In this document: positions 1-47,235 of the stretch, in pieces
Position numbering within the stretch: the first letter of the stretch is position 1
Layout of the letters: each line of letters begins with the position of its first letter
NCBI GenBank assembly: GCA_947167995.1
Contig: CAMVKS010000018.1
Span: 1-47,235, forward strand
DNA: 47,235 nucleotides
Source: an uncultured Prevotellaceae bacterium
GTDB lineage: Bacteria; Bacteroidota; Bacteroidia; Bacteroidales; Muribaculaceae
Direction of reading: 5' to 3'
The notes under the pieces: generated by a model
Told to the model about the DNA's origin: nothing
Databases searched by the model: none
What the model saw: only the letters and a program-made list of their open reading frames with translations
Translations under genes and position numbers: made by a program

Positions 1-70
1 GAAAAGCCTCATTGGGGTTGGGTCTATTATTGATTTCCATAAATTCCGATTTATCGTTCTAATTATGCTG

Positions 71-78
71 CAAAGATA
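71..78 (-). promoter_or_regulatory. Leftward -7 promoter element
   Basis: Read on the minus strand this is TATCTTTG, an exact match to the Bacteroidetes -7 box TAnnTTTG. It points off the left edge, so it probably drives a gene whose start lies just outside the window. The -33 position is only a partial match. Confidence 0.45.
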
Positions 79-226
79 CAATTTTTTTTGTCTTTTGTCA
101 CATCGTTCAATCATAGTAGTTTTGCCACAAATAAATTGTGGCTTCAATGGGCTACGCAATGTCAAAACTAGTTTTGCCGCTGCTCTCGGCTTGCACCATT
201 GTTGCGGAAAACCTAACTTTTTTATT

Positions 227-478
227 ATGATTGATACAACACAACTGACTCAACTTATCTCCGCTTTCCGTGTGGAGACCGAGAAGGAGTCGATCTCGCC
301 GGAGACCGTCGGCTCACTCCTTCAGAACATCACTGACCTGCTCGCCAATGCGTCTTGCGGTGTTTTTTTAATGTTGTCTCGCCACCATGCCATCCACTAC
401 CTTTGCGCACATGCGCGTTCATTGACATACTGCCACCCCCCCTATATAACTGTAGTTCTGCATTGCGCCTCAATGTAA
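227..478 (+). pseudogene. Remnant of phage-type structural gene
   Basis: An ATG at 227 opens about 43 codons (to about 355) that resemble the N-terminus of phage tail or structural proteins found in Bacteroidales prophages, with a helical stretch around ISPETVGSLLQ. After that the frame loses this character and becomes Cys/His-rich, as expected of read-through past a break point. I infer a truncated leftover from a mobile element. The family match is from memory of similar N-termini. It could instead be a short functional orphan. Confidence 0.35.
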
Positions 479-684
479 TCGTAACATCCAAACCGAATCA
501 TTAAAATAGATAATTTACGGTCCATTCATGGTAATTTGCGTGAAAAATCTCCATGCGCAGCCAAAATAAAATTCTAGCAAGGAGTGGCAAAACAACAGTT
601 GTTTTGTTTGTTATTCAGTTGTTCTTGTTGTTTGAAAAACTGAGTCAGGTGAGTCAAGTGATTCCACTGATTCCATGTGCAATC

Positions 685-720
685 TTAGCCCGCAGGGCAG
701 TAATCTTTAGCGCGCAGCGC
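685..720. repeat. Twin mini-hairpins with swapped base pair
   Basis: Two 14-bp units, TTAGCCCGCAGGGC (685-698) and TTAGCGCGCAGCGC (707-720), repeat head to tail 22 bp apart. Each folds into a 4-bp stem with a GCA loop. They differ by a C-G to G-C swap that keeps the stem paired. GTAATC (700-705) and GATTAC (730-735) bracket the second unit. They lie just upstream of the promoter at 749-779. Confidence 0.45.
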
Positions 721-748
721 GGCCCAACTGATTACCCCTTAATGAAAT

Positions 749-779
749 TTTGTTTTTTCAAGAAAAATGATTAAATTTG
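749..779 (+). promoter_or_regulatory. Promoter of dockerin-type protein gene
   Basis: TTTG at 749-752, a 19-bp spacer, then TAAATTTG at 772-779. Transcription would begin at about 785, after the in-frame ATG at 781. This supports the ATG at 820 as the true start. Confidence 0.6.
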
Positions 780-819
780 CATGTTAATATTTAGAAATAA
801 CCTAAAAGATAATAAAAGA

Positions 820-2358
820 ATGAAGAAACTATTTACTTTTTTGTTGATTGCACTTCTCGCCATTAGCGTTAATGCTGCAGGAGTTATGATTTGTGGAAAG
901 GCCTACAATGAGAATAGTTATCTGCTTATAAATCAGGAGCTCACTGAGGCTGGCTATTTGAAGAGCGGCAGTGTGGCCTATGATCCTGTGAACTACAAAT
1001 TGACACTCAACAATGCCGATATTTTGTGCGATAAAACTATTATTGAGACCTATCAGCTTGAGGAACTTGAGATAGAGGTGATAGGTAATTGTACACTCAA
1101 GACTAAAAAAGAAGGTAATGAGAATGTTGACAATGGACTCAGCTGTATAAATGTCACAGCCGCCAATTCCAAGCCAATGACTATTGATTTCACTGGCAAC
1201 GGATCGCTGAAAATGACCTCCACCAACATTGCTTTCTTTGCATTCAACCGATATAGCGTGCAATACAAGTTTGACGGTCCCGATGTCACCATTAAATCGG
1301 CCCGTGGCATTTGGTCAACCAGTGTTTATCGTGTGGCTTATAAGATGAATGCTGGCTCGTTGAAGATTTGGAGCGACTATGGAGCCATCGACCACGCTTT
1401 CAATATGGATAATGGTGTGTATGGCACTATGTCGTTTGCCCCAGGCATTAAAATCTTGGAGCCTTATGACGGCTATTGGGATTGTGTGTTGCCACAGAAC
1501 GGTTATGCCATGATAAGACACTTCGCTGGTGAGGCCAAGACTGTGAAGATAGGCAGCACCTATGACCTCAAGGTTGGCGGCGTGCAAGTTACTACCCAAA
1601 ACTGCAACGACATCTTGGGCGATGGCAAGGTCTCTTACTTTCAGACAAATAACTTCTTGACTTTGAACAATGCCACAATTGAGGCCGATGGTCAGGTCAT
1701 CGTCAGCGACATCCAGTGGCTGAAAATCAGGATTGCTGGTTACAACCGTCTCATCACTCATCACAACACCTATGGTATAGATTTAACAGAGTGTGATGGC
1801 GTGGCAATTGAAGGCGCAGGCAATGGAGTTGAGAATGACGTGTTGTCGATGGAATCGAGTGTCAATCAAATGGGCATAGGTTACTTCACCCATAAGAAAG
1901 GCGAACCTGCCCAAACCTACATCCGTAACTGCTCTATCACAATGCCCGGAGGTGAGATTCAAAACGAGGACAATGACTGCGCGCTCACTATAGAGAACGC
2001 ATATATCCACTTAGCCAATGGTTACATAAGCACACCGCCAGCGCTCACCCTCAACAATTGCTACATCAGTATGCCCGTGGGAGGGCATGTTGATGATTAC
2101 GGTGGAATTTGTGCTAACGGCAGCAACAGCATGTACTGGGGAGAGATTGAAATTATGCCTGGCACCGCACCCACACCTGTCGTTGTTGGCGATGTGAATG
2201 GTGATGGAGAAGTTACAGCAAGCGATGTGACAGCTCTTTATAACTTCTTGCTTAACAATGACGATAGCAGTTTGGTTAACGGTGACCAGAATAATGATGG
2301 AGCAATTACCAGTGGCGACGTTACAATAGTCTACAGTGTTCTGCTTGGAGATAACTAA
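820..2358 (+). CDS. Secreted repeat protein with C-terminal dockerin-like domain
   Basis: The protein is 512 aa from the ATG at 820, where a clear signal peptide begins (MKKLFTFLLIALLAISVNAA). An in-frame ATG at 781 lies almost inside the promoter and is rejected. The body carries two related segments, near residues 20-80 and 250-310, each with a 'G..V....Y.....LTLNNA.I' pattern typical of secreted Bacteroidales beta-repeat proteins. The last 55 residues hold two EF-hand-like loops (GDVNGDGEVTASDV and GDQNNDGAITSGDV), the layout of a type I dockerin. It is probably exported to the periplasm or surface with a calcium-binding C-terminus. Substrate and partner are unknown, and no cohesin gene was seen nearby. 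Confidence 0.8.
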   Translation: MKKLFTFLLIALLAISVNAAGVMICGKAYNENSYLLINQELTEAGYLKSGSVAYDPVNYKLTLNNADILCDKTIIETYQLEELEIEVIGNCTLKTKKEGNENVDNGLSCINVTAANSKPMTIDFTGNGSLKMTSTNIAFFAFNRYSVQYKFDGPDVTIKSARGIWSTSVYRVAYKMNAGSLKIWSDYGAIDHAFNMDNGVYGTMSFAPGIKILEPYDGYWDCVLPQNGYAMIRHFAGEAKTVKIGSTYDLKVGGVQVTTQNCNDILGDGKVSYFQTNNFLTLNNATIEADGQVIVSDIQWLKIRIAGYNRLITHHNTYGIDLTECDGVAIEGAGNGVENDVLSMESSVNQMGIGYFTHKKGEPAQTYIRNCSITMPGGEIQNEDNDCALTIENAYIHLANGYISTPPALTLNNCYISMPVGGHVDDYGGICANGSNSMYWGEIEIMPGTAPTPVVVGDVNGDGEVTASDVTALYNFLLNNDDSSLVNGDQNNDGAITSGDVTIVYSVLLGDN

Positions 2359-2416
2359 AACTAATTTTAACTATTACTCCTTTATATTTTTTATTAACTA
2401 TTTAAAATCAGTATTT

Positions 2417-3007
2417 ATGAAAAAGTTATTATTAATGTTTGCAGTTGCAGGGCTTATTGCATCTTGCACAGGTAATGGAACAACAAGTGGCAGTGCCAGC
2501 GGTGAGCAAAAAGACAGCGCTAAAACCGAAGAGGCCAAAGAGAAGAAAGACACCCTCAAGGGTCCTGCAACTATCGAGAACCCAACATGGTCGGTTGAGT
2601 TGCCCGGCGGATGGAAAGCTCCATCGGTTCGTACAGGCGACAGCCAAAAGAACCCTTCTTACTGCGAACTCGAGCCGATTGTTGTTGAAGATGGCTTCAA
2701 AGGCCCAGTGGGCGTGAAAATCAGTTCTTATCCCTACAAGTCTAACACTGTAGAGAAAGACATGGAGTCCTTCTTCAATATCTACGAGAAAGCCAAGAAG
2801 GATGGCCAAGTTGAAATTGGTGGCGTTAAGTTCCAAAAGGCTGTTATGGTTTACGACGACGGCAACACCGTTACCCACCTCGTTGCTCCTCTCACTCCCG
2901 AAGGCAGCGTGAGCATAGAGTTCCGTCACCTCAAGTATGACGACGAGATTATCCAAACCATCCTCAAGAGCTTCAAGCTCAAGCCAGCCGAGGCTGCCGA
3001 GAAATAA
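2417..3007 (+). CDS. Putative lipoprotein of unknown function
   Basis: The product is 196 aa. The ATG at 2417 opens a lipoprotein signal peptide with lipobox IASC, so the mature protein would be lipidated at about Cys18. A low-complexity Ser/Gly/Lys/Glu linker follows to about residue 45, then a compact domain of about 145 residues. I do not recognise the family. The start was moved inward from 2336, since the extra codons overlap the previous gene and carry no signal. The gap to the upstream gene is 58 bp with no obvious separate promoter, so co-transcription is possible. A convergent hairpin follows the stop. Confidence 0.75.
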   Translation: MKKLLLMFAVAGLIASCTGNGTTSGSASGEQKDSAKTEEAKEKKDTLKGPATIENPTWSVELPGGWKAPSVRTGDSQKNPSYCELEPIVVEDGFKGPVGVKISSYPYKSNTVEKDMESFFNIYEKAKKDGQVEIGGVKFQKAVMVYDDGNTVTHLVAPLTPEGSVSIEFRHLKYDDEIIQTILKSFKLKPAEAAEK

Positions 3008-3031
3008 TCCAAATCTCTGACTTTTATCAAC

Positions 3032-3073
3032 AATTAAGGGGGTATGTCAAAATTTTGGCACACCCCCTTAATT
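3032..3073. terminator. Convergent intrinsic terminator
   Basis: An 11-bp perfect stem (AATTAAGGGGG / CCCCCTTAATT), with further partial pairing towards the loop, lies between the lipoprotein gene (+) and the kinase genes (-). On the plus strand it is followed by TTTGTTTTTT. It probably serves both directions. Confidence 0.75.
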
Positions 3074-3088
3074 TGTTTTTTCTATGTG

Positions 3089-3709
3089 TCAGATGATTGG
3101 GAAGAGGCCGTAGAGGAGGCCGTCGATGCGGTCGGTGACCTTGGCAAAGTCTTCGGGGCGGTCGCCAAACTTGCAGTTGTCGCCGTCGATGATGATGAGC
3201 TTGCCTTCGTAGCCATCTATCCATTTCTCATAGAGGCGCTCAAGGCCCTGCAGGTAGTCGAGGCGGATGGTCTGCTCATACTCGCGTCCTCGCTTCTGAA
3301 TCTGCCCCACAAGGGTAGAGATGCTTGAGCGGATGTAAATCATCAGGTCGGGTTTCTGCACAAGCGACATCATCAGGTTGAACAAGTCTTGATAAGTCTC
3401 AAAATCGCGGTCGCTCATCTTGCCCTGGTCGTGCAGGTTGGGAGCAAAGATGCAAGCGTCCTCAAAAATGGTGCGGTCCTGTATAATCACCTGGTCGCTC
3501 TTTGAGATTTCCACCACATCCTTGAAACGCTTGTTGAGAAAATAGATTTGCAGGTTGAACGACCACCGCTCCATGTCGTCATAGAAGTCGGCAAGATAGG
3601 GATTGTTGGTCACTGATTCAAAACGTGGCTCCCAGCCATAATGCTCGGCAAGCATTCGGGTCAATGTGGTCTTGCCACAACCTATGTTTCCTGATATTGC
3701 TATGTGCAT
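3089..3709 (-). CDS. Deoxynucleoside kinase (second of tandem pair)
   Basis: The product is 206 aa, the usual length for deoxyadenosine/deoxyguanosine kinases, which phosphorylate deoxynucleosides for dNTP salvage in the cytoplasm. Visible motifs are the P-loop GNIGCGKT (residues 7-14), ERWS (47-50), QDRT (77-80) with the Asp-Arg pair that contacts base and sugar, and an Arg-rich lid KRGREYEQ (139-146). It is the downstream member of a tandem pair, 27 bp after the other kinase. Such pairs are common in Bacteroidetes and may split substrate preference or form a heterodimer. Exact specificity cannot be told from sequence. Confidence 0.9.
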   Translation of the reverse strand: MHIAISGNIGCGKTTLTRMLAEHYGWEPRFESVTNNPYLADFYDDMERWSFNLQIYFLNKRFKDVVEISKSDQVIIQDRTIFEDACIFAPNLHDQGKMSDRDFETYQDLFNLMMSLVQKPDLMIYIRSSISTLVGQIQKRGREYEQTIRLDYLQGLERLYEKWIDGYEGKLIIIDGDNCKFGDRPEDFAKVTDRIDGLLYGLFPII

Positions 3710-3736
3710 AGTTTTCTATGTTTTAAGTGTTAAGTT

Positions 3737-4378
3737 TCAAGTATTATGGTTTGAATTGTCAATAGGGAACAAGCCGTAGAGCAGCGAGTCGATGCGGTTG
3801 GTGATGCCAATGAAGTCCTCGCGTCGGTTCTCGAAGTCGAGGTTGTCTTTGTCCACAATCATCACACGCCCCTTGTAGTGGTTGGTGATGAAGTCCTCAT
3901 AGCGGCGGTTGAGGTTGTCGAGATACTCAATCTGCATGGTCTGCTCATAGTCGCGGCCACGCTTCTGGATGTTTGCAACCAGGTGTTCCACCGAGCAGCG
4001 CAGGTAAATCATCAAGTCGGGAAGCTTGACTATCGAGAGCATGTGCTCAAAGAGTTCCATATAAGTCGCGAAATCGCGCTCCGAGATGTTACCCATGGCG
4101 CGGTTGTTGGCAACAAAGACATAAACGCCCTCAAAGATTGAACGATCCTGCAGAACAACGTCCTTGGCTTGTGATATAGCGAGCAAGTCGCGGAATCGCT
4201 CCTTGAGAAAATACACCTCAAGGTTGAACGACCACCGCTGAATGTCGTGATAATAGTCTTCGAGATAGGGATTGTGGGCCACACTCTCATAGCGGGGAGT
4301 CCACCCATAGTGCTGCGCCAGCAACCGCGTGAGCGTCGACTTTCCTGAACCTATATTTCCCGCTATTACAATGTGCAT
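3737..4378 (-). CDS. Deoxynucleoside kinase (first of tandem pair)
   Basis: The product is 213 aa, a paralogue of the neighbouring kinase with the same order of motifs: P-loop GNIGSGKS (7-14), QRWS, QDRS, and lid KRGRDYEQ near 139-146. It is expected to act in deoxynucleoside salvage. It is first in the operon, with a promoter-like TATTTTTG on the minus strand at 4414-4421 about 35 bp upstream. The two kinases differ in the lid (RDYEQ versus REYEQ) and around the acceptor region, so they may prefer different deoxynucleosides. Confidence 0.9.
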   Translation of the reverse strand: MHIVIAGNIGSGKSTLTRLLAQHYGWTPRYESVAHNPYLEDYYHDIQRWSFNLEVYFLKERFRDLLAISQAKDVVLQDRSIFEGVYVFVANNRAMGNISERDFATYMELFEHMLSIVKLPDLMIYLRCSVEHLVANIQKRGRDYEQTMQIEYLDNLNRRYEDFITNHYKGRVMIVDKDNLDFENRREDFIGITNRIDSLLYGLFPIDNSNHNT

Positions 4379-4413
4379 GTGAGCTGGAGAAAAAAGTTTT
4401 GTTTTCTCGACGG

Positions 4414-4421
4414 CAAAAATA
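4414..4421 (-). promoter_or_regulatory. -7 element for kinase operon
   Basis: The minus strand reads TATTTTTG, matching TAnnTTTG, 36-43 bp ahead of the kinase ATG. No good -33 box sits at the expected spacing. Confidence 0.4.
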
Positions 4422-4623
4422 CAAATTTCTTAACAACCATCCTAACGAAAACATATTTTTTTATTAACCATTTTTCTTGCCACTCAGGAAAAAACAAGAG
4501 CGCTGGACAGCTTTGCCCTCGCGCTCTGTGTTTGTGTGTGCTATAAAAAATCTAAATGTTAATATAGAATAATCCTCAAGATATTAGATGAATCCATGCT
4601 CTTAAGGTTTAAATTGGCCAATC

Positions 4624-5430
4624 TCATTTTGCTTGAGTTATGCGGGAGCGCTTGTAACCATGCTCGAGGCGATATTTGCGCACGTCGGCAAAGAGGTCGG
4701 TGGCATAGACAAAGTTGTTGAGGTTCTCGTTATCAACATTGTAAATCTCATCTTTGTTGCCAACCCAGCCCACGTGACCCTTATAGATGAACACAATGTT
4801 CTCCCCTATCCCCATCACTGAGTTCATGTCGTGAGTGTTGATGATGGTTGTGATGCCAAACTCATGGGTGATGTCGCTCAGCAGCTCATCTATCACTATC
4901 GATGTCTTGGGGTCTAAGCCCGAATTGGGCTCGTCACAGAACAGGTACTTGGGGTTCAGAGCAATGGCGCGGGCAATAGCGGCGCGCTTCTGCATACCAC
5001 CACTCAACTCGCTCGGAAACTTGTTCTCGCTGCCGGTGAGATTCACACGGTCGATACAGAACTGAGCTCGGTCACGCTGCTCGGCGGCACTCATCTTGGA
5101 GAACATCTTCAAGGGGAACATCACGTTGCCCATCACTGTCTCACTATCAAAAAGTGCCGAGCCCTGAAACAACATACCAATCTCCTTGCGAAGCTCCTTC
5201 ATCGCTTTGTCGTCAAACTTGGTGATGTCACGCCCATCATAGAGAATCTCACCACTGTCGGGCTTGAAAAGACCCACAAGGTTCTTCACCAACACGGTTT
5301 TACCCGAGCCGCTCTGGCCTATTATCAAATTAGTCTTGCCGTCATAGAACTTGGCGTTGACGCCAAACAGCACCTGCCGGCGACCGCCTTCCTCCTCAAA
5401 CGACTTCTCAACATTCTTTACCTCTATCAT
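4624..5430 (-). CDS. ABC transporter ATPase, MlaF type
   Basis: The product is 268 aa. It carries Walker A GQSGSGKT (38-45), Q-loop Gln89, signature LSGGMQ (142-147), Walker B YLFCDE (162-167) and H-loop His200. The closest remembered family is MlaF/Ttg2A, the cytoplasmic ATPase of the phospholipid transport system that maintains outer-membrane asymmetry. In most Bacteroidales the MlaE permease and MlaD substrate-binding genes adjoin it. Here the upstream gene runs the other way and the downstream genes are nucleoside kinases, so the permease must be encoded elsewhere if the system works. Confidence 0.85.
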   Translation of the reverse strand: MIEVKNVEKSFEEEGGRRQVLFGVNAKFYDGKTNLIIGQSGSGKTVLVKNLVGLFKPDSGEILYDGRDITKFDDKAMKELRKEIGMLFQGSALFDSETVMGNVMFPLKMFSKMSAAEQRDRAQFCIDRVNLTGSENKFPSELSGGMQKRAAIARAIALNPKYLFCDEPNSGLDPKTSIVIDELLSDITHEFGITTIINTHDMNSVMGIGENIVFIYKGHVGWVGNKDEIYNVDNENLNNFVYATDLFADVRKYRLEHGYKRSRITQAK

Positions 5431-5601
5431 ATTAGTTTCCTGACTATTTCCTTAAAAAAACAGAGAACAAAGAAACAACAAAAAACCGACAAATCAAAGC
5501 AAAACGACAAGTTTTTTGAAAAAGGAAAAGTTTTCACAACTCGCACACATTAAAAAATTACTTAAAGACTTTAGAATCCTCAACAACTAAAACAAACAAA
5601 A

Positions 5602-5633
5602 CTTGCGTCTTTTGGAAAAAAGTCTTAAATTTG
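5602..5633 (+). promoter_or_regulatory. Promoter of FMN reductase gene
   Basis: CTTG at 5602-5605 (TTG core), a 20-bp spacer, then TAAATTTG at 5626-5633, about 33 bp before the ATG at 5667. Confidence 0.6.
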
Positions 5634-5666
5634 CCAAACACTCACATAACTCAATAAAAACTAACT

Positions 5667-6182
5667 ATGAACATACTCATTCTACAAGCATCGCCACGGG
5701 CTAACGGCAACACAGCCTGGATGGCCGAAGAGTGCATGAAAGCTGCCGAGGCAGCAGGTCATAACGTAACACTGGTGAACGTCGCTCGCAAGAAGATAGC
5801 AGGATGCCTCGCATGCGAGTACTGCCACACCAAGGGCAACGGAGCATGCATCCAGAAGGACGACATGCAGGAGCTCTATCCACTCATGGCCGAAGCCGAC
5901 GTGCTGGTTCTTGCAGCACCCATCTACTATTTCACGCTGTGCGCTCAGATTCAGGCTCCCATCCAGCGCATGTACTGCGTGAACAGTCCTGCCAAGGTGA
6001 AGAAGATGGCGCTTCTCATGTCGAGCTACTCGCCTGGCGTATATGACGGCGCAACAGCCGAGTACCGCGACATCTGCAACTACTGGAACGCACAAGACTG
6101 CGGCATCGTCACCGCCAAGAACGATGAGCAGAAGACCGACGGTATCAAACAGAAAATCATCGACCTCGTCGCAAAGATGTAA
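5667..6182 (+). CDS. NAD(P)H-dependent FMN reductase / flavodoxin-fold protein
   Basis: The product is 171 aa with a flavodoxin-like Rossmann start and the flavin phosphate loop SPRANGNT (9-16). A Cys-rich insert has Cys47, Cys50, Cys53 and Cys61, typical of the iron-sulfur-flavoprotein-like and NADPH-dependent FMN reductase families of anaerobes. The APIYYF motif near residue 90 is usual for the family. It probably reduces FMN or quinone-like compounds in the cytoplasm. It is monocistronic with its own promoter. A second member of the family lies at 31315. Confidence 0.85.
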   Translation: MNILILQASPRANGNTAWMAEECMKAAEAAGHNVTLVNVARKKIAGCLACEYCHTKGNGACIQKDDMQELYPLMAEADVLVLAAPIYYFTLCAQIQAPIQRMYCVNSPAKVKKMALLMSSYSPGVYDGATAEYRDICNYWNAQDCGIVTAKNDEQKTDGIKQKIIDLVAKM

Positions 6183-6619
6183 TACTCCACACCAAAGGCT
6201 CTCACTTGGTAAACATTAAATATTAGTAATGCAGATAGAGCAGTGTAAGTAAAGAATAAATCTACTTTCCCACGCAACATTTATATAATCTTCACTGACA
6301 GCACTTTAAGTATTTGAACGGTACAAGTAAGATTTTTGCAAATACTCAGAGTTCGTCCAAAAAGCGCTTAAGTGTAATTCCAGTCTTTCAAAAGTCTGCG
6401 AAAGTGTCCACTTGACCTCTCGTTTGCAAAGGTAGGCAAATTCCTGCAAACGGAGGTCATTTTCATGTCTAAAAATCATTAAATCGGCAAATTTTTCCAT
6501 AAAAGTTTGGAAGTTTGTCTAAAAATGTCTATTTTTGCACCAGTAAATAGTAATAAGTTGAAGATAAAAATAAAATTTATTTGTAAGTATCACTTTGTTG
6601 AATATTAAGTATTATAATT
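6183..6619. other. Long leader region upstream of hipBA
   Basis: This 437-bp stretch has no convincing gene. It contains the inverted repeat CGTTTGCA (6421-6428) / TGCAAACG (6445-6452) and the hipBA promoter at 6506-6537. A 64-codon minus-strand frame (6306-6500) lacks a promoter or recognisable domain and was not called. Confidence 0.5.
6506..6537 (+). promoter_or_regulatory. hipBA promoter
   Basis: TTTG at 6506-6509, a 20-bp spacer, then TATTTTTG at 6530-6537. This matches the Bacteroidetes promoter in both boxes and spacing. The leader to the hipB ATG is about 75 nt. Confidence 0.65.
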
Positions 6620-6931
6620 ATGGCAGACCTTTATGAATATTCTACGCCAGAACTTGTACGATTGCTTGGTGAGCGTTTCAAGGAGTACAGGATGCGTTGC
6701 AATCTCACTCAAAAAGAGGTTGCAGAACAGTCGGGTATTGGACTGACTACCATCTATAAGTTTGAGAATGGCACGGCGGGGAATCTCTCTCTGTCAACAT
6801 TCATCCTGCTTCTGAAGGTCGTGGGTCAGGTCAATGCCTTGGATGACCTTATGCCAGAACTGCCTGAATCGCCTTACCTCATCCGCAAGGAAGAAAGGAA
6901 GGCACAAAGAATCCGTCACCCTAAAAAGTAA
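6620..6931 (+). CDS. hipB: HipB-like XRE antitoxin/repressor
   Basis: The product is 103 aa with an XRE helix-turn-helix at about residues 13-70 (the segment around LTQKEVAEQSGIGLTTIYKF holds the recognition helix). A charged C-terminal tail ends in RIRHPKK. It lies 6 bp upstream of hipA, the standard order in which the antitoxin binds the kinase and represses its own promoter. A Pro-rich hinge (MPELPESPY) links the HTH to the tail. Assignment rests on the HTH plus the hipA partner. Confidence 0.85.
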   Translation: MADLYEYSTPELVRLLGERFKEYRMRCNLTQKEVAEQSGIGLTTIYKFENGTAGNLSLSTFILLLKVVGQVNALDDLMPELPESPYLIRKEERKAQRIRHPKK

Positions 6932-6937
6932 ACCGAT

Positions 6938-8446
6938 ATGACGAAGACCTTGAAAGTAATCCTGTGGGGAGAAGAAATTGGAAGGCTGGCGTGGGACGAA
7001 CGTCGTCACCTTTCTTATTTTATATATAACCCTGACTTCATCAAGAAGGGACTGAACATTTCTCCGTTGGTTGCTCCAATAGATGGTGTTCGTGCTCTTG
7101 CTCCTGTGTGGGGGGAGGATGCAAAGATATATCAGAAGTTGCCCGCTTTTGTTGCCGACTCATTGCCTGATGCCTGGGGTAATCAGTTGTTTGACCTCTG
7201 GCGTCAGCAGAATCATTTGGCAAATGCCGACATTACTCCATTAGATAAGTTGTCGTTTATCGGCAAGCGTGGTATGGGTGCATTGGAGTTTGAACCAGAA
7301 CTATCTCGCGAACGCAAAGCTACTAAGATTGATATGAAATCTTTGGCAGACTTGGCTATGCGAATCTATACAGAAAGAGAGAATGCACGTATTCTGCCTG
7401 ATGAATCCATTACGATGCAGTCGTTATTAACTGTCGGCACCTCTGCTGGAGGTCGTCAGCCCAAAGCCATCATTGCCATCAATCGTAAAAATGGCGAAAT
7501 ACGTAGTGGGCAAATTTCTGGCCTGAAAGACTTTGACTACTATATATTGAAGTTTGGCAATTCTCAATATAGTTCAGCAGAATTGGAGATGACCTATTAT
7601 GAGATGGCAACAACAGCAGGGATATATATGATGCATTCAGAACTATATCCTGTTGAAGGTAATAATCATTTTTTGACAAAACGCTTTGACCGTGATGGAG
7701 GAAGAAAGATCCACACGCAGACACTGGCTGCAATTAATCCAGATGTAGATAGTTATGAGCAATTGTTATTAGTATGTCGCAAGCTCCACCTTCCAGAGGC
7801 AGATTGTCAAGAGGTGTTCCGAAGGATGATCTTCAATGTTTTGGCTAACAATACCGATGATCATAACAAAAACTTTTCGTTTATTATGAGCGAGGATGGA
7901 ACTTGGCGCTTATCTCCAGCGTATGATATTACCTATATTATAGGTAGTGGTGGTTTCCTTCCAAACGAAGACCATTGCATGTATGTTAGAGCAAAGCTAC
8001 GGAATATCACTCGTGATGACGCCATTCAGTTTGCCCGTGACAATGGCATACGCAGACCTGATGCAATCATCCGTGATGTGGTTGCGTCTTTAAAGCAGTT
8101 CAGAACCATTGCCATGAAATACGGTGTGTCAGAGCAATGGACGGGTAGGGTGGAAGCAACAATTATCGACCATCTGAGATCATGGGACATGTGGGAAGAA
8201 ACCCCGGCTCCGTCAGAACAGATTATCAATGGCCACACAGTTTCCGACATCCGTGTTGAACAGGCGTACAAAGGCAACTTTCACCTTCTTGCAGTGATTG
8301 ACGGGCAAGAACGAAAGTTTGTCATAGGTAAGAATAAGGAAGAGTTTGCACTAATAGAGAAGACAGGCATTGCCAATCTGACTGGCGATCAACTCAAAGC
8401 AATGGTAAAAAAGCATTTCAAACTATCGGAAGAGAATCTCTCGTAG
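6938..8446 (+). CDS. hipA: HipA-type serine/threonine kinase toxin
   Basis: The product is 502 aa, longer than E. coli HipA (about 440 aa). It has an N-terminal HipA_N domain (about 1-120), a Gly-rich loop VGTSAGGRQPKA (166-177), and the kinase core. The catalytic segment NTDDHNKN (305-312) supplies Asp307 and Asn312, and Asp330 in AYD is in place to bind metal. The catalytic set looks intact. By family knowledge such kinases phosphorylate an aminoacyl-tRNA synthetase (GltX in E. coli) and cause dormancy; the target here is unknown. The last 70-80 residues form an extension beyond the usual core. It is co-transcribed with hipB. Confidence 0.9.
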   Translation: MTKTLKVILWGEEIGRLAWDERRHLSYFIYNPDFIKKGLNISPLVAPIDGVRALAPVWGEDAKIYQKLPAFVADSLPDAWGNQLFDLWRQQNHLANADITPLDKLSFIGKRGMGALEFEPELSRERKATKIDMKSLADLAMRIYTERENARILPDESITMQSLLTVGTSAGGRQPKAIIAINRKNGEIRSGQISGLKDFDYYILKFGNSQYSSAELEMTYYEMATTAGIYMMHSELYPVEGNNHFLTKRFDRDGGRKIHTQTLAAINPDVDSYEQLLLVCRKLHLPEADCQEVFRRMIFNVLANNTDDHNKNFSFIMSEDGTWRLSPAYDITYIIGSGGFLPNEDHCMYVRAKLRNITRDDAIQFARDNGIRRPDAIIRDVVASLKQFRTIAMKYGVSEQWTGRVEATIIDHLRSWDMWEETPAPSEQIINGHTVSDIRVEQAYKGNFHLLAVIDGQERKFVIGKNKEEFALIEKTGIANLTGDQLKAMVKKHFKLSEENLS

Positions 8447-8596
8447 CCTTGTTTGTACTCGATAAAAATGCGGATAGACGCAGAAAAATAGACTAACATT
8501 ATATTTATTTTGCGTGATATTCTATGAAAATGCGAACTTGAAGCAAAAAAAAAAGAAATTCAACGATTTGTATCGATGAATTTGGAAATAAATAAA

Positions 8597-8613
8597 GCAC
8601 TCATTTAGAGTGC
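8597..8613 (-). terminator. Terminator-like hairpin downstream of mnmE
   Basis: Stem GCACTC (8597-8602) / GAGTGC (8608-8613) with a 5-nt loop. On the minus strand it is followed by TTTATTTATTT, so it fits as the end of the mnmE transcript. The stem is short. Confidence 0.5.
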
Positions 8614-8659
8614 CTTATGTGATGATTAGTGATAAATGGTGTGCGTTGGTGATTGCGAA

Positions 8660-10030
8660 TCACTTGCCCACGCAGAAGTGGGCGAAGATTTCACCCAGGA
8701 TATCATCGGTGGAGATTTCGCCTGTGATTTCGCCCAGGTAGTGCATGCACTCGCGAATGTCCTGGCTCACGAGGTCACCGCTGAGACCTGTTGAGAGGCC
8801 TTGTAGTGTGCGGTCGATGGCATCGCTGGCACGCACGAGAGCGTGATAGTGCCGTGCATTGGTAACGATGACGGCATTCTCATCATTGACTTGAGGCAAA
8901 GCGGCAGCTTCGATAATGTCCTGCTTGAGATGTTCCACGCCAGTGCCTTCGCGCGCCGAGATTTCGGCAATTTCAATATCAAGTTCCTTTAGTTTTTTCA
9001 CTATGGCCAGAGTGTCGCCTGCGTCAATTTTGTTGACTACAGCAATCACAGCCTTGTCACGACAATGCTCAGCAATTTGCTTGTAGAAGTCTTCGAGTTC
9101 GCCGATGGGAGCTGTGGCATCGACAACCCACAGCACAATGCGCGCCTCGTCCATCTTCTTGAACGAGCGCTCGATGCCCATGCTCTCGATAACATCTTGC
9201 GACTCGCGAATTCCAGCCGTGTCGATAAAGCGAAGCAGTGTGCCGCCCATCACCACCGTATCTTCTATCACGTCGCGGGTTGTTCCCTTTATATCACTCA
9301 CGAGGGCACGGTCATCGCCAAGGAGCGTGTTGAGCAATGTTGACTTGCCGGCATTGGTGGGTCCCACGATAGCCACCGGCAGGCCATTCTTGATGGCATT
9401 TCCTGCCTGATAGGAGCCAGCAAGTGAGTCTATCACCTTCTTGATTTCGGTTGCCAAAGTGGTGAGGCGCGAGCGGTCGGCGAAGGTGACATCTTCTTCA
9501 CTAAAATCAAGTTCCAGCTCTATCAGCGACACAAACTGCAGCAGTTGCGAGCGCAAGGCACTCAACTGTCGGCTGAAGGCACCACGCATCTGGTTCATCG
9601 CCACATGGTGTGAGGCTCGTGACTGCGAAGCAATAACGTCGGCAATCGCCTCGGCTTGAGACAGGTCGAGCTTGCCATTGGCAAATGCTCGCTGCGTGAA
9701 CTCTCCACCTGTTGCCGCACGGCATCCAGCGTCGATGAGCGTGGCAACAATCTGTTGTTGAATCCACATCGAGCCATGGCACGAGATTTCGACAACGTCC
9801 TCGCCCGTGAACGAGTTGGGGGCTCGGAACAAGGTGAGCACTGCCTCATCGAGGAGTTCTTCTTGCGAGTCGACGATGTGGCCAAGATGTGCCGTGTGGC
9901 TTGCCATGTCGCCGAGTGGCTTGCCTTGCCATCGCCGTTGCACTATGTCGAGTGCGTCATCACCACTCACTCTTATCACCGCTATGCCTCCCATTCCATG
10001 GGGAGTAGATACTGCGCAGATTGTGTCCAT
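8660..10030 (-). CDS. mnmE: tRNA modification GTPase MnmE
   Basis: The product is 456 aa, the standard length. The N-terminal TrmE domain starts DTICAVSTPHG. The G domain, inserted in the helical domain, has P-loop GPTNAGKS, DTAG and NKID. The C-terminus ends FCVGK, the conserved C-x-G-K of the family. With MnmG it installs the cmnm5 modification on U34 of certain tRNAs. It is last in a long minus-strand run and 71 bp behind an unrelated nuclease gene, with no strong own promoter seen in that gap. Confidence 0.97.
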   Translation of the reverse strand: MDTICAVSTPHGMGGIAVIRVSGDDALDIVQRRWQGKPLGDMASHTAHLGHIVDSQEELLDEAVLTLFRAPNSFTGEDVVEISCHGSMWIQQQIVATLIDAGCRAATGGEFTQRAFANGKLDLSQAEAIADVIASQSRASHHVAMNQMRGAFSRQLSALRSQLLQFVSLIELELDFSEEDVTFADRSRLTTLATEIKKVIDSLAGSYQAGNAIKNGLPVAIVGPTNAGKSTLLNTLLGDDRALVSDIKGTTRDVIEDTVVMGGTLLRFIDTAGIRESQDVIESMGIERSFKKMDEARIVLWVVDATAPIGELEDFYKQIAEHCRDKAVIAVVNKIDAGDTLAIVKKLKELDIEIAEISAREGTGVEHLKQDIIEAAALPQVNDENAVIVTNARHYHALVRASDAIDRTLQGLSTGLSGDLVSQDIRECMHYLGEITGEISTDDILGEIFAHFCVGK

Positions 10031-10101
10031 TATTATAGTTTAGAGTTTTTTAATTCATTGTTAAAAATTGAGCCACTACTATCGTTCTTCACACAGAGTG
10101 C

Positions 10102-11046
10102 TCAATTCCACTGGTCGAAGTTATACATGCTCTCGACTTGTCGCTCCACATCATCGGGCAGCGAGCCAAAGAAGTCGTGTCCAGTGACACGTTCCACCTC
10201 ATCGACCGAACATGCATGACGAGCGATGCCTCCCCCACCCTCGTGGTTGTCGTAGATAAAGCCTATCGCACGGTTTCGACCTGGGTCAAACACCACCTTG
10301 AAAAATCCACTTGGCACCACTATGTCGTTGTTATTGCCTATCTTATTGTTAGCTCCGTTGAATATTGGCCCTGTCGCAACAATGATTTTCCCATATTGTT
10401 TTGCCCAGTCATGAACTTTAAGCTCCAGTTTATTCCAGCTGCCTCCATTGAGGTCGTGGTCCTGCGGACAGATGTTTGTCATCAAAAAGCAGTCACTCAT
10501 CGACTGGCGGCTCCACCGCATGTCGTTGGCTGGAGCCATGTGCCCACGATCATAACCACTGCCCTTGTACTCATACCATTCAGGGCATCCGTCAACCGAT
10601 GGGTCGGCATAGAACTTGTAGTTGCGACGGCGCTCAGCGTTAGGCCCGTTGGTAATGTCTATCATGTCGCTTGTGAGCACATAGCTCACACAGTTGGGAA
10701 CCCGGTAGGCCGAATTAAAATTCACCGTCATCGCCGTGTACTGCTTCTTCACATTGCTGTATTTAGAGCTGATACTCACCTCAGTCAGTGGCGAACTCAC
10801 CGCACTGGAATTTCCATCCTGTGCATGGTTGCCGTGGTTGTCACGATTGCGCCGGTTGTCACGATTGCGACTATTTCCCCGGTCACCACGGTTGCCGTGA
10901 TTGTCGTGATTTTCCACACGCTCAGCATAGTCACGATGGCGATTACGATTTCTCTTGTGCTTGGCATCGACACACAACGAGACCACCAGCACCAGCAGGA
11001 TTGCAACCATGCAGATAACACCGAAATTTCCAAACTTCTTCATCAT
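10102..11046 (-). CDS. Membrane-anchored DNA/RNA non-specific endonuclease
   Basis: The product is about 314 aa from the ATG at 11046; an ATG at 11073 is also in frame, but MMKKFGNFG reads as the natural start of an N-terminal membrane segment (about 5-27). A low-complexity Asn/Arg/Asp/His linker follows (about 30-80), then a NUC1/EndoG nuclease domain. The catalytic DRGHMAPA motif is at about 166-173, with His169 as general base, and the conserved NICPQ and N...LE segments follow. It is predicted to face the periplasm, anchored in the inner membrane. It is a paralogue of the next gene, 77 bp apart, and both are probably one operon. No dedicated inhibitor gene was seen. Confidence 0.88.
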   Translation of the reverse strand: MMKKFGNFGVICMVAILLVLVVSLCVDAKHKRNRNRHRDYAERVENHDNHGNRGDRGNSRNRDNRRNRDNHGNHAQDGNSSAVSSPLTEVSISSKYSNVKKQYTAMTVNFNSAYRVPNCVSYVLTSDMIDITNGPNAERRRNYKFYADPSVDGCPEWYEYKGSGYDRGHMAPANDMRWSRQSMSDCFLMTNICPQDHDLNGGSWNKLELKVHDWAKQYGKIIVATGPIFNGANNKIGNNNDIVVPSGFFKVVFDPGRNRAIGFIYDNHEGGGGIARHACSVDEVERVTGHDFFGSLPDDVERQVESMYNFDQWN

Positions 11047-11123
11047 TTCATTCAACCATTTAATTAATAACAAGTTTAGTTAGAACTTTGTCATAACAAA
11101 AAGTGTGCCAAACCGTCTCCTTG

Positions 11124-11978
11124 CTACTGGTTCATCCACTGGTTGAAATTACATGCCGCCTCGACAGCATTCTCCACATCGTCGGGGAGGGCATTGAAGA
11201 AGTTAATGCCTGTGCGTTCTTCCACCTCATCGACACTAACGACATAACTCTTGATAACGCCACCGCAAGGGCGGTTAGGACAGATGAAGCCTATTGCCTT
11301 CACCGGTGAAGTGTAGGGCGACAATATCACCTTGAAAAAAGCCTCGGGAACGGCAATGTCTACATCCTGACCTATGGTCTTGGGCGAGTTGCCCATGATG
11401 GGACCAGTTATCACTATCAAAGTCTTGTCACGTCGTGCCCATTCTCGCACTTTAATCTCAATATCGTTCCACACACCGCCGTTCAACGATGCGTCTTGCG
11501 GGCACACATTGGTCAAGAAGAATGTCTCGTTCATTGCCTGTTCATCCCATTTCATGTCGCCGGCAGGAGCCATGTGACCACGCTCATAGCCCGAGTCGCG
11601 GTAGTCCCACCAGTTGGGGCATCCAGCCACGTTCTCGTCGCGCTCGAATTGTCCTTTTCGCTCCCTTTTGCCACGGGTCTCGGTTGCGGTGATCTCATAG
11701 CTCACACAGTTGGGGATGTGCAGCGTCTTGTTGAAATGCGATGTATAGCCTTTATATTTGACTACATAGTCACTGAGCCCTCGAGGCATCATAATGCTCT
11801 CATAGTTTCGCGAAGCATCGTCATGCTTGCCCGACGGTGTCATCACTTGCGATTTATCATCGGCTGAGGTATTATCGCCACCACCATCATTCTTCGCATA
11901 CATCACCGACAACACAATCACCACAATGAGCCAAAGAGCCCACTGCCCCCAACGTTTTATTTGAGCCTTACTCGCCAT
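11124..11978 (-). CDS. Membrane-anchored DNA/RNA non-specific endonuclease (paralogue)
   Basis: The product is 284 aa. A positively charged N-terminus is followed by one membrane helix (about 11-27), a short polar linker, then an EndoG/NUC1 domain with ERGHMAPA at 132-139 (His135 catalytic) and NVCPQ with the conserved Asn downstream. It lacks the long Asn/Arg linker of its neighbour. The likely role is degradation of extracellular or periplasmic nucleic acid for nutrient or defence. A -7 promoter box is at 12007-12014. It is first of the two-nuclease operon. Confidence 0.88.
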   Translation of the reverse strand: MASKAQIKRWGQWALWLIVVIVLSVMYAKNDGGGDNTSADDKSQVMTPSGKHDDASRNYESIMMPRGLSDYVVKYKGYTSHFNKTLHIPNCVSYEITATETRGKRERKGQFERDENVAGCPNWWDYRDSGYERGHMAPAGDMKWDEQAMNETFFLTNVCPQDASLNGGVWNDIEIKVREWARRDKTLIVITGPIMGNSPKTIGQDVDIAVPEAFFKVILSPYTSPVKAIGFICPNRPCGGVIKSYVVSVDEVEERTGINFFNALPDDVENAVEAACNFNQWMNQ

Positions 11979-12006
11979 CTTATTTATAGTTTATTGATAT
12001 CAAGGG

Positions 12007-12014
12007 CAAAGATA
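12007..12014 (-). promoter_or_regulatory. -7 element for nuclease operon
   Basis: The minus strand reads TATCTTTG, an exact TAnnTTTG, about 30 bp before the ATG at 11978. The -33 box is a weak match. Confidence 0.5.
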
Positions 12015-12052
12015 CAAAGTTTTTTTTGTTTATCACACATATCAATACAACA

Positions 12053-12107
12053 AAGGTGCTCTATTCAAGAACCACTTCTACGCGTGGATGCTCTCATAGA
12101 ACACCTT
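12053..12107 (-). terminator. Branched terminator-like hairpin after Sel1 gene
   Basis: A 12-bp stem with one mismatch (AAGGTGCTCTAT / ATAGAACACCTT) encloses a second small stem (CCAC/GTGG). On the minus strand it follows the Sel1 gene stop and precedes the nuclease promoter, so it probably separates the two transcripts. Confidence 0.5.
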
Positions 12108-12130
12108 AGTATATTTATTATTGGGACTAT

Positions 12131-14098
12131 TTAGAATGTTGTTGCATCAAGCATTTTCAGTAGCGGGTTGTAATTAGGATCATCTTCCCTGTCAACATTA
12201 ATGCTTCTGAGTTGCTTAACACGGAAATTCAGTTCTTCATCAGTCATATTTGTTTTTATCATCCCATTCTCATAGAGTCTGGCAAGTTCGCTTGCTGCTT
12301 GTGGAAGCTCGGTGAAAGCAAATTGTGCCTCGGCCTTCATCAAGTAAAGCTTACCCTTGTCGGCATTCTTTTCAACAATAGTATTATCACCAATCAGATG
12401 CATATACCCCAATCGGCATTGTGCAAGTCCATTACCTGCGTCGGCTGCTGTTTTGAGAAGGTTTTTAATGCGATCTTTGTCTTTTTGGTCATATTGTGCC
12501 GGGCCTATGGGCTGGATTTGAGCTTTGGTGTCAATCAACATCTTTGCAAGAAAATAACAAGCAGCTGGCACAGGTTTTCTCTTCGCATTGCTCTGTGGCT
12601 CTTGAAAATCGCTTGTCACCTTGGTAAGCAAAGCCTCGGCTTGCTTGAAATCATTCTTCCCTATGTGACAAGCACCCTCCATTGTTATTGCATCGGCCCA
12701 GGCTTCACCTTCCAAACCGACAAATATTTCGAGTGCTTCATCATAGTTCTTGTGATAGTAGGCGTTTAATCCCAGGAGATATCTGTAATAAGGATCATTG
12801 TTGAGCTGCAACTGCTCAATGAGTCTTTTATATTCCCTATCGTAAGCATTGTTAGCCGCCAGCGACATCCAAGTAGCAGCTTGATAATAGTCGCGTTGAA
12901 CAATCACCTGATTTTTTTCGTCCATCAAGCCTGTCCTGTAGCAGTTGGCAAGATTCCACATCGCTTGCTCATTGTGTACCTCGGCTGCCTCTTTGGTCAT
13001 ATCAAAACCACGTTTTCTGTCTTCAATTGTGGCATTGAGGTAGATTTCGCCCAATTGAGCTTTAGCCGCAACAATTCCTGCATCGGCAGCTGTTTTCAGG
13101 TCATTAATAGCGCCCGCTTCGTCACGCTCGCTAACGCCATCGCCATCAAACAACATCAGGCCTCGGTAATAGGTGGCCATGATGTTGTTATTCTTAGCCG
13201 CCTGGTCGAAGTAGCTGAAAATAGTGTCACGAGGGATTTCACTTTCGGCACCCAGGTCGTAATAGTATTTTGCTACTTCATACCGCGAGTCGGCATCACC
13301 CAACTCAGCAGCCTTCTTGGTGTACTGAAAAGCTTTTTGAGCATCTTTTGCCACCTTTTCGCTTCCATCGTTGTAGATTTTTCTCAAGAGGTTGACAAAG
13401 AACAGGTCGCCGTCACCAGCCATAATCTCAAGGAATTCAAGAACGGCTTCGGGATCACGGTCCAAAGCTTGAAGATATTTGCGTCTCGCAGTATGCTCGT
13501 TTTTATCTTGTCCGTCGCCATAATAATAGCAAGTGGCCTCCATTATCATGCCCTGAATATTTCCCAAACGTGCCGACTTCACAAACCATGCGAAAGCCTC
13601 TTCGAGGTCTTTTTCCACACCATTAGAACCCACATAGTAATAGGTTCCAAGCTCGTAGGCGGCATCGCCTGCATCGCTTTCTTCTCCGTTGGTGGCTTTA
13701 TCTATCAGCTCCTGGAGATGATTGTCGTCTTGAGTCTTGGGTCTACCTTGCACACCTGGCACGCCTGTTACTCCGGTAGCGACGCTATCGTTTTTTTCTC
13801 CTCCTGGTTGGTTGCCAAACAACTTTTTATTAAGCTGGTCTAAAGTCATACCACCATTGCCTCCATTTCCTCTGTTAAAGAAATCTCGCACATCGTCATT
13901 ATCTCTATTGCCTTCGCCCTTGAGCCCTCTATTATCGTCATCCTCGGGTTTGGCCTGAGGTTTGGTCTGAGGTTTAGCCTGAGGTTTGGGGGTACTTGAT
14001 GACCGTGACCTGCTACCTGTAGTCTGTGCCTGAATCGATATTCCCGAAGCGATCACGATTGCCATCATCGCTAAAATCAAAAATTTTATACGTCTCAT
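12131..14098 (-). CDS. Secreted Sel1/TPR-repeat protein
   Basis: The product is 655 aa. A signal peptide (cleavage near residue 24, after IQAQ) is followed by a Lys/Pro/Gln-rich low-complexity stretch (about 35-50) and a disordered Asn/Gly/Asp region to about 125. From about 140 onward run many Sel1-like repeats of about 36 residues, marked by A..LG..Y..G.GV and A..W..KAA..G patterns. Sel1 repeats form a superhelical protein-binding scaffold. It is predicted periplasmic. It is fourth in a probable operon after the caspase-like protease, the acidic protein and the zinc-ribbon gene, and could be the adaptor of that system. Confidence 0.8.
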   Translation of the reverse strand: MRRIKFLILAMMAIVIASGISIQAQTTGSRSRSSSTPKPQAKPQTKPQAKPEDDDNRGLKGEGNRDNDDVRDFFNRGNGGNGGMTLDQLNKKLFGNQPGGEKNDSVATGVTGVPGVQGRPKTQDDNHLQELIDKATNGEESDAGDAAYELGTYYYVGSNGVEKDLEEAFAWFVKSARLGNIQGMIMEATCYYYGDGQDKNEHTARRKYLQALDRDPEAVLEFLEIMAGDGDLFFVNLLRKIYNDGSEKVAKDAQKAFQYTKKAAELGDADSRYEVAKYYYDLGAESEIPRDTIFSYFDQAAKNNNIMATYYRGLMLFDGDGVSERDEAGAINDLKTAADAGIVAAKAQLGEIYLNATIEDRKRGFDMTKEAAEVHNEQAMWNLANCYRTGLMDEKNQVIVQRDYYQAATWMSLAANNAYDREYKRLIEQLQLNNDPYYRYLLGLNAYYHKNYDEALEIFVGLEGEAWADAITMEGACHIGKNDFKQAEALLTKVTSDFQEPQSNAKRKPVPAACYFLAKMLIDTKAQIQPIGPAQYDQKDKDRIKNLLKTAADAGNGLAQCRLGYMHLIGDNTIVEKNADKGKLYLMKAEAQFAFTELPQAASELARLYENGMIKTNMTDEELNFRVKQLRSINVDREDDPNYNPLLKMLDATTF

Positions 14099-14147
14099 TA
14101 TTATTTGGTTTTAAACATTATACTAAAGAAGAGATCTAACAGACTCG

Positions 14148-14582
14148 TTATTGCTGTGTGGCATCATTGTTCTCTACTGCTTTATAGAGAATGAGTGTAC
14201 CACATTTTTTGCATCGGGCGGTCAATAACAAGTTGGAACGCTTTGGAAGGAGGGCTATATCTTCACCGCAGTTGGGGCACACAGCCTTGTAGGGGCGGTT
14301 TACTATTGCCCTGGTCTTGATAACAAACACATTGTCTTTAACCTTTACTGGTTCACCAAGAACGGGTTCCTTGACTTTGGGTATCACCAAGCCATTGGTC
14401 TTGGGTTTCTTGGGAATCTCGTTTGATGGACTCAAGGTCAACTTGATTTTAGCGGCACAATGAGGGCACGCTGTCGCATAGTTGCCTGGCTTGGCAGGGA
14501 CATTGATTCTGAATTGCCTGCCACAAGATGAGCAAGCGAGCCTCAACTGCCGTGGATTGCCATTCTTCGTGTTATTTTCCAT
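14148..14582 (-). CDS. Two-zinc-ribbon protein of unknown function
   Basis: The product is 144 aa from the ATG at 14582; an upstream in-frame ATG at 14624 adds 14 residues. Two Cys4 ribbons are visible: Cys17/Cys20 with Cys39/Cys42, and Cys102/Cys105 with Cys124/Cys127, joined by a Lys/Pro-rich linker. There is no signal peptide, so it is the one probably cytoplasmic member of the caspase operon. Such ribbons often mediate protein or nucleic-acid contacts. It lies 49 bp from the Sel1 gene and 54 bp from the acidic protein gene. No named family is recognised. Confidence 0.75.
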   Translation of the reverse strand: MENNTKNGNPRQLRLACSSCGRQFRINVPAKPGNYATACPHCAAKIKLTLSPSNEIPKKPKTNGLVIPKVKEPVLGEPVKVKDNVFVIKTRAIVNRPYKAVCPNCGEDIALLPKRSNLLLTARCKKCGTLILYKAVENNDATQQ

Positions 14583-14636
14583 ATAGTGAATATTGTTTTT
14601 TGTGTGTGTTACTGATAAGCCCAATGAAAGATGTGT

Positions 14637-15863
14637 CTAAGCGTCGAGTGCGATATCGTCGGCATCGAAAGAGTCGGCGCCACCATCGTCATAACTTATG
14701 TTGCTCTCGGCATAGTCATGAACGCTGTCGTGGGTCTCAACAGGTGCTGAAGCCACTGCTTGTGCTTCGGGGATGTCGCTGCCTATATAGTCATTGCTTG
14801 AGGCGACCGAATCATTGCCTACGACATGACTGCCGACCGAATCAACATTCACGACATTGACATCCTGGTCGATACCGTTATCATAATCTATCTCGACATA
14901 GCTTGCATTGACATCGCCATCGTCGGCACCTAAAACCCTGACAACCACGTCGTCGTCATCGTCGATCACGACGCCGGCATCCACATCGTCGTCGAGCTGC
15001 GCCATCACGATATTGGGGTTGCCGGGACCTTGTTGCCTGCCGGCATTAGGATTATCGACCACAGCAATGAGCTCACCATTGTCGGTATTGATGATGTCTC
15101 GGTTTATCTCGGGGTTGTAGGCATAATGGTAGTCGTTGTCATTGGGGGCAAGATACCCGCCATCGTCCTGAAGCATGTCCTCAAAATCGCTTGAGGTATA
15201 GCTGGCGGCATATATCATCTCGTCGACAACTTCTCCGGTATAAGGATTGACATAGACATCATAGATTCCCGAACCAGGCATTGACTCGGCAATTACCACG
15301 TCGTTGCCGTCTTCGTCCTGGAACAGCATCACTTTCATCCTGTTGCCATGGTCATCGGTCATGTATCGCCATCCCACTGCTGTGAGCTCTGCTCCAGAAC
15401 CCGAATCAATTTGATCATCATTGGCAAGACTTGCCACATCGGGGTCGGTCTCTACCGATAATGGTTCGCCAGGTTCGTCAGGGTCGGTATTGTCCATAAC
15501 AACCCTTCCCTGCTGCACATCCACACGTGGAGCCCCCACGATGTAGATTTGGTCGTCGGGGTCAACGCTTGTAGTGTGATGAGAATCGTGATAATGATGA
15601 TGGTGGTGGTGCTGCTGAGGTTGATGCTGATCAGCATCGGTTACAGCAATGTTGTCGTCATCGTCAAAAGTCTCTTCTGGCTCGGCCGCAGCATACTGAA
15701 ACACATCCATCAAGTCGTCGTCTTCGAGAACAGCCATTGAGGCAATGGTGGCTCCAGCAACCGTCACAATGCCGGCACCGGCACCCAACGCGATGGTGGT
15801 GGGATTGCTCTTTCTCTTGGCGCCAGCCGGCTGAGCTTTTCTTATGGTCATGGGTTTATTCAT
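14637..15863 (-). CDS. Very acidic membrane-anchored protein with His tract
   Basis: The product is 408 aa. A short basic N-terminus (to about residue 20) precedes a single hydrophobic Ala/Gly/Val segment (about 24-46). The rest is extremely Asp-rich, including a run of Asp near residue 300, with a poly-His tract (about 84-92) that could bind metal. A region near 165-215 has a YVNPYTGEVVDE-type beta pattern and may be the only folded part. Basic residues are almost confined to the N-terminus. No family is recognised. It follows the caspase-like protease gene by 126 bp without an own promoter, so it could be a substrate or regulator. That is inference only. Confidence 0.7.
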   Translation of the reverse strand: MNKPMTIRKAQPAGAKRKSNPTTIALGAGAGIVTVAGATIASMAVLEDDDLMDVFQYAAAEPEETFDDDDNIAVTDADQHQPQQHHHHHHYHDSHHTTSVDPDDQIYIVGAPRVDVQQGRVVMDNTDPDEPGEPLSVETDPDVASLANDDQIDSGSGAELTAVGWRYMTDDHGNRMKVMLFQDEDGNDVVIAESMPGSGIYDVYVNPYTGEVVDEMIYAASYTSSDFEDMLQDDGGYLAPNDNDYHYAYNPEINRDIINTDNGELIAVVDNPNAGRQQGPGNPNIVMAQLDDDVDAGVVIDDDDDVVVRVLGADDGDVNASYVEIDYDNGIDQDVNVVNVDSVGSHVVGNDSVASSNDYIGSDIPEAQAVASAPVETHDSVHDYAESNISYDDGGADSFDADDIALDA

Positions 15864-15989
15864 TGTTTTACTATTTTTGTCACGCTCATTAAAAAAGACG
15901 TGGTTAGTTGATTAAAAAATTCTGATTGAAAACTCCTATCGTGTTGAATATATTCACAATTTTTTCTCTTGATCGACCCTATAGGCTCA

Positions 15990-16763
15990 CTACCATTTGG
16001 CCAGGACGGCATTGTACTCGCTGGTTTGACAGATGAGCTGAGGATGTTGTACTTCTCCGCCTATCTCGGCACGGCCGTCCATGCGGTTCACCACCTCGGC
16101 ATACACATAGTCATAGAGTTCCTTCAATGTGACGCTGCGGTCGCGGTTGCCGTCGGCTTTTCCTCTCATGCCCTTGATGACGGCCTGGCCAAAGAAGGAG
16201 TGCTTCCAGTGTGGCAGGGTCACGCTCTTGGAGGTTTCTTCGGGTCGTGACGAGACCATGAACGAGATGCCACTCCTCACGATGTCGTTCCGCCAGTTGG
16301 GGTCTTCGGTGAGTCCGGCGGCAACGGTTCCCGAGTGGCATGCCATTATGAACACATAGATGTGGCGTGTTTTGCTTTTCGAGAGTATGTCTATAATCTC
16401 GCTATACTGTATGTACTCTCCGCCATAGGTGAGGATGTAGCCTTTCTCGGTGCCATGGGTGGCGAAGTACAATAATATCTTGTCGTTAGAATTCTTTGTT
16501 GCAGCTACTATCTTGCGAAGTCTTGTCAGGATGTTTTGACGGGTTGCATACTGGTTGGTGACAACGCTGGCGTTGTAGCCTTGCCTGACGAGCACTTTTT
16601 TCAGGTCGATGGCATCGTTCTGGGCGGCCATGATGTCGGGGGCGCTGGGCGTGCCGCATTTCGACAGACCCATGCACAGGGCAAACTTGTTTTGGGCCTG
16701 GGTGTTGACACCAAAAATAAAAATCGACAATAACAGAGCAAAGATAAGATATACTTTTTTCAT
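15990..16763 (-). CDS. Secreted caspase-like (C14) cysteine protease
   Basis: The product is 257 aa. A signal peptide (about 1-23, ending TQAQ) is followed by a caspase p20-like fold. The catalytic dyad is visible: His103 in YFATHGTEKG and Cys142 in IMACHSGT, each after a hydrophobic strand as in family C14. The remainder (about 160-257) could supply the p10-like part, so the length fits a compact bacterial caspase homologue. An exported location is unusual to note, since many bacterial homologues are cytoplasmic. It is first of a likely four-gene operon with a promoter at 16856-16888. Cleavage specificity cannot be told from sequence. Confidence 0.85.
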   Translation of the reverse strand: MKKVYLIFALLLSIFIFGVNTQAQNKFALCMGLSKCGTPSAPDIMAAQNDAIDLKKVLVRQGYNASVVTNQYATRQNILTRLRKIVAATKNSNDKILLYFATHGTEKGYILTYGGEYIQYSEIIDILSKSKTRHIYVFIMACHSGTVAAGLTEDPNWRNDIVRSGISFMVSSRPEETSKSVTLPHWKHSFFGQAVIKGMRGKADGNRDRSVTLKELYDYVYAEVVNRMDGRAEIGGEVQHPQLICQTSEYNAVLAKW

Positions 16764-16855
16764 TTTTATGAGAATAATATTTTTGTTAATGTTTTATTAT
16801 TATGTTTTTCCCGCTTCATTTCCAGAGCAATTGGCTCATCGTGTGAATTCCATTG

Positions 16856-16888
16856 CAAATTTAACACACGCAAAGAGAAAAATGCAAA
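16856..16888 (-). promoter_or_regulatory. Promoter of caspase operon
   Basis: On the minus strand: TTTG (16885-16888), a 21-bp spacer, then TAAATTTG (16856-16863). The leader to the ATG at 16763 is about 85 nt. Confidence 0.55.
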
Positions 16889-17114
16889 TTTTCAGTCACA
16901 TATTGGACGAAATATAGGCATTTCATGATGAAATGTATTTTTCTTGCGTCACTACCACTTTTCTCATCACTCTTTCTACTGCGAAATAGCAAGAAATCTC
17001 TCTCCTTATCATTCTACAAAGTTAGTAATATTTTGCCACAACAGTTCTTAATTTATTAAAAATAGACAAAAAAAATATTGGTTTCCTTTTATAATGACAA
17101 AAAAAGCATCTTTT

Positions 17115-17146
17115 TTTGCCTGCTCAAGATTTTTGCATTATTTTTG
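17115..17146 (+). promoter_or_regulatory. Promoter of YARHG-ligA transcript
   Basis: TTTG at 17115-17118, a 20-bp spacer, then TATTTTTG at 17139-17146. This is a full match to the Bacteroidetes consensus, 29 bp before the ATG. Confidence 0.65.
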
Positions 17147-17174
17147 CATTACTTAATCACAAAAACTCTTTACT

Positions 17175-18314
17175 ATGAAACGTAAACTCTTTATAGCGAC
17201 ATTCTTTGCAATATCCCTGGCTACATGCATGAAGGCCCAGAACGATCTTCGCTTCAACTGGTGTGACCTGAGCCAAATTGAGGCTCGGCTTGAAGAGGGT
17301 ATCAAATCGCAAATGGAACACAAGAACGACAAGCTTCAGAAGCTCAATGCCAAGGCTATTCTCACCAGCGACACTGAGCAGCTGTGGACCGATGGACGAT
17401 TCATCTTTTCTACTTTCTACGACTGGGAGAGTAAAGTAATCGAAGCAGGATTCAACCGCTTGATGGAGCCCACAAGCGACATGATTGAACCTCACGAGAT
17501 GAAAATCAACGGCAACAAGATAAAGGTTTCGGGCAACCCCACTCTCTTTGTCACCGTCGAAAAACTGGGTGAATACACCATGCTTGTCTACCGCAATCCA
17601 CAAGGGGCACCTGTGAGAGCCTATTACAGCATCACCAACGATGAAGCCAACAACGGGCAATGGACATTATTCCTTCACTACATGCTGGCAGGAAACTACA
17701 TGATTAACGACGAGGAGAACTCGGTGTTTGGAATAAGACAAGACTTCTACACCGGGAAAGAGTACAACACCGATCCCGGAATCTACCGGTTTTTCTTGCA
17801 TCCCCAAGATAACATCATCTACATTGAATATGGCGCGGGAAGGATTAGTCATGGCGACCCGAGCAGCCCAAATTATGACAAAATGCCTGGAGGCGGAGGA
17901 GCCGGAGCTTTGATGGGACCTATGATATGGGCGTTGAAACTCACCAAGCAGGGACTGGAAGTGGAGGTAACTCTCGACGAGAGGTTTGTAGACCACTCGC
18001 CCAGGCTCGACACTGGCAGCCTCAACGTGCTCACCAAGGTACAATGCCCCTGGCAGGGAGTCGACGGAAAGTGGGCTTTCGCTTCGATGATGCCTCTCAC
18101 ACATGAGCTATTGAAACTCTTCCCAAAAGATGTTCTCGAACTCATGCGCGCCGAAATTTATGCACGCCATGGCGACACCTTCAGGAGTGCTGCCAACCAG
18201 CAATATTTCGACCAGCAGCCCTGGTACAAGAAGAGTAACAAACCCGTAGTCCTTACCAGCATCGAGCAATTCAACGTCGCCCTTATCAAGCAAGTGATGG
18301 CTACAATGAAATAA
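17175..18314 (+). CDS. Secreted YARHG-domain protein
   Basis: The product is 379 aa with a signal peptide (about 1-20, ending CMKA). The central part is an unrecognised beta-rich region with a Gly/Pro-rich loop (MPGGGGAG) near 237. The C-terminal about 60 residues match the YARHG domain: YARHG is literally present at 329-333, followed by F...YF...PWY. This small domain is common in extracytoplasmic proteins, with no assigned biochemical function. The stop is only 9 bp before ligA, so the two are probably co-transcribed. Confidence 0.8.
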   Translation: MKRKLFIATFFAISLATCMKAQNDLRFNWCDLSQIEARLEEGIKSQMEHKNDKLQKLNAKAILTSDTEQLWTDGRFIFSTFYDWESKVIEAGFNRLMEPTSDMIEPHEMKINGNKIKVSGNPTLFVTVEKLGEYTMLVYRNPQGAPVRAYYSITNDEANNGQWTLFLHYMLAGNYMINDEENSVFGIRQDFYTGKEYNTDPGIYRFFLHPQDNIIYIEYGAGRISHGDPSSPNYDKMPGGGGAGALMGPMIWALKLTKQGLEVEVTLDERFVDHSPRLDTGSLNVLTKVQCPWQGVDGKWAFASMMPLTHELLKLFPKDVLELMRAEIYARHGDTFRSAANQQYFDQQPWYKKSNKPVVLTSIEQFNVALIKQVMATMK

Positions 18315-18323
18315 AGGGAAAAA

Positions 18324-20405
18324 ATGCAGATTCAGCCAAGTCTATTCGACAATCTTGAGTTAGAGAACAACAACGAGCAGCAGGTGAAGCAAACCCAGCT
18401 TCCCGCTGGCGATGAGGCACGCATTATAGAGCTGAGAGAGACGCTTCACCGCCACAACCACAACTACTATGTGCTCAACCAGCCCACCATCAGCGACCAG
18501 GAATTTGACCACCTGATGCGCGAGTTGCAGGACCTGGAGGCAAAGCATCCCGAGATGGCCGACCCGTTGTCGCCCACACAGCGTGTGGGAAGCGACCTGA
18601 GTCAGGGCTTCAAGCAGGTGGTGCACGAGCGCCCCATGATGTCATTAGGCAACAGCTACAGCATCGAGGAGGTGCAAGACTTCCTGCGACGTGCCAAGGA
18701 AGGCTTGGGCGGCGAGCCAGTGGAAATTGTGGGCGAGATGAAATATGATGGCACAAGCATCTCGGTGACCTATGAGAATGGACGCCTGGTGCGTGCCGTC
18801 ACACGTGGCGACGGTGTGCGTGGCGACGATGTCACTGCCAACGTCATCACCATACGCAGCATCCCGCTGGAACTGCCCAAGGGCACTGATTATCCACCCA
18901 AGTTTGAGGTACGCGGCGAGATAATGCTGCCCTGGGCGAGCTTCGAGCGCTTGAACAAGGAGCGTGCCTTCAACGAGGAACCTCTCTTTGCCAACCCACG
19001 CAACGCTGCCGCAGGCACCCTCAAGATGCAAAACAGTGCCGAGGTGGCAAAACGTGGTCTTGATGCCTATTTCTATTTCCTACTCGGCGACAACCTGCCC
19101 TATTCCACCCATACCGAAGCTATGGACGCCGTGCGCTCTTGGGGCTTCAAGGTAGCCCATACCGAAGTGCTTGAATCTATTGATGCCGTGGCCGATTTCA
19201 TAGCACGTTGGGACAAAGACCGCAAGAGTCTGCCTGTAGCCACCGACGGACTCGTTTTCAAGCTCAACTCGCTGCGACAGTGGCTCAACTTGGGTGCTAC
19301 AGCCAAGTCGCCTCGATGGGCTATCGCCTACAAGTTTGCGCCTGAACGAGAGTGCACCAAGCTCAAGTCGGTGAGCTTTGAGGTGGGACGTACAGGCGTT
19401 ATCACCCCTGTCGCCAACCTTGAGCCCGTGCTGCTGAGTGGCACAATAGTGAAGCGCGCATCGTTGCACAACGAGGACATCATACGCCAGCTCGACATCC
19501 ACGACCATGACATGGTCTATGTGGAAAAAGGCGGAGAAATAATACCCAAAATCGTGGGTGTCGACACCAAGCAGCGCGAGCCGGGTGCCGAGCCGGTTAA
19601 GTTTGTAACCCACTGCCCGGTGTGCGGCACTCCATTACAGCGTGTCGAGGGTGAGGCAGCATGGGTGTGCCCCAACAAGTGGGAATGTAAACCTCAAATC
19701 ACAGGACGCATCGAGCACTTCGTGGGCCGCCATGCCATGAACATCGACGGCATTGGCGAGGAGGTCGCAGTTCAGCTCCATGAGAGCGGCATGGTGAACA
19801 ACATAGCCGACCTCTATGACCTCACAGTGGAAAAACTCGTTGGGCTTGACCGTTTCCAGCTCAAGAGCGCACAACGCATCATGCGTGGCATCGAGCAGTC
19901 ACGGCAAGTGCCGTTTGAGAGGGTGATATATGCACTGTCTATCCAGTTTGTGGGCGAGACCACCGCCAAGGTGCTTGCCCGCAACGTGCACAACATCGAC
20001 CGCTTGATGGAGATGAGTGCCGAGGAACTTGCCGCCATCCCCGAGATAGGCCCCAAGATTGCTCAAAGCATAGTGGAATACTTTGCTGTCGACACCAATC
20101 GAGACATCGTGGAGCGGTTGCGATGGGCTGGATTGCAAATGGCACTCAGCGAAGAGGAACTAGCCAACCGAACTACTAAACTCGAAGGTAAGAAAATAGT
20201 GATTAGTGGTGTGTTCCAACATCATTCGCGCGAAGAGTACAAAGCTATGATTGAGCAACACGGCGGCAAGAACGTGAGCAGCATCAGCAAGGCAACAAGT
20301 TTCATCCTTGCCGGCGACAACATGGGACCTGCCAAACTCGAGAAGGCGCAGAAGCTTGGCATTGACATTATCGACGAAAATCGATTTTTGGAAATGATTG
20401 AATAA
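18324..20405 (+). CDS. ligA: NAD-dependent DNA ligase LigA
   Basis: The product is 693 aa. It has the adenylation domain with nucleophile Lys140 in KYDGTS, an OB fold, a Cys4 zinc finger (CPVCG...CPNKWEC near 430-455), HhH repeats, and a C-terminal BRCT domain (about 615-693). It seals nicks during replication and repair. Compared with typical LigA it carries about 28 extra residues before the family's start. These include QPSLF at residues 4-8, which resembles a sliding-clamp-binding pentapeptide. No alternative start lies between 18324 and the conserved domain, so the extension is real. Confidence 0.97.
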
Positions 20406-20472
20406 CAACCACTTACCCAAAACGAAGAAGACTGCAAGGTTGTCGTTTTCCTGAAAATGATGTTTTGCAATA

Positions 20473-20480
20473 TAATTTTG
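20473..20480 (+). promoter_or_regulatory. -7 element for VWA gene
   Basis: TAATTTTG, matching TAnnTTTG, about 50 bp before the ATG at 20530. The -33 region is T-rich but not an exact match. Confidence 0.45.
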
Positions 20481-20529
20481 CGGTGTGAAACTTTTACACC
20501 GCATTTATTAATTTCAAAACACATTTATT

Positions 20530-21213
20530 ATGGAAACAAAACAACGTACCAAGGTTTACAATGTAATCATCCTCGACAAGAGCGGTTCAATGAGTAGTAT
20601 CGCACGTCAAGCCATTGAGGGAGTGAACGAAACTATTGCATCCATCAAGCGAAGCCAAGAAAAACACCCCGAACAAGACAACGAGCTCACACTGGTGGCA
20701 TTCTGCGGATGTGAAATAAAGAACATCTACAACCAATGCCCCATCCATAAAGTGGAGAATATCACAACACGAGACTACATGCCGTGCTGCATGACTCCGC
20801 TCTACGATGCCATAGGCAACACCATTACAAAGATTCACAAGCTCATGGAGAATGAGGAAAACGCCATTGCAAGCGTCACCATTATCACCGATGGCTATGA
20901 GAACGCTTCAAAGGAATACTCCCACAAGGCCATCAAGAGCCTTATCGAGGCCTACAAGAGCGAGGGATGGCTCTTTGCCTATATCGGAGCCGACCATGAT
21001 GTGGAGACTGTGTCCTATTCGCTCTCGATAGACAACAAGCTGCGATTCGAGAAGACTGAACGCGGCACCTCCGACATGTTTGACAACCTTCAAAGCTCGC
21101 GTGAAGCATTCATGAAAGACGTCATGCCTATCATGAGCTGCCGCAATATCGACGTAGACAAGAAAAAGGAAATATTGAAAAAACGCTCTCTTAACTTCTT
21201 CGAAAAGAAATAA
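20530..21213 (+). CDS. von Willebrand factor A domain protein
   Basis: The product is 227 aa, nearly all one VWA domain. The MIDAS motif DKSGSMS sits at 16-22 (Asp16, Ser18, Ser20), with a Thr (CCMTPLYDA, near residue 87) and an Asp (TDGYEN, near 124) at the expected later positions. There is no signal peptide, so it is probably cytoplasmic, like the stand-alone VWA proteins linked to tellurium resistance or AAA+ chaperones. No MoxR-type ATPase neighbour is present. It has its own promoter and terminator, so appears monocistronic. Confidence 0.85.
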   Translation: METKQRTKVYNVIILDKSGSMSSIARQAIEGVNETIASIKRSQEKHPEQDNELTLVAFCGCEIKNIYNQCPIHKVENITTRDYMPCCMTPLYDAIGNTITKIHKLMENEENAIASVTIITDGYENASKEYSHKAIKSLIEAYKSEGWLFAYIGADHDVETVSYSLSIDNKLRFEKTERGTSDMFDNLQSSREAFMKDVMPIMSCRNIDVDKKKEILKKRSLNFFEKK

Positions 21214-21228
21214 TTGCGTTTTTATCTC

Positions 21229-21263
21229 AAAGTGTGTCAGGCGAGAAGAACTTGGCACACTTT
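21229..21263 (+). terminator. Intrinsic terminator
   Basis: A 10-bp stem (AAAGTGTGTC / GGCACACTTT, one G-T pair) is followed by TTGCTG and eight T. The arms resemble those of the hairpin at 3032-3073, both having GTC...GGCACAC. Confidence 0.75.
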
Positions 21264-21305
21264 TTGCTGTTTTTTTTGTGATATACTATTGTAAAAAACA
21301 TCCCC

Positions 21306-22379
21306 ATGAATTCTATTATCAAAAAACTTCTCCCCAACGAGAAACTGCAATATGGTGTTGTCTATGTTCTCGTGCCCGAGACTTTAGATTATAACTCATT
21401 AGAGAGTGAGATCGAATCAATCTATGTCTTAATCCGCAAGATTACAAGGTTTGAAATAAAGGTTATAGAGAGCCCAGATGTAGATGATTTGACTCTACTT
21501 GCCCTACGCTTCAATATCGGTAATAGCGGAAAATTGGCCTCAACGATTATAAGATTGCCAAGCGAAGAATTGCACCAAAATGTCTATATTAAGCATTTCA
21601 TCCATAATATAACCGACGTGATGAGCCAGTCCATGGGTGACTTGCTCATCGAAGGATTCCCTGGCCCAAGATCCAGTCCCAGGAATGTTAAAAGAAGTGC
21701 CATCCTACACAGCCGAAGGCTTCCCGATTCTATAGTCTATTCAATGGGGATGGATAGTGCAGCTTTTATAGAAAACCGGGAGACAACACTCAGCGAAAAG
21801 GAAGACATCGAAATCGACAACATCGAGAAAGACAAACAGGATGCACTAAATGCAATTAGAGCACAAATCCTGGACTATGTGACAAGATTTCATGCCGACC
21901 CCTCACAGCTCATACAGACTCTGCTCGAAGGAAAAATCGTTATCGGCAATAAAGATAACCTAAGTCCCATAGTGGTGAACAACGACCTCAAGATTGTGCT
22001 GCCAAGCTATAACGAGGTCGAGGTGAAGATGCCGGCGATGTGCCGAGCCATCTACATCCTTTTCCTAAAAAGCCATGAGGGAATAGCCCTAAGAGACATC
22101 GCCAACTACCGCCATAATATCGAGAACATCTATTCGATGGTCATGCCGGGACGCAACGAGGAAAGGGCACGCCAGGCCATCGACAACCTGCTCGACCCCA
22201 TGAGCAACACACTCAACGAGTATATCTCAAAGATTAAACGATGCCTCAAGTCATGCATCCTCAACGAGGAACTCCTAAACCACTACTGCATCACAGGCAG
22301 GCGAGGCGAGCCTTATCGCATCGACATCGACCATAGCCTCATCACACTGCCACGCGCGGTGACAATGGATGAAGAGTGA
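21306..22379 (+). CDS. Conserved Bacteroidales protein of unknown function
   Basis: The product is 357 aa with no signal peptide or membrane segment. The N-terminal half (about 1-150) is mixed alpha/beta, followed by a charged helix (about 165-200). The C-terminal third has a layout I associate with a widespread uncharacterised Bacteroidales family: the segment around LFLKSHEGI (about 256), then IKRCLKSCI, and a final YCITGRRGEPYRI. This resembles a small winged-helix-like module, but that is inference. It is monocistronic. Confidence 0.7.
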   Translation: MNSIIKKLLPNEKLQYGVVYVLVPETLDYNSLESEIESIYVLIRKITRFEIKVIESPDVDDLTLLALRFNIGNSGKLASTIIRLPSEELHQNVYIKHFIHNITDVMSQSMGDLLIEGFPGPRSSPRNVKRSAILHSRRLPDSIVYSMGMDSAAFIENRETTLSEKEDIEIDNIEKDKQDALNAIRAQILDYVTRFHADPSQLIQTLLEGKIVIGNKDNLSPIVVNNDLKIVLPSYNEVEVKMPAMCRAIYILFLKSHEGIALRDIANYRHNIENIYSMVMPGRNEERARQAIDNLLDPMSNTLNEYISKIKRCLKSCILNEELLNHYCITGRRGEPYRIDIDHSLITLPRAVTMDEE

Positions 22380-22402
22380 GAATAAAATAGCTTTAAAAAA
22401 GA

Positions 22403-23254
22403 TTACTTATAGGTAATTGTCACCGTGTATTTTGGCGATTCGTTGGTGGTATAGCTGGTCACATACCCCTCGGCATCGAGCACATAGGTGACAACATAGC
22501 GCTTGAGCTCAAAAGGTGCGGTGGGATCATCGTTCACATGCTGTGAGTGATCATAGCCTTTTTTCAAAACAGTGGGCAGATAAGCACTCGTTTTACCATA
22601 CAGGCCCGCATTGCGCATGATGGCGCACACAAAGGCGGTGAACGTGAACGTCTCATTGCCAATCACATCGAGGCATGCCTTGTTAAGGGGAGCACCTTCA
22701 CCATACTCATAGGCCACACTGTCTTTCTTGTTGATTCCAGTGCTCACCCAGTTCATGATGTTTCCGTTTTCCCATGTAACTTTTGTCACATCGCTCGAGG
22801 TGGGAGTGACAGTTTGAGCAATCTCGATCTCATTGTCGTAGTCATATTGCAACGTGGCGGCGGTGCGACTGGAGCTCTCATTTTTCAGGCTGTAGATAGA
22901 ACCTTTGTTGTTGACCTCAAAGGAATAGGTCACATCCTGAATGCTCTTGTCACAAAACACTGCGCCATTCTTGTAGTCGAAGTGTATTGTTTCCTCGCTC
23001 AGAAGGCCTCCATCATTATCACGGTTCACCACATTGACACTTTTCAAATGGTCGCCGTCATATTCGGCTGTTGCTACACTTGTCGCACCACGGTCATACT
23101 TGCGCTCTATCTTCTTAATGAACTTGTGACCAGCAGGCAGCTGTGGATAGATCATGTTGAACTCACGGGTGAATGTGCTCTTGGGCTCGTCGTCCGAACA
23201 AGAAACCATCACCAGGGCCATTACTGCAACGGCAAGATATTTAATGAATTTCAT
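22403..23254 (-). CDS. Putative lipoprotein of unknown function
   Basis: The product is 283 aa from the ATG at 23254. A lipoprotein signal ends in the lipobox VSC at about Cys18, followed by Asp-Asp-Glu, as in exported Bacteroidetes lipoproteins. The body shows repeated beta patterns (VATAEYDGDHLKSV, ATLQYDYDN, VTKVTWENGN) like the YD-type/DUF4595-like lipoproteins, but the family is not certain. The longer frame to 23410 runs through the promoter and is rejected. It shares its orientation with the next small secreted protein gene, but each has its own -7 box. Confidence 0.75.
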   Translation of the reverse strand: MKFIKYLAVAVMALVMVSCSDDEPKSTFTREFNMIYPQLPAGHKFIKKIERKYDRGATSVATAEYDGDHLKSVNVVNRDNDGGLLSEETIHFDYKNGAVFCDKSIQDVTYSFEVNNKGSIYSLKNESSSRTAATLQYDYDNEIEIAQTVTPTSSDVTKVTWENGNIMNWVSTGINKKDSVAYEYGEGAPLNKACLDVIGNETFTFTAFVCAIMRNAGLYGKTSAYLPTVLKKGYDHSQHVNDDPTAPFELKRYVVTYVLDAEGYVTSYTTNESPKYTVTITYK

Positions 23255-23289
23255 AGTTATTGCGTTATTTATTAGTTTTTTATTGACTG

Positions 23290-23320
23290 CAAAGATAATA
23301 ACTAATATCACACTGCCAAA
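23290..23320 (-). promoter_or_regulatory. Promoter of lipoprotein gene
   Basis: On the minus strand: TTTG (23317-23320), a 19-bp spacer, then TATCTTTG (23290-23297), about 35 bp before the ATG at 23254. Confidence 0.6.
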
Positions 23321-23419
23321 GCGATTAAGCAAGTTTAACGTTAGATTATCGGCCCATAAAAAAAGTGACTGATTGCCACAAAGGTAAATCAGCCACCTAT
23401 TTATTTTCAAACAAGCCCC

Positions 23420-23821
23420 CTATCTCAACAGCGACCTTAATTCATCGTATTTTTCTTTGTTTTGCCTTGTTTTGTTATAATCTTTTGTCGAGAAAGAAAA
23501 ATTGTCATCGCCAAATCCTGTAACGCCGAAATAAGTATAATCATCTACACACTTGATAGAAGCCATCTTGAGAGTAGCGGCATAGCCTTTCACAAACTCC
23601 AGCCAGGAACTTCCTAAACTGTAGTTCTTCTGAACCTTAGCATTATAATATTCAAAAACCACATTGTTACCATCTCTAAAGGTCAAGTAAGAATTGCCCG
23701 ATGATTCAATTTGTACCCAAACATTCTTGTTGTTGTCAAAATAAAAAACTTCATCAAAAGCATATTGAGCCGATGAGATGAATGGTACAATCAAAAACAG
23801 AATTGCCAATAGTTTCTTCAT
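23420..23821 (-). CDS. Small secreted protein of unknown function
   Basis: The product is 133 aa from the ATG at 23821, where the signal peptide MKKLLAILFLIVPFISSAQ begins. The mature part is about 115 residues, rich in aromatic residues and Asn, without Cys-rich or repeat structure. No family is recognised. A -7 promoter element lies at 23884-23891. Confidence 0.65.
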   Translation of the reverse strand: MKKLLAILFLIVPFISSAQYAFDEVFYFDNNKNVWVQIESSGNSYLTFRDGNNVVFEYYNAKVQKNYSLGSSWLEFVKGYAATLKMASIKCVDDYTYFGVTGFGDDNFSFSTKDYNKTRQNKEKYDELRSLLR

Positions 23822-23883
23822 AATCAAAATGAGTTAATTAGTTAATTACTGCAGTTTTTGTTTTAAATCGAAAAACACATCTG

Positions 23884-23891
23884 CAAAGATA
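23884..23891 (-). promoter_or_regulatory. -7 element for small secreted protein
   Basis: The minus strand reads TATCTTTG, an exact TAnnTTTG match, 63-70 bp before the ATG at 23821. No good -33 match. Confidence 0.45.
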
Positions 23892-23940
23892 CGAAAAAAA
23901 ACACCAATCCACCACCATAATTGATAGTTTTTTCGTCAAT

Positions 23941-24879
23941 TTAATTGTCTTTCTTGCGTTTTATTCTCGTAGCAAGCAGATTAATTCCCCAGCCAATTGC
24001 CAAAATCAGTGCTGCTAACAATGCTGAACTTCCAGCAAGATAATACTTGCTTTCCCCAGCACCCAACACACTGGAATCAACCTCAAATATACAAAAAGTC
24101 AACACCGATATCATGTATATAGTAGATGATAAGACAACGGCTAACCGCCATAACGTCCCCCACACCCCATAGCCAAACAACTGTTTATAGGCGATAAAAT
24201 AATAAATTATAAGCACAATAAAGCAAGAAGAAATATAGACACTGTAGTTCAAAAAAACCAAAGGAGTCAATACTATCCAAGTGACAACCATATTAAGCAC
24301 CAACAAAAAGATTTGGATAAAAAATCCCTGTGGCAGCGTGTGGCGAGTGTGGCGAGGCGAGTATCGGTACATGACCCATGTGGGCAATATAAATAATAGA
24401 TACATTATGAGATAGACCCATACTAAATAACCCTTAGTAAACGATGTGAACCCTTTGATCATATCGACTTTACCACCAAATATATCAAAGTCCTCGCCCA
24501 AAAACAAAGGCAGAATGTAATAAGCCCAAAAAACCGCAACAACGGCGACGATGAACAGCATCTTCACAGGCGGGAAACTCACCTGGCGCTTGCCACTGAT
24601 GTAATCGCCTATTAAAAAGCCAGGACGCAGCAACAGTTGCAAGATGGTGTTGGGAAGTGAGCGAGACCCTAATCCCCAAATATCCAACATGCTCTGCCTC
24701 ACACTTTTCCAGCCGATATCGCCCTCGCCAGCTTTCTGCGAGCAATAGGGGCAGTAATTGCCTTTGAATGTGTGACCACAGTTGTTGCAATGCTGCTCAT
24801 CGTATGTGGCAAACTCATAGTCAAACGGTTTCTCCTGCCATTGATTGAAACGCTTTATTCTCTCTTTGTACTTCTTCAT
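23941..24879 (-). CDS. DUF3667-type membrane protein with N-terminal zinc ribbon
   Basis: The product is 312 aa from the ATG at 24879; an in-frame ATG 21 bp upstream is possible. Residues about 28-48 form a Cys4 ribbon (CNNCG...CPYCS), then the GDIGWKSVRQSMLDIWG segment and RPGFLIGDYISGKR, hallmarks of the DUF3667 family. Six or so hydrophobic segments follow (about 105-310), so it is an inner-membrane protein. Function is unknown; homologues are widespread in Bacteroidetes. Confidence 0.85.
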   Translation of the reverse strand: MKKYKERIKRFNQWQEKPFDYEFATYDEQHCNNCGHTFKGNYCPYCSQKAGEGDIGWKSVRQSMLDIWGLGSRSLPNTILQLLLRPGFLIGDYISGKRQVSFPPVKMLFIVAVVAVFWAYYILPLFLGEDFDIFGGKVDMIKGFTSFTKGYLVWVYLIMYLLFILPTWVMYRYSPRHTRHTLPQGFFIQIFLLVLNMVVTWIVLTPLVFLNYSVYISSCFIVLIIYYFIAYKQLFGYGVWGTLWRLAVVLSSTIYMISVLTFCIFEVDSSVLGAGESKYYLAGSSALLAALILAIGWGINLLATRIKRKKDN

Positions 24880-24913
24880 AGTATTTTCACATTTAAACAC
24901 TTATAACTGTTTG

Positions 24914-25368
24914 TCACAACGCATTGACCGAAAAAATCTTAGTAATGCCATCAAGGAAAGCTTCCATCTCGTAGTGGCAGAAGTCGCCGGTGCTGGCAAT
25001 GTTGCCGGTCTCGTAGAAGCCACGAGCACGGCAGGCGCCGCCGCACATGTAGCGGATGGCGCAGTCGCGACACTTCTCAATGTTGTCGACATCGAGGTTA
25101 GAACATCGCTTGAGTGCCTCGCTGTTGCGATAGATGTCGATTATCCCTTGCTCGTGCACGTTTCCTGCCAGGAACTGGTCCATGTGCAGCAACTGGCAGG
25201 GATATACGTCGCCCGTGGGCGATATGCTAATCTCGTTGTCACCAATGGCGCACTTGCGAGCCTTCACCTGCTGCGACATGTCGAGCGACGACTCGCAGTA
25301 GCTCAGCGGATTCACACCAAAGGCGCAGGCAAGAGCCTGATAGTATTGCGTGATAGATTGTCATTCAT
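24914..25368 (-). pseudogene. Truncated radical SAM/SPASM protein gene
   Basis: The readable part (from about 25355 downward) matches the C-terminal SPASM region of a radical SAM maturase, with Cys-rich patterns around VYPCQLLH, KCRDCAIRYMCGGAC and DFCHYE that would bind auxiliary iron-sulfur clusters. The whole N-terminal radical SAM core with its CxxxCxxC motif is missing. Upstream in this frame a TGA interrupts just before the homologous part. The only ATG (25368) opens another frame that stops after 18 codons. A GTG at 25315 could still express a 133-aa SPASM fragment. I call it a deletion plus frameshift remnant. Confidence 0.7.
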
Positions 25369-25436
25369 AGTAGCAAGTTTTTAGTTTTCAAACCTTTTTT
25401 CACCGCAAATATAGTAAAAAGACTAAATATTTTTTC

Positions 25437-25444
25437 TATTTTTG
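25437..25444 (+). promoter_or_regulatory. -7 element for esterase gene
   Basis: TATTTTTG, an exact TAnnTTTG match, 21 bp before the ATG at 25465. The -33 box is not clear. Confidence 0.45.
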
Positions 25445-25464
25445 CAGAAAAATAACGTTTTACT

Positions 25465-26373
25465 ATGAAAATCAAGATATTTTCAATCATGGCAGCTTTA
25501 CTGTGCTGCGCAATCACCGCTATGGCGCAGGAACCGGCACAACCCGAGGTGAGCTCAGGTACATTGGAAACTTTCGCACAATTTAAATCGCAATACATCG
25601 AGCCACGCAACGTAACGGTGTGGCTGCCCGACGGCTACACCCCAGGCCAAGAGTGCGACGTGCTTTACATGCACGATGGACAGATGCTCTTCGATGCCTC
25701 CACCACCTGGAACCACCAGGAGTGGAAAGTCGACGAGGTGATGGGACAGCTCATAGCTCAGCAAGCCATCAGGCGATGCATTGTCGTGGGCATCGATAAC
25801 ACCGAGAACCGTCTCAACGACTACTTCCCCACAGGCTGCTATGCCTACGTGCCTCGCGAGAAGCGCCTTGACGTAGACCTGATGCAGTTCAAGGGCGATG
25901 AATATCTGCAATTCATTGTTCAAGAACTCAAGCCCTTCATCGACAAGCGTTACCAGCCACTCACCAGCCGCGAGCACACCTTCGTGATGGGCTCGAGCAT
26001 GGGAGGCTTGATTTCGCTCTATGCCTTGTGCGAATATCCCGAGGTGTTTGGCGGCGCGATTTGCATGTCGACCCACTCTTCGATGCAATTCTTCGATGCC
26101 AAGTTCGACAGCGAGGCTTGGGCACAGGGACTGCGTGAATATGCCAAGGATCGTCTGCCCGCCCCAAACAGCGCCCTGCTTTATATGGATCGCGGCGATG
26201 TGGAACTCGACGGCACCTACAAGCCCACTCAGGACAAGCTCGACGCAATGATAACCGGCTTGGGCTGGGACAGCGACCACTTCATGAGCCGCGTGTTTGA
26301 AGGACACAAGCACATGGAGACCTTCTGGGCCGAGCGCCTCGACGTTCCATTCATGTTTATCTTGAAAAAGTGA
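25465..26373 (+). CDS. Secreted esterase of the alpha/beta-hydrolase fold
   Basis: The product is 302 aa. A signal peptide (about 1-21, ending AMAQ) precedes an esterase-D-like catalytic domain with nucleophile elbow GSSMGG (176-181, Ser178). An early YMHDGQ (about 68-73) is typical of the Fes/IroE and feruloyl-esterase-like family, and a late GHKH supplies a candidate His. It probably hydrolyses an ester in the periplasm or outside, such as a siderophore or plant ester. The stop overlaps a possible GTG start of truA, so the two are likely co-transcribed. Confidence 0.85.
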   Translation: MKIKIFSIMAALLCCAITAMAQEPAQPEVSSGTLETFAQFKSQYIEPRNVTVWLPDGYTPGQECDVLYMHDGQMLFDASTTWNHQEWKVDEVMGQLIAQQAIRRCIVVGIDNTENRLNDYFPTGCYAYVPREKRLDVDLMQFKGDEYLQFIVQELKPFIDKRYQPLTSREHTFVMGSSMGGLISLYALCEYPEVFGGAICMSTHSSMQFFDAKFDSEAWAQGLREYAKDRLPAPNSALLYMDRGDVELDGTYKPTQDKLDAMITGLGWDSDHFMSRVFEGHKHMETFWAERLDVPFMFILKK

Positions 26374-26375
26374 CA

Positions 26376-27131
26376 ATGCGCTATTTTCTTAAAATATCGT
26401 TTCAGGGAGCCGCCTATCATGGGTGGCAGATTCAGCCCCGCGACGTGAGCGTGCAGGAGACCATCGAGAAGGCTCTCGCAATGGTGCTGCGGCACGACAC
26501 TCCAATCACGGGAGCTGGACGCACCGATGCCGGAGTGAACGCCACCACGATGTATGCTCATTTCGACACTCCACAACCCGTAGCCGACTTGAGACTGCTT
26601 GCGCGTAGCCTCAACGGCATCTTGCCGCAAGACATAGCCATCAACCAGGTGATTCCTGTGCACGACGAGGCACATGCACGCTTCGATGCCACAAGCCGCA
26701 CCTACAAGTACTTTGCCCACACCGCCAAGTCGCCACTGCTCAGAGCCACGAGCTGGCAGTGCAACCCCAAGCTCGACTTCGAGCTCATGAACGAGGCTGC
26801 CCAGCACCTCATGGCCTATGAAGACTTCACCTCGTTCAGCAAGCTGCACACCGATGTTAAGACCAACATTTGCCACATCACCCAGGCTCGGTGGGAGCGT
26901 TACGACAGCATCGACAGCAATGTTGAGCAATGGGTGTTCACCATCACCGCCGACCGCTTCCTGCGCAACATGGTGCGAGCCATCGTGGGCACTCTTGTCG
27001 ACGTGGGCAGCCACAAAATCTCGGTCAGCGATTTCTGTGACATCATCGAGAAAAAAGACCGTTGCGCGGCAGGCACCTCAATGCCGGCACACGCTCTCTA
27101 CCTGTGGGATGTGAAATATGATTTTTTATAA
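26376..27131 (+). CDS. truA: tRNA pseudouridine synthase TruA
   Basis: The product is 251 aa with the conserved GAGRTDAG motif (46-53), in which Asp51 is the catalytic nucleophile, followed by the family's FDATSRTYKY and FLRNMVRAIVG segments. It isomerises U38-U40 in the anticodon stem of tRNAs. The ATG at 26376 is preferred; an in-frame GTG at 26370 overlaps the stop of the esterase gene. The close spacing indicates translational coupling with an unrelated secreted esterase. Confidence 0.96.
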   Translation: MRYFLKISFQGAAYHGWQIQPRDVSVQETIEKALAMVLRHDTPITGAGRTDAGVNATTMYAHFDTPQPVADLRLLARSLNGILPQDIAINQVIPVHDEAHARFDATSRTYKYFAHTAKSPLLRATSWQCNPKLDFELMNEAAQHLMAYEDFTSFSKLHTDVKTNICHITQARWERYDSIDSNVEQWVFTITADRFLRNMVRAIVGTLVDVGSHKISVSDFCDIIEKKDRCAAGTSMPAHALYLWDVKYDFL

Positions 27132-27159
27132 TCTATCCTACTTTTTTTGTAAAAAATAG

Positions 27160-27167
27160 TATCTTTG
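27160..27167 (+). promoter_or_regulatory. -7 element for FGE-like gene
   Basis: TATCTTTG, an exact TAnnTTTG, about 47 bp before the ATG at 27214. A T-rich TTTG lies only 10 bp upstream, so the -33 element is uncertain. Confidence 0.45.
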
Positions 27168-27213
27168 CACCACCGAAAAACTAACCATCATTAATTTATA
27201 AAACAACATAATT

Positions 27214-28230
27214 ATGAAGAAATTTTTACTTACACTTTTTGCTATTGTCGCCTGCAGCGTGGCTGTCAATGCCTCGGTCTATGGCGACGTGAACGGTGAC
27301 GGCGACGTGACTGTCGTTGATGCCACCGCAATTTACAATTATCTTCTCAATGAAGACGAGACTTTCCTCGCCACTTGCGACGTGGATGGTGACGGCTTTG
27401 TCACTGTTGCCGACATCACAATCATCTACAACATCATTCTTGGTGGCAATGAGGAACCACCTGCACTAGTGACCGAGTACACCGTTAATGGTGTGACATT
27501 CAAGATGGTGGAAGTGGAAGGTGGCACTTTCATGATGGGAGTTGACCAGCAAGTGGGATACGCTTATCCAGCCCACGAGGTAACGCTTAGCACCTATAGC
27601 ATTGGTCAAACCGAGGTCACTCAGGAGTTGTGGGTGGCTGTGATGGGATCAAATCCAAGCTACTTCAATGAATATGGAAATGCCGATTTGCACTCTAATC
27701 ATGATTCATGGGACGCAGGCATCAATCTCCAGCGACCTGTTGACTTTGTGAATTATGGCGACTGCTTGGCTTTTTGTGCAAAACTCAATGAGATGACAGG
27801 CTTGAACTTCCGCATCCCTACCGAGGCCGAATGGGAGTTTGCTGCACGCGGTGGAAACCTGACTCATGGTTATGAGTATGCTGGCAGTGAGAACGTCAAT
27901 GATGTGGCTTGGTGGAAAGAGACTCTTCCTTCATCTACACTGTGGACTGATGGTTGGGGCACTCAGACCGTGGCAACTAAGGCTCCCAACGAACTTGGAA
28001 TCTATGACATGTGTGGCAACGTTGAGGAATGGTGCTATGACTGGTTTGCCACCTATAGTTCTACCGCAGAGCCACTCACCAACCCCACAGGACCAGCAAC
28101 AGGAACTCAACGCGCTAAGCGTGGTGGCACTTGTACAAACAAATACGCATATAGCCTGATAGTGTATTACCGCCAGCCGCAGAACCCAGACGCTCGCGGC
28201 AACACCCGTGGCCTGCGTCTCGCTTTGTAA
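27214..28230 (+). CDS. Secreted FGE/SUMF1-like protein with N-terminal dockerin-like domain
   Basis: The product is 338 aa. The signal peptide (about 1-21) is followed at once by a dockerin-like EF-hand pair (GDVNGDGDVTVVDA and CDVDGDGFVTVADI, about 24-80), then a formylglycine-generating-enzyme-like domain (about 90-338). Conserved signs are GGTFMMG, E(V)TQELW, RIPTEAEWEFAARGG, GNVEEWCYDW and a final RGLRLAL. Of the two active-site Cys of true FGE only one candidate is near place (RGGTC); the second is absent, so it is probably a binding or structural homologue rather than a sulfatase activator. The dockerin module is N-terminal here but C-terminal in the gene at 820. Confidence 0.85.
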   Translation: MKKFLLTLFAIVACSVAVNASVYGDVNGDGDVTVVDATAIYNYLLNEDETFLATCDVDGDGFVTVADITIIYNIILGGNEEPPALVTEYTVNGVTFKMVEVEGGTFMMGVDQQVGYAYPAHEVTLSTYSIGQTEVTQELWVAVMGSNPSYFNEYGNADLHSNHDSWDAGINLQRPVDFVNYGDCLAFCAKLNEMTGLNFRIPTEAEWEFAARGGNLTHGYEYAGSENVNDVAWWKETLPSSTLWTDGWGTQTVATKAPNELGIYDMCGNVEEWCYDWFATYSSTAEPLTNPTGPATGTQRAKRGGTCTNKYAYSLIVYYRQPQNPDARGNTRGLRLAL

Positions 28231-28534
28231 TCAAGATATTCCATAAAGGTTTATCAGCTTTATTGCTGTATTAACCCAACCGAATCGGTCATTAGGTCGT
28301 TCTTCAGACTTAATGGCCGATTAGCTTTTAAACATAGCGATAAGCAACGTGGGTTTAAAGCGATAATCCTTGTTTTGTCTATTCTGTTTTCGGTTTTGTC
28401 TGTTATAATCTGCAATTAATCTACAGTAGACCGAGTTTTTCCCGATTTTCGACATAATTCATTATCAAATAGACAAAGACAACCGAATTGTTTAACCAGC
28501 CACGACCAAGGTCTTGGCATAATACTTAAGAATT
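28231..28534. other. Intergenic region with terminator
   Basis: This 304-bp gap holds a strong hairpin at 28283-28322 and AT-rich sequence before the small secreted protein gene. No clear TAnnTTTG promoter and no coding sequence were seen. Confidence 0.5.
28283..28322 (+). terminator. Intrinsic terminator of FGE-like gene
   Basis: A 16-bp near-perfect stem begins AATCGGTCATTA and is matched by TAATGGCCGATT, with GTC/GAC next to the loop, followed by AGCTTTTAAA. Confidence 0.7.
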
Positions 28535-28873
28535 ATGAAAACTAAATTACTCATCGCATTAGCCGCTTTAGCATTGTTGATGCCTATCACGGCAAACGCA
28601 CGCGGCAGAGATCATAATCCACCAAGAGTTGCTCCAAGACACCATGTACAGCATCCACCGAGAGTTGCCCCAAGACACCATGACAATCGTCCACCAAGAC
28701 ACCACAGGATGGTACATCGTCCGGCAATCGGAACACGACTCGTTGTATGTCCCGTAAATGGCCGCTTCGTTAACTACAACAGAGAGCGTTTGTGGCTCGC
28801 CGACGGAGTTCTCTACCGAGTAACACCCACCAGAACAGGTCGCATCTATGTGGTAGTGGGATACTGGAACTAA
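28535..28873 (+). CDS. Small secreted His/Pro/Arg-rich protein
   Basis: The product is 112 aa. A signal peptide (about 1-22, ending ANA) leads into a tandem PPRVAPRHH motif (twice, about 28-50) and further RHH units up to about 65. A short folded-looking tail follows, with FVNYNRERLWLADGVLYRV and a YVVVGYW end. The His pairs suggest metal or phosphate-surface binding, by inference. The tail resembles small exported proteins with a GV.Y pattern. Function unknown. A strong hairpin follows at 28909. Confidence 0.7.
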   Translation: MKTKLLIALAALALLMPITANARGRDHNPPRVAPRHHVQHPPRVAPRHHDNRPPRHHRMVHRPAIGTRLVVCPVNGRFVNYNRERLWLADGVLYRVTPTRTGRIYVVVGYWN

Positions 28874-28908
28874 ATCACAAGTATTTATAAGCTCATAAGA
28901 TTCATAAT

Positions 28909-28944
28909 GCGGTTGGTTTTCCCCTCACGGGGTTAACCAACCGC
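28909..28944 (+). terminator. Terminator-like hairpin
   Basis: A perfect 10-bp stem (GCGGTTGGTT / AACCAACCGC) with an inner CCCC/GGGG stem. The downstream T-run is weak, so termination is likely but not certain. Confidence 0.55.
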
Positions 28945-29039
28945 TAAACGTCACGCTGTTTCATTCCAAAAATCGCAGTTTCAGTAAATGGAGCACAAAT
29001 TTCGGTAAAATGGTCACATAATCACAATAAAAATGCAAG

Positions 29040-29047
29040 TAATTTTG
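29040..29047 (+). promoter_or_regulatory. -7 element for flavodoxin operon
   Basis: TAATTTTG, an exact TAnnTTTG match, about 45 bp before the ATG at 29092. The -33 box is not evident, which would fit a promoter needing an activator such as the AraC protein encoded downstream. Confidence 0.45.
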
Positions 29048-29091
29048 TACTCGATAAAACTTATTGGTTATCAATCAAAAAAAGACACAAT

Positions 29092-30219
29092 ATGAAGACG
29101 TTTACCAAAATTCTGATGATTATGTTCGCAATGTTCATGAGCAGTTGCAACAAGGGCAACGAGGCTGTGGCTCAAACCACCATGTCTCAAAAGATGTATC
29201 TCACCATCGATGGAGTGTCAAAGCCTGTGACACTTTACAACAACGCTGCCACACAAGCTTTAGTGGCAAGGTTGGAGGATGGCAATGTCACGGTAACGCT
29301 CAACTCAAGCGGAGGGTTTGAGATTTGGGGCGCATTAGGGTTCTCATTGCCAACGAGCAATGAACAGATCACCGCACAGCCAGGTGATGTGATTCTCTAC
29401 AACGGCAGCAACATCTGCTTGATGTACGGCAGCAACTCATGGAGCTACACACGCCTGGGACACATCGACGCGTTAAACGAGAGCGAGCTGCGCTCATTCC
29501 TGAAGGCTGGCGAGAGCAATATAGAGGTCACTCTGTCGCTTCAAGCCACCACTCAACCAACCAGCAACACACTCGTGATATATTATAGCTACACTAATAA
29601 ATGCCACGAAATTGTACAGACGCTGACCTCACAAATTGATGCCGACGTACTGCGCATCTATCCTGCCGACAAGAATCAACAATATGAGGCCAACGGCTAC
29701 GCAATAGGCATGCAACTGCTTAACACCATCAACGCCAATCCCAACAGTGCCGACAGTTACCCCGAAATCGATCCTGTCTCAACTTCTCTTGACGAATATA
29801 ACACCTTTATCATTGTCACACCACTATGGTGGAGCCAGATGGCAGCCATTCTACAAACCTATCTGTTCCATCATGGCGCCGAAATGGCTGGCAAGAATGT
29901 AGGACTCATTGTATCGAGTCACAGCAGTGGAATCAGCGGTGTAGTGGCCGATGCCGAACGCCTTATTCCAGATGCCAACTGGATGGGTGATGCTTTGTGG
30001 ATCAACAATGCCAATCATGGCAACCGTGCCACTTTGATTCAAAACTGGCTCACCGACATCAACTACTCGGCAATATCGACCATCATTGAAGATGTCAATA
30101 TTGATTCAAACAATGCCCTAAAAGGCATTTACAACCTTAACGGACAGCGTTTAAGACAAGTCCCCGAAACTGGCATTTACATCGAAAACGGAATTAAAAA
30201 AATTGCAACAAAAAAATAA
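29092..30219 (+). CDS. Exported cyclophilin-like plus flavodoxin fusion lipoprotein
   Basis: The product is 375 aa. A lipoprotein signal ends at about Cys19 (MSSC). Residues about 33-150 form a cyclophilin-like domain (LTIDGVSKPVTLYNNAATQAL, and a GDVILYNGSNICLMYG segment). Residues about 160-330 form a flavodoxin (LVIYYSYTNKCHEI start, YNTFIIVTPLWWSQMA, and NVGLIVSSHSSGI). The C-terminus (GIYNLNGQRL...GIYIENG) resembles the short tail motif often seen on exported Bacteroidales proteins. Flavodoxins are normally cytoplasmic, so a lipid-anchored one is notable. It is first gene of a four-gene redox operon. Confidence 0.82.
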   Translation: MKTFTKILMIMFAMFMSSCNKGNEAVAQTTMSQKMYLTIDGVSKPVTLYNNAATQALVARLEDGNVTVTLNSSGGFEIWGALGFSLPTSNEQITAQPGDVILYNGSNICLMYGSNSWSYTRLGHIDALNESELRSFLKAGESNIEVTLSLQATTQPTSNTLVIYYSYTNKCHEIVQTLTSQIDADVLRIYPADKNQQYEANGYAIGMQLLNTINANPNSADSYPEIDPVSTSLDEYNTFIIVTPLWWSQMAAILQTYLFHHGAEMAGKNVGLIVSSHSSGISGVVADAERLIPDANWMGDALWINNANHGNRATLIQNWLTDINYSAISTIIEDVNIDSNNALKGIYNLNGQRLRQVPETGIYIENGIKKIATKK

Positions 30220-30222
30220 ATC

Positions 30223-31311
30223 ATGAGACAGTTCGTTTTAACTCTAACCATCATTGGATTAACCTTCATTTCATACAGCAAGAATCAACAAAACGAAGAA
30301 ATAATGAATACATCTTTGCAACTCACCCAAGAATGGGACAAGACATTCCCTAAAAGTGATAAAGTAGACCACAAGAAGGTCACGTTCAAGAACCGCTACG
30401 GCATAGAATTAGCTGCCGACATGTACACTCCAAAGGGAGCCCAAGGCAGGCTCCCGGCTATCGCCGTGAGTGGACCATTTGGGGCCGTGAAAGAGCAGTC
30501 AAGCGGACTCTATGCACAGCACATGGCCGAACGAGGTTTCATTGCCATCGCATTCGACCCATCGTTCACCGGCGAGAGTGGAGGTGAGCCACGTCGCATG
30601 GCATCGCCCGACATCAACACCGAAGACTTCCTCGCGGCAGTTGATTTCCTGAGCGTGCAGGAGAATGTCGACCCTGAGCGCATTGGCATCATCGGCATCT
30701 GCGGTTTTGGAGGCATGGCAATCAATGCCGCTGCCCTCGACCCACGCATCAAGGCCACTGTAGCATCAACAATGTATGACATGAGCAAGGTCAATGTGGA
30801 GGGCTACTTCGCCAGCGAGGATTCCAAAGAGAAGCGCATCGAGAAACGCAAGGCTCTTGCCGCCCAGCGTACCGAAGATTACAAGAACGGAAGCTACAAG
30901 CGTGCAGGCGGCGTGATCGACCCTCTGCCCGACGATGCACCATTCTTTGTGAAGGACTATTATGACTATTACAAAACCCCACGTGGCTACCATGAGCGCA
31001 GCGGCAACAGCACCGACGGTTGGAACGTGACCGGCTGCCAGTCGTTCCTCAATCAGCCTCTGCTCGCCTGGGCTCACGAGATAGAGAATCCCGTCCTGCT
31101 CATTCACGGTGAGAAGGCCCACAGCCGCTACTTCAGCGAGTATGCCTTCGAGAAGATGACAGGCGTTCACGTCGAGGGCGAGAGCAAGACGGTAGGCAAC
31201 AAGGAAATCCTCATTATTCCGGGAGCCGTACACACCGACCTCTACGATGACAAGAATAATCGCATCCCTTACGATAAAATGGAATCATTCTTTAAAGCAA
31301 ACTTGAAATAA
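30223..31311 (+). CDS. Alpha/beta hydrolase with Cys nucleophile
   Basis: The product is 362 aa. The nucleophile elbow reads GICGFGG (158-164), placing Cys160 where most hydrolases have Ser, as in dienelactone-hydrolase-like enzymes. An acid candidate is in LIHGEKAHSR and a His in IIPGAVHTDLYD. The first 20 residues are hydrophobic and may be a signal peptide; an in-frame ATG at 30304 (residue 28) would remove it and give a cytoplasmic protein. It starts 4 bp after the flavodoxin gene stop, so is clearly in the operon. Homologues often accompany flavodoxin and AraC genes; substrate unknown. Confidence 0.82.
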   Translation: MRQFVLTLTIIGLTFISYSKNQQNEEIMNTSLQLTQEWDKTFPKSDKVDHKKVTFKNRYGIELAADMYTPKGAQGRLPAIAVSGPFGAVKEQSSGLYAQHMAERGFIAIAFDPSFTGESGGEPRRMASPDINTEDFLAAVDFLSVQENVDPERIGIIGICGFGGMAINAAALDPRIKATVASTMYDMSKVNVEGYFASEDSKEKRIEKRKALAAQRTEDYKNGSYKRAGGVIDPLPDDAPFFVKDYYDYYKTPRGYHERSGNSTDGWNVTGCQSFLNQPLLAWAHEIENPVLLIHGEKAHSRYFSEYAFEKMTGVHVEGESKTVGNKEILIIPGAVHTDLYDDKNNRIPYDKMESFFKANLK

Positions 31312-31314
31312 AAT

Positions 31315-31851
31315 ATGAAAAGAGTTGTTGTTATCTCTACAAGCCTGCGCCCCGGCTCTAACAGTCATGCTATGGCCGAGCAGTTCTCCGAGGGCGCAAA
31401 AGCAGCAGGACACGAAGTGGAACTTATCTCGCTGCGAGGTAAGGAAATCAAGTTCTGCATTGGCTGCCTGTCGTGCCAGAAGACGGGCAATTGTGTCTTC
31501 AAGGACGATGTGCCGGCAATCATGGACAGCGTGCTCAATGCCGACGTAGTTGCGTGGGCAACACCCATTTATTACTACGAGATGAGTGGACAGATGAAGA
31601 CGCTCATCGACCGCATGAATGCCATGTACCCCAAGGACTACCGTTTCCGCGACATTTATCTGCTGACAACTGCCGCCGAGGATGACGAATACACTCCAAA
31701 GCGTGCCGAGAGCGGTTTGCAGGGCTGGATTGACTGCTATGAGAAAACCACTCTCAAAGGACACCTGTTCTGTGGCGGTGTCAACGATGCTCGCGACATT
31801 GAGGGTAACCCCAAGTTGCAAGATGCTTACGAGTTGGGTAAAAATATTTAG
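31315..31851 (+). CDS. NAD(P)H-dependent FMN reductase family protein
   Basis: The product is 178 aa with a flavodoxin-like fold. The flavin phosphate loop is SLRPGSNS (10-17). Cys48, Cys51, Cys54 and Cys60 form the same Cys cluster as in the gene at 5667, and TPIYYYEMSGQMK (near 82-94) is the family signature. It is probably cytoplasmic and reduces flavin or quinone-type substrates. It lies 4 bp after the hydrolase gene and 3 bp before the acetyltransferase gene. The pairing with an exported flavodoxin suggests a redox stress role. Confidence 0.87.
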   Translation: MKRVVVISTSLRPGSNSHAMAEQFSEGAKAAGHEVELISLRGKEIKFCIGCLSCQKTGNCVFKDDVPAIMDSVLNADVVAWATPIYYYEMSGQMKTLIDRMNAMYPKDYRFRDIYLLTTAAEDDEYTPKRAESGLQGWIDCYEKTTLKGHLFCGGVNDARDIEGNPKLQDAYELGKNI

Positions 31852-31853
31852 CA

Positions 31854-32396
31854 ATGGAAAAAAAGCCAACAGGAAAAGACTACGTAGGTAGCGATGAGCT
31901 GTATGCCAATGTGCTGAAGACCATGCGCCTATGCGCCGAGATGAACACAGGTTACCACAGCGAAGAAGAGGTGCGAGAATACTTGCGCCAAATCACTGAG
32001 AGCGAGATTGATGACACCGTGCGTGTGTTCCCGCCGCTGAACATCAACTATGGTCTCTCTCTTCGCTTTGGACGCGACTGCTTTGTCAATTTTGGCTGCA
32101 CATTTCTGGCAATAGGCGGCATCACCATCGAGGACGGGGCCTTCATAGGTCCACACTGCGTTCTTGCCACCGAGTATCATCCCGAAGACCCTGCCACACG
32201 CCATTCTCTTCTCACAAAGCCCATCGTAGTGGGGCGCAACGCATGGCTTGGTGCCGATGTAAAGGTTCTTGCAGGTATCACCATTGGCGAGAATTCCATA
32301 GTGGCGGCCGGCAGCGTGGTGACCGAGGATGTGCCACCCAATATGGTTGTGGCAGGCAGCCCCGCACGCATCATCCGCCCTGTCAAGAAGAGTTGA
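31854..32396 (+). CDS. Hexapeptide-repeat sugar O-acetyltransferase
   Basis: The product is 180 aa of the maltose/galactoside acetyltransferase (Maa/LacA) family. An N-terminal helical part (about 1-55) precedes the left-handed beta-helix built from hexapeptide turns, and VVAGSPARIIRP closes the domain. His is present in the YHPEDP loop, the usual catalytic position. It transfers acetyl from acetyl-CoA to a sugar, possibly as detoxification. It starts 3 bp after the FMN reductase gene. Confidence 0.9.
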   Translation: MEKKPTGKDYVGSDELYANVLKTMRLCAEMNTGYHSEEEVREYLRQITESEIDDTVRVFPPLNINYGLSLRFGRDCFVNFGCTFLAIGGITIEDGAFIGPHCVLATEYHPEDPATRHSLLTKPIVVGRNAWLGADVKVLAGITIGENSIVAAGSVVTEDVPPNMVVAGSPARIIRPVKKS

Positions 32397-32445
32397 GCAC
32401 AGACAATTGTATAATATTTTGAAGTCTTCTATCGTTAAAAATAAA

Positions 32446-33360
32446 ATGAAGTTCAAACTCGACAATATCGACCAGTATAACCATGCTTTGGGAATTGAGA
32501 CATTGCATCCACTCGTAACAGTGTGCAATCTCAAGGATGTGCCCAATCGTGAGCTAATTGACAACGAGGTGACATGGCACTACGGCGTGTATGCCCTGTT
32601 CTTGAAGAACACCCGCAGCTGCCTGCTATCTTACGGCCACAAGGAATATGACTACAGCGACGGTACGGTAACAAGCTTCGCTCCCATGCAGACGGTGACA
32701 TCGACACCCATCCCGGGTTTGGATCACGACGTGGTGGCGTTGCTGTTCCACCCCGACCTGATTCGCGGCACCTCGCTTGCCAAAGGGATGGCCGATTACC
32801 GCTTCTTCCAGTACTCGTCGAACGAGGCTCTGCACATGTCGGAGCGAGAGCGCGGAATCTATCTCGACTGCATCGAGAAAATCAAAGAGGAAATCAACCG
32901 CCCGATTGACAAGTTCAGCCGCAAACTCATCTGCCGCAACATTGAACTGTTGCTCGATTATTGTCTGCGCTTCTATGACCGCCAGTTCATCACGCGCGAG
33001 TTGGAAAACAGCAGCGTTATGGCTACATTCGAGCAGGCTCTTGACGACTATTTCCACAACAAGGAGTCAATCTTCATGAACGGGCTGCCATCGGTCAAGA
33101 TTTTTGCCGACAAGTGCTGCCTGTCGCCCAACTACTTCGGAGACCTTGTGAAAAAAGAGACCGGCAAAACACCGATGGAGTTCATCCAGCACAAGATTAT
33201 CGACATCGCCAAGGAAGATTTGCACTCTACCAACGACACCATCACCGAGGTGGCCTACCGCCTGGGATTCCAGAGCAGCCAGCATTTCAACCGCTACTTC
33301 AAGCGTTGTACCGGCATGACACCAACCCAATACCGCAAGCACAGCCGCCTGCTGGCTTAA
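32446..33360 (+). CDS. AraC-family transcriptional regulator
   Basis: The product is 304 aa from the ATG at 32446, 49 bp after the acetyltransferase gene. The longer frame to 32329 overlaps that gene and is rejected. The N-terminal about 190 residues form an effector domain of the AraC-type cupin kind. The C-terminal about 100 hold two HTH motifs (LPSVKIFADKCCLSPNYFG and ITEVAYRLGFQSSQHFNRYF), ending in CTGMTPTQYRK. It is the likely regulator of the preceding redox operon. Confidence 0.9.
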   Translation: MKFKLDNIDQYNHALGIETLHPLVTVCNLKDVPNRELIDNEVTWHYGVYALFLKNTRSCLLSYGHKEYDYSDGTVTSFAPMQTVTSTPIPGLDHDVVALLFHPDLIRGTSLAKGMADYRFFQYSSNEALHMSERERGIYLDCIEKIKEEINRPIDKFSRKLICRNIELLLDYCLRFYDRQFITRELENSSVMATFEQALDDYFHNKESIFMNGLPSVKIFADKCCLSPNYFGDLVKKETGKTPMEFIQHKIIDIAKEDLHSTNDTITEVAYRLGFQSSQHFNRYFKRCTGMTPTQYRKHSRLLA

Positions 33361-33404
33361 TCAACCATATTATTGCCAAAAGCCTTGAGTGGGCACTAAC
33401 AGAA

Positions 33405-33434
33405 AAACGGTTGCAACTTTCGTCACAACCGTTT
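33405..33434. terminator. Hairpin between AraC gene and tRNA-end repeat
   Basis: A 9-bp stem (AAACGGTTG / CAACCGTTT). It follows the AraC gene on the plus strand by 44 bp. On the minus strand it sits 8 bp beyond the CCA-like end of repeat copy 1 and is followed by TTTTT, as the terminator of a tRNA gene would be. Confidence 0.55.
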
Positions 33435-33442
33435 CACCGATT

Positions 33443-33462
33443 TGGCGGAGAGGACAAGATTC
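33443..33462 (-). repeat. tRNA-Ser 3'-end-like repeat, copy 1
   Basis: The minus strand reads GAATCTTGTCCTCTCCGCCA, which looks like T-arm 3' side, acceptor strand and CCA of a tRNA-Ser. The plus strand continues TCCGCTTAATTATCAG, giving a 7-bp hairpin (33445-33451 with 33461-33467). The same 20-mer recurs at 34448 and 34768. Confidence 0.6.
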
Positions 33463-33616
33463 TCCGCTTAATTATCAGAAAAAACAATCATTGAGAAATC
33501 AGCAACTTAGCTTTTATGAAAACTCCGTATTTGGCCTATTTCTAATATTTACTGTCTATAGGCTGTCTATGGACAAAAGCCAATAAACTGCACTGAAAAA
33601 CAATTCTAAAACAAAG

Positions 33617-33919
33617 TTACTGAGCAGGTTGTAAAGTCACAACCAGTCCCATGGCAGCGGCAATTTTGTAAAGGGTAGAAACCGTTGGAATAGTTAAACC
33701 ACGTTCAAGGCGTGAAATATAACCCTTGTCTGCTCCAATTCTTGCAGCAAGCTCTGCCTGGGTCAAACCTGCATTCTTCCTTGCTTCAAGAAGAATTTGT
33801 GCATTATACTCTTCCCAAGCATGAGCAATTGCTTGTTCGCGGCTTTCGCTGCCCACTTCTCCAAACTCACGTGCGAGTTCGGCGCTTACGTCATATATTT
33901 GATTGTCCTTTTTGTGCAT
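33617..33919 (-). CDS. higA: HigA-type XRE antitoxin
   Basis: The product is 100 aa. The helix-turn-helix lies at about 45-95 (LTQAELAARIGADKGYISRLERG holds both helices). An N-terminal charged segment would contact the toxin. It overlaps the end of the upstream toxin gene by 29 bp, so the order is toxin then antitoxin as in the HigBA type. It neutralises the toxin and probably represses the shared promoter. Confidence 0.87.
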   Translation of the reverse strand: MHKKDNQIYDVSAELAREFGEVGSESREQAIAHAWEEYNAQILLEARKNAGLTQAELAARIGADKGYISRLERGLTIPTVSTLYKIAAAMGLVVTLQPAQ

Positions 33920-34187
33920 AGTATTCTCCTTTCAATCTTAATGCTTTTTCAATTTCTTTCTTTGGCGTTTTCTGAGATTTTTTACGAAAGCAGTTAAAAA
34001 GTACCACTACCTGCTCACCATCATAGATAAAAAATAGTCGGAATTCATTATTGCCATAAGTGACTCTGAACTCATATAGACCATCACGAATATATTTGAT
34101 GTAATGATGAGGAATCTTCTCTTCAGACTCAAATAGTAATAACGCTCGCATAATCTTTTTGCGCTCATTGTCCGAAAGAGATGACAT
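33891..34187 (-). CDS. higB: HigB/RelE-family mRNA interferase toxin
   Basis: The product is 98 aa from the ATG at 34187, with the RelE/Gp49-like fold visible in the segment IRDGLYEFRVTYGNNEFRLFF and the basic tail FRKKSQKTPKKEIEKAL. Family members cleave ribosome-bound mRNA. The eleven codons upstream of the ATG (from ATA at 34220, preceded by GAGAAAG) translate to IIAFKGYYQEF, which looks like the missing first strand of the family. Either a non-standard start is used or the gene is N-terminally shortened. Confidence 0.82.
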   Translation of the reverse strand: MSSLSDNERKKIMRALLLFESEEKIPHHYIKYIRDGLYEFRVTYGNNEFRLFFIYDGEQVVVLFNCFRKKSQKTPKKEIEKALRLKGEYYAQKGQSNI

Positions 34188-34233
34188 GAACTCTTGATAG
34201 TAGCCTTTAAATGCGATTATCTTTCTCGTGTTG

Positions 34234-34265
34234 CAAAAGTAAGTAAAGTTATATAACTATACAAC
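34234..34265 (-). promoter_or_regulatory. higBA promoter
   Basis: On the minus strand: GTTG (34262-34265), a 20-bp spacer, then TACTTTTG (34234-34241). Start would be near 34228, giving a leader of about 40 nt to the ATG at 34187 but only about 8 nt to the ATA at 34220. Confidence 0.5.
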
Positions 34266-34447
34266 TTTTTCGGTTGAAATTTTTCGTTATTTCTATTATT
34301 TTACAATCAACATCGGTTTGTCTTTGATAAAAAGGAGATTGTTAATACAATGAATGAACATCATGCAGTCGTAGCTGATTGTAATGATGAGAGCAACAGA
34401 GAGATTTTAAAAAATATGTCCTTATATCGTCCGAAAACATATTTGTT

Positions 34448-34467
34448 TGGCGGAGAGGACAAGATTC
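34448..34467 (-). repeat. tRNA-Ser 3'-end-like repeat, copy 2
   Basis: An exact copy of the 20-mer at 33443; identity extends 2 bp further left (TTTGG). Beyond GATTC the sequence diverges (ACTCGCATGCGC). Copies 1 and 2 bracket the higBA genes at a distance of about 1.0 kb. Confidence 0.6.
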
Positions 34468-34511
34468 ACTCGCATGCGCTCGTGCATCTTGAGTAGGGAG
34501 GGGTGACTTTA

Positions 34512-34684
34512 AGGGGCTGTGTCAAAATATAGGAGTCACGCTATGCGTGAGAAATTATTCAAATTTTTCCAAATACAACATATAATTAATTTGCTTGATA
34601 CCAACAAATTAAATGATGTTTGATTTATGATGATTTGTTGGATTTCTGCGCGAAACGCACTAAACCAGAATTTTGAAACACCCT
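34512..34684. mobile_element. MITE-like element
   Basis: The ends are imperfect inverted repeats: AGGGGCTGTGTCAAAAT (34512-34528) and the complement of AGGGTGTTTCAAAAT (34670-34684), differing by a 2-bp gap and one base. The inside is AT-rich without a transposase. The end sequence resembles those of common Bacteroidetes insertion sequences. No clear target duplication was seen. Confidence 0.45.
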
Positions 34685-34736
34685 CTTTCTTTATGGCGAA
34701 TTGCTCAAACAAGCTTGGTTCTGCGCCATAACAAAA

Positions 34737-34762
34737 CAACCGGCCACTTGCGTGGTCGGTTG
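34737..34762 (-). terminator. Hairpin beside repeat copy 3
   Basis: An 11-bp stem (CAACCGGCCAC / GTGGTCGGTTG, one G-T pair) with a TTGC loop. On the minus strand it lies 5 bp after the CCA-like end of copy 3 and is followed by TTTTGTT, fitting a tRNA gene terminator. Confidence 0.55.
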
Positions 34763-34767
34763 CTCGC

Positions 34768-34787
34768 TGGCGGAGAGGACAAGATTC
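34768..34787 (-). repeat. tRNA-Ser 3'-end-like repeat, copy 3
   Basis: An exact copy of the 20-mer. The next bases on the plus strand (TCCG, TT, ATTATCAG) match copy 1 with two changes. It lies about 150 bp outside the repressor gene of the phage-like element, where a left attachment site would be expected. Confidence 0.6.
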
Positions 34788-34938
34788 TCCGTTGATTATC
34801 AGGGCTTTAACCCCTTTTGATTATCAATTAGTTACATTTTTGGAGATTGCCAAAAAACGCAATTTTAGACTACCTAGTGTCCCTATACTGTCCGAGTACA
34901 CTATGCTTTTAATGCGCTGACTGACTGTTAATAAACCC

Positions 34939-35328
34939 TTAATTTTTTGTAGAAATTACATCATTTAATTTTTCCAAAAGCTGGATTCTGGCCTCTTTTT
35001 CACGGAGACGTTCCTCCTTTTCTTTCAACATCTCATCACGGAATTGAAGCTGCTCACGAAGGTGGGCAAGCTGGTTTCGCAGTTGAGTAATGTTTAGACT
35101 TTTCAGTTCTTCCTCTGTCGACATCTCAACACCCTCTCTTATAAATAAGGTGTCAATAGATACACCGAGAAAGTCCGCTATCGCTTCTAACCGTTTTGCA
35201 GAAGGATTACCTGTCACCAGCGCATTAACTGATGTTTGTTTAGGATTCATCCCTATGGCTCGCAAAAGATCACCATAAGGGATATTCTTCCTGTCTAACA
35301 GTTCTTTAATGATTTTTCCGTTGTACAT
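34939..35328 (-). CDS. Phage-type XRE repressor with coiled-coil tail
   Basis: The product is 129 aa. An N-terminal HTH (about 5-65; the segment around LLRAIGMNPKQTSVNALVTGN holds the recognition helix) is followed by a long charged coiled coil (about 72-125) with repeated KEERLREKEAR units, likely for dimerisation. There is no peptidase domain, so induction would not be by LexA-type self-cleavage. It is divergent from the early genes of the element, with paired inverted repeats between, the layout of a lysogeny switch. Confidence 0.8.
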   Translation of the reverse strand: MYNGKIIKELLDRKNIPYGDLLRAIGMNPKQTSVNALVTGNPSAKRLEAIADFLGVSIDTLFIREGVEMSTEEELKSLNITQLRNQLAHLREQLQFRDEMLKEKEERLREKEARIQLLEKLNDVISTKN

Positions 35329-35373
35329 TTTTAATTTGGATGATATTTTTTTCTCAAAAAATCTTACTTTTAT

Positions 35374-35424
35374 ATAAGACTGTTTGGAAAATTTATATTA
35401 CTTTTGTGCAAAATTAAGTCTTAT
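35374..35424 (+). promoter_or_regulatory. Early promoter with candidate repressor operators
   Basis: The -7 box TACTTTTG (35399-35406) sits between ATAAGACT (35374-35381) and its exact inverted copy AGTCTTAT (35417-35424). A repressor dimer bound to this pair would cover the promoter. A TTTG at 35383 is too close (12 bp) to be a standard -33 box. Confidence 0.5.
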
Positions 35425-35457
35425 TGTTGAATTATACAAATTTTCAACTATTTTTTT

Positions 35458-35649
35458 ATGAATATTTTGAAACATTATTACAGTAAGTTGTCAAGGTACA
35501 ACAAGAGCATGTTCCGTGAAGCTATCATTGACGCTTGCGGGTGGTCCTACGGCACATTCTATTATAAGCTGAAGAATGGGAATTTTTCTAAACTGGAGTA
35601 CAAAGTTGTTGATGATTATATAAAAGCATTCTTTTTTAGAAATGAGTAG
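35458..35649 (+). CDS. Small HTH-like early phage protein
   Basis: The product is 63 aa. The segment around FREAIIDACGWSYGTFYYKL looks like a helix-turn-helix, as in small DNA-binding proteins at the start of Bacteroidales phage early operons. It could be a Cro- or AlpA-like regulator. It is first of the rightward operon and overlaps the next gene by 8 bp. Confidence 0.7.
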   Translation: MNILKHYYSKLSRYNKSMFREAIIDACGWSYGTFYYKLKNGNFSKLEYKVVDDYIKAFFFRNE

Positions 35650-35893
35650 TATATTTGACAGTTATCACACAGTGAAGGAATGGGAAGATGCGGCAGAAAA
35701 AGACAGACGCATCACATTCAATGCCGTATATTATGTCATGGGCAAGAGAGTTCTTGATCATGTGACCGGCATCGTGAAAATTGAGCAGCCCGATGGGGAG
35801 ACTGCCCATAGGTGTGTAATGTGGCACAGCAACGGCCAATGCTATGTTGGCAAGGAACATCTGCCAGAGTTCGACATAAACTTTGATGATTGA
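35642..35893 (+). CDS. Small early phage protein of unknown function
   Basis: The product is 83 aa with no recognised domain; mixed alpha/beta with an acidic end (FDINFDD). It overlaps the gene before by 8 bp and the primase-helicase gene after it by 8 bp, so the three genes are translationally coupled. A role in replication or its control is suggested only by position. Confidence 0.7.
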   Translation: MSSIFDSYHTVKEWEDAAEKDRRITFNAVYYVMGKRVLDHVTGIVKIEQPDGETAHRCVMWHSNGQCYVGKEHLPEFDINFDD

Positions 35894-38800
35894 TGAAAGA
35901 ACAATAGAGAGCATTCTTGACCGCGTCGACATAGTTGACGTGGTCGGTCGCTATGTACCAGACCTGAAACAGAAAGGGAGCAACTACCAATGCTGCTGCC
36001 CTTTCCATAGCGAGCGCACACCTTCTTTCATCGTGAACAAGGCACGAAATACCTGGCACTGCTTTGGAGCTTGTGCCGAAGGAGGCAACGCCATCAAGTT
36101 TGTAATGAAGTACAACAACTATACTTTCCCAGAAGCGGTAAAGGAGTTAGCAGGGATGTGCGGAGTCACCTTAGAAGAAAGTAAGGAAAAGCCTTCGGCT
36201 GAACAAATAGAGAAAAACAAGAAGCGAGAGGCTATGTTTATCGCTTACGAAGTGCTGCAACGCTTCTTTGAGGGGCAGCTGAGGGCAAGCGATGAAGAAG
36301 CAGCAAGGGCACATTCATATGCCGTAAAACGGTGGAATAGTGATTTTATTCAAGAATGCGGAATAGGATATGCGCCCAAGAACAGTCAACTCCTAATCCG
36401 ATATGCTGAGGCAAACAACATTTCCACGAAACTTCTCATGGAAATGGACTTGTTGAGGCAGTCTGAAAGAGATGGGCACCTGTATGCTTTCTTTCGTGAA
36501 CGCATCATGATTCCAATACGTGACCGATTCAGCAGGGTCATAGGTTATACTGCTCGCTATATTGGCAACAATACTGATGCGCCTAAATATTTGAATTCAT
36601 CTTCCACCCTACTGTATAATAAGGACAAGTCTGTATTTGGAATACACCTGGCGACAAGAGCTGCAGTGAAAGAGAACAAATGCTATCTTGTAGAAGGTGC
36701 ACCGGATGTGTTGAGGCTACAGGCTATAGGAGCGAATAATGTGGCAGCTTCTCTTGGTTCTGCATGGACCGACAATCAGATGAAAATGCTGAAAAGGTTG
36801 ACCACAAAACTATGTTTCCTGCCAGATGCAGACCCACCAAAGCCTGACGAACCGTATGGCACAGGCATCAAAGCGGTTATCAATAACGCCCTGCTCGCCC
36901 TCAAGAATGGGTTTGAGGTCACAGTGAAAGAGATTCCTCTGGCAGCCGGTGGAAAGAAGAATGATCCTGACACATACTGTACGAGTAAGAAGGTTCTTGA
37001 CAACATCAACGAGGAAGATTTCATCTTGTGGTATGCGAAAAAACTCTTTGAGAATGGTGCGACACAAGATGAAAAGAGTAATGCCGTTGTCACTATCGCC
37101 AATCTCGTAGCATCAGTGAATGATGACGTTAAGCAGTCTATGTATATTGACACGCTCCACAAAATAATGCCAGGAAAGGCAATGTGGAGAAATGCCATCA
37201 AGTCAGCAAAGAGACAGAAGGCCGAGACGGACATCAAATCAAGCGTCACTGTAAACCTTGACCTTCTGGAGAAATATGGTTTCCAAGAGCAGGGATACCG
37301 CTACATATCGGTCAACAGCGATGGCAGGACGAAAGAATGGTCAAACTTCGTGCTCAAACCATTGTTCCACATCAAGGACATGGTGAATCCAATAAGACTA
37401 TACAAAATCACTAACGTTAACCACCAGTCTGAAATAGTGCCATTACGTTCTGATGAGCTTGTTTCAGTGACCAAGTTCAAACAACGTATCGAAGGACTGG
37501 GTAATTATCTATGGTTCGCAAAAGATGAACAACTTATGGCTTTGAAGAAACATCTTTATTTTAGCACCGAGACTGCAATACAGATCACACAACTCGGTTG
37601 GCAGAGACAAGGCTTTTACGCCTTCGGCAATGGAATATTCGATACTGAATGGCATCCTGTGGATGACCTGGGTATCGTGAGACTTGGGGAACAGGGAAAT
37701 TTCTATTTACCTGCCTTCTCATCAGTATATAAGGACGACACGCAGTTTTTTCAGTTTGAGAGGAATTTTGTGCATCTGAACTATGGCACAATCTCTTTGT
37801 ATGACTACTCGAAAAGACTGATTGACGTTTTCGGCAATAACGCTAAAGTGGGCCTGTGCTTCCTGATTGCGACACTGTTCCGAGATGTGATAGTCGGGTA
37901 CACAAAAAATTTCCCCATTTTGAACCTGTTTGGACCTAAAGGATCGGGAAAGTCTGAGCTTGGACACTCTCTGATGTCATTCTTCATCATTGAGAACACT
38001 CCACCAAATATCGTCAACTCCACTCTTCCAGCACTGGCAGACGCTGTGGCTCAGTGTGCCAACGCGCTCGTCCACCTTGATGAGTTCAAGAACTTCATCG
38101 AAGTGGAGAAGCGTGAATTCCTGAAAGGTCTCTGGGATGGCACAGGACGTACACGAATGAATATGGATCGAGACAAGAAACGAGAGGTCACAAAAGTGGA
38201 TTGTGGCGTTATCATCAGCGGCCAGGAGATGGCAACTGCCGACATCGCCCTATTCTCACGCTTTATTTTTTTGTCTTACTCTAAGAGTGAATTCTCGTCG
38301 GCGGCAAGGGAAAAGTTCGCAGAACTGACTGAAATACGCAAGCATGGATGCTCCCATCTCACGTTGCAGATACTGAGATACAGAGCAAAATTCATTCAGG
38401 AGTTCAAGAGCAGCCTCAACTTCTGTAAGGAAGATATAACAACAGCGGTCGCTGGGGCCAACGTTGAAGACAGAATACTGTTCAACTGGTATGTGGTACT
38501 GGCAGCATACCACGCTCTGCGAGACGTGATACAACTGCCGTTTGACTACAATGAGATTCGCTCTATTGTGATTGAGGGAGTCAAGGCACAGAACAGGGAA
38601 ACAAAGTCGAACAATGAGTTGGCAAACTTCTGGAACATCGTGTCATACTTCCGTCAGGAAGGCAAGATTTGGAACGGATGTGACTACCGTATAGACATGG
38701 AGGACAGACTGAAATGTTCTAACAGAAACAATGAGATGGTGTTCCCTCAGACAAAGAGAATACTGTACCTGAGATACAGCAGGATTTTCCAGCTCTATAA

Positions 38801-39083
38801 GATGCATGGACGACAAGTCAACGAGGTCCTGATACCTCCACAATCTCTAGTATACTATCTTGAGAACTCTCCTGCATACTTCGGAAAGAAAAAATCATGG
38901 AGATACAAGGTAATAATCAATGGTATTGAGCAGACTGAGGAACGTAGAGACTCAACAAATGGTTTCGTGAAGTATGTGAAGAAATATGGCTTCGACCAGG
39001 TGATGTGTTTTGACTACGATATGCTAAAAGAGTCATACGACATCAACCTCGAAGATACAACCTCATATGACAATATACCCTGA
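35886..39083 (+). CDS. Primase-helicase replication protein
   Basis: The product is 1065 aa from the ATG at 35886 (a TTG lies 3 bp earlier). The N-terminus is a DnaG-type CHC2 zinc finger (Cys38, His41, Cys59, Cys63). It is followed by a primase/Toprim part (LVEGAPDVLRLQAIGA near 268 and PDADPP near 313) and a C-terminal AAA-type helicase with Walker A FGPKGSGKS near 682 and an acidic LDEF near 735. Such proteins carry both primase and helicase work for phages, satellites and plasmids, as P4 alpha does. It is followed by a terminator and an origin-like repeat array. Over the whole length it looks intact. Confidence 0.88.
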   Translation: MIDERTIESILDRVDIVDVVGRYVPDLKQKGSNYQCCCPFHSERTPSFIVNKARNTWHCFGACAEGGNAIKFVMKYNNYTFPEAVKELAGMCGVTLEESKEKPSAEQIEKNKKREAMFIAYEVLQRFFEGQLRASDEEAARAHSYAVKRWNSDFIQECGIGYAPKNSQLLIRYAEANNISTKLLMEMDLLRQSERDGHLYAFFRERIMIPIRDRFSRVIGYTARYIGNNTDAPKYLNSSSTLLYNKDKSVFGIHLATRAAVKENKCYLVEGAPDVLRLQAIGANNVAASLGSAWTDNQMKMLKRLTTKLCFLPDADPPKPDEPYGTGIKAVINNALLALKNGFEVTVKEIPLAAGGKKNDPDTYCTSKKVLDNINEEDFILWYAKKLFENGATQDEKSNAVVTIANLVASVNDDVKQSMYIDTLHKIMPGKAMWRNAIKSAKRQKAETDIKSSVTVNLDLLEKYGFQEQGYRYISVNSDGRTKEWSNFVLKPLFHIKDMVNPIRLYKITNVNHQSEIVPLRSDELVSVTKFKQRIEGLGNYLWFAKDEQLMALKKHLYFSTETAIQITQLGWQRQGFYAFGNGIFDTEWHPVDDLGIVRLGEQGNFYLPAFSSVYKDDTQFFQFERNFVHLNYGTISLYDYSKRLIDVFGNNAKVGLCFLIATLFRDVIVGYTKNFPILNLFGPKGSGKSELGHSLMSFFIIENTPPNIVNSTLPALADAVAQCANALVHLDEFKNFIEVEKREFLKGLWDGTGRTRMNMDRDKKREVTKVDCGVIISGQEMATADIALFSRFIFLSYSKSEFSSAAREKFAELTEIRKHGCSHLTLQILRYRAKFIQEFKSSLNFCKEDITTAVAGANVEDRILFNWYVVLAAYHALRDVIQLPFDYNEIRSIVIEGVKAQNRETKSNNELANFWNIVSYFRQEGKIWNGCDYRIDMEDRLKCSNRNNEMVFPQTKRILYLRYSRIFQLYKMHGRQVNEVLIPPQSLVYYLENSPAYFGKKKSWRYKVIINGIEQTEERRDSTNGFVKYVKKYGFDQVMCFDYDMLKESYDINLEDTTSYDNIP

Positions 39084-39124
39084 TTTGCGAAAATGTAGAT
39101 CTCTTACATTTTTAATTTGGATTG

Positions 39125-39160
39125 TAAGCACTTGCTTGGGAAAGTAGGTGCTTATTTTTT
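39125..39160 (+). terminator. Terminator of primase-helicase operon
   Basis: A 7-bp stem (TAAGCAC / GTGCTTA) with a 16-nt loop, followed immediately by six T. Confidence 0.6.
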
Positions 39161-39197
39161 GGAAGTGTCGAACGTGATAAAACCTAAGGACTTTTCT

Positions 39198-39405
39198 TTC
39201 CACACTTTCCACATATTCCACAATGTTATAAATCAATAAAATAACTAATAATGTATCATACCACAAACTTCCACAATTTTCCACAAAAGTGTTCAGCATA
39301 GTTTCTCCTGACTTTGGATTTCCACAAATGTTTCCACAATTCCACAAAACGCCATAATCTATCTTTCTGAAAATCAGGGATGTGGAATTTGTGGAAACTG
39401 TGGAA
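39198..39405. repeat. TTCCACA iteron array, candidate replication origin
   Basis: TTCCACA occurs at 39198, 39207, 39216, 39269, 39279, 39320, 39332 and 39340, with a TACCACA variant at 39259. Its inverse TGTGGAA occurs at 39381, 39390 and 39399. The first three and last three units are each spaced exactly 9 bp. TTTTCCACA at 39277 also fits a relaxed DnaA box (TTWTNCACA). An AT-rich segment (39223-39258) lies inside. This ordered array next to a primase-helicase gene fits an iteron origin. Confidence 0.65.
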
Positions 39406-39812
39406 GCCCTAGTGGGTGTATATGTTTTTTTGAAAAAAAATTGTTTTTTCGTGGTTCTCGGGTTTTAGTGCAGAAATGGTTTTTGCTACTCTCAGATTAA
39501 TTTTTGCTCTTTACATGGGTGTGTCTTGACGCTCCACTTGCAGTAGAAAGGGATGTTGCTCATAAGAAAATTCCAAAGACTCTTTGACTTGATTGTCCAT
39601 CGCTCACTTTGTTTTTACGCCGCAAAGTTAATGCGTCTCCCTCACACGCAAGGCCAGGCTACGTTGCTGCGAGAAATCTCCACACCTGCGGGTAGTATTT
39701 CTCTTGCAAGCCTTACTCTCTGTGTTGGCAGTCGCACTTTTCGGGCAGTGTAAAAAGCAAAGCGATAGCGATAACAAGATCAAAGAAGTTTCACTTATAA
39801 ATTTTCTTTATT

Positions 39813-40478
39813 ATGAGTAACAATTCCCTTTCATTCGAGTTTGCAAGCGGTGCTGACAGCACCCAAGTTCAAGAACAAGTTGTAAAAAGCTGCAGCTCCA
39901 GCTCCTCCAATCTCAAAGAGGTTTGTGAGGCTGAGTTGGACTTGGCAGACTTCAAGTTTGACTACCGTACTGACAATCCGGCCGTGTACGTCAGTTCCTA
40001 CCACCGCTACAGCTGTGGAAATTTAGATGGTATGTGGGTTGATTTATCCCTGTGTGCCGACTATGACGAGTTTATGCAGGTGTGCCGGCTCATAGTTTTC
40101 GATGAGGAAGACCCTGAGTTCATGTTCCAGGACATGCAGAACTGGCCCGATTCATGGTATGATGAAGGCTCACTGAGTGAGGACACCTTCGAGAGAATCC
40201 AAGAGTTCGCAGAGCTTGACGAGGACGAGCGCGAGGCCTTCGAGGCTTTCATGGATGTTCGTTGCGACAGTGACGTCACATTCGAGGAGTTCCGCGAGGC
40301 TTACTGCGGCAAGTGGGACAGTGAGGAAGAGTTCACCGAGAACTTGATCGACGAGCTGGGAATCCTTGACGAAGTGCCCGAGCATCTGCGACGCTTCTTT
40401 GACGTCTCGGCCTATTCAGACGAGCTTTTCCGCTATGACTATGACTTCCAAGATGGCTACATCTTTAGAGTTAGCTGA
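39813..40478 (+). CDS. ardA: ArdA-like antirestriction protein
   Basis: The product is 221 aa. After a Ser-rich leader (about 1-45) it has the ArdA layout: AVYVSSYHRYSCGNLDGMW (about 54-72), a run of Asp/Glu throughout, F.EFREAYCGKWDSEEEF (about 154-170), and a FFDVSAY...G.IFRV end. ArdA proteins mimic bent DNA and block type I restriction enzymes, which helps an incoming element. The strong acidity supports DNA mimicry. It has its own terminator with a UUCG loop. Confidence 0.88.
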   Translation: MSNNSLSFEFASGADSTQVQEQVVKSCSSSSSNLKEVCEAELDLADFKFDYRTDNPAVYVSSYHRYSCGNLDGMWVDLSLCADYDEFMQVCRLIVFDEEDPEFMFQDMQNWPDSWYDEGSLSEDTFERIQEFAELDEDEREAFEAFMDVRCDSDVTFEEFREAYCGKWDSEEEFTENLIDELGILDEVPEHLRRFFDVSAYSDELFRYDYDFQDGYIFRVS

Positions 40479-40500
40479 TGTTTACTGAATGCTGATGTTG

Positions 40501-40526
40501 AGCCGCCTTCGGGCGGCTTTTCTTTT
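40501..40526 (+). terminator. Intrinsic terminator of ardA
   Basis: Perfect 7-bp stem AGCCGCC / GGCGGCT with a TTCG tetraloop, followed by TTTCTTTT. Confidence 0.9.
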
Positions 40527-40595
40527 GCATCTCAGTGAAACCAAGTATCACAGAAACCTGCTTCCACAATTATTTTGTTCAAGATTTGAACGCAA

Positions 40596-40627
40596 GTTGT
40601 TGGCATTGAGATTTTTAAGTAATTTTG
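40596..40627 (+). promoter_or_regulatory. Promoter inside apparent start region
   Basis: GTTG (40596-40599), a 20-bp spacer, then TAATTTTG (40620-40627). Transcription should start about 5-7 bp later, at or after the ATG at 40632, so the ATG at 40647 is the better start. Confidence 0.55.
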
Positions 40628-40646
40628 CGGCATGAATACTAAACCT

Positions 40647-41129
40647 ATGAGCGACTTTTTGATATACCTTAAATTTGAGCCGTACTTAGCCCAGTGGTTT
40701 ACACATGAGATGGGAGGAACCTCGCCAGTGGAAATTCCACGTGGCTCGGCTGAATCGGACATCCTCCAACTGTTCCTGACGAAACAACCGGAGGATGTCC
40801 CTGATGAGTGCAGAGAGGATGCGAATCTGATAATCGCCATCCCCTACTTCAAGCGCAAGGACCCACGCATTTACAATTATCTTCCGCCTAAAGCGGTGGA
40901 ATGTCTGCACAAGTGCATAAAGAACCGTTTTGATGTGCAGCTGTGGAATGATCTTCATCAGGTTCATCCGAAATCGAAAATGCTGAAGGAACTGATAGAG
41001 GCCTGGATGGAATGTCATGGGATTGAGTTTGATGACACGAACTGGTGTACCATATCTAAAAGGTACCAGAGAAAGAGAGAAATATATCTGAAGAAAAAAA
41101 CGAAAAAAATGACATCGACTTCAGAGTGA
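40647..41129 (+). CDS. Conserved Bacteroidales mobile-element protein
   Basis: The product is 160 aa from the ATG at 40647, chosen because the promoter -7 box ends 4 bp before the other ATG at 40632. The sequence (DFLIYLKFEPYLAQWFTH, then IPRGSAESDILQLFL, NYLPPKAVECLHKCIKNRFDVQLW and a final KRYQRKREIYLKKK) resembles a family I know only as hypothetical proteins in Bacteroidales prophage regions. It has a basic C-terminus that could bind nucleic acid. No function assigned. Confidence 0.75.
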   Translation: MSDFLIYLKFEPYLAQWFTHEMGGTSPVEIPRGSAESDILQLFLTKQPEDVPDECREDANLIIAIPYFKRKDPRIYNYLPPKAVECLHKCIKNRFDVQLWNDLHQVHPKSKMLKELIEAWMECHGIEFDDTNWCTISKRYQRKREIYLKKKTKKMTSTSE

Positions 41130-41213
41130 TTTTTGTCCGCAAACCGACAAAGCTGACTTTTACGATTTTTGCGACAAAGACGATTGTTTCGTTTATTGAA
41201 AATACAACTAGCC

Positions 41214-41642
41214 ATGATATCACAAGAAACCCAACACGCTCTACCTGGCATCAAGTCGATAGCCTATGTTCCGTGCGAGCTTGTCCAACGGAACTGCGAC
41301 TTGAAATGCCTCGCGTCTATGCCGGTGAGAGTGTTCACAACACCTATTCCGATTATTCTCAAGGGAGAGGCAACATGCGCTACGGTCTCTCAGTATGACA
41401 AAAACGGAAGGACAGAGACTACAACTCTGCGCTTTGCCACACTCTCGCCTGTGCCTGTAAACAAGCATGTCGCCTTTATCGTGACCGACACGAATGACCA
41501 CCCTTTCTTGGTCGGACTGCATGAGGCTCCTTATCCTGTGATAAAAATCTCACACTCTACAGGAACCCCTGACGGAGATCCTGCAGTTCTGACCTATGAA
41601 GTGACCTTCAAAGCTCTGAAATCTCTTATCCCAATGTGGTGA
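41214..41642 (+). CDS. Putative phage structural protein
   Basis: The product is 142 aa from the ATG at 41214; the frame extends upstream to 41169 but the extra residues look like leader. The LPGIKSIAYVPC start and the beta-rich body ending in PAVLTYEVTFKALKSLIP suit a small virion protein. It precedes the head protease gene by 69 bp, across a promoter. The phage family is inferred from context and general pattern. Confidence 0.65.
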   Translation: MISQETQHALPGIKSIAYVPCELVQRNCDLKCLASMPVRVFTTPIPIILKGEATCATVSQYDKNGRTETTTLRFATLSPVPVNKHVAFIVTDTNDHPFLVGLHEAPYPVIKISHSTGTPDGDPAVLTYEVTFKALKSLIPMW

Positions 41643-41659
41643 CCAGCAGATAATTCGTC

Positions 41660-41691
41660 TTTTACCACCTTATTAATAGAGGATAACTTTG
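41660..41691 (+). promoter_or_regulatory. Promoter of head-gene operon
   Basis: TTTT (41660-41663, near TTTG), a 20-bp spacer, then TAACTTTG (41684-41691), 20 bp before the ATG of the head protease gene. Confidence 0.5.
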
Positions 41692-41711
41692 TGGCATAAA
41701 ACAAATTTACT

Positions 41712-42773
41712 ATGCCACAACCTAATTATAATCTTCATCTGAAAGGCTACGTCGGAGGATGCGACTTCGACCGTAACTATGTGGACTATGTTCTGGCCAA
41801 GAACAAAGACAAACCGGTTCACGTTCTCATTGACAGCCTGGGGGGATCGCTCGCGACTGCACTATCCATCGCCAGCGCCTTCCGTGCGCATGGCGATGTG
41901 ACAGTGCACTTCGTGGGGATGAACGCTAGCGCGGCGACTGTCGCCTCCCTCGGTGCCAAGCATATCTCCATGGACTCGTCGGCAATGTACCTGGTGCACA
42001 AATGCAGCGCGGAGTTCTTTGAGTGGGGAAACCTCAATGCCGACCAGCTCGCTGAGGTGCGCGACAACTGTGAGGCTGCCATACGTGACCTGAATAAGCT
42101 GGACAACAATATCGCCACCATGTATGCAGGCAAGTGCAGCAAGAAACAGCAAGATCTGCTCGACCTCATGAAGGAAGGTGGATGGCTGTCGGCAAAGGAA
42201 GCTCTGGAATGGGGATTTGTGGATGAGGTTACGGAGTTCCAGGAACCTAAGCCTGTACTCACGGATGCAGTGGCTTCGGCCATGGCAGCTGCTGGTATGC
42301 CTATCCCAAACGTACCTACCGATGGCAAGGAAACGCTGTTCGCACGTTTCCTCGCTTCTATAGCCGCGCTGTTCAAGCCAGGCTCGTTAAAGGATGAGGA
42401 AGAGCCTGAGACTGATGACGAGCCATTAGAAGTTAATAAATATAATAACGTTAGTAACTCTGTAGCAGAAACCATGAACCAAACACAATCCTTTTCGCTC
42501 TTGGGCAAAGTCCTCAATGTGGAGGGCTTTGCCGTGGGTGAGAACGGCGTGACGCTATCTATTGAACAGATGCAAGCGGTAGAGAACGCTCTTGCCGATC
42601 GTGACAGGAGCAACGCCGAACTCACAGAGCAGGTGGCAGCACTGAAAGCGGCTCCTGCTGAGAAGTCCCAGTCTGTCGTTGATGACAAGTCTCAACATGA
42701 GGCAGACAATCCTTTTGCTCAATTCGCCAACAAGGTGAACAACGCACGACAAATGTATAATCAAGTACCGTAA
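41712..42773 (+). CDS. ClpP-type head maturation protease fused to scaffold
   Basis: The product is 353 aa. Residues about 1-180 form a ClpP/SppA-like serine protease with SLGGS (42-46), nucleophile Ser73 in GMNASAAT and His96 in VHKC. The C-terminal about 100 residues (from about 255) are charged and helical (MQAVENALADRDRSNAELTE region), typical of a capsid assembly scaffold. A Met at residue 255 (ATG at 42474) with an AT-rich lead could start a nested scaffold, as in lambda C/Nu3. The protease is expected to process head proteins. The major capsid gene follows 13 bp later. Confidence 0.87.
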   Translation: MPQPNYNLHLKGYVGGCDFDRNYVDYVLAKNKDKPVHVLIDSLGGSLATALSIASAFRAHGDVTVHFVGMNASAATVASLGAKHISMDSSAMYLVHKCSAEFFEWGNLNADQLAEVRDNCEAAIRDLNKLDNNIATMYAGKCSKKQQDLLDLMKEGGWLSAKEALEWGFVDEVTEFQEPKPVLTDAVASAMAAAGMPIPNVPTDGKETLFARFLASIAALFKPGSLKDEEEPETDDEPLEVNKYNNVSNSVAETMNQTQSFSLLGKVLNVEGFAVGENGVTLSIEQMQAVENALADRDRSNAELTEQVAALKAAPAEKSQSVVDDKSQHEADNPFAQFANKVNNARQMYNQVP

Positions 42774-42786
42774 AAATCTAATCACT

Positions 42787-43755
42787 ATGGCAGGACAATT
42801 AAATGTAACACCTAATCTGCACGACTTTCAAGAAGCCGCCACGAAATATCGTCCTCAGCTGCTCTATATGCCCATCATAGGCTGTGAGCAAACTCTGAAG
42901 CACATGACGCCACGCCCAGGAATCCGATACAAGGAGAATGTGGGGGCCATCAGCGGCGACGCTCAGTTTGGTCCGTACAAGCCAAGCCGCTCGACGGACT
43001 TCAACCTCAATGTGGACTACCGCACCCTGGAGACTTTCATGGGTTCGGTGCACTGCAAGTTCGAGCCTAACTCGGCAGCGTCCACTATCCTCGGCTATCA
43101 TGCCGCAACTAAGGGTGACGGCCAGATGAGAGCTCCTACTGCGCTCCATGTGCTGACTCTTATCGCCAAAGGGCTCTCAAGCAGCCTTGACGAGGCAATA
43201 TGGAATGCGGTTCGCAATGCCAATGGCGACACCACGAAAGATCTTTTTGACGGTTTCGACACCATCACACAGATGGAGATTGACGCTGACAACATCAGTG
43301 AGGCAAACAAGAACTATATGAAACTTGAGGAGGAAATCACCACCTCGAATGCTCTGGACATCGCCAAAGAGATTCTTTACTCTCTTGACCCACGTCTGCG
43401 CGCGCAGGAACTCAACATGTACTGCTCGCAGGACTTCGCCGACAAGTACAACGAGGCGATGCTGCTGACTCATGCAGGTATCAACTACTACAACCAGTTC
43501 GGACAGAACACCGTGGAAGGCAGCAACGGAAAACTTCACATCGTGCCCCTGTTCAACAAGGCTGACAGCAAGTTCATACACGTGACTCCTAAGAGTAACA
43601 TGCTGGTGGGATTCGACCAGATGAGCGACATCGAGAGCGTGATGGTGAAGGAGTATGAGCCTTTCATCCTCTCCTACATCGCTACCATGTTCTTCGGCGT
43701 GCAGTTCGAGAGCATCGACTACCGCAGAATGAAGGTGATTGAACTAGCAGCGTGA
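42787..43755 (+). CDS. Phage major capsid protein
   Basis: The product is 322 aa, directly after the protease-scaffold gene, the expected place and size of an HK97-type major capsid protein. Features are an early aromatic-rich start (about 1-45), a mid-protein helix-rich stretch with ALDIAKEILYSLDPRLRAQEL, and a closing segment LVGFDQMSDIESVMVKEYEPFILSYIATMFFGVQ. Family recognition is moderate; position is the main support. There is no large N-terminal delta domain, so the fused scaffold probably replaces it. Confidence 0.8.
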   Translation: MAGQLNVTPNLHDFQEAATKYRPQLLYMPIIGCEQTLKHMTPRPGIRYKENVGAISGDAQFGPYKPSRSTDFNLNVDYRTLETFMGSVHCKFEPNSAASTILGYHAATKGDGQMRAPTALHVLTLIAKGLSSSLDEAIWNAVRNANGDTTKDLFDGFDTITQMEIDADNISEANKNYMKLEEEITTSNALDIAKEILYSLDPRLRAQELNMYCSQDFADKYNEAMLLTHAGINYYNQFGQNTVEGSNGKLHIVPLFNKADSKFIHVTPKSNMLVGFDQMSDIESVMVKEYEPFILSYIATMFFGVQFESIDYRRMKVIELAA

Positions 43756-43793
43756 TATTGAACTGATTACTGACAACTGAAAACTGAAACATT

Positions 43794-44417
43794 ATGCCTA
43801 GACAAACATGTACTCCAATACAGAGGTCTCTTGCCTGGTGCCAAGGCACGCCTGAGCTGCCTGGCATCAAGCGTAGGCTCTACTACATCAGCAAGGACCA
43901 GATTGTTTCATGGCCGACTCTGACACGTGACCAGAACGGTCGCCTGACTTCGGCAGCATATTCGGGAAACTTCGAGCTGGTGGCTGACGCTACTTGGAAG
44001 TTCATCGACATCCTGCCCGACAAGTCACAGCTCACTAGTGAGGCACAAGGTGAATACCCTTCCATGACTCAGTTGAACAAGCTGACAGCTGTTCACCCAG
44101 GCGTGGGTGTTGAAGCTTCTGCTCTCTCTGCTTATGTGAACAACTGCGACTGCGTATATCTCGTGGAGACTGTACGCAACAAATTCCGTGTCGTAGGGAG
44201 CGAGAAATGGCAGGTGAAGTCAACAGTGGCGCAAGACCTAGGGCAAGGTGCTACTGGCACCACAAGTACAACTCTTAACGTGGAAGCTACCGATGAGTGC
44301 CCAGCTCCTTTCTATCAAGGTAAGATTGACACTGAGGATGGTATCATCTATGCTGACCAACAGCAGGCGCAGCCCGTAGTAGATGGAGACCCGGATGAAG
44401 ACACTGCAGATCCTTGA
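43794..44417 (+). CDS. Conserved phage structural protein
   Basis: The product is 207 aa. The start (CTPIQRSLAWCQGTPELPGIKRRLYYI) and the long conserved middle (DKSQLTSEAQGEYPSMTQLN, VGSEKWQVKSTVAQDLGQG ATGTTSTT) belong to a family I associate with Bacteroidales prophage head-tail regions; a tail-tube or head-completion role is possible. The C-terminus is acidic (DGDPDEDTADP). It lies 38 bp after the capsid gene. Confidence 0.72.
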   Translation: MPRQTCTPIQRSLAWCQGTPELPGIKRRLYYISKDQIVSWPTLTRDQNGRLTSAAYSGNFELVADATWKFIDILPDKSQLTSEAQGEYPSMTQLNKLTAVHPGVGVEASALSAYVNNCDCVYLVETVRNKFRVVGSEKWQVKSTVAQDLGQGATGTTSTTLNVEATDECPAPFYQGKIDTEDGIIYADQQQAQPVVDGDPDEDTADP

Positions 44418-44434
44418 TTTTTGACACTTGAATC

Positions 44435-45094
44435 ATGACTGACGAGAGGACTTCCATCGATATGAGGGGAACACTGAGCGAATTGACGTTCCCTGAGGTC
44501 GGTGAGGGTTCTCTCGTCATCGATTTGGGATCAAGGCAGACCAGAGCGCAGCCAAAGGACTTGTTCGCAGTGAACAAGCGCAAGTCGTGGGATAAGACTG
44601 TCGAAGCTCGTTGCGACTTCACTTATAAGCTAAGCCTTACTCGCCGCTCTGACGTTGATTTCATCTCAATCTGGAAGAAGTCGGTCTATGGCCGCACACT
44701 AACGGACATCAAAGGTGATCCTGACATGGTCACCTTCTTTGCTGAGAGTATAACTCCAGTGATAAGTGAGACGTTGGGCTACCATCTTGCAGATGGCTCG
44801 TGGGCTGTATGTACTTCTCCTAAGCGAAGACACAAGGAAAAGAACTTTGCAACGCTGATTAGTGAGCGCATAGCTGCCTCACTTGGAATTCCGTTCTACG
44901 AGGACGTGGCACTGTGTCACAGCAAGCAAAGAGTGAACGCCGTGTTTGAGCTTAACAATCTTCCGAAAGAGAGCAACATCATTGTGTTTGACGACTTCGT
45001 GACGACAGGGATGACTCTCGCTGGAATGAAGAAGCTGCTCACAAAGTACAAGAAGAATGTGGTATTCTACAGTTGCATAAATAATAAACTTTGA
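44435..45094 (+). CDS. Phosphoribosyltransferase-like protein in phage head module
   Basis: The product is 219 aa. The C-terminal half is a PRTase-type I fold with the PRPP-binding loop IIVFDDFVTTG (182-192) and a preceding KQRVNAVFELN segment as in ComF/orotate-type enzymes. The N-terminal about 65 residues are extra and unrecognised. The two acidic residues and TTG of the PRPP site are present, so activity is plausible. Placement between structural and packaging genes is unusual; possible roles are nucleotide or DNA-base modification or salvage. This is inference. Confidence 0.78.
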   Translation: MTDERTSIDMRGTLSELTFPEVGEGSLVIDLGSRQTRAQPKDLFAVNKRKSWDKTVEARCDFTYKLSLTRRSDVDFISIWKKSVYGRTLTDIKGDPDMVTFFAESITPVISETLGYHLADGSWAVCTSPKRRHKEKNFATLISERIAASLGIPFYEDVALCHSKQRVNAVFELNNLPKESNIIVFDDFVTTGMTLAGMKKLLTKYKKNVVFYSCINNKL

Positions 45095-45096
45095 TT

Positions 45097-45831
45097 ATGG
45101 ATAATAACTTTACAAAACAGATTCAAGATTGGCTGAATGCTCCTGCGTCAGAACGTGACTATAATGAGGGAGCAATGCTGCTGCTGAAGCTCACTGGGAA
45201 CCAGATTTGGTACCGCAATTTGACAATGCATCGTACTCGCAAGGGTGAAGAGTTCATCGAGTACCAGCTGAAGAAACGCCTCACTTTCAGACTGAGGCAG
45301 GTGACTCATGAGCAGGTGGAACAGATGCAGAAACAGGTGGATGGAATCGTGGAGAAGCGTAATCTGGAGAAGACTAACACCACTCCAGCTTCTGAGTTCA
45401 AGGCTGGCAAGCGTGCCGACCATGATGAGCTTCCTGATGAGGTGCAGGCCCTCTATGTCGAGAACCTCTCCATCGTGCAGAAGATGCGCGAACTGCATCT
45501 GAAGCTGAGATCGCTTTCTCTTGATAGCGCACCTTGCCCGGACAGTGAGAGGTACCCATTCCTCAAGGAACTCATCGCTCTCGATAAGAAACTGCACTCA
45601 AATTGGGAAATCTATGACCATTACACAGGTGCAGATGGTGAGCAGGTTCTGACTGAGGACTTGCGTGAGCAGAGCAAGAATGCTGTTAGGATGATTAACC
45701 TCAACAAGAACCGATTTGCCAAGAAGCCCACAGAGGAACTTAAGGGTAAGATCCTCGCGTGGTATGGGCAAGTGATTAGTCCTACTGATAAACTCACAAA
45801 TGAGTTGAAAGCTATTGGCATCCTTGATTGA
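45097..45831 (+). CDS. Phage protein of unknown function
   Basis: The product is 244 aa from the ATG at 45097, 2 bp after the PRTase gene stop; a TTG at 45091 overlaps that stop. The N-terminal part has an LLLKLTGNQIWYRNL stretch; the middle is coiled-coil-like with basic character. No domain is recognised. The stop overlaps the next gene's TTG start. Confidence 0.7.
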   Translation: MDNNFTKQIQDWLNAPASERDYNEGAMLLLKLTGNQIWYRNLTMHRTRKGEEFIEYQLKKRLTFRLRQVTHEQVEQMQKQVDGIVEKRNLEKTNTTPASEFKAGKRADHDELPDEVQALYVENLSIVQKMRELHLKLRSLSLDSAPCPDSERYPFLKELIALDKKLHSNWEIYDHYTGADGEQVLTEDLREQSKNAVRMINLNKNRFAKKPTEELKGKILAWYGQVISPTDKLTNELKAIGILD

Positions 45832-46358
45832 GACGCAATGCGGACATAGGAGATTATTTGAAGCCGATACGTGAAAAACCGTATCAGGCTTATCTCTCAA
45901 ATGCCTTGCAAGTGGCAGACATTCTCGACTGGGTACTGAAGCAGCTGGGGAAGTCGGAGGTGTGGCAGACTTCGTTCTCCATATCTGAGGAGTTTATCAG
46001 ACGTCTCTACTTTATCGAGAAGTCTGGACTCGTCACCAAGTTTAACCTGGTGCTTGACCACAAAGCGACAAACAAGACGCTCAAATTATGGGCGTTTATT
46101 ACGCAGGTTATTGATACCACATACTTAGCAGATAACCATAGCAAGGTACTTCTGGCTAAAAGCGAGCGTGGCGAAATGGTGAGTATCATAACATCTCAAA
46201 ACCTAACACGTGGTAACAGGTGTGAGAGTGCAGTGATAACCACAGATGAAGACATCTTCGGCACTCTCCACGCTCAAATTCAAGATTTAATAACTAACCA
46301 TTCGGTTCCTCTCAATGACCTATTCGCTGCGCGCATTCTTGGCGGCGCCTCAACATAG
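45828..46358 (+). CDS. Phospholipase D-like nuclease-fold protein
   Basis: The product is 176 aa. It uses a TTG start at 45828 overlapping the stop of the gene before, since the only nearby ATG is out of frame. A single HKD-like motif is present: HSKVLLA (His104, Lys106) followed by ITSQNLTRGNR with Asn125, typical of the PLD-like phage or nuclease family. One motif per chain suggests a dimer active site. The role in the phage is unclear; DNA processing is possible. Confidence 0.7.
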   Translation: MRRNADIGDYLKPIREKPYQAYLSNALQVADILDWVLKQLGKSEVWQTSFSISEEFIRRLYFIEKSGLVTKFNLVLDHKATNKTLKLWAFITQVIDTTYLADNHSKVLLAKSERGEMVSIITSQNLTRGNRCESAVITTDEDIFGTLHAQIQDLITNHSVPLNDLFAARILGGAST

Positions 46359-46418
46359 TTCATGCAAGCATGCCTCTGTATTCGGCTTGCACAAGAATTC
46401 AGAAAAAGAAGTTTGATT

Positions 46419-46694
46419 ATGGAATATACAGATAAAGAGTTAGAGCAGGTTGAGCAGTATGCATCAATATATCTGAAGATAAGTGATATGGCAGTGATTC
46501 TTGGAGTCCCTGCAGAGCAACTCCGCTCGGACATTGCAGACCACAATACTGAGGTGAGTCTGCGCTATCGACGTGGGAAGGCCGCATCAAAGGTTAAGCT
46601 GCTGCATCAGGAGATGATGCTGGCACAGGTTGGCTCGCCTCTCGCCATTGAGAATACTCACCGTAATCTGCTCGACATGGAGGATGATGAGTGA
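46419..46694 (+). CDS. Small terminase-like phage protein
   Basis: The product is 91 aa from the ATG at 46419, preferred to 46362 because the shorter form begins with MEYTDKELEQVEQYA. A helix-turn-helix-like part (MAVILGVPAEQLRSDI, about 26-41) is followed by LRYRRGKAASKVKLLHQEMMLAQVGSPLA, a pattern seen in small terminase subunits, which recognise the packaging site. The large terminase would be expected next but the window ends before it could be seen, and a reverse gene comes between. Confidence 0.65.
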   Translation: MEYTDKELEQVEQYASIYLKISDMAVILGVPAEQLRSDIADHNTEVSLRYRRGKAASKVKLLHQEMMLAQVGSPLAIENTHRNLLDMEDDE

Positions 46695-46698
46695 TATT

Positions 46699-47178
46699 TT
46701 ATTGTTGTGAGGCATTCATTAGTTCTTTCAATGATATTTTAGAAGTGGCAGAATCCACTCTCTCATATGTCTTAAACTCAAACGCGTTGCTGTCCTGAAG
46801 ATAAACCTTTTCTCTTTTCGGATCTTCTATATTGAACAACAAAATTGTGTCTCCGGCACAAACAAATGCAGCAATTATTGGATGTATTTCCCAGTATGGA
46901 ATGCTAAACGCAGTCATTTCCCGCAATTTGACATCTCTCATCGTTTTGCCCACCAGTTCTTCATCCTGACCTGATTTCAAAGCAACTACCAGTATTGTGT
47001 CCTCATTATCAAGCGCCCTGATGAGATTGAAATGTTTATATGCCCAAACGCTCAGCACCCGAAAGTCTTTGGTCTCTATCTCACCGTAATGATGCTTCGC
47101 TAACTCATACTTGTGCCCTGAAAATGACATCAGAGGGAAACACATCAGCAGAACAATATAGTAAAGTATCTTCTTCAT
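46699..47178 (-). CDS. Secreted protein of unknown function, reversed in the phage region
   Basis: The product is 159 aa. A clear signal peptide (about 1-19, MKKILYYIVLLMCFPLMSF) is followed by a mature domain with several charged stretches but no recognised family. It runs against the phage genes and starts 57 bp before the window edge, so it is likely an independently expressed cargo (moron) gene or the first host gene after a break. Its 3' end lies 4 bp from the terminase-like gene's stop, a convergent arrangement. Confidence 0.65.
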   Translation of the reverse strand: MKKILYYIVLLMCFPLMSFSGHKYELAKHHYGEIETKDFRVLSVWAYKHFNLIRALDNEDTILVVALKSGQDEELVGKTMRDVKLREMTAFSIPYWEIHPIIAAFVCAGDTILLFNIEDPKREKVYLQDSNAFEFKTYERVDSATSKISLKELMNASQQ

Positions 47179-47235
47179 TATAACCTAAAATCCGCAACTA
47201 TCATCCAATACACGATTAAGGGTAGATTTATGAGT

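Follow-up and report, generated by a model that had tools for sequence, protein, structure and literature searches.

A short-repeat array beside a primase-helicase gene as the candidate replication origin of a Bacteroidales temperate phage family

Comparison of related elements suggests that an array of TTCCACA units next to a primase-helicase gene is the replication origin of a family of temperate phages of gut and oral Bacteroidales, and that it would be bound by the phage's own primase-helicase; we put the probability of this reading at about 0.8. The array lies in a DNA stretch of 47,235 nucleotides (the window), one whole contig of a draft genome (G000:C18) that carries host-type genes up to about 33 kb and a phage element after them. 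The layout of the array is largely kept among relatives while the repeated word changes, and an origin is the best reading. The iteron origin proposed in the preliminary description of this DNA was partly supported, without its P4-alpha and DnaA components.

The array in the window

The whole array, the proposed replication origin, occupies 39198..39405. TTCCACA starts on the + strand at 39198, 39207, 39216, 39269, 39279, 39320, 39332 and 39340 and lies on the − strand at 39381, 39390 and 39399; one variant unit, TACCACA, is at 39259-39265. These positions confirm the eight exact units, one variant and three inverted units described earlier, as well as the strict 9-bp spacing of the first three and the last three. 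The left arm (39198..39222, +) consists of three TTCCACA units in exact 9-bp phase, followed by an AT-rich left spacer (39223..39258; 14% GC, versus 46.6% GC in the window), a candidate unwinding element. Within it, at 39231..39243 (+), lies a site with one mismatch to WATCAANNNNTTR, which we take to be the E. coli IHF consensus. A middle block (39259..39285, +) holds the variant and two TTCCACA units in 10-bp phase; since the variant keeps this phase with the next two units it belongs to their block, and its placement was corrected to +61. The second middle block (39320..39346, +) contains three TTCCACA units spaced 12 and 8 bp, and the right arm (39381..39405, −) three inverted TTCCACA units, again in exact 9-bp phase.

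The repetition is far above chance. The intergenic stretch 39084-39812 contains 11 copies of TTCCACA, versus a mean of 0.15 and a maximum of 2 in 2000 dinucleotide shuffles, and the commonest of any 7-mer reached at most 9 copies in 1000 shuffles of the same stretch. An RNA element was considered and rejected: Rfam gave only matches far below gathering scores on 38900-40000, and 39198-39345 folds no better than its shuffles (169 of 200 were as good).

The gene order around the array was confirmed, with the primase-helicase on one side and ardA on the other. In the phage element, a gene for an HTH regulator (34939-35328, −) precedes that of the 1065-aa primase-helicase, the proposed initiator (35886..39083, +), and the array starts 115 bp past the stop of the latter. 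An intrinsic-terminator-like hairpin with a T run (39124..39161, +) lies between the primase gene and the array, and the segment 39118-39162 folds at −18.9 kcal/mol (z −6.7). Past the array come ardA (39813..40478, +), which in this lineage separates the array from the conserved small gene, then the small-gene homolog itself (40632..41129, +), whose family usually lies 3' of the array, and the gene for a head maturation protease (41712..42773, +), which marks the element as a phage.

Linkage, layout and word changes among relatives

Relatives were collected both from the protein and from the DNA. The window protein led to 37 viral loci and, on a search of 101 genomes of the genus, to full-length relatives there. 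L006 duplicates L005 and was excluded; of the 36 viral loci then scanned, 30 have a dense CTACA or CCACA array, and five further ones show a similar layout with another word (TTCAACA in L024, L026 and L027, TGCTACC in L035 and TTGTAATA in L037); the stretch examined of the viral locus L018 has no array. Among the full-length loci of the genus, 19 of 23 have an array in the stretch scanned, and L058 and L060 have one on the same contig, found as L106 and L104, for a primase-first total of 56 arrays in 59 loci. No array was found in L059, a locus 1.7 kb from a contig end, and the usual array is absent across the 21.6-kb contig of L063 (39% identity), which has only a short tandem run. None was found in Cellulophaga phage Ingeline (primase 26% identity), nor in two faecal phage fragments (L245 and L246, primases 37-38%) that stop about 170 bp or less from the primase match. 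The contig of the relative without the usual array (L279, G100:C46) bears tandem TATAC-containing units about 8.5 bp apart at about 2996-3060.

The DNA-first search for the layout returned 52 stretches in genomes and, in viral contigs, 15 matches with CCACA and 44 with CTACA. Rows with no opposed inverted arm or with the look of tandem repeats, on our own reading, were dropped: nine of the 52 genome rows (L070, L095, L096, L105, L110, L111, L119, L120 and L121, of which L095 and L120 have a single inverted unit each), three of the 44 viral CTACA rows (L146, L147 and L149), and all of the 15 viral CCACA rows except L123, the sole CCACA viral match with an inverted arm, located on the same contig as L003. 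The 43 genome stretches and 41 viral CTACA rows kept make up 84 array-first loci. A primase gene is present on the same contig in 75 of these, within the stretch in 65 and 0.4 to 12.4 kb away in ten more, where the array in most cases adjoins the small gene; the remaining nine loci are contig ends or fragments. The protein-first and DNA-first counts overlap, since many contigs are common to both. In the window and in most relatives, no more than a few hundred bp separate the initiator gene from the array 3' of it; in the exceptions the distance is 0.8 to 12.4 kb. Of 297 genomes of the family, six contain the TTCCACA triplet; they all belong to the window's genus, and each has a primase that is 79% or more alike. 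Genome G051 holds two related elements (G051:C7 and G051:C20), with primases 84% and 100% like the window's and a TTCCACA array in both. A genome titled Staphylococcus sp. (L108, JAMPDC010000001.1) bears a Bacteroidales-type phage with an array; this record may be mislabelled.

Layouts were compared in 68 non-redundant arrays, obtained from 83 non-redundant rows by removing 13 rows (seven loci) and two duplicates, one on the reverse strand and one shifted. The dense arrays of L025, L029 (unusual spacing), L035, L048 and L050 were not taken by the selection rule. The layout is nearly fixed in the 68: 9-bp-spaced units, an AT-rich spacer, a block in about 10-bp phase and inverted units. Plus-strand units lie at 0, 9 and 18 in 68, 68 and 61 arrays, respectively, the first two positions being required by the selection rule. 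Further ones cluster near 50, 61, 71, 81, 91, 110, 121, 130 and 141, and inverted units lie mostly near 180-201, 189-211 and 198-220. From +55 on, the best period of the units is 9.95 bp (mean vector 0.83, 360 positions, related arrays unweighted), which places them on about one face of the helix. The spacer past the third unit has a mean of 28% GC versus 43% upstream. Array spans are shorter in the distant relatives L152 and L180, and the outer triplets of the Porphyromonas phages and of L247 are 8 or 10 bp apart and were missed by the fixed 9-bp detector; the layout is therefore not universal. The preliminary description had suggested asking whether spacing is conserved when sequence is not, and across the related elements this was the case.

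The units of an array change in concert, most of them sharing one word that differs between arrays. The words TTCCACA, TTCTACA, nCTACA, TTCAACA and TTGTAATA are found across the relatives, with further words and somewhat different spacing in more distant ones. Two words occur within one host species: of 18 Porphyromonas phage records matched, 13 were examined, four with GTCCTACA, eight with GTCCAACA, and one (L255) whose stretch ended before the array. The IHF-like site, in contrast to the word, stays. It lies at a fixed distance in the left spacer, exactly in 14 of 68 arrays and with at most one mismatch in 38 (shuffle means 0.2 and 2.7), as scored with a consensus that is that of E. coli and maybe not that of Bacteroidales; in two control stretches the same motif gave nothing. 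The right arm gave a weaker signal, 9 of 55 with at most one mismatch on either strand in a fixed window (shuffle means about 2) and 21 of 64 facing inward in a wider window (shuffle mean 4.8). A word that switches while the IHF-like site stays is expected for a phage-encoded reader beside a host factor. We tentatively suggest, at somewhat under even odds, that initiator and origin were re-coded together many times, the unit word changing as a set under a constant layout and IHF-like site. Through such switching, related phages that share a host would become blind to each other at replication, which might be an escape from satellites or co-resident prophages; it would also leave a natural word-versus-protein table from which to read a recognition code.

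There tends to be a terminator on one side of the array and a promoter on the other. With a loose rule and no shuffle control, 56 of 66 arrays were found to have a terminator-like hairpin at most 170 nt upstream; its stem varies between phages, and the loop is often GTGA or GGGA. The motif TANNTTTG, presumably a promoter motif of the Bacteroides type, occurs within 160 nt past the array in 42 of 65 cases versus 6.4 expected, mostly 58-83 nt away and before the small gene and head operon, and 17 of the 65 arrays have, along with it, an upstream TTG at promoter distance. This order fits an origin shielded from transcription and leaves room for late-gene control. For 58 of 68 arrays the locus contains a homolog of the small gene, as a rule a short way past the array and ahead of the head genes; the protein, about 160 aa long, matched nothing in Pfam at 0.001 or in PHROG at 0.01. 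It is very different in several phage pairs with close primases. The P. gingivalis phage L259 has a primase 99% identical to those of L257 and L258, with a small gene 65% identical and a next gene about half identical, a sharp divergence that is a sign of recombination right after the array.

The proposed initiator and competing readings

The N-terminal part of the primase-helicase (DnaG zinc ribbon, catalytic core and Toprim) passes the curated cut-off of TIGR01391 dnaG, and is followed by a middle region (residues about 431-640), a P-loop helicase part (GPKGSGKS, by our own reading of the sequence) and a C-terminal part. In a profile search the window's own helicase segment reached no family, so that its assignment to the DUF927 type rests on homology to relatives. 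DUF927 is over the Pfam cut-off in L022, L152 and L020 (three of nine relatives scanned) and below it in L025, and 8 of 38 helicase segments match it at E ≤ 1, the best at 3.1e-6; the SCCmec Cch1 model gave 4.8e-6 in L037, below its cut-off. We class the protein as a DnaG-type primase fused to a predicted DUF927-type helicase, and it is through these relatives that an initiator helicase of the DUF927/Rep kind, the type of SaPI/PICI, is found here. Its earlier designation as a primase-helicase of the P4-alpha kind was not borne out, the families found being DnaG and, by relatives, DUF927. No D5_N or P4-type family was found in the proteins scanned, and DUF5906 appeared only below its cut-off. 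A PDB search returned generic P-loop matches only for the helicase part and none for the C-terminal region, which gives the impression that it may be a winged helix.

The unit word tracks the primase-helicase rather than the neighbouring small gene, which makes the primase-helicase the favoured candidate binder. In partial Mantel tests on 44 loci, with p-values that ignore shared ancestry, unit distance goes with primase distance when that of the small gene is controlled for (r 0.41, p 0.0002), and not with small-gene distance when the primase is controlled for (r 0.09, p 0.16). The primase regions adding Mantel signal in these 44 loci are 431-640, 831-960 and 961-1060, and the DnaG part and helicase core add none. 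L071 and L087 share 99% primase identity and one common unit, with a small gene only 30% identical; likewise L013, L015 and L016, whose primases are 76-81% shared, have a common unit and small genes at 14-20%. The small gene is disfavoured as reader, given that the unit does not follow it once the primase is accounted for.

Two candidate binders had been named in the preliminary description, and the second, host DnaA, is disfavoured. Binding by DnaA would make the units variants of the DnaA box, which we take to be TTATCCACA, and one copy, TTTTCCACA at 39277-39285, fits TTWTNCACA. However, the bases preceding CCACA vary among units, and most relatives have CTACA instead, the rest CAACA or some other word. 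Domain IV, the DNA-binding domain of DnaA, was read in 13 genomes, out of 14 that gave a match and 15 searched. Across 79 aa it is the same in the host of a TTCCACA phage (G057), in two hosts of TTCTACA phages (G029 and G090) and in that of an nCTACA phage (G058), and one residue differs in G059. Because domain IV is the same in hosts whose phages have three words, we regard a reading by DnaA as highly improbable, and indeed, among hosts that share one DnaA, no single DnaA box accounts for the units of the different elements.

The array might instead serve as an operator, at which the small protein (ORF160) or the primase-helicase would control the promoter of the downstream head-gene operon. 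The TANNTTTG motif past 42 of 65 arrays, in 17 with the upstream TTG, and the small-gene homolog soon after most arrays suit such a role. It is nevertheless unlikely: a dozen units in two opposed arms exceed, in our judgement, what an operator usually needs, the unit does not follow the small gene once the primase is accounted for, and helicase kin have origins at the corresponding place in the published passages cited below. Much less probable again is a site for packaging or partition. It would agree with the position of the array upstream of the small gene and head operon in relatives with listed genes (the L255 stretch ended before the array), and BK068100.1 has, upstream of its primase, a 49-aa gene with a ParB-like annotation; yet in the three Porphyromonas phages examined over their full length the large terminase gene comes about 8 kb later, the unit follows the primase-helicase, and the annotation of the records examined contains no ParA/ParB pair.

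For the array as an origin, the following pathway can be proposed. The middle region of the primase-helicase, its C-terminal region or both would bind the short units, and the protein would assemble as two facing sets on the opposed arms, with the left spacer perhaps folded by a host bending protein of the IHF/HU type. The AT-rich spacer would then melt, the DUF927-type helicase would load itself with no separate loader, and the fused DnaG primase would make primers. GC skew was uninformative as a marker of the origin: in 7 phage genomes or prophages it does not turn at the array, and mostly rises or falls along the whole element. If the origin reading is right, it provides a candidate origin for a phage family and shows where to look in any member, together with about ten natural pairs of word and initiator on which recognition of the origin by such a helicase could be tested.

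Comparison with known systems

Iteron plasmid origins of the RepA, pi and TrfA types contain direct repeats, an AT-rich region and sometimes IHF sites. The array has direct repeats, an AT-rich region and an IHF-like site in common with them, and differs in its opposed arms and in a proposed initiator that is a primase-helicase and not a helicase-less Rep-type protein. P4 alpha combines primase and helicase in one protein and acts on a repeat-containing origin (ori/crr); the replication protein of pRN1 is also a primase-helicase. The single protein with a repeat-containing origin is the likeness to P4, whereas DnaG and a DUF927-type helicase are assigned here and no P4-type family was seen in the proteins scanned. 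Alpha and its cognate ori are named in a passage of PMC6092414. An essential origin lies just downstream of the replication-protein gene in the pRN1-type archaeal plasmid, as described in PMC4234260, where it is a stem-loop of about 100 nt and not a set of short repeats. An open literature search, covering titles and abstract starts with most subscription papers outside it, yielded none on such an origin. In PMC10367356, on P. gingivalis prophages, the word 'primase' does not occur in the main text, and the passages seen describe no replication origin.

In the excerpts of PMC7581432 that concern SCCmec, Cch contains DUF927 and is a relative of SaPIbov1 Rep, and the C-terminal domain of Cch2 binds a putative iteron origin downstream of its operon. 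Cch2 differs, on the same account, in having three iterons only and a separate polymerase-primase, with no fused DnaG.

The array looks like a close relative of the SaPI layout, now in full temperate phages of gut and oral Bacteroidales. As far as the published passages describe SaPI origins, iterons lie directly downstream of rep (PMC7581432, PMC6092414), two sets of them flank an AT-rich region in a segment that drives plasmid replication (PMC6092414), and the C-terminal domain of Rep recognises them (PMC7581432). Going by these descriptions, the pri-rep-ori of SaPI/PICI (SaPIbov1 Rep) is alike in an initiator helicase related to the DUF927-containing Cch, in a short-repeat origin 3' of the initiator gene, and in two unit sets around an AT-rich region, to which extra middle blocks are added here. 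The differences are full-size temperate phages of Bacteroidales as carriers, a fused DnaG-type primase where the primases of SaPIbov1 and SaPI5 are reported to be AEP-type (PMC7581432), opposed 9-bp triplets with a phased middle block and an IHF-like site, and a distance of kilobases between array and gene in some phages. Capsid, terminase, portal and tail genes are annotated in the Porphyromonas relatives, and the window has its head maturation protease, so that the element does not have the character of a satellite. The element itself is not a PICI, although its replicon type may be common with SaPI/PICI.
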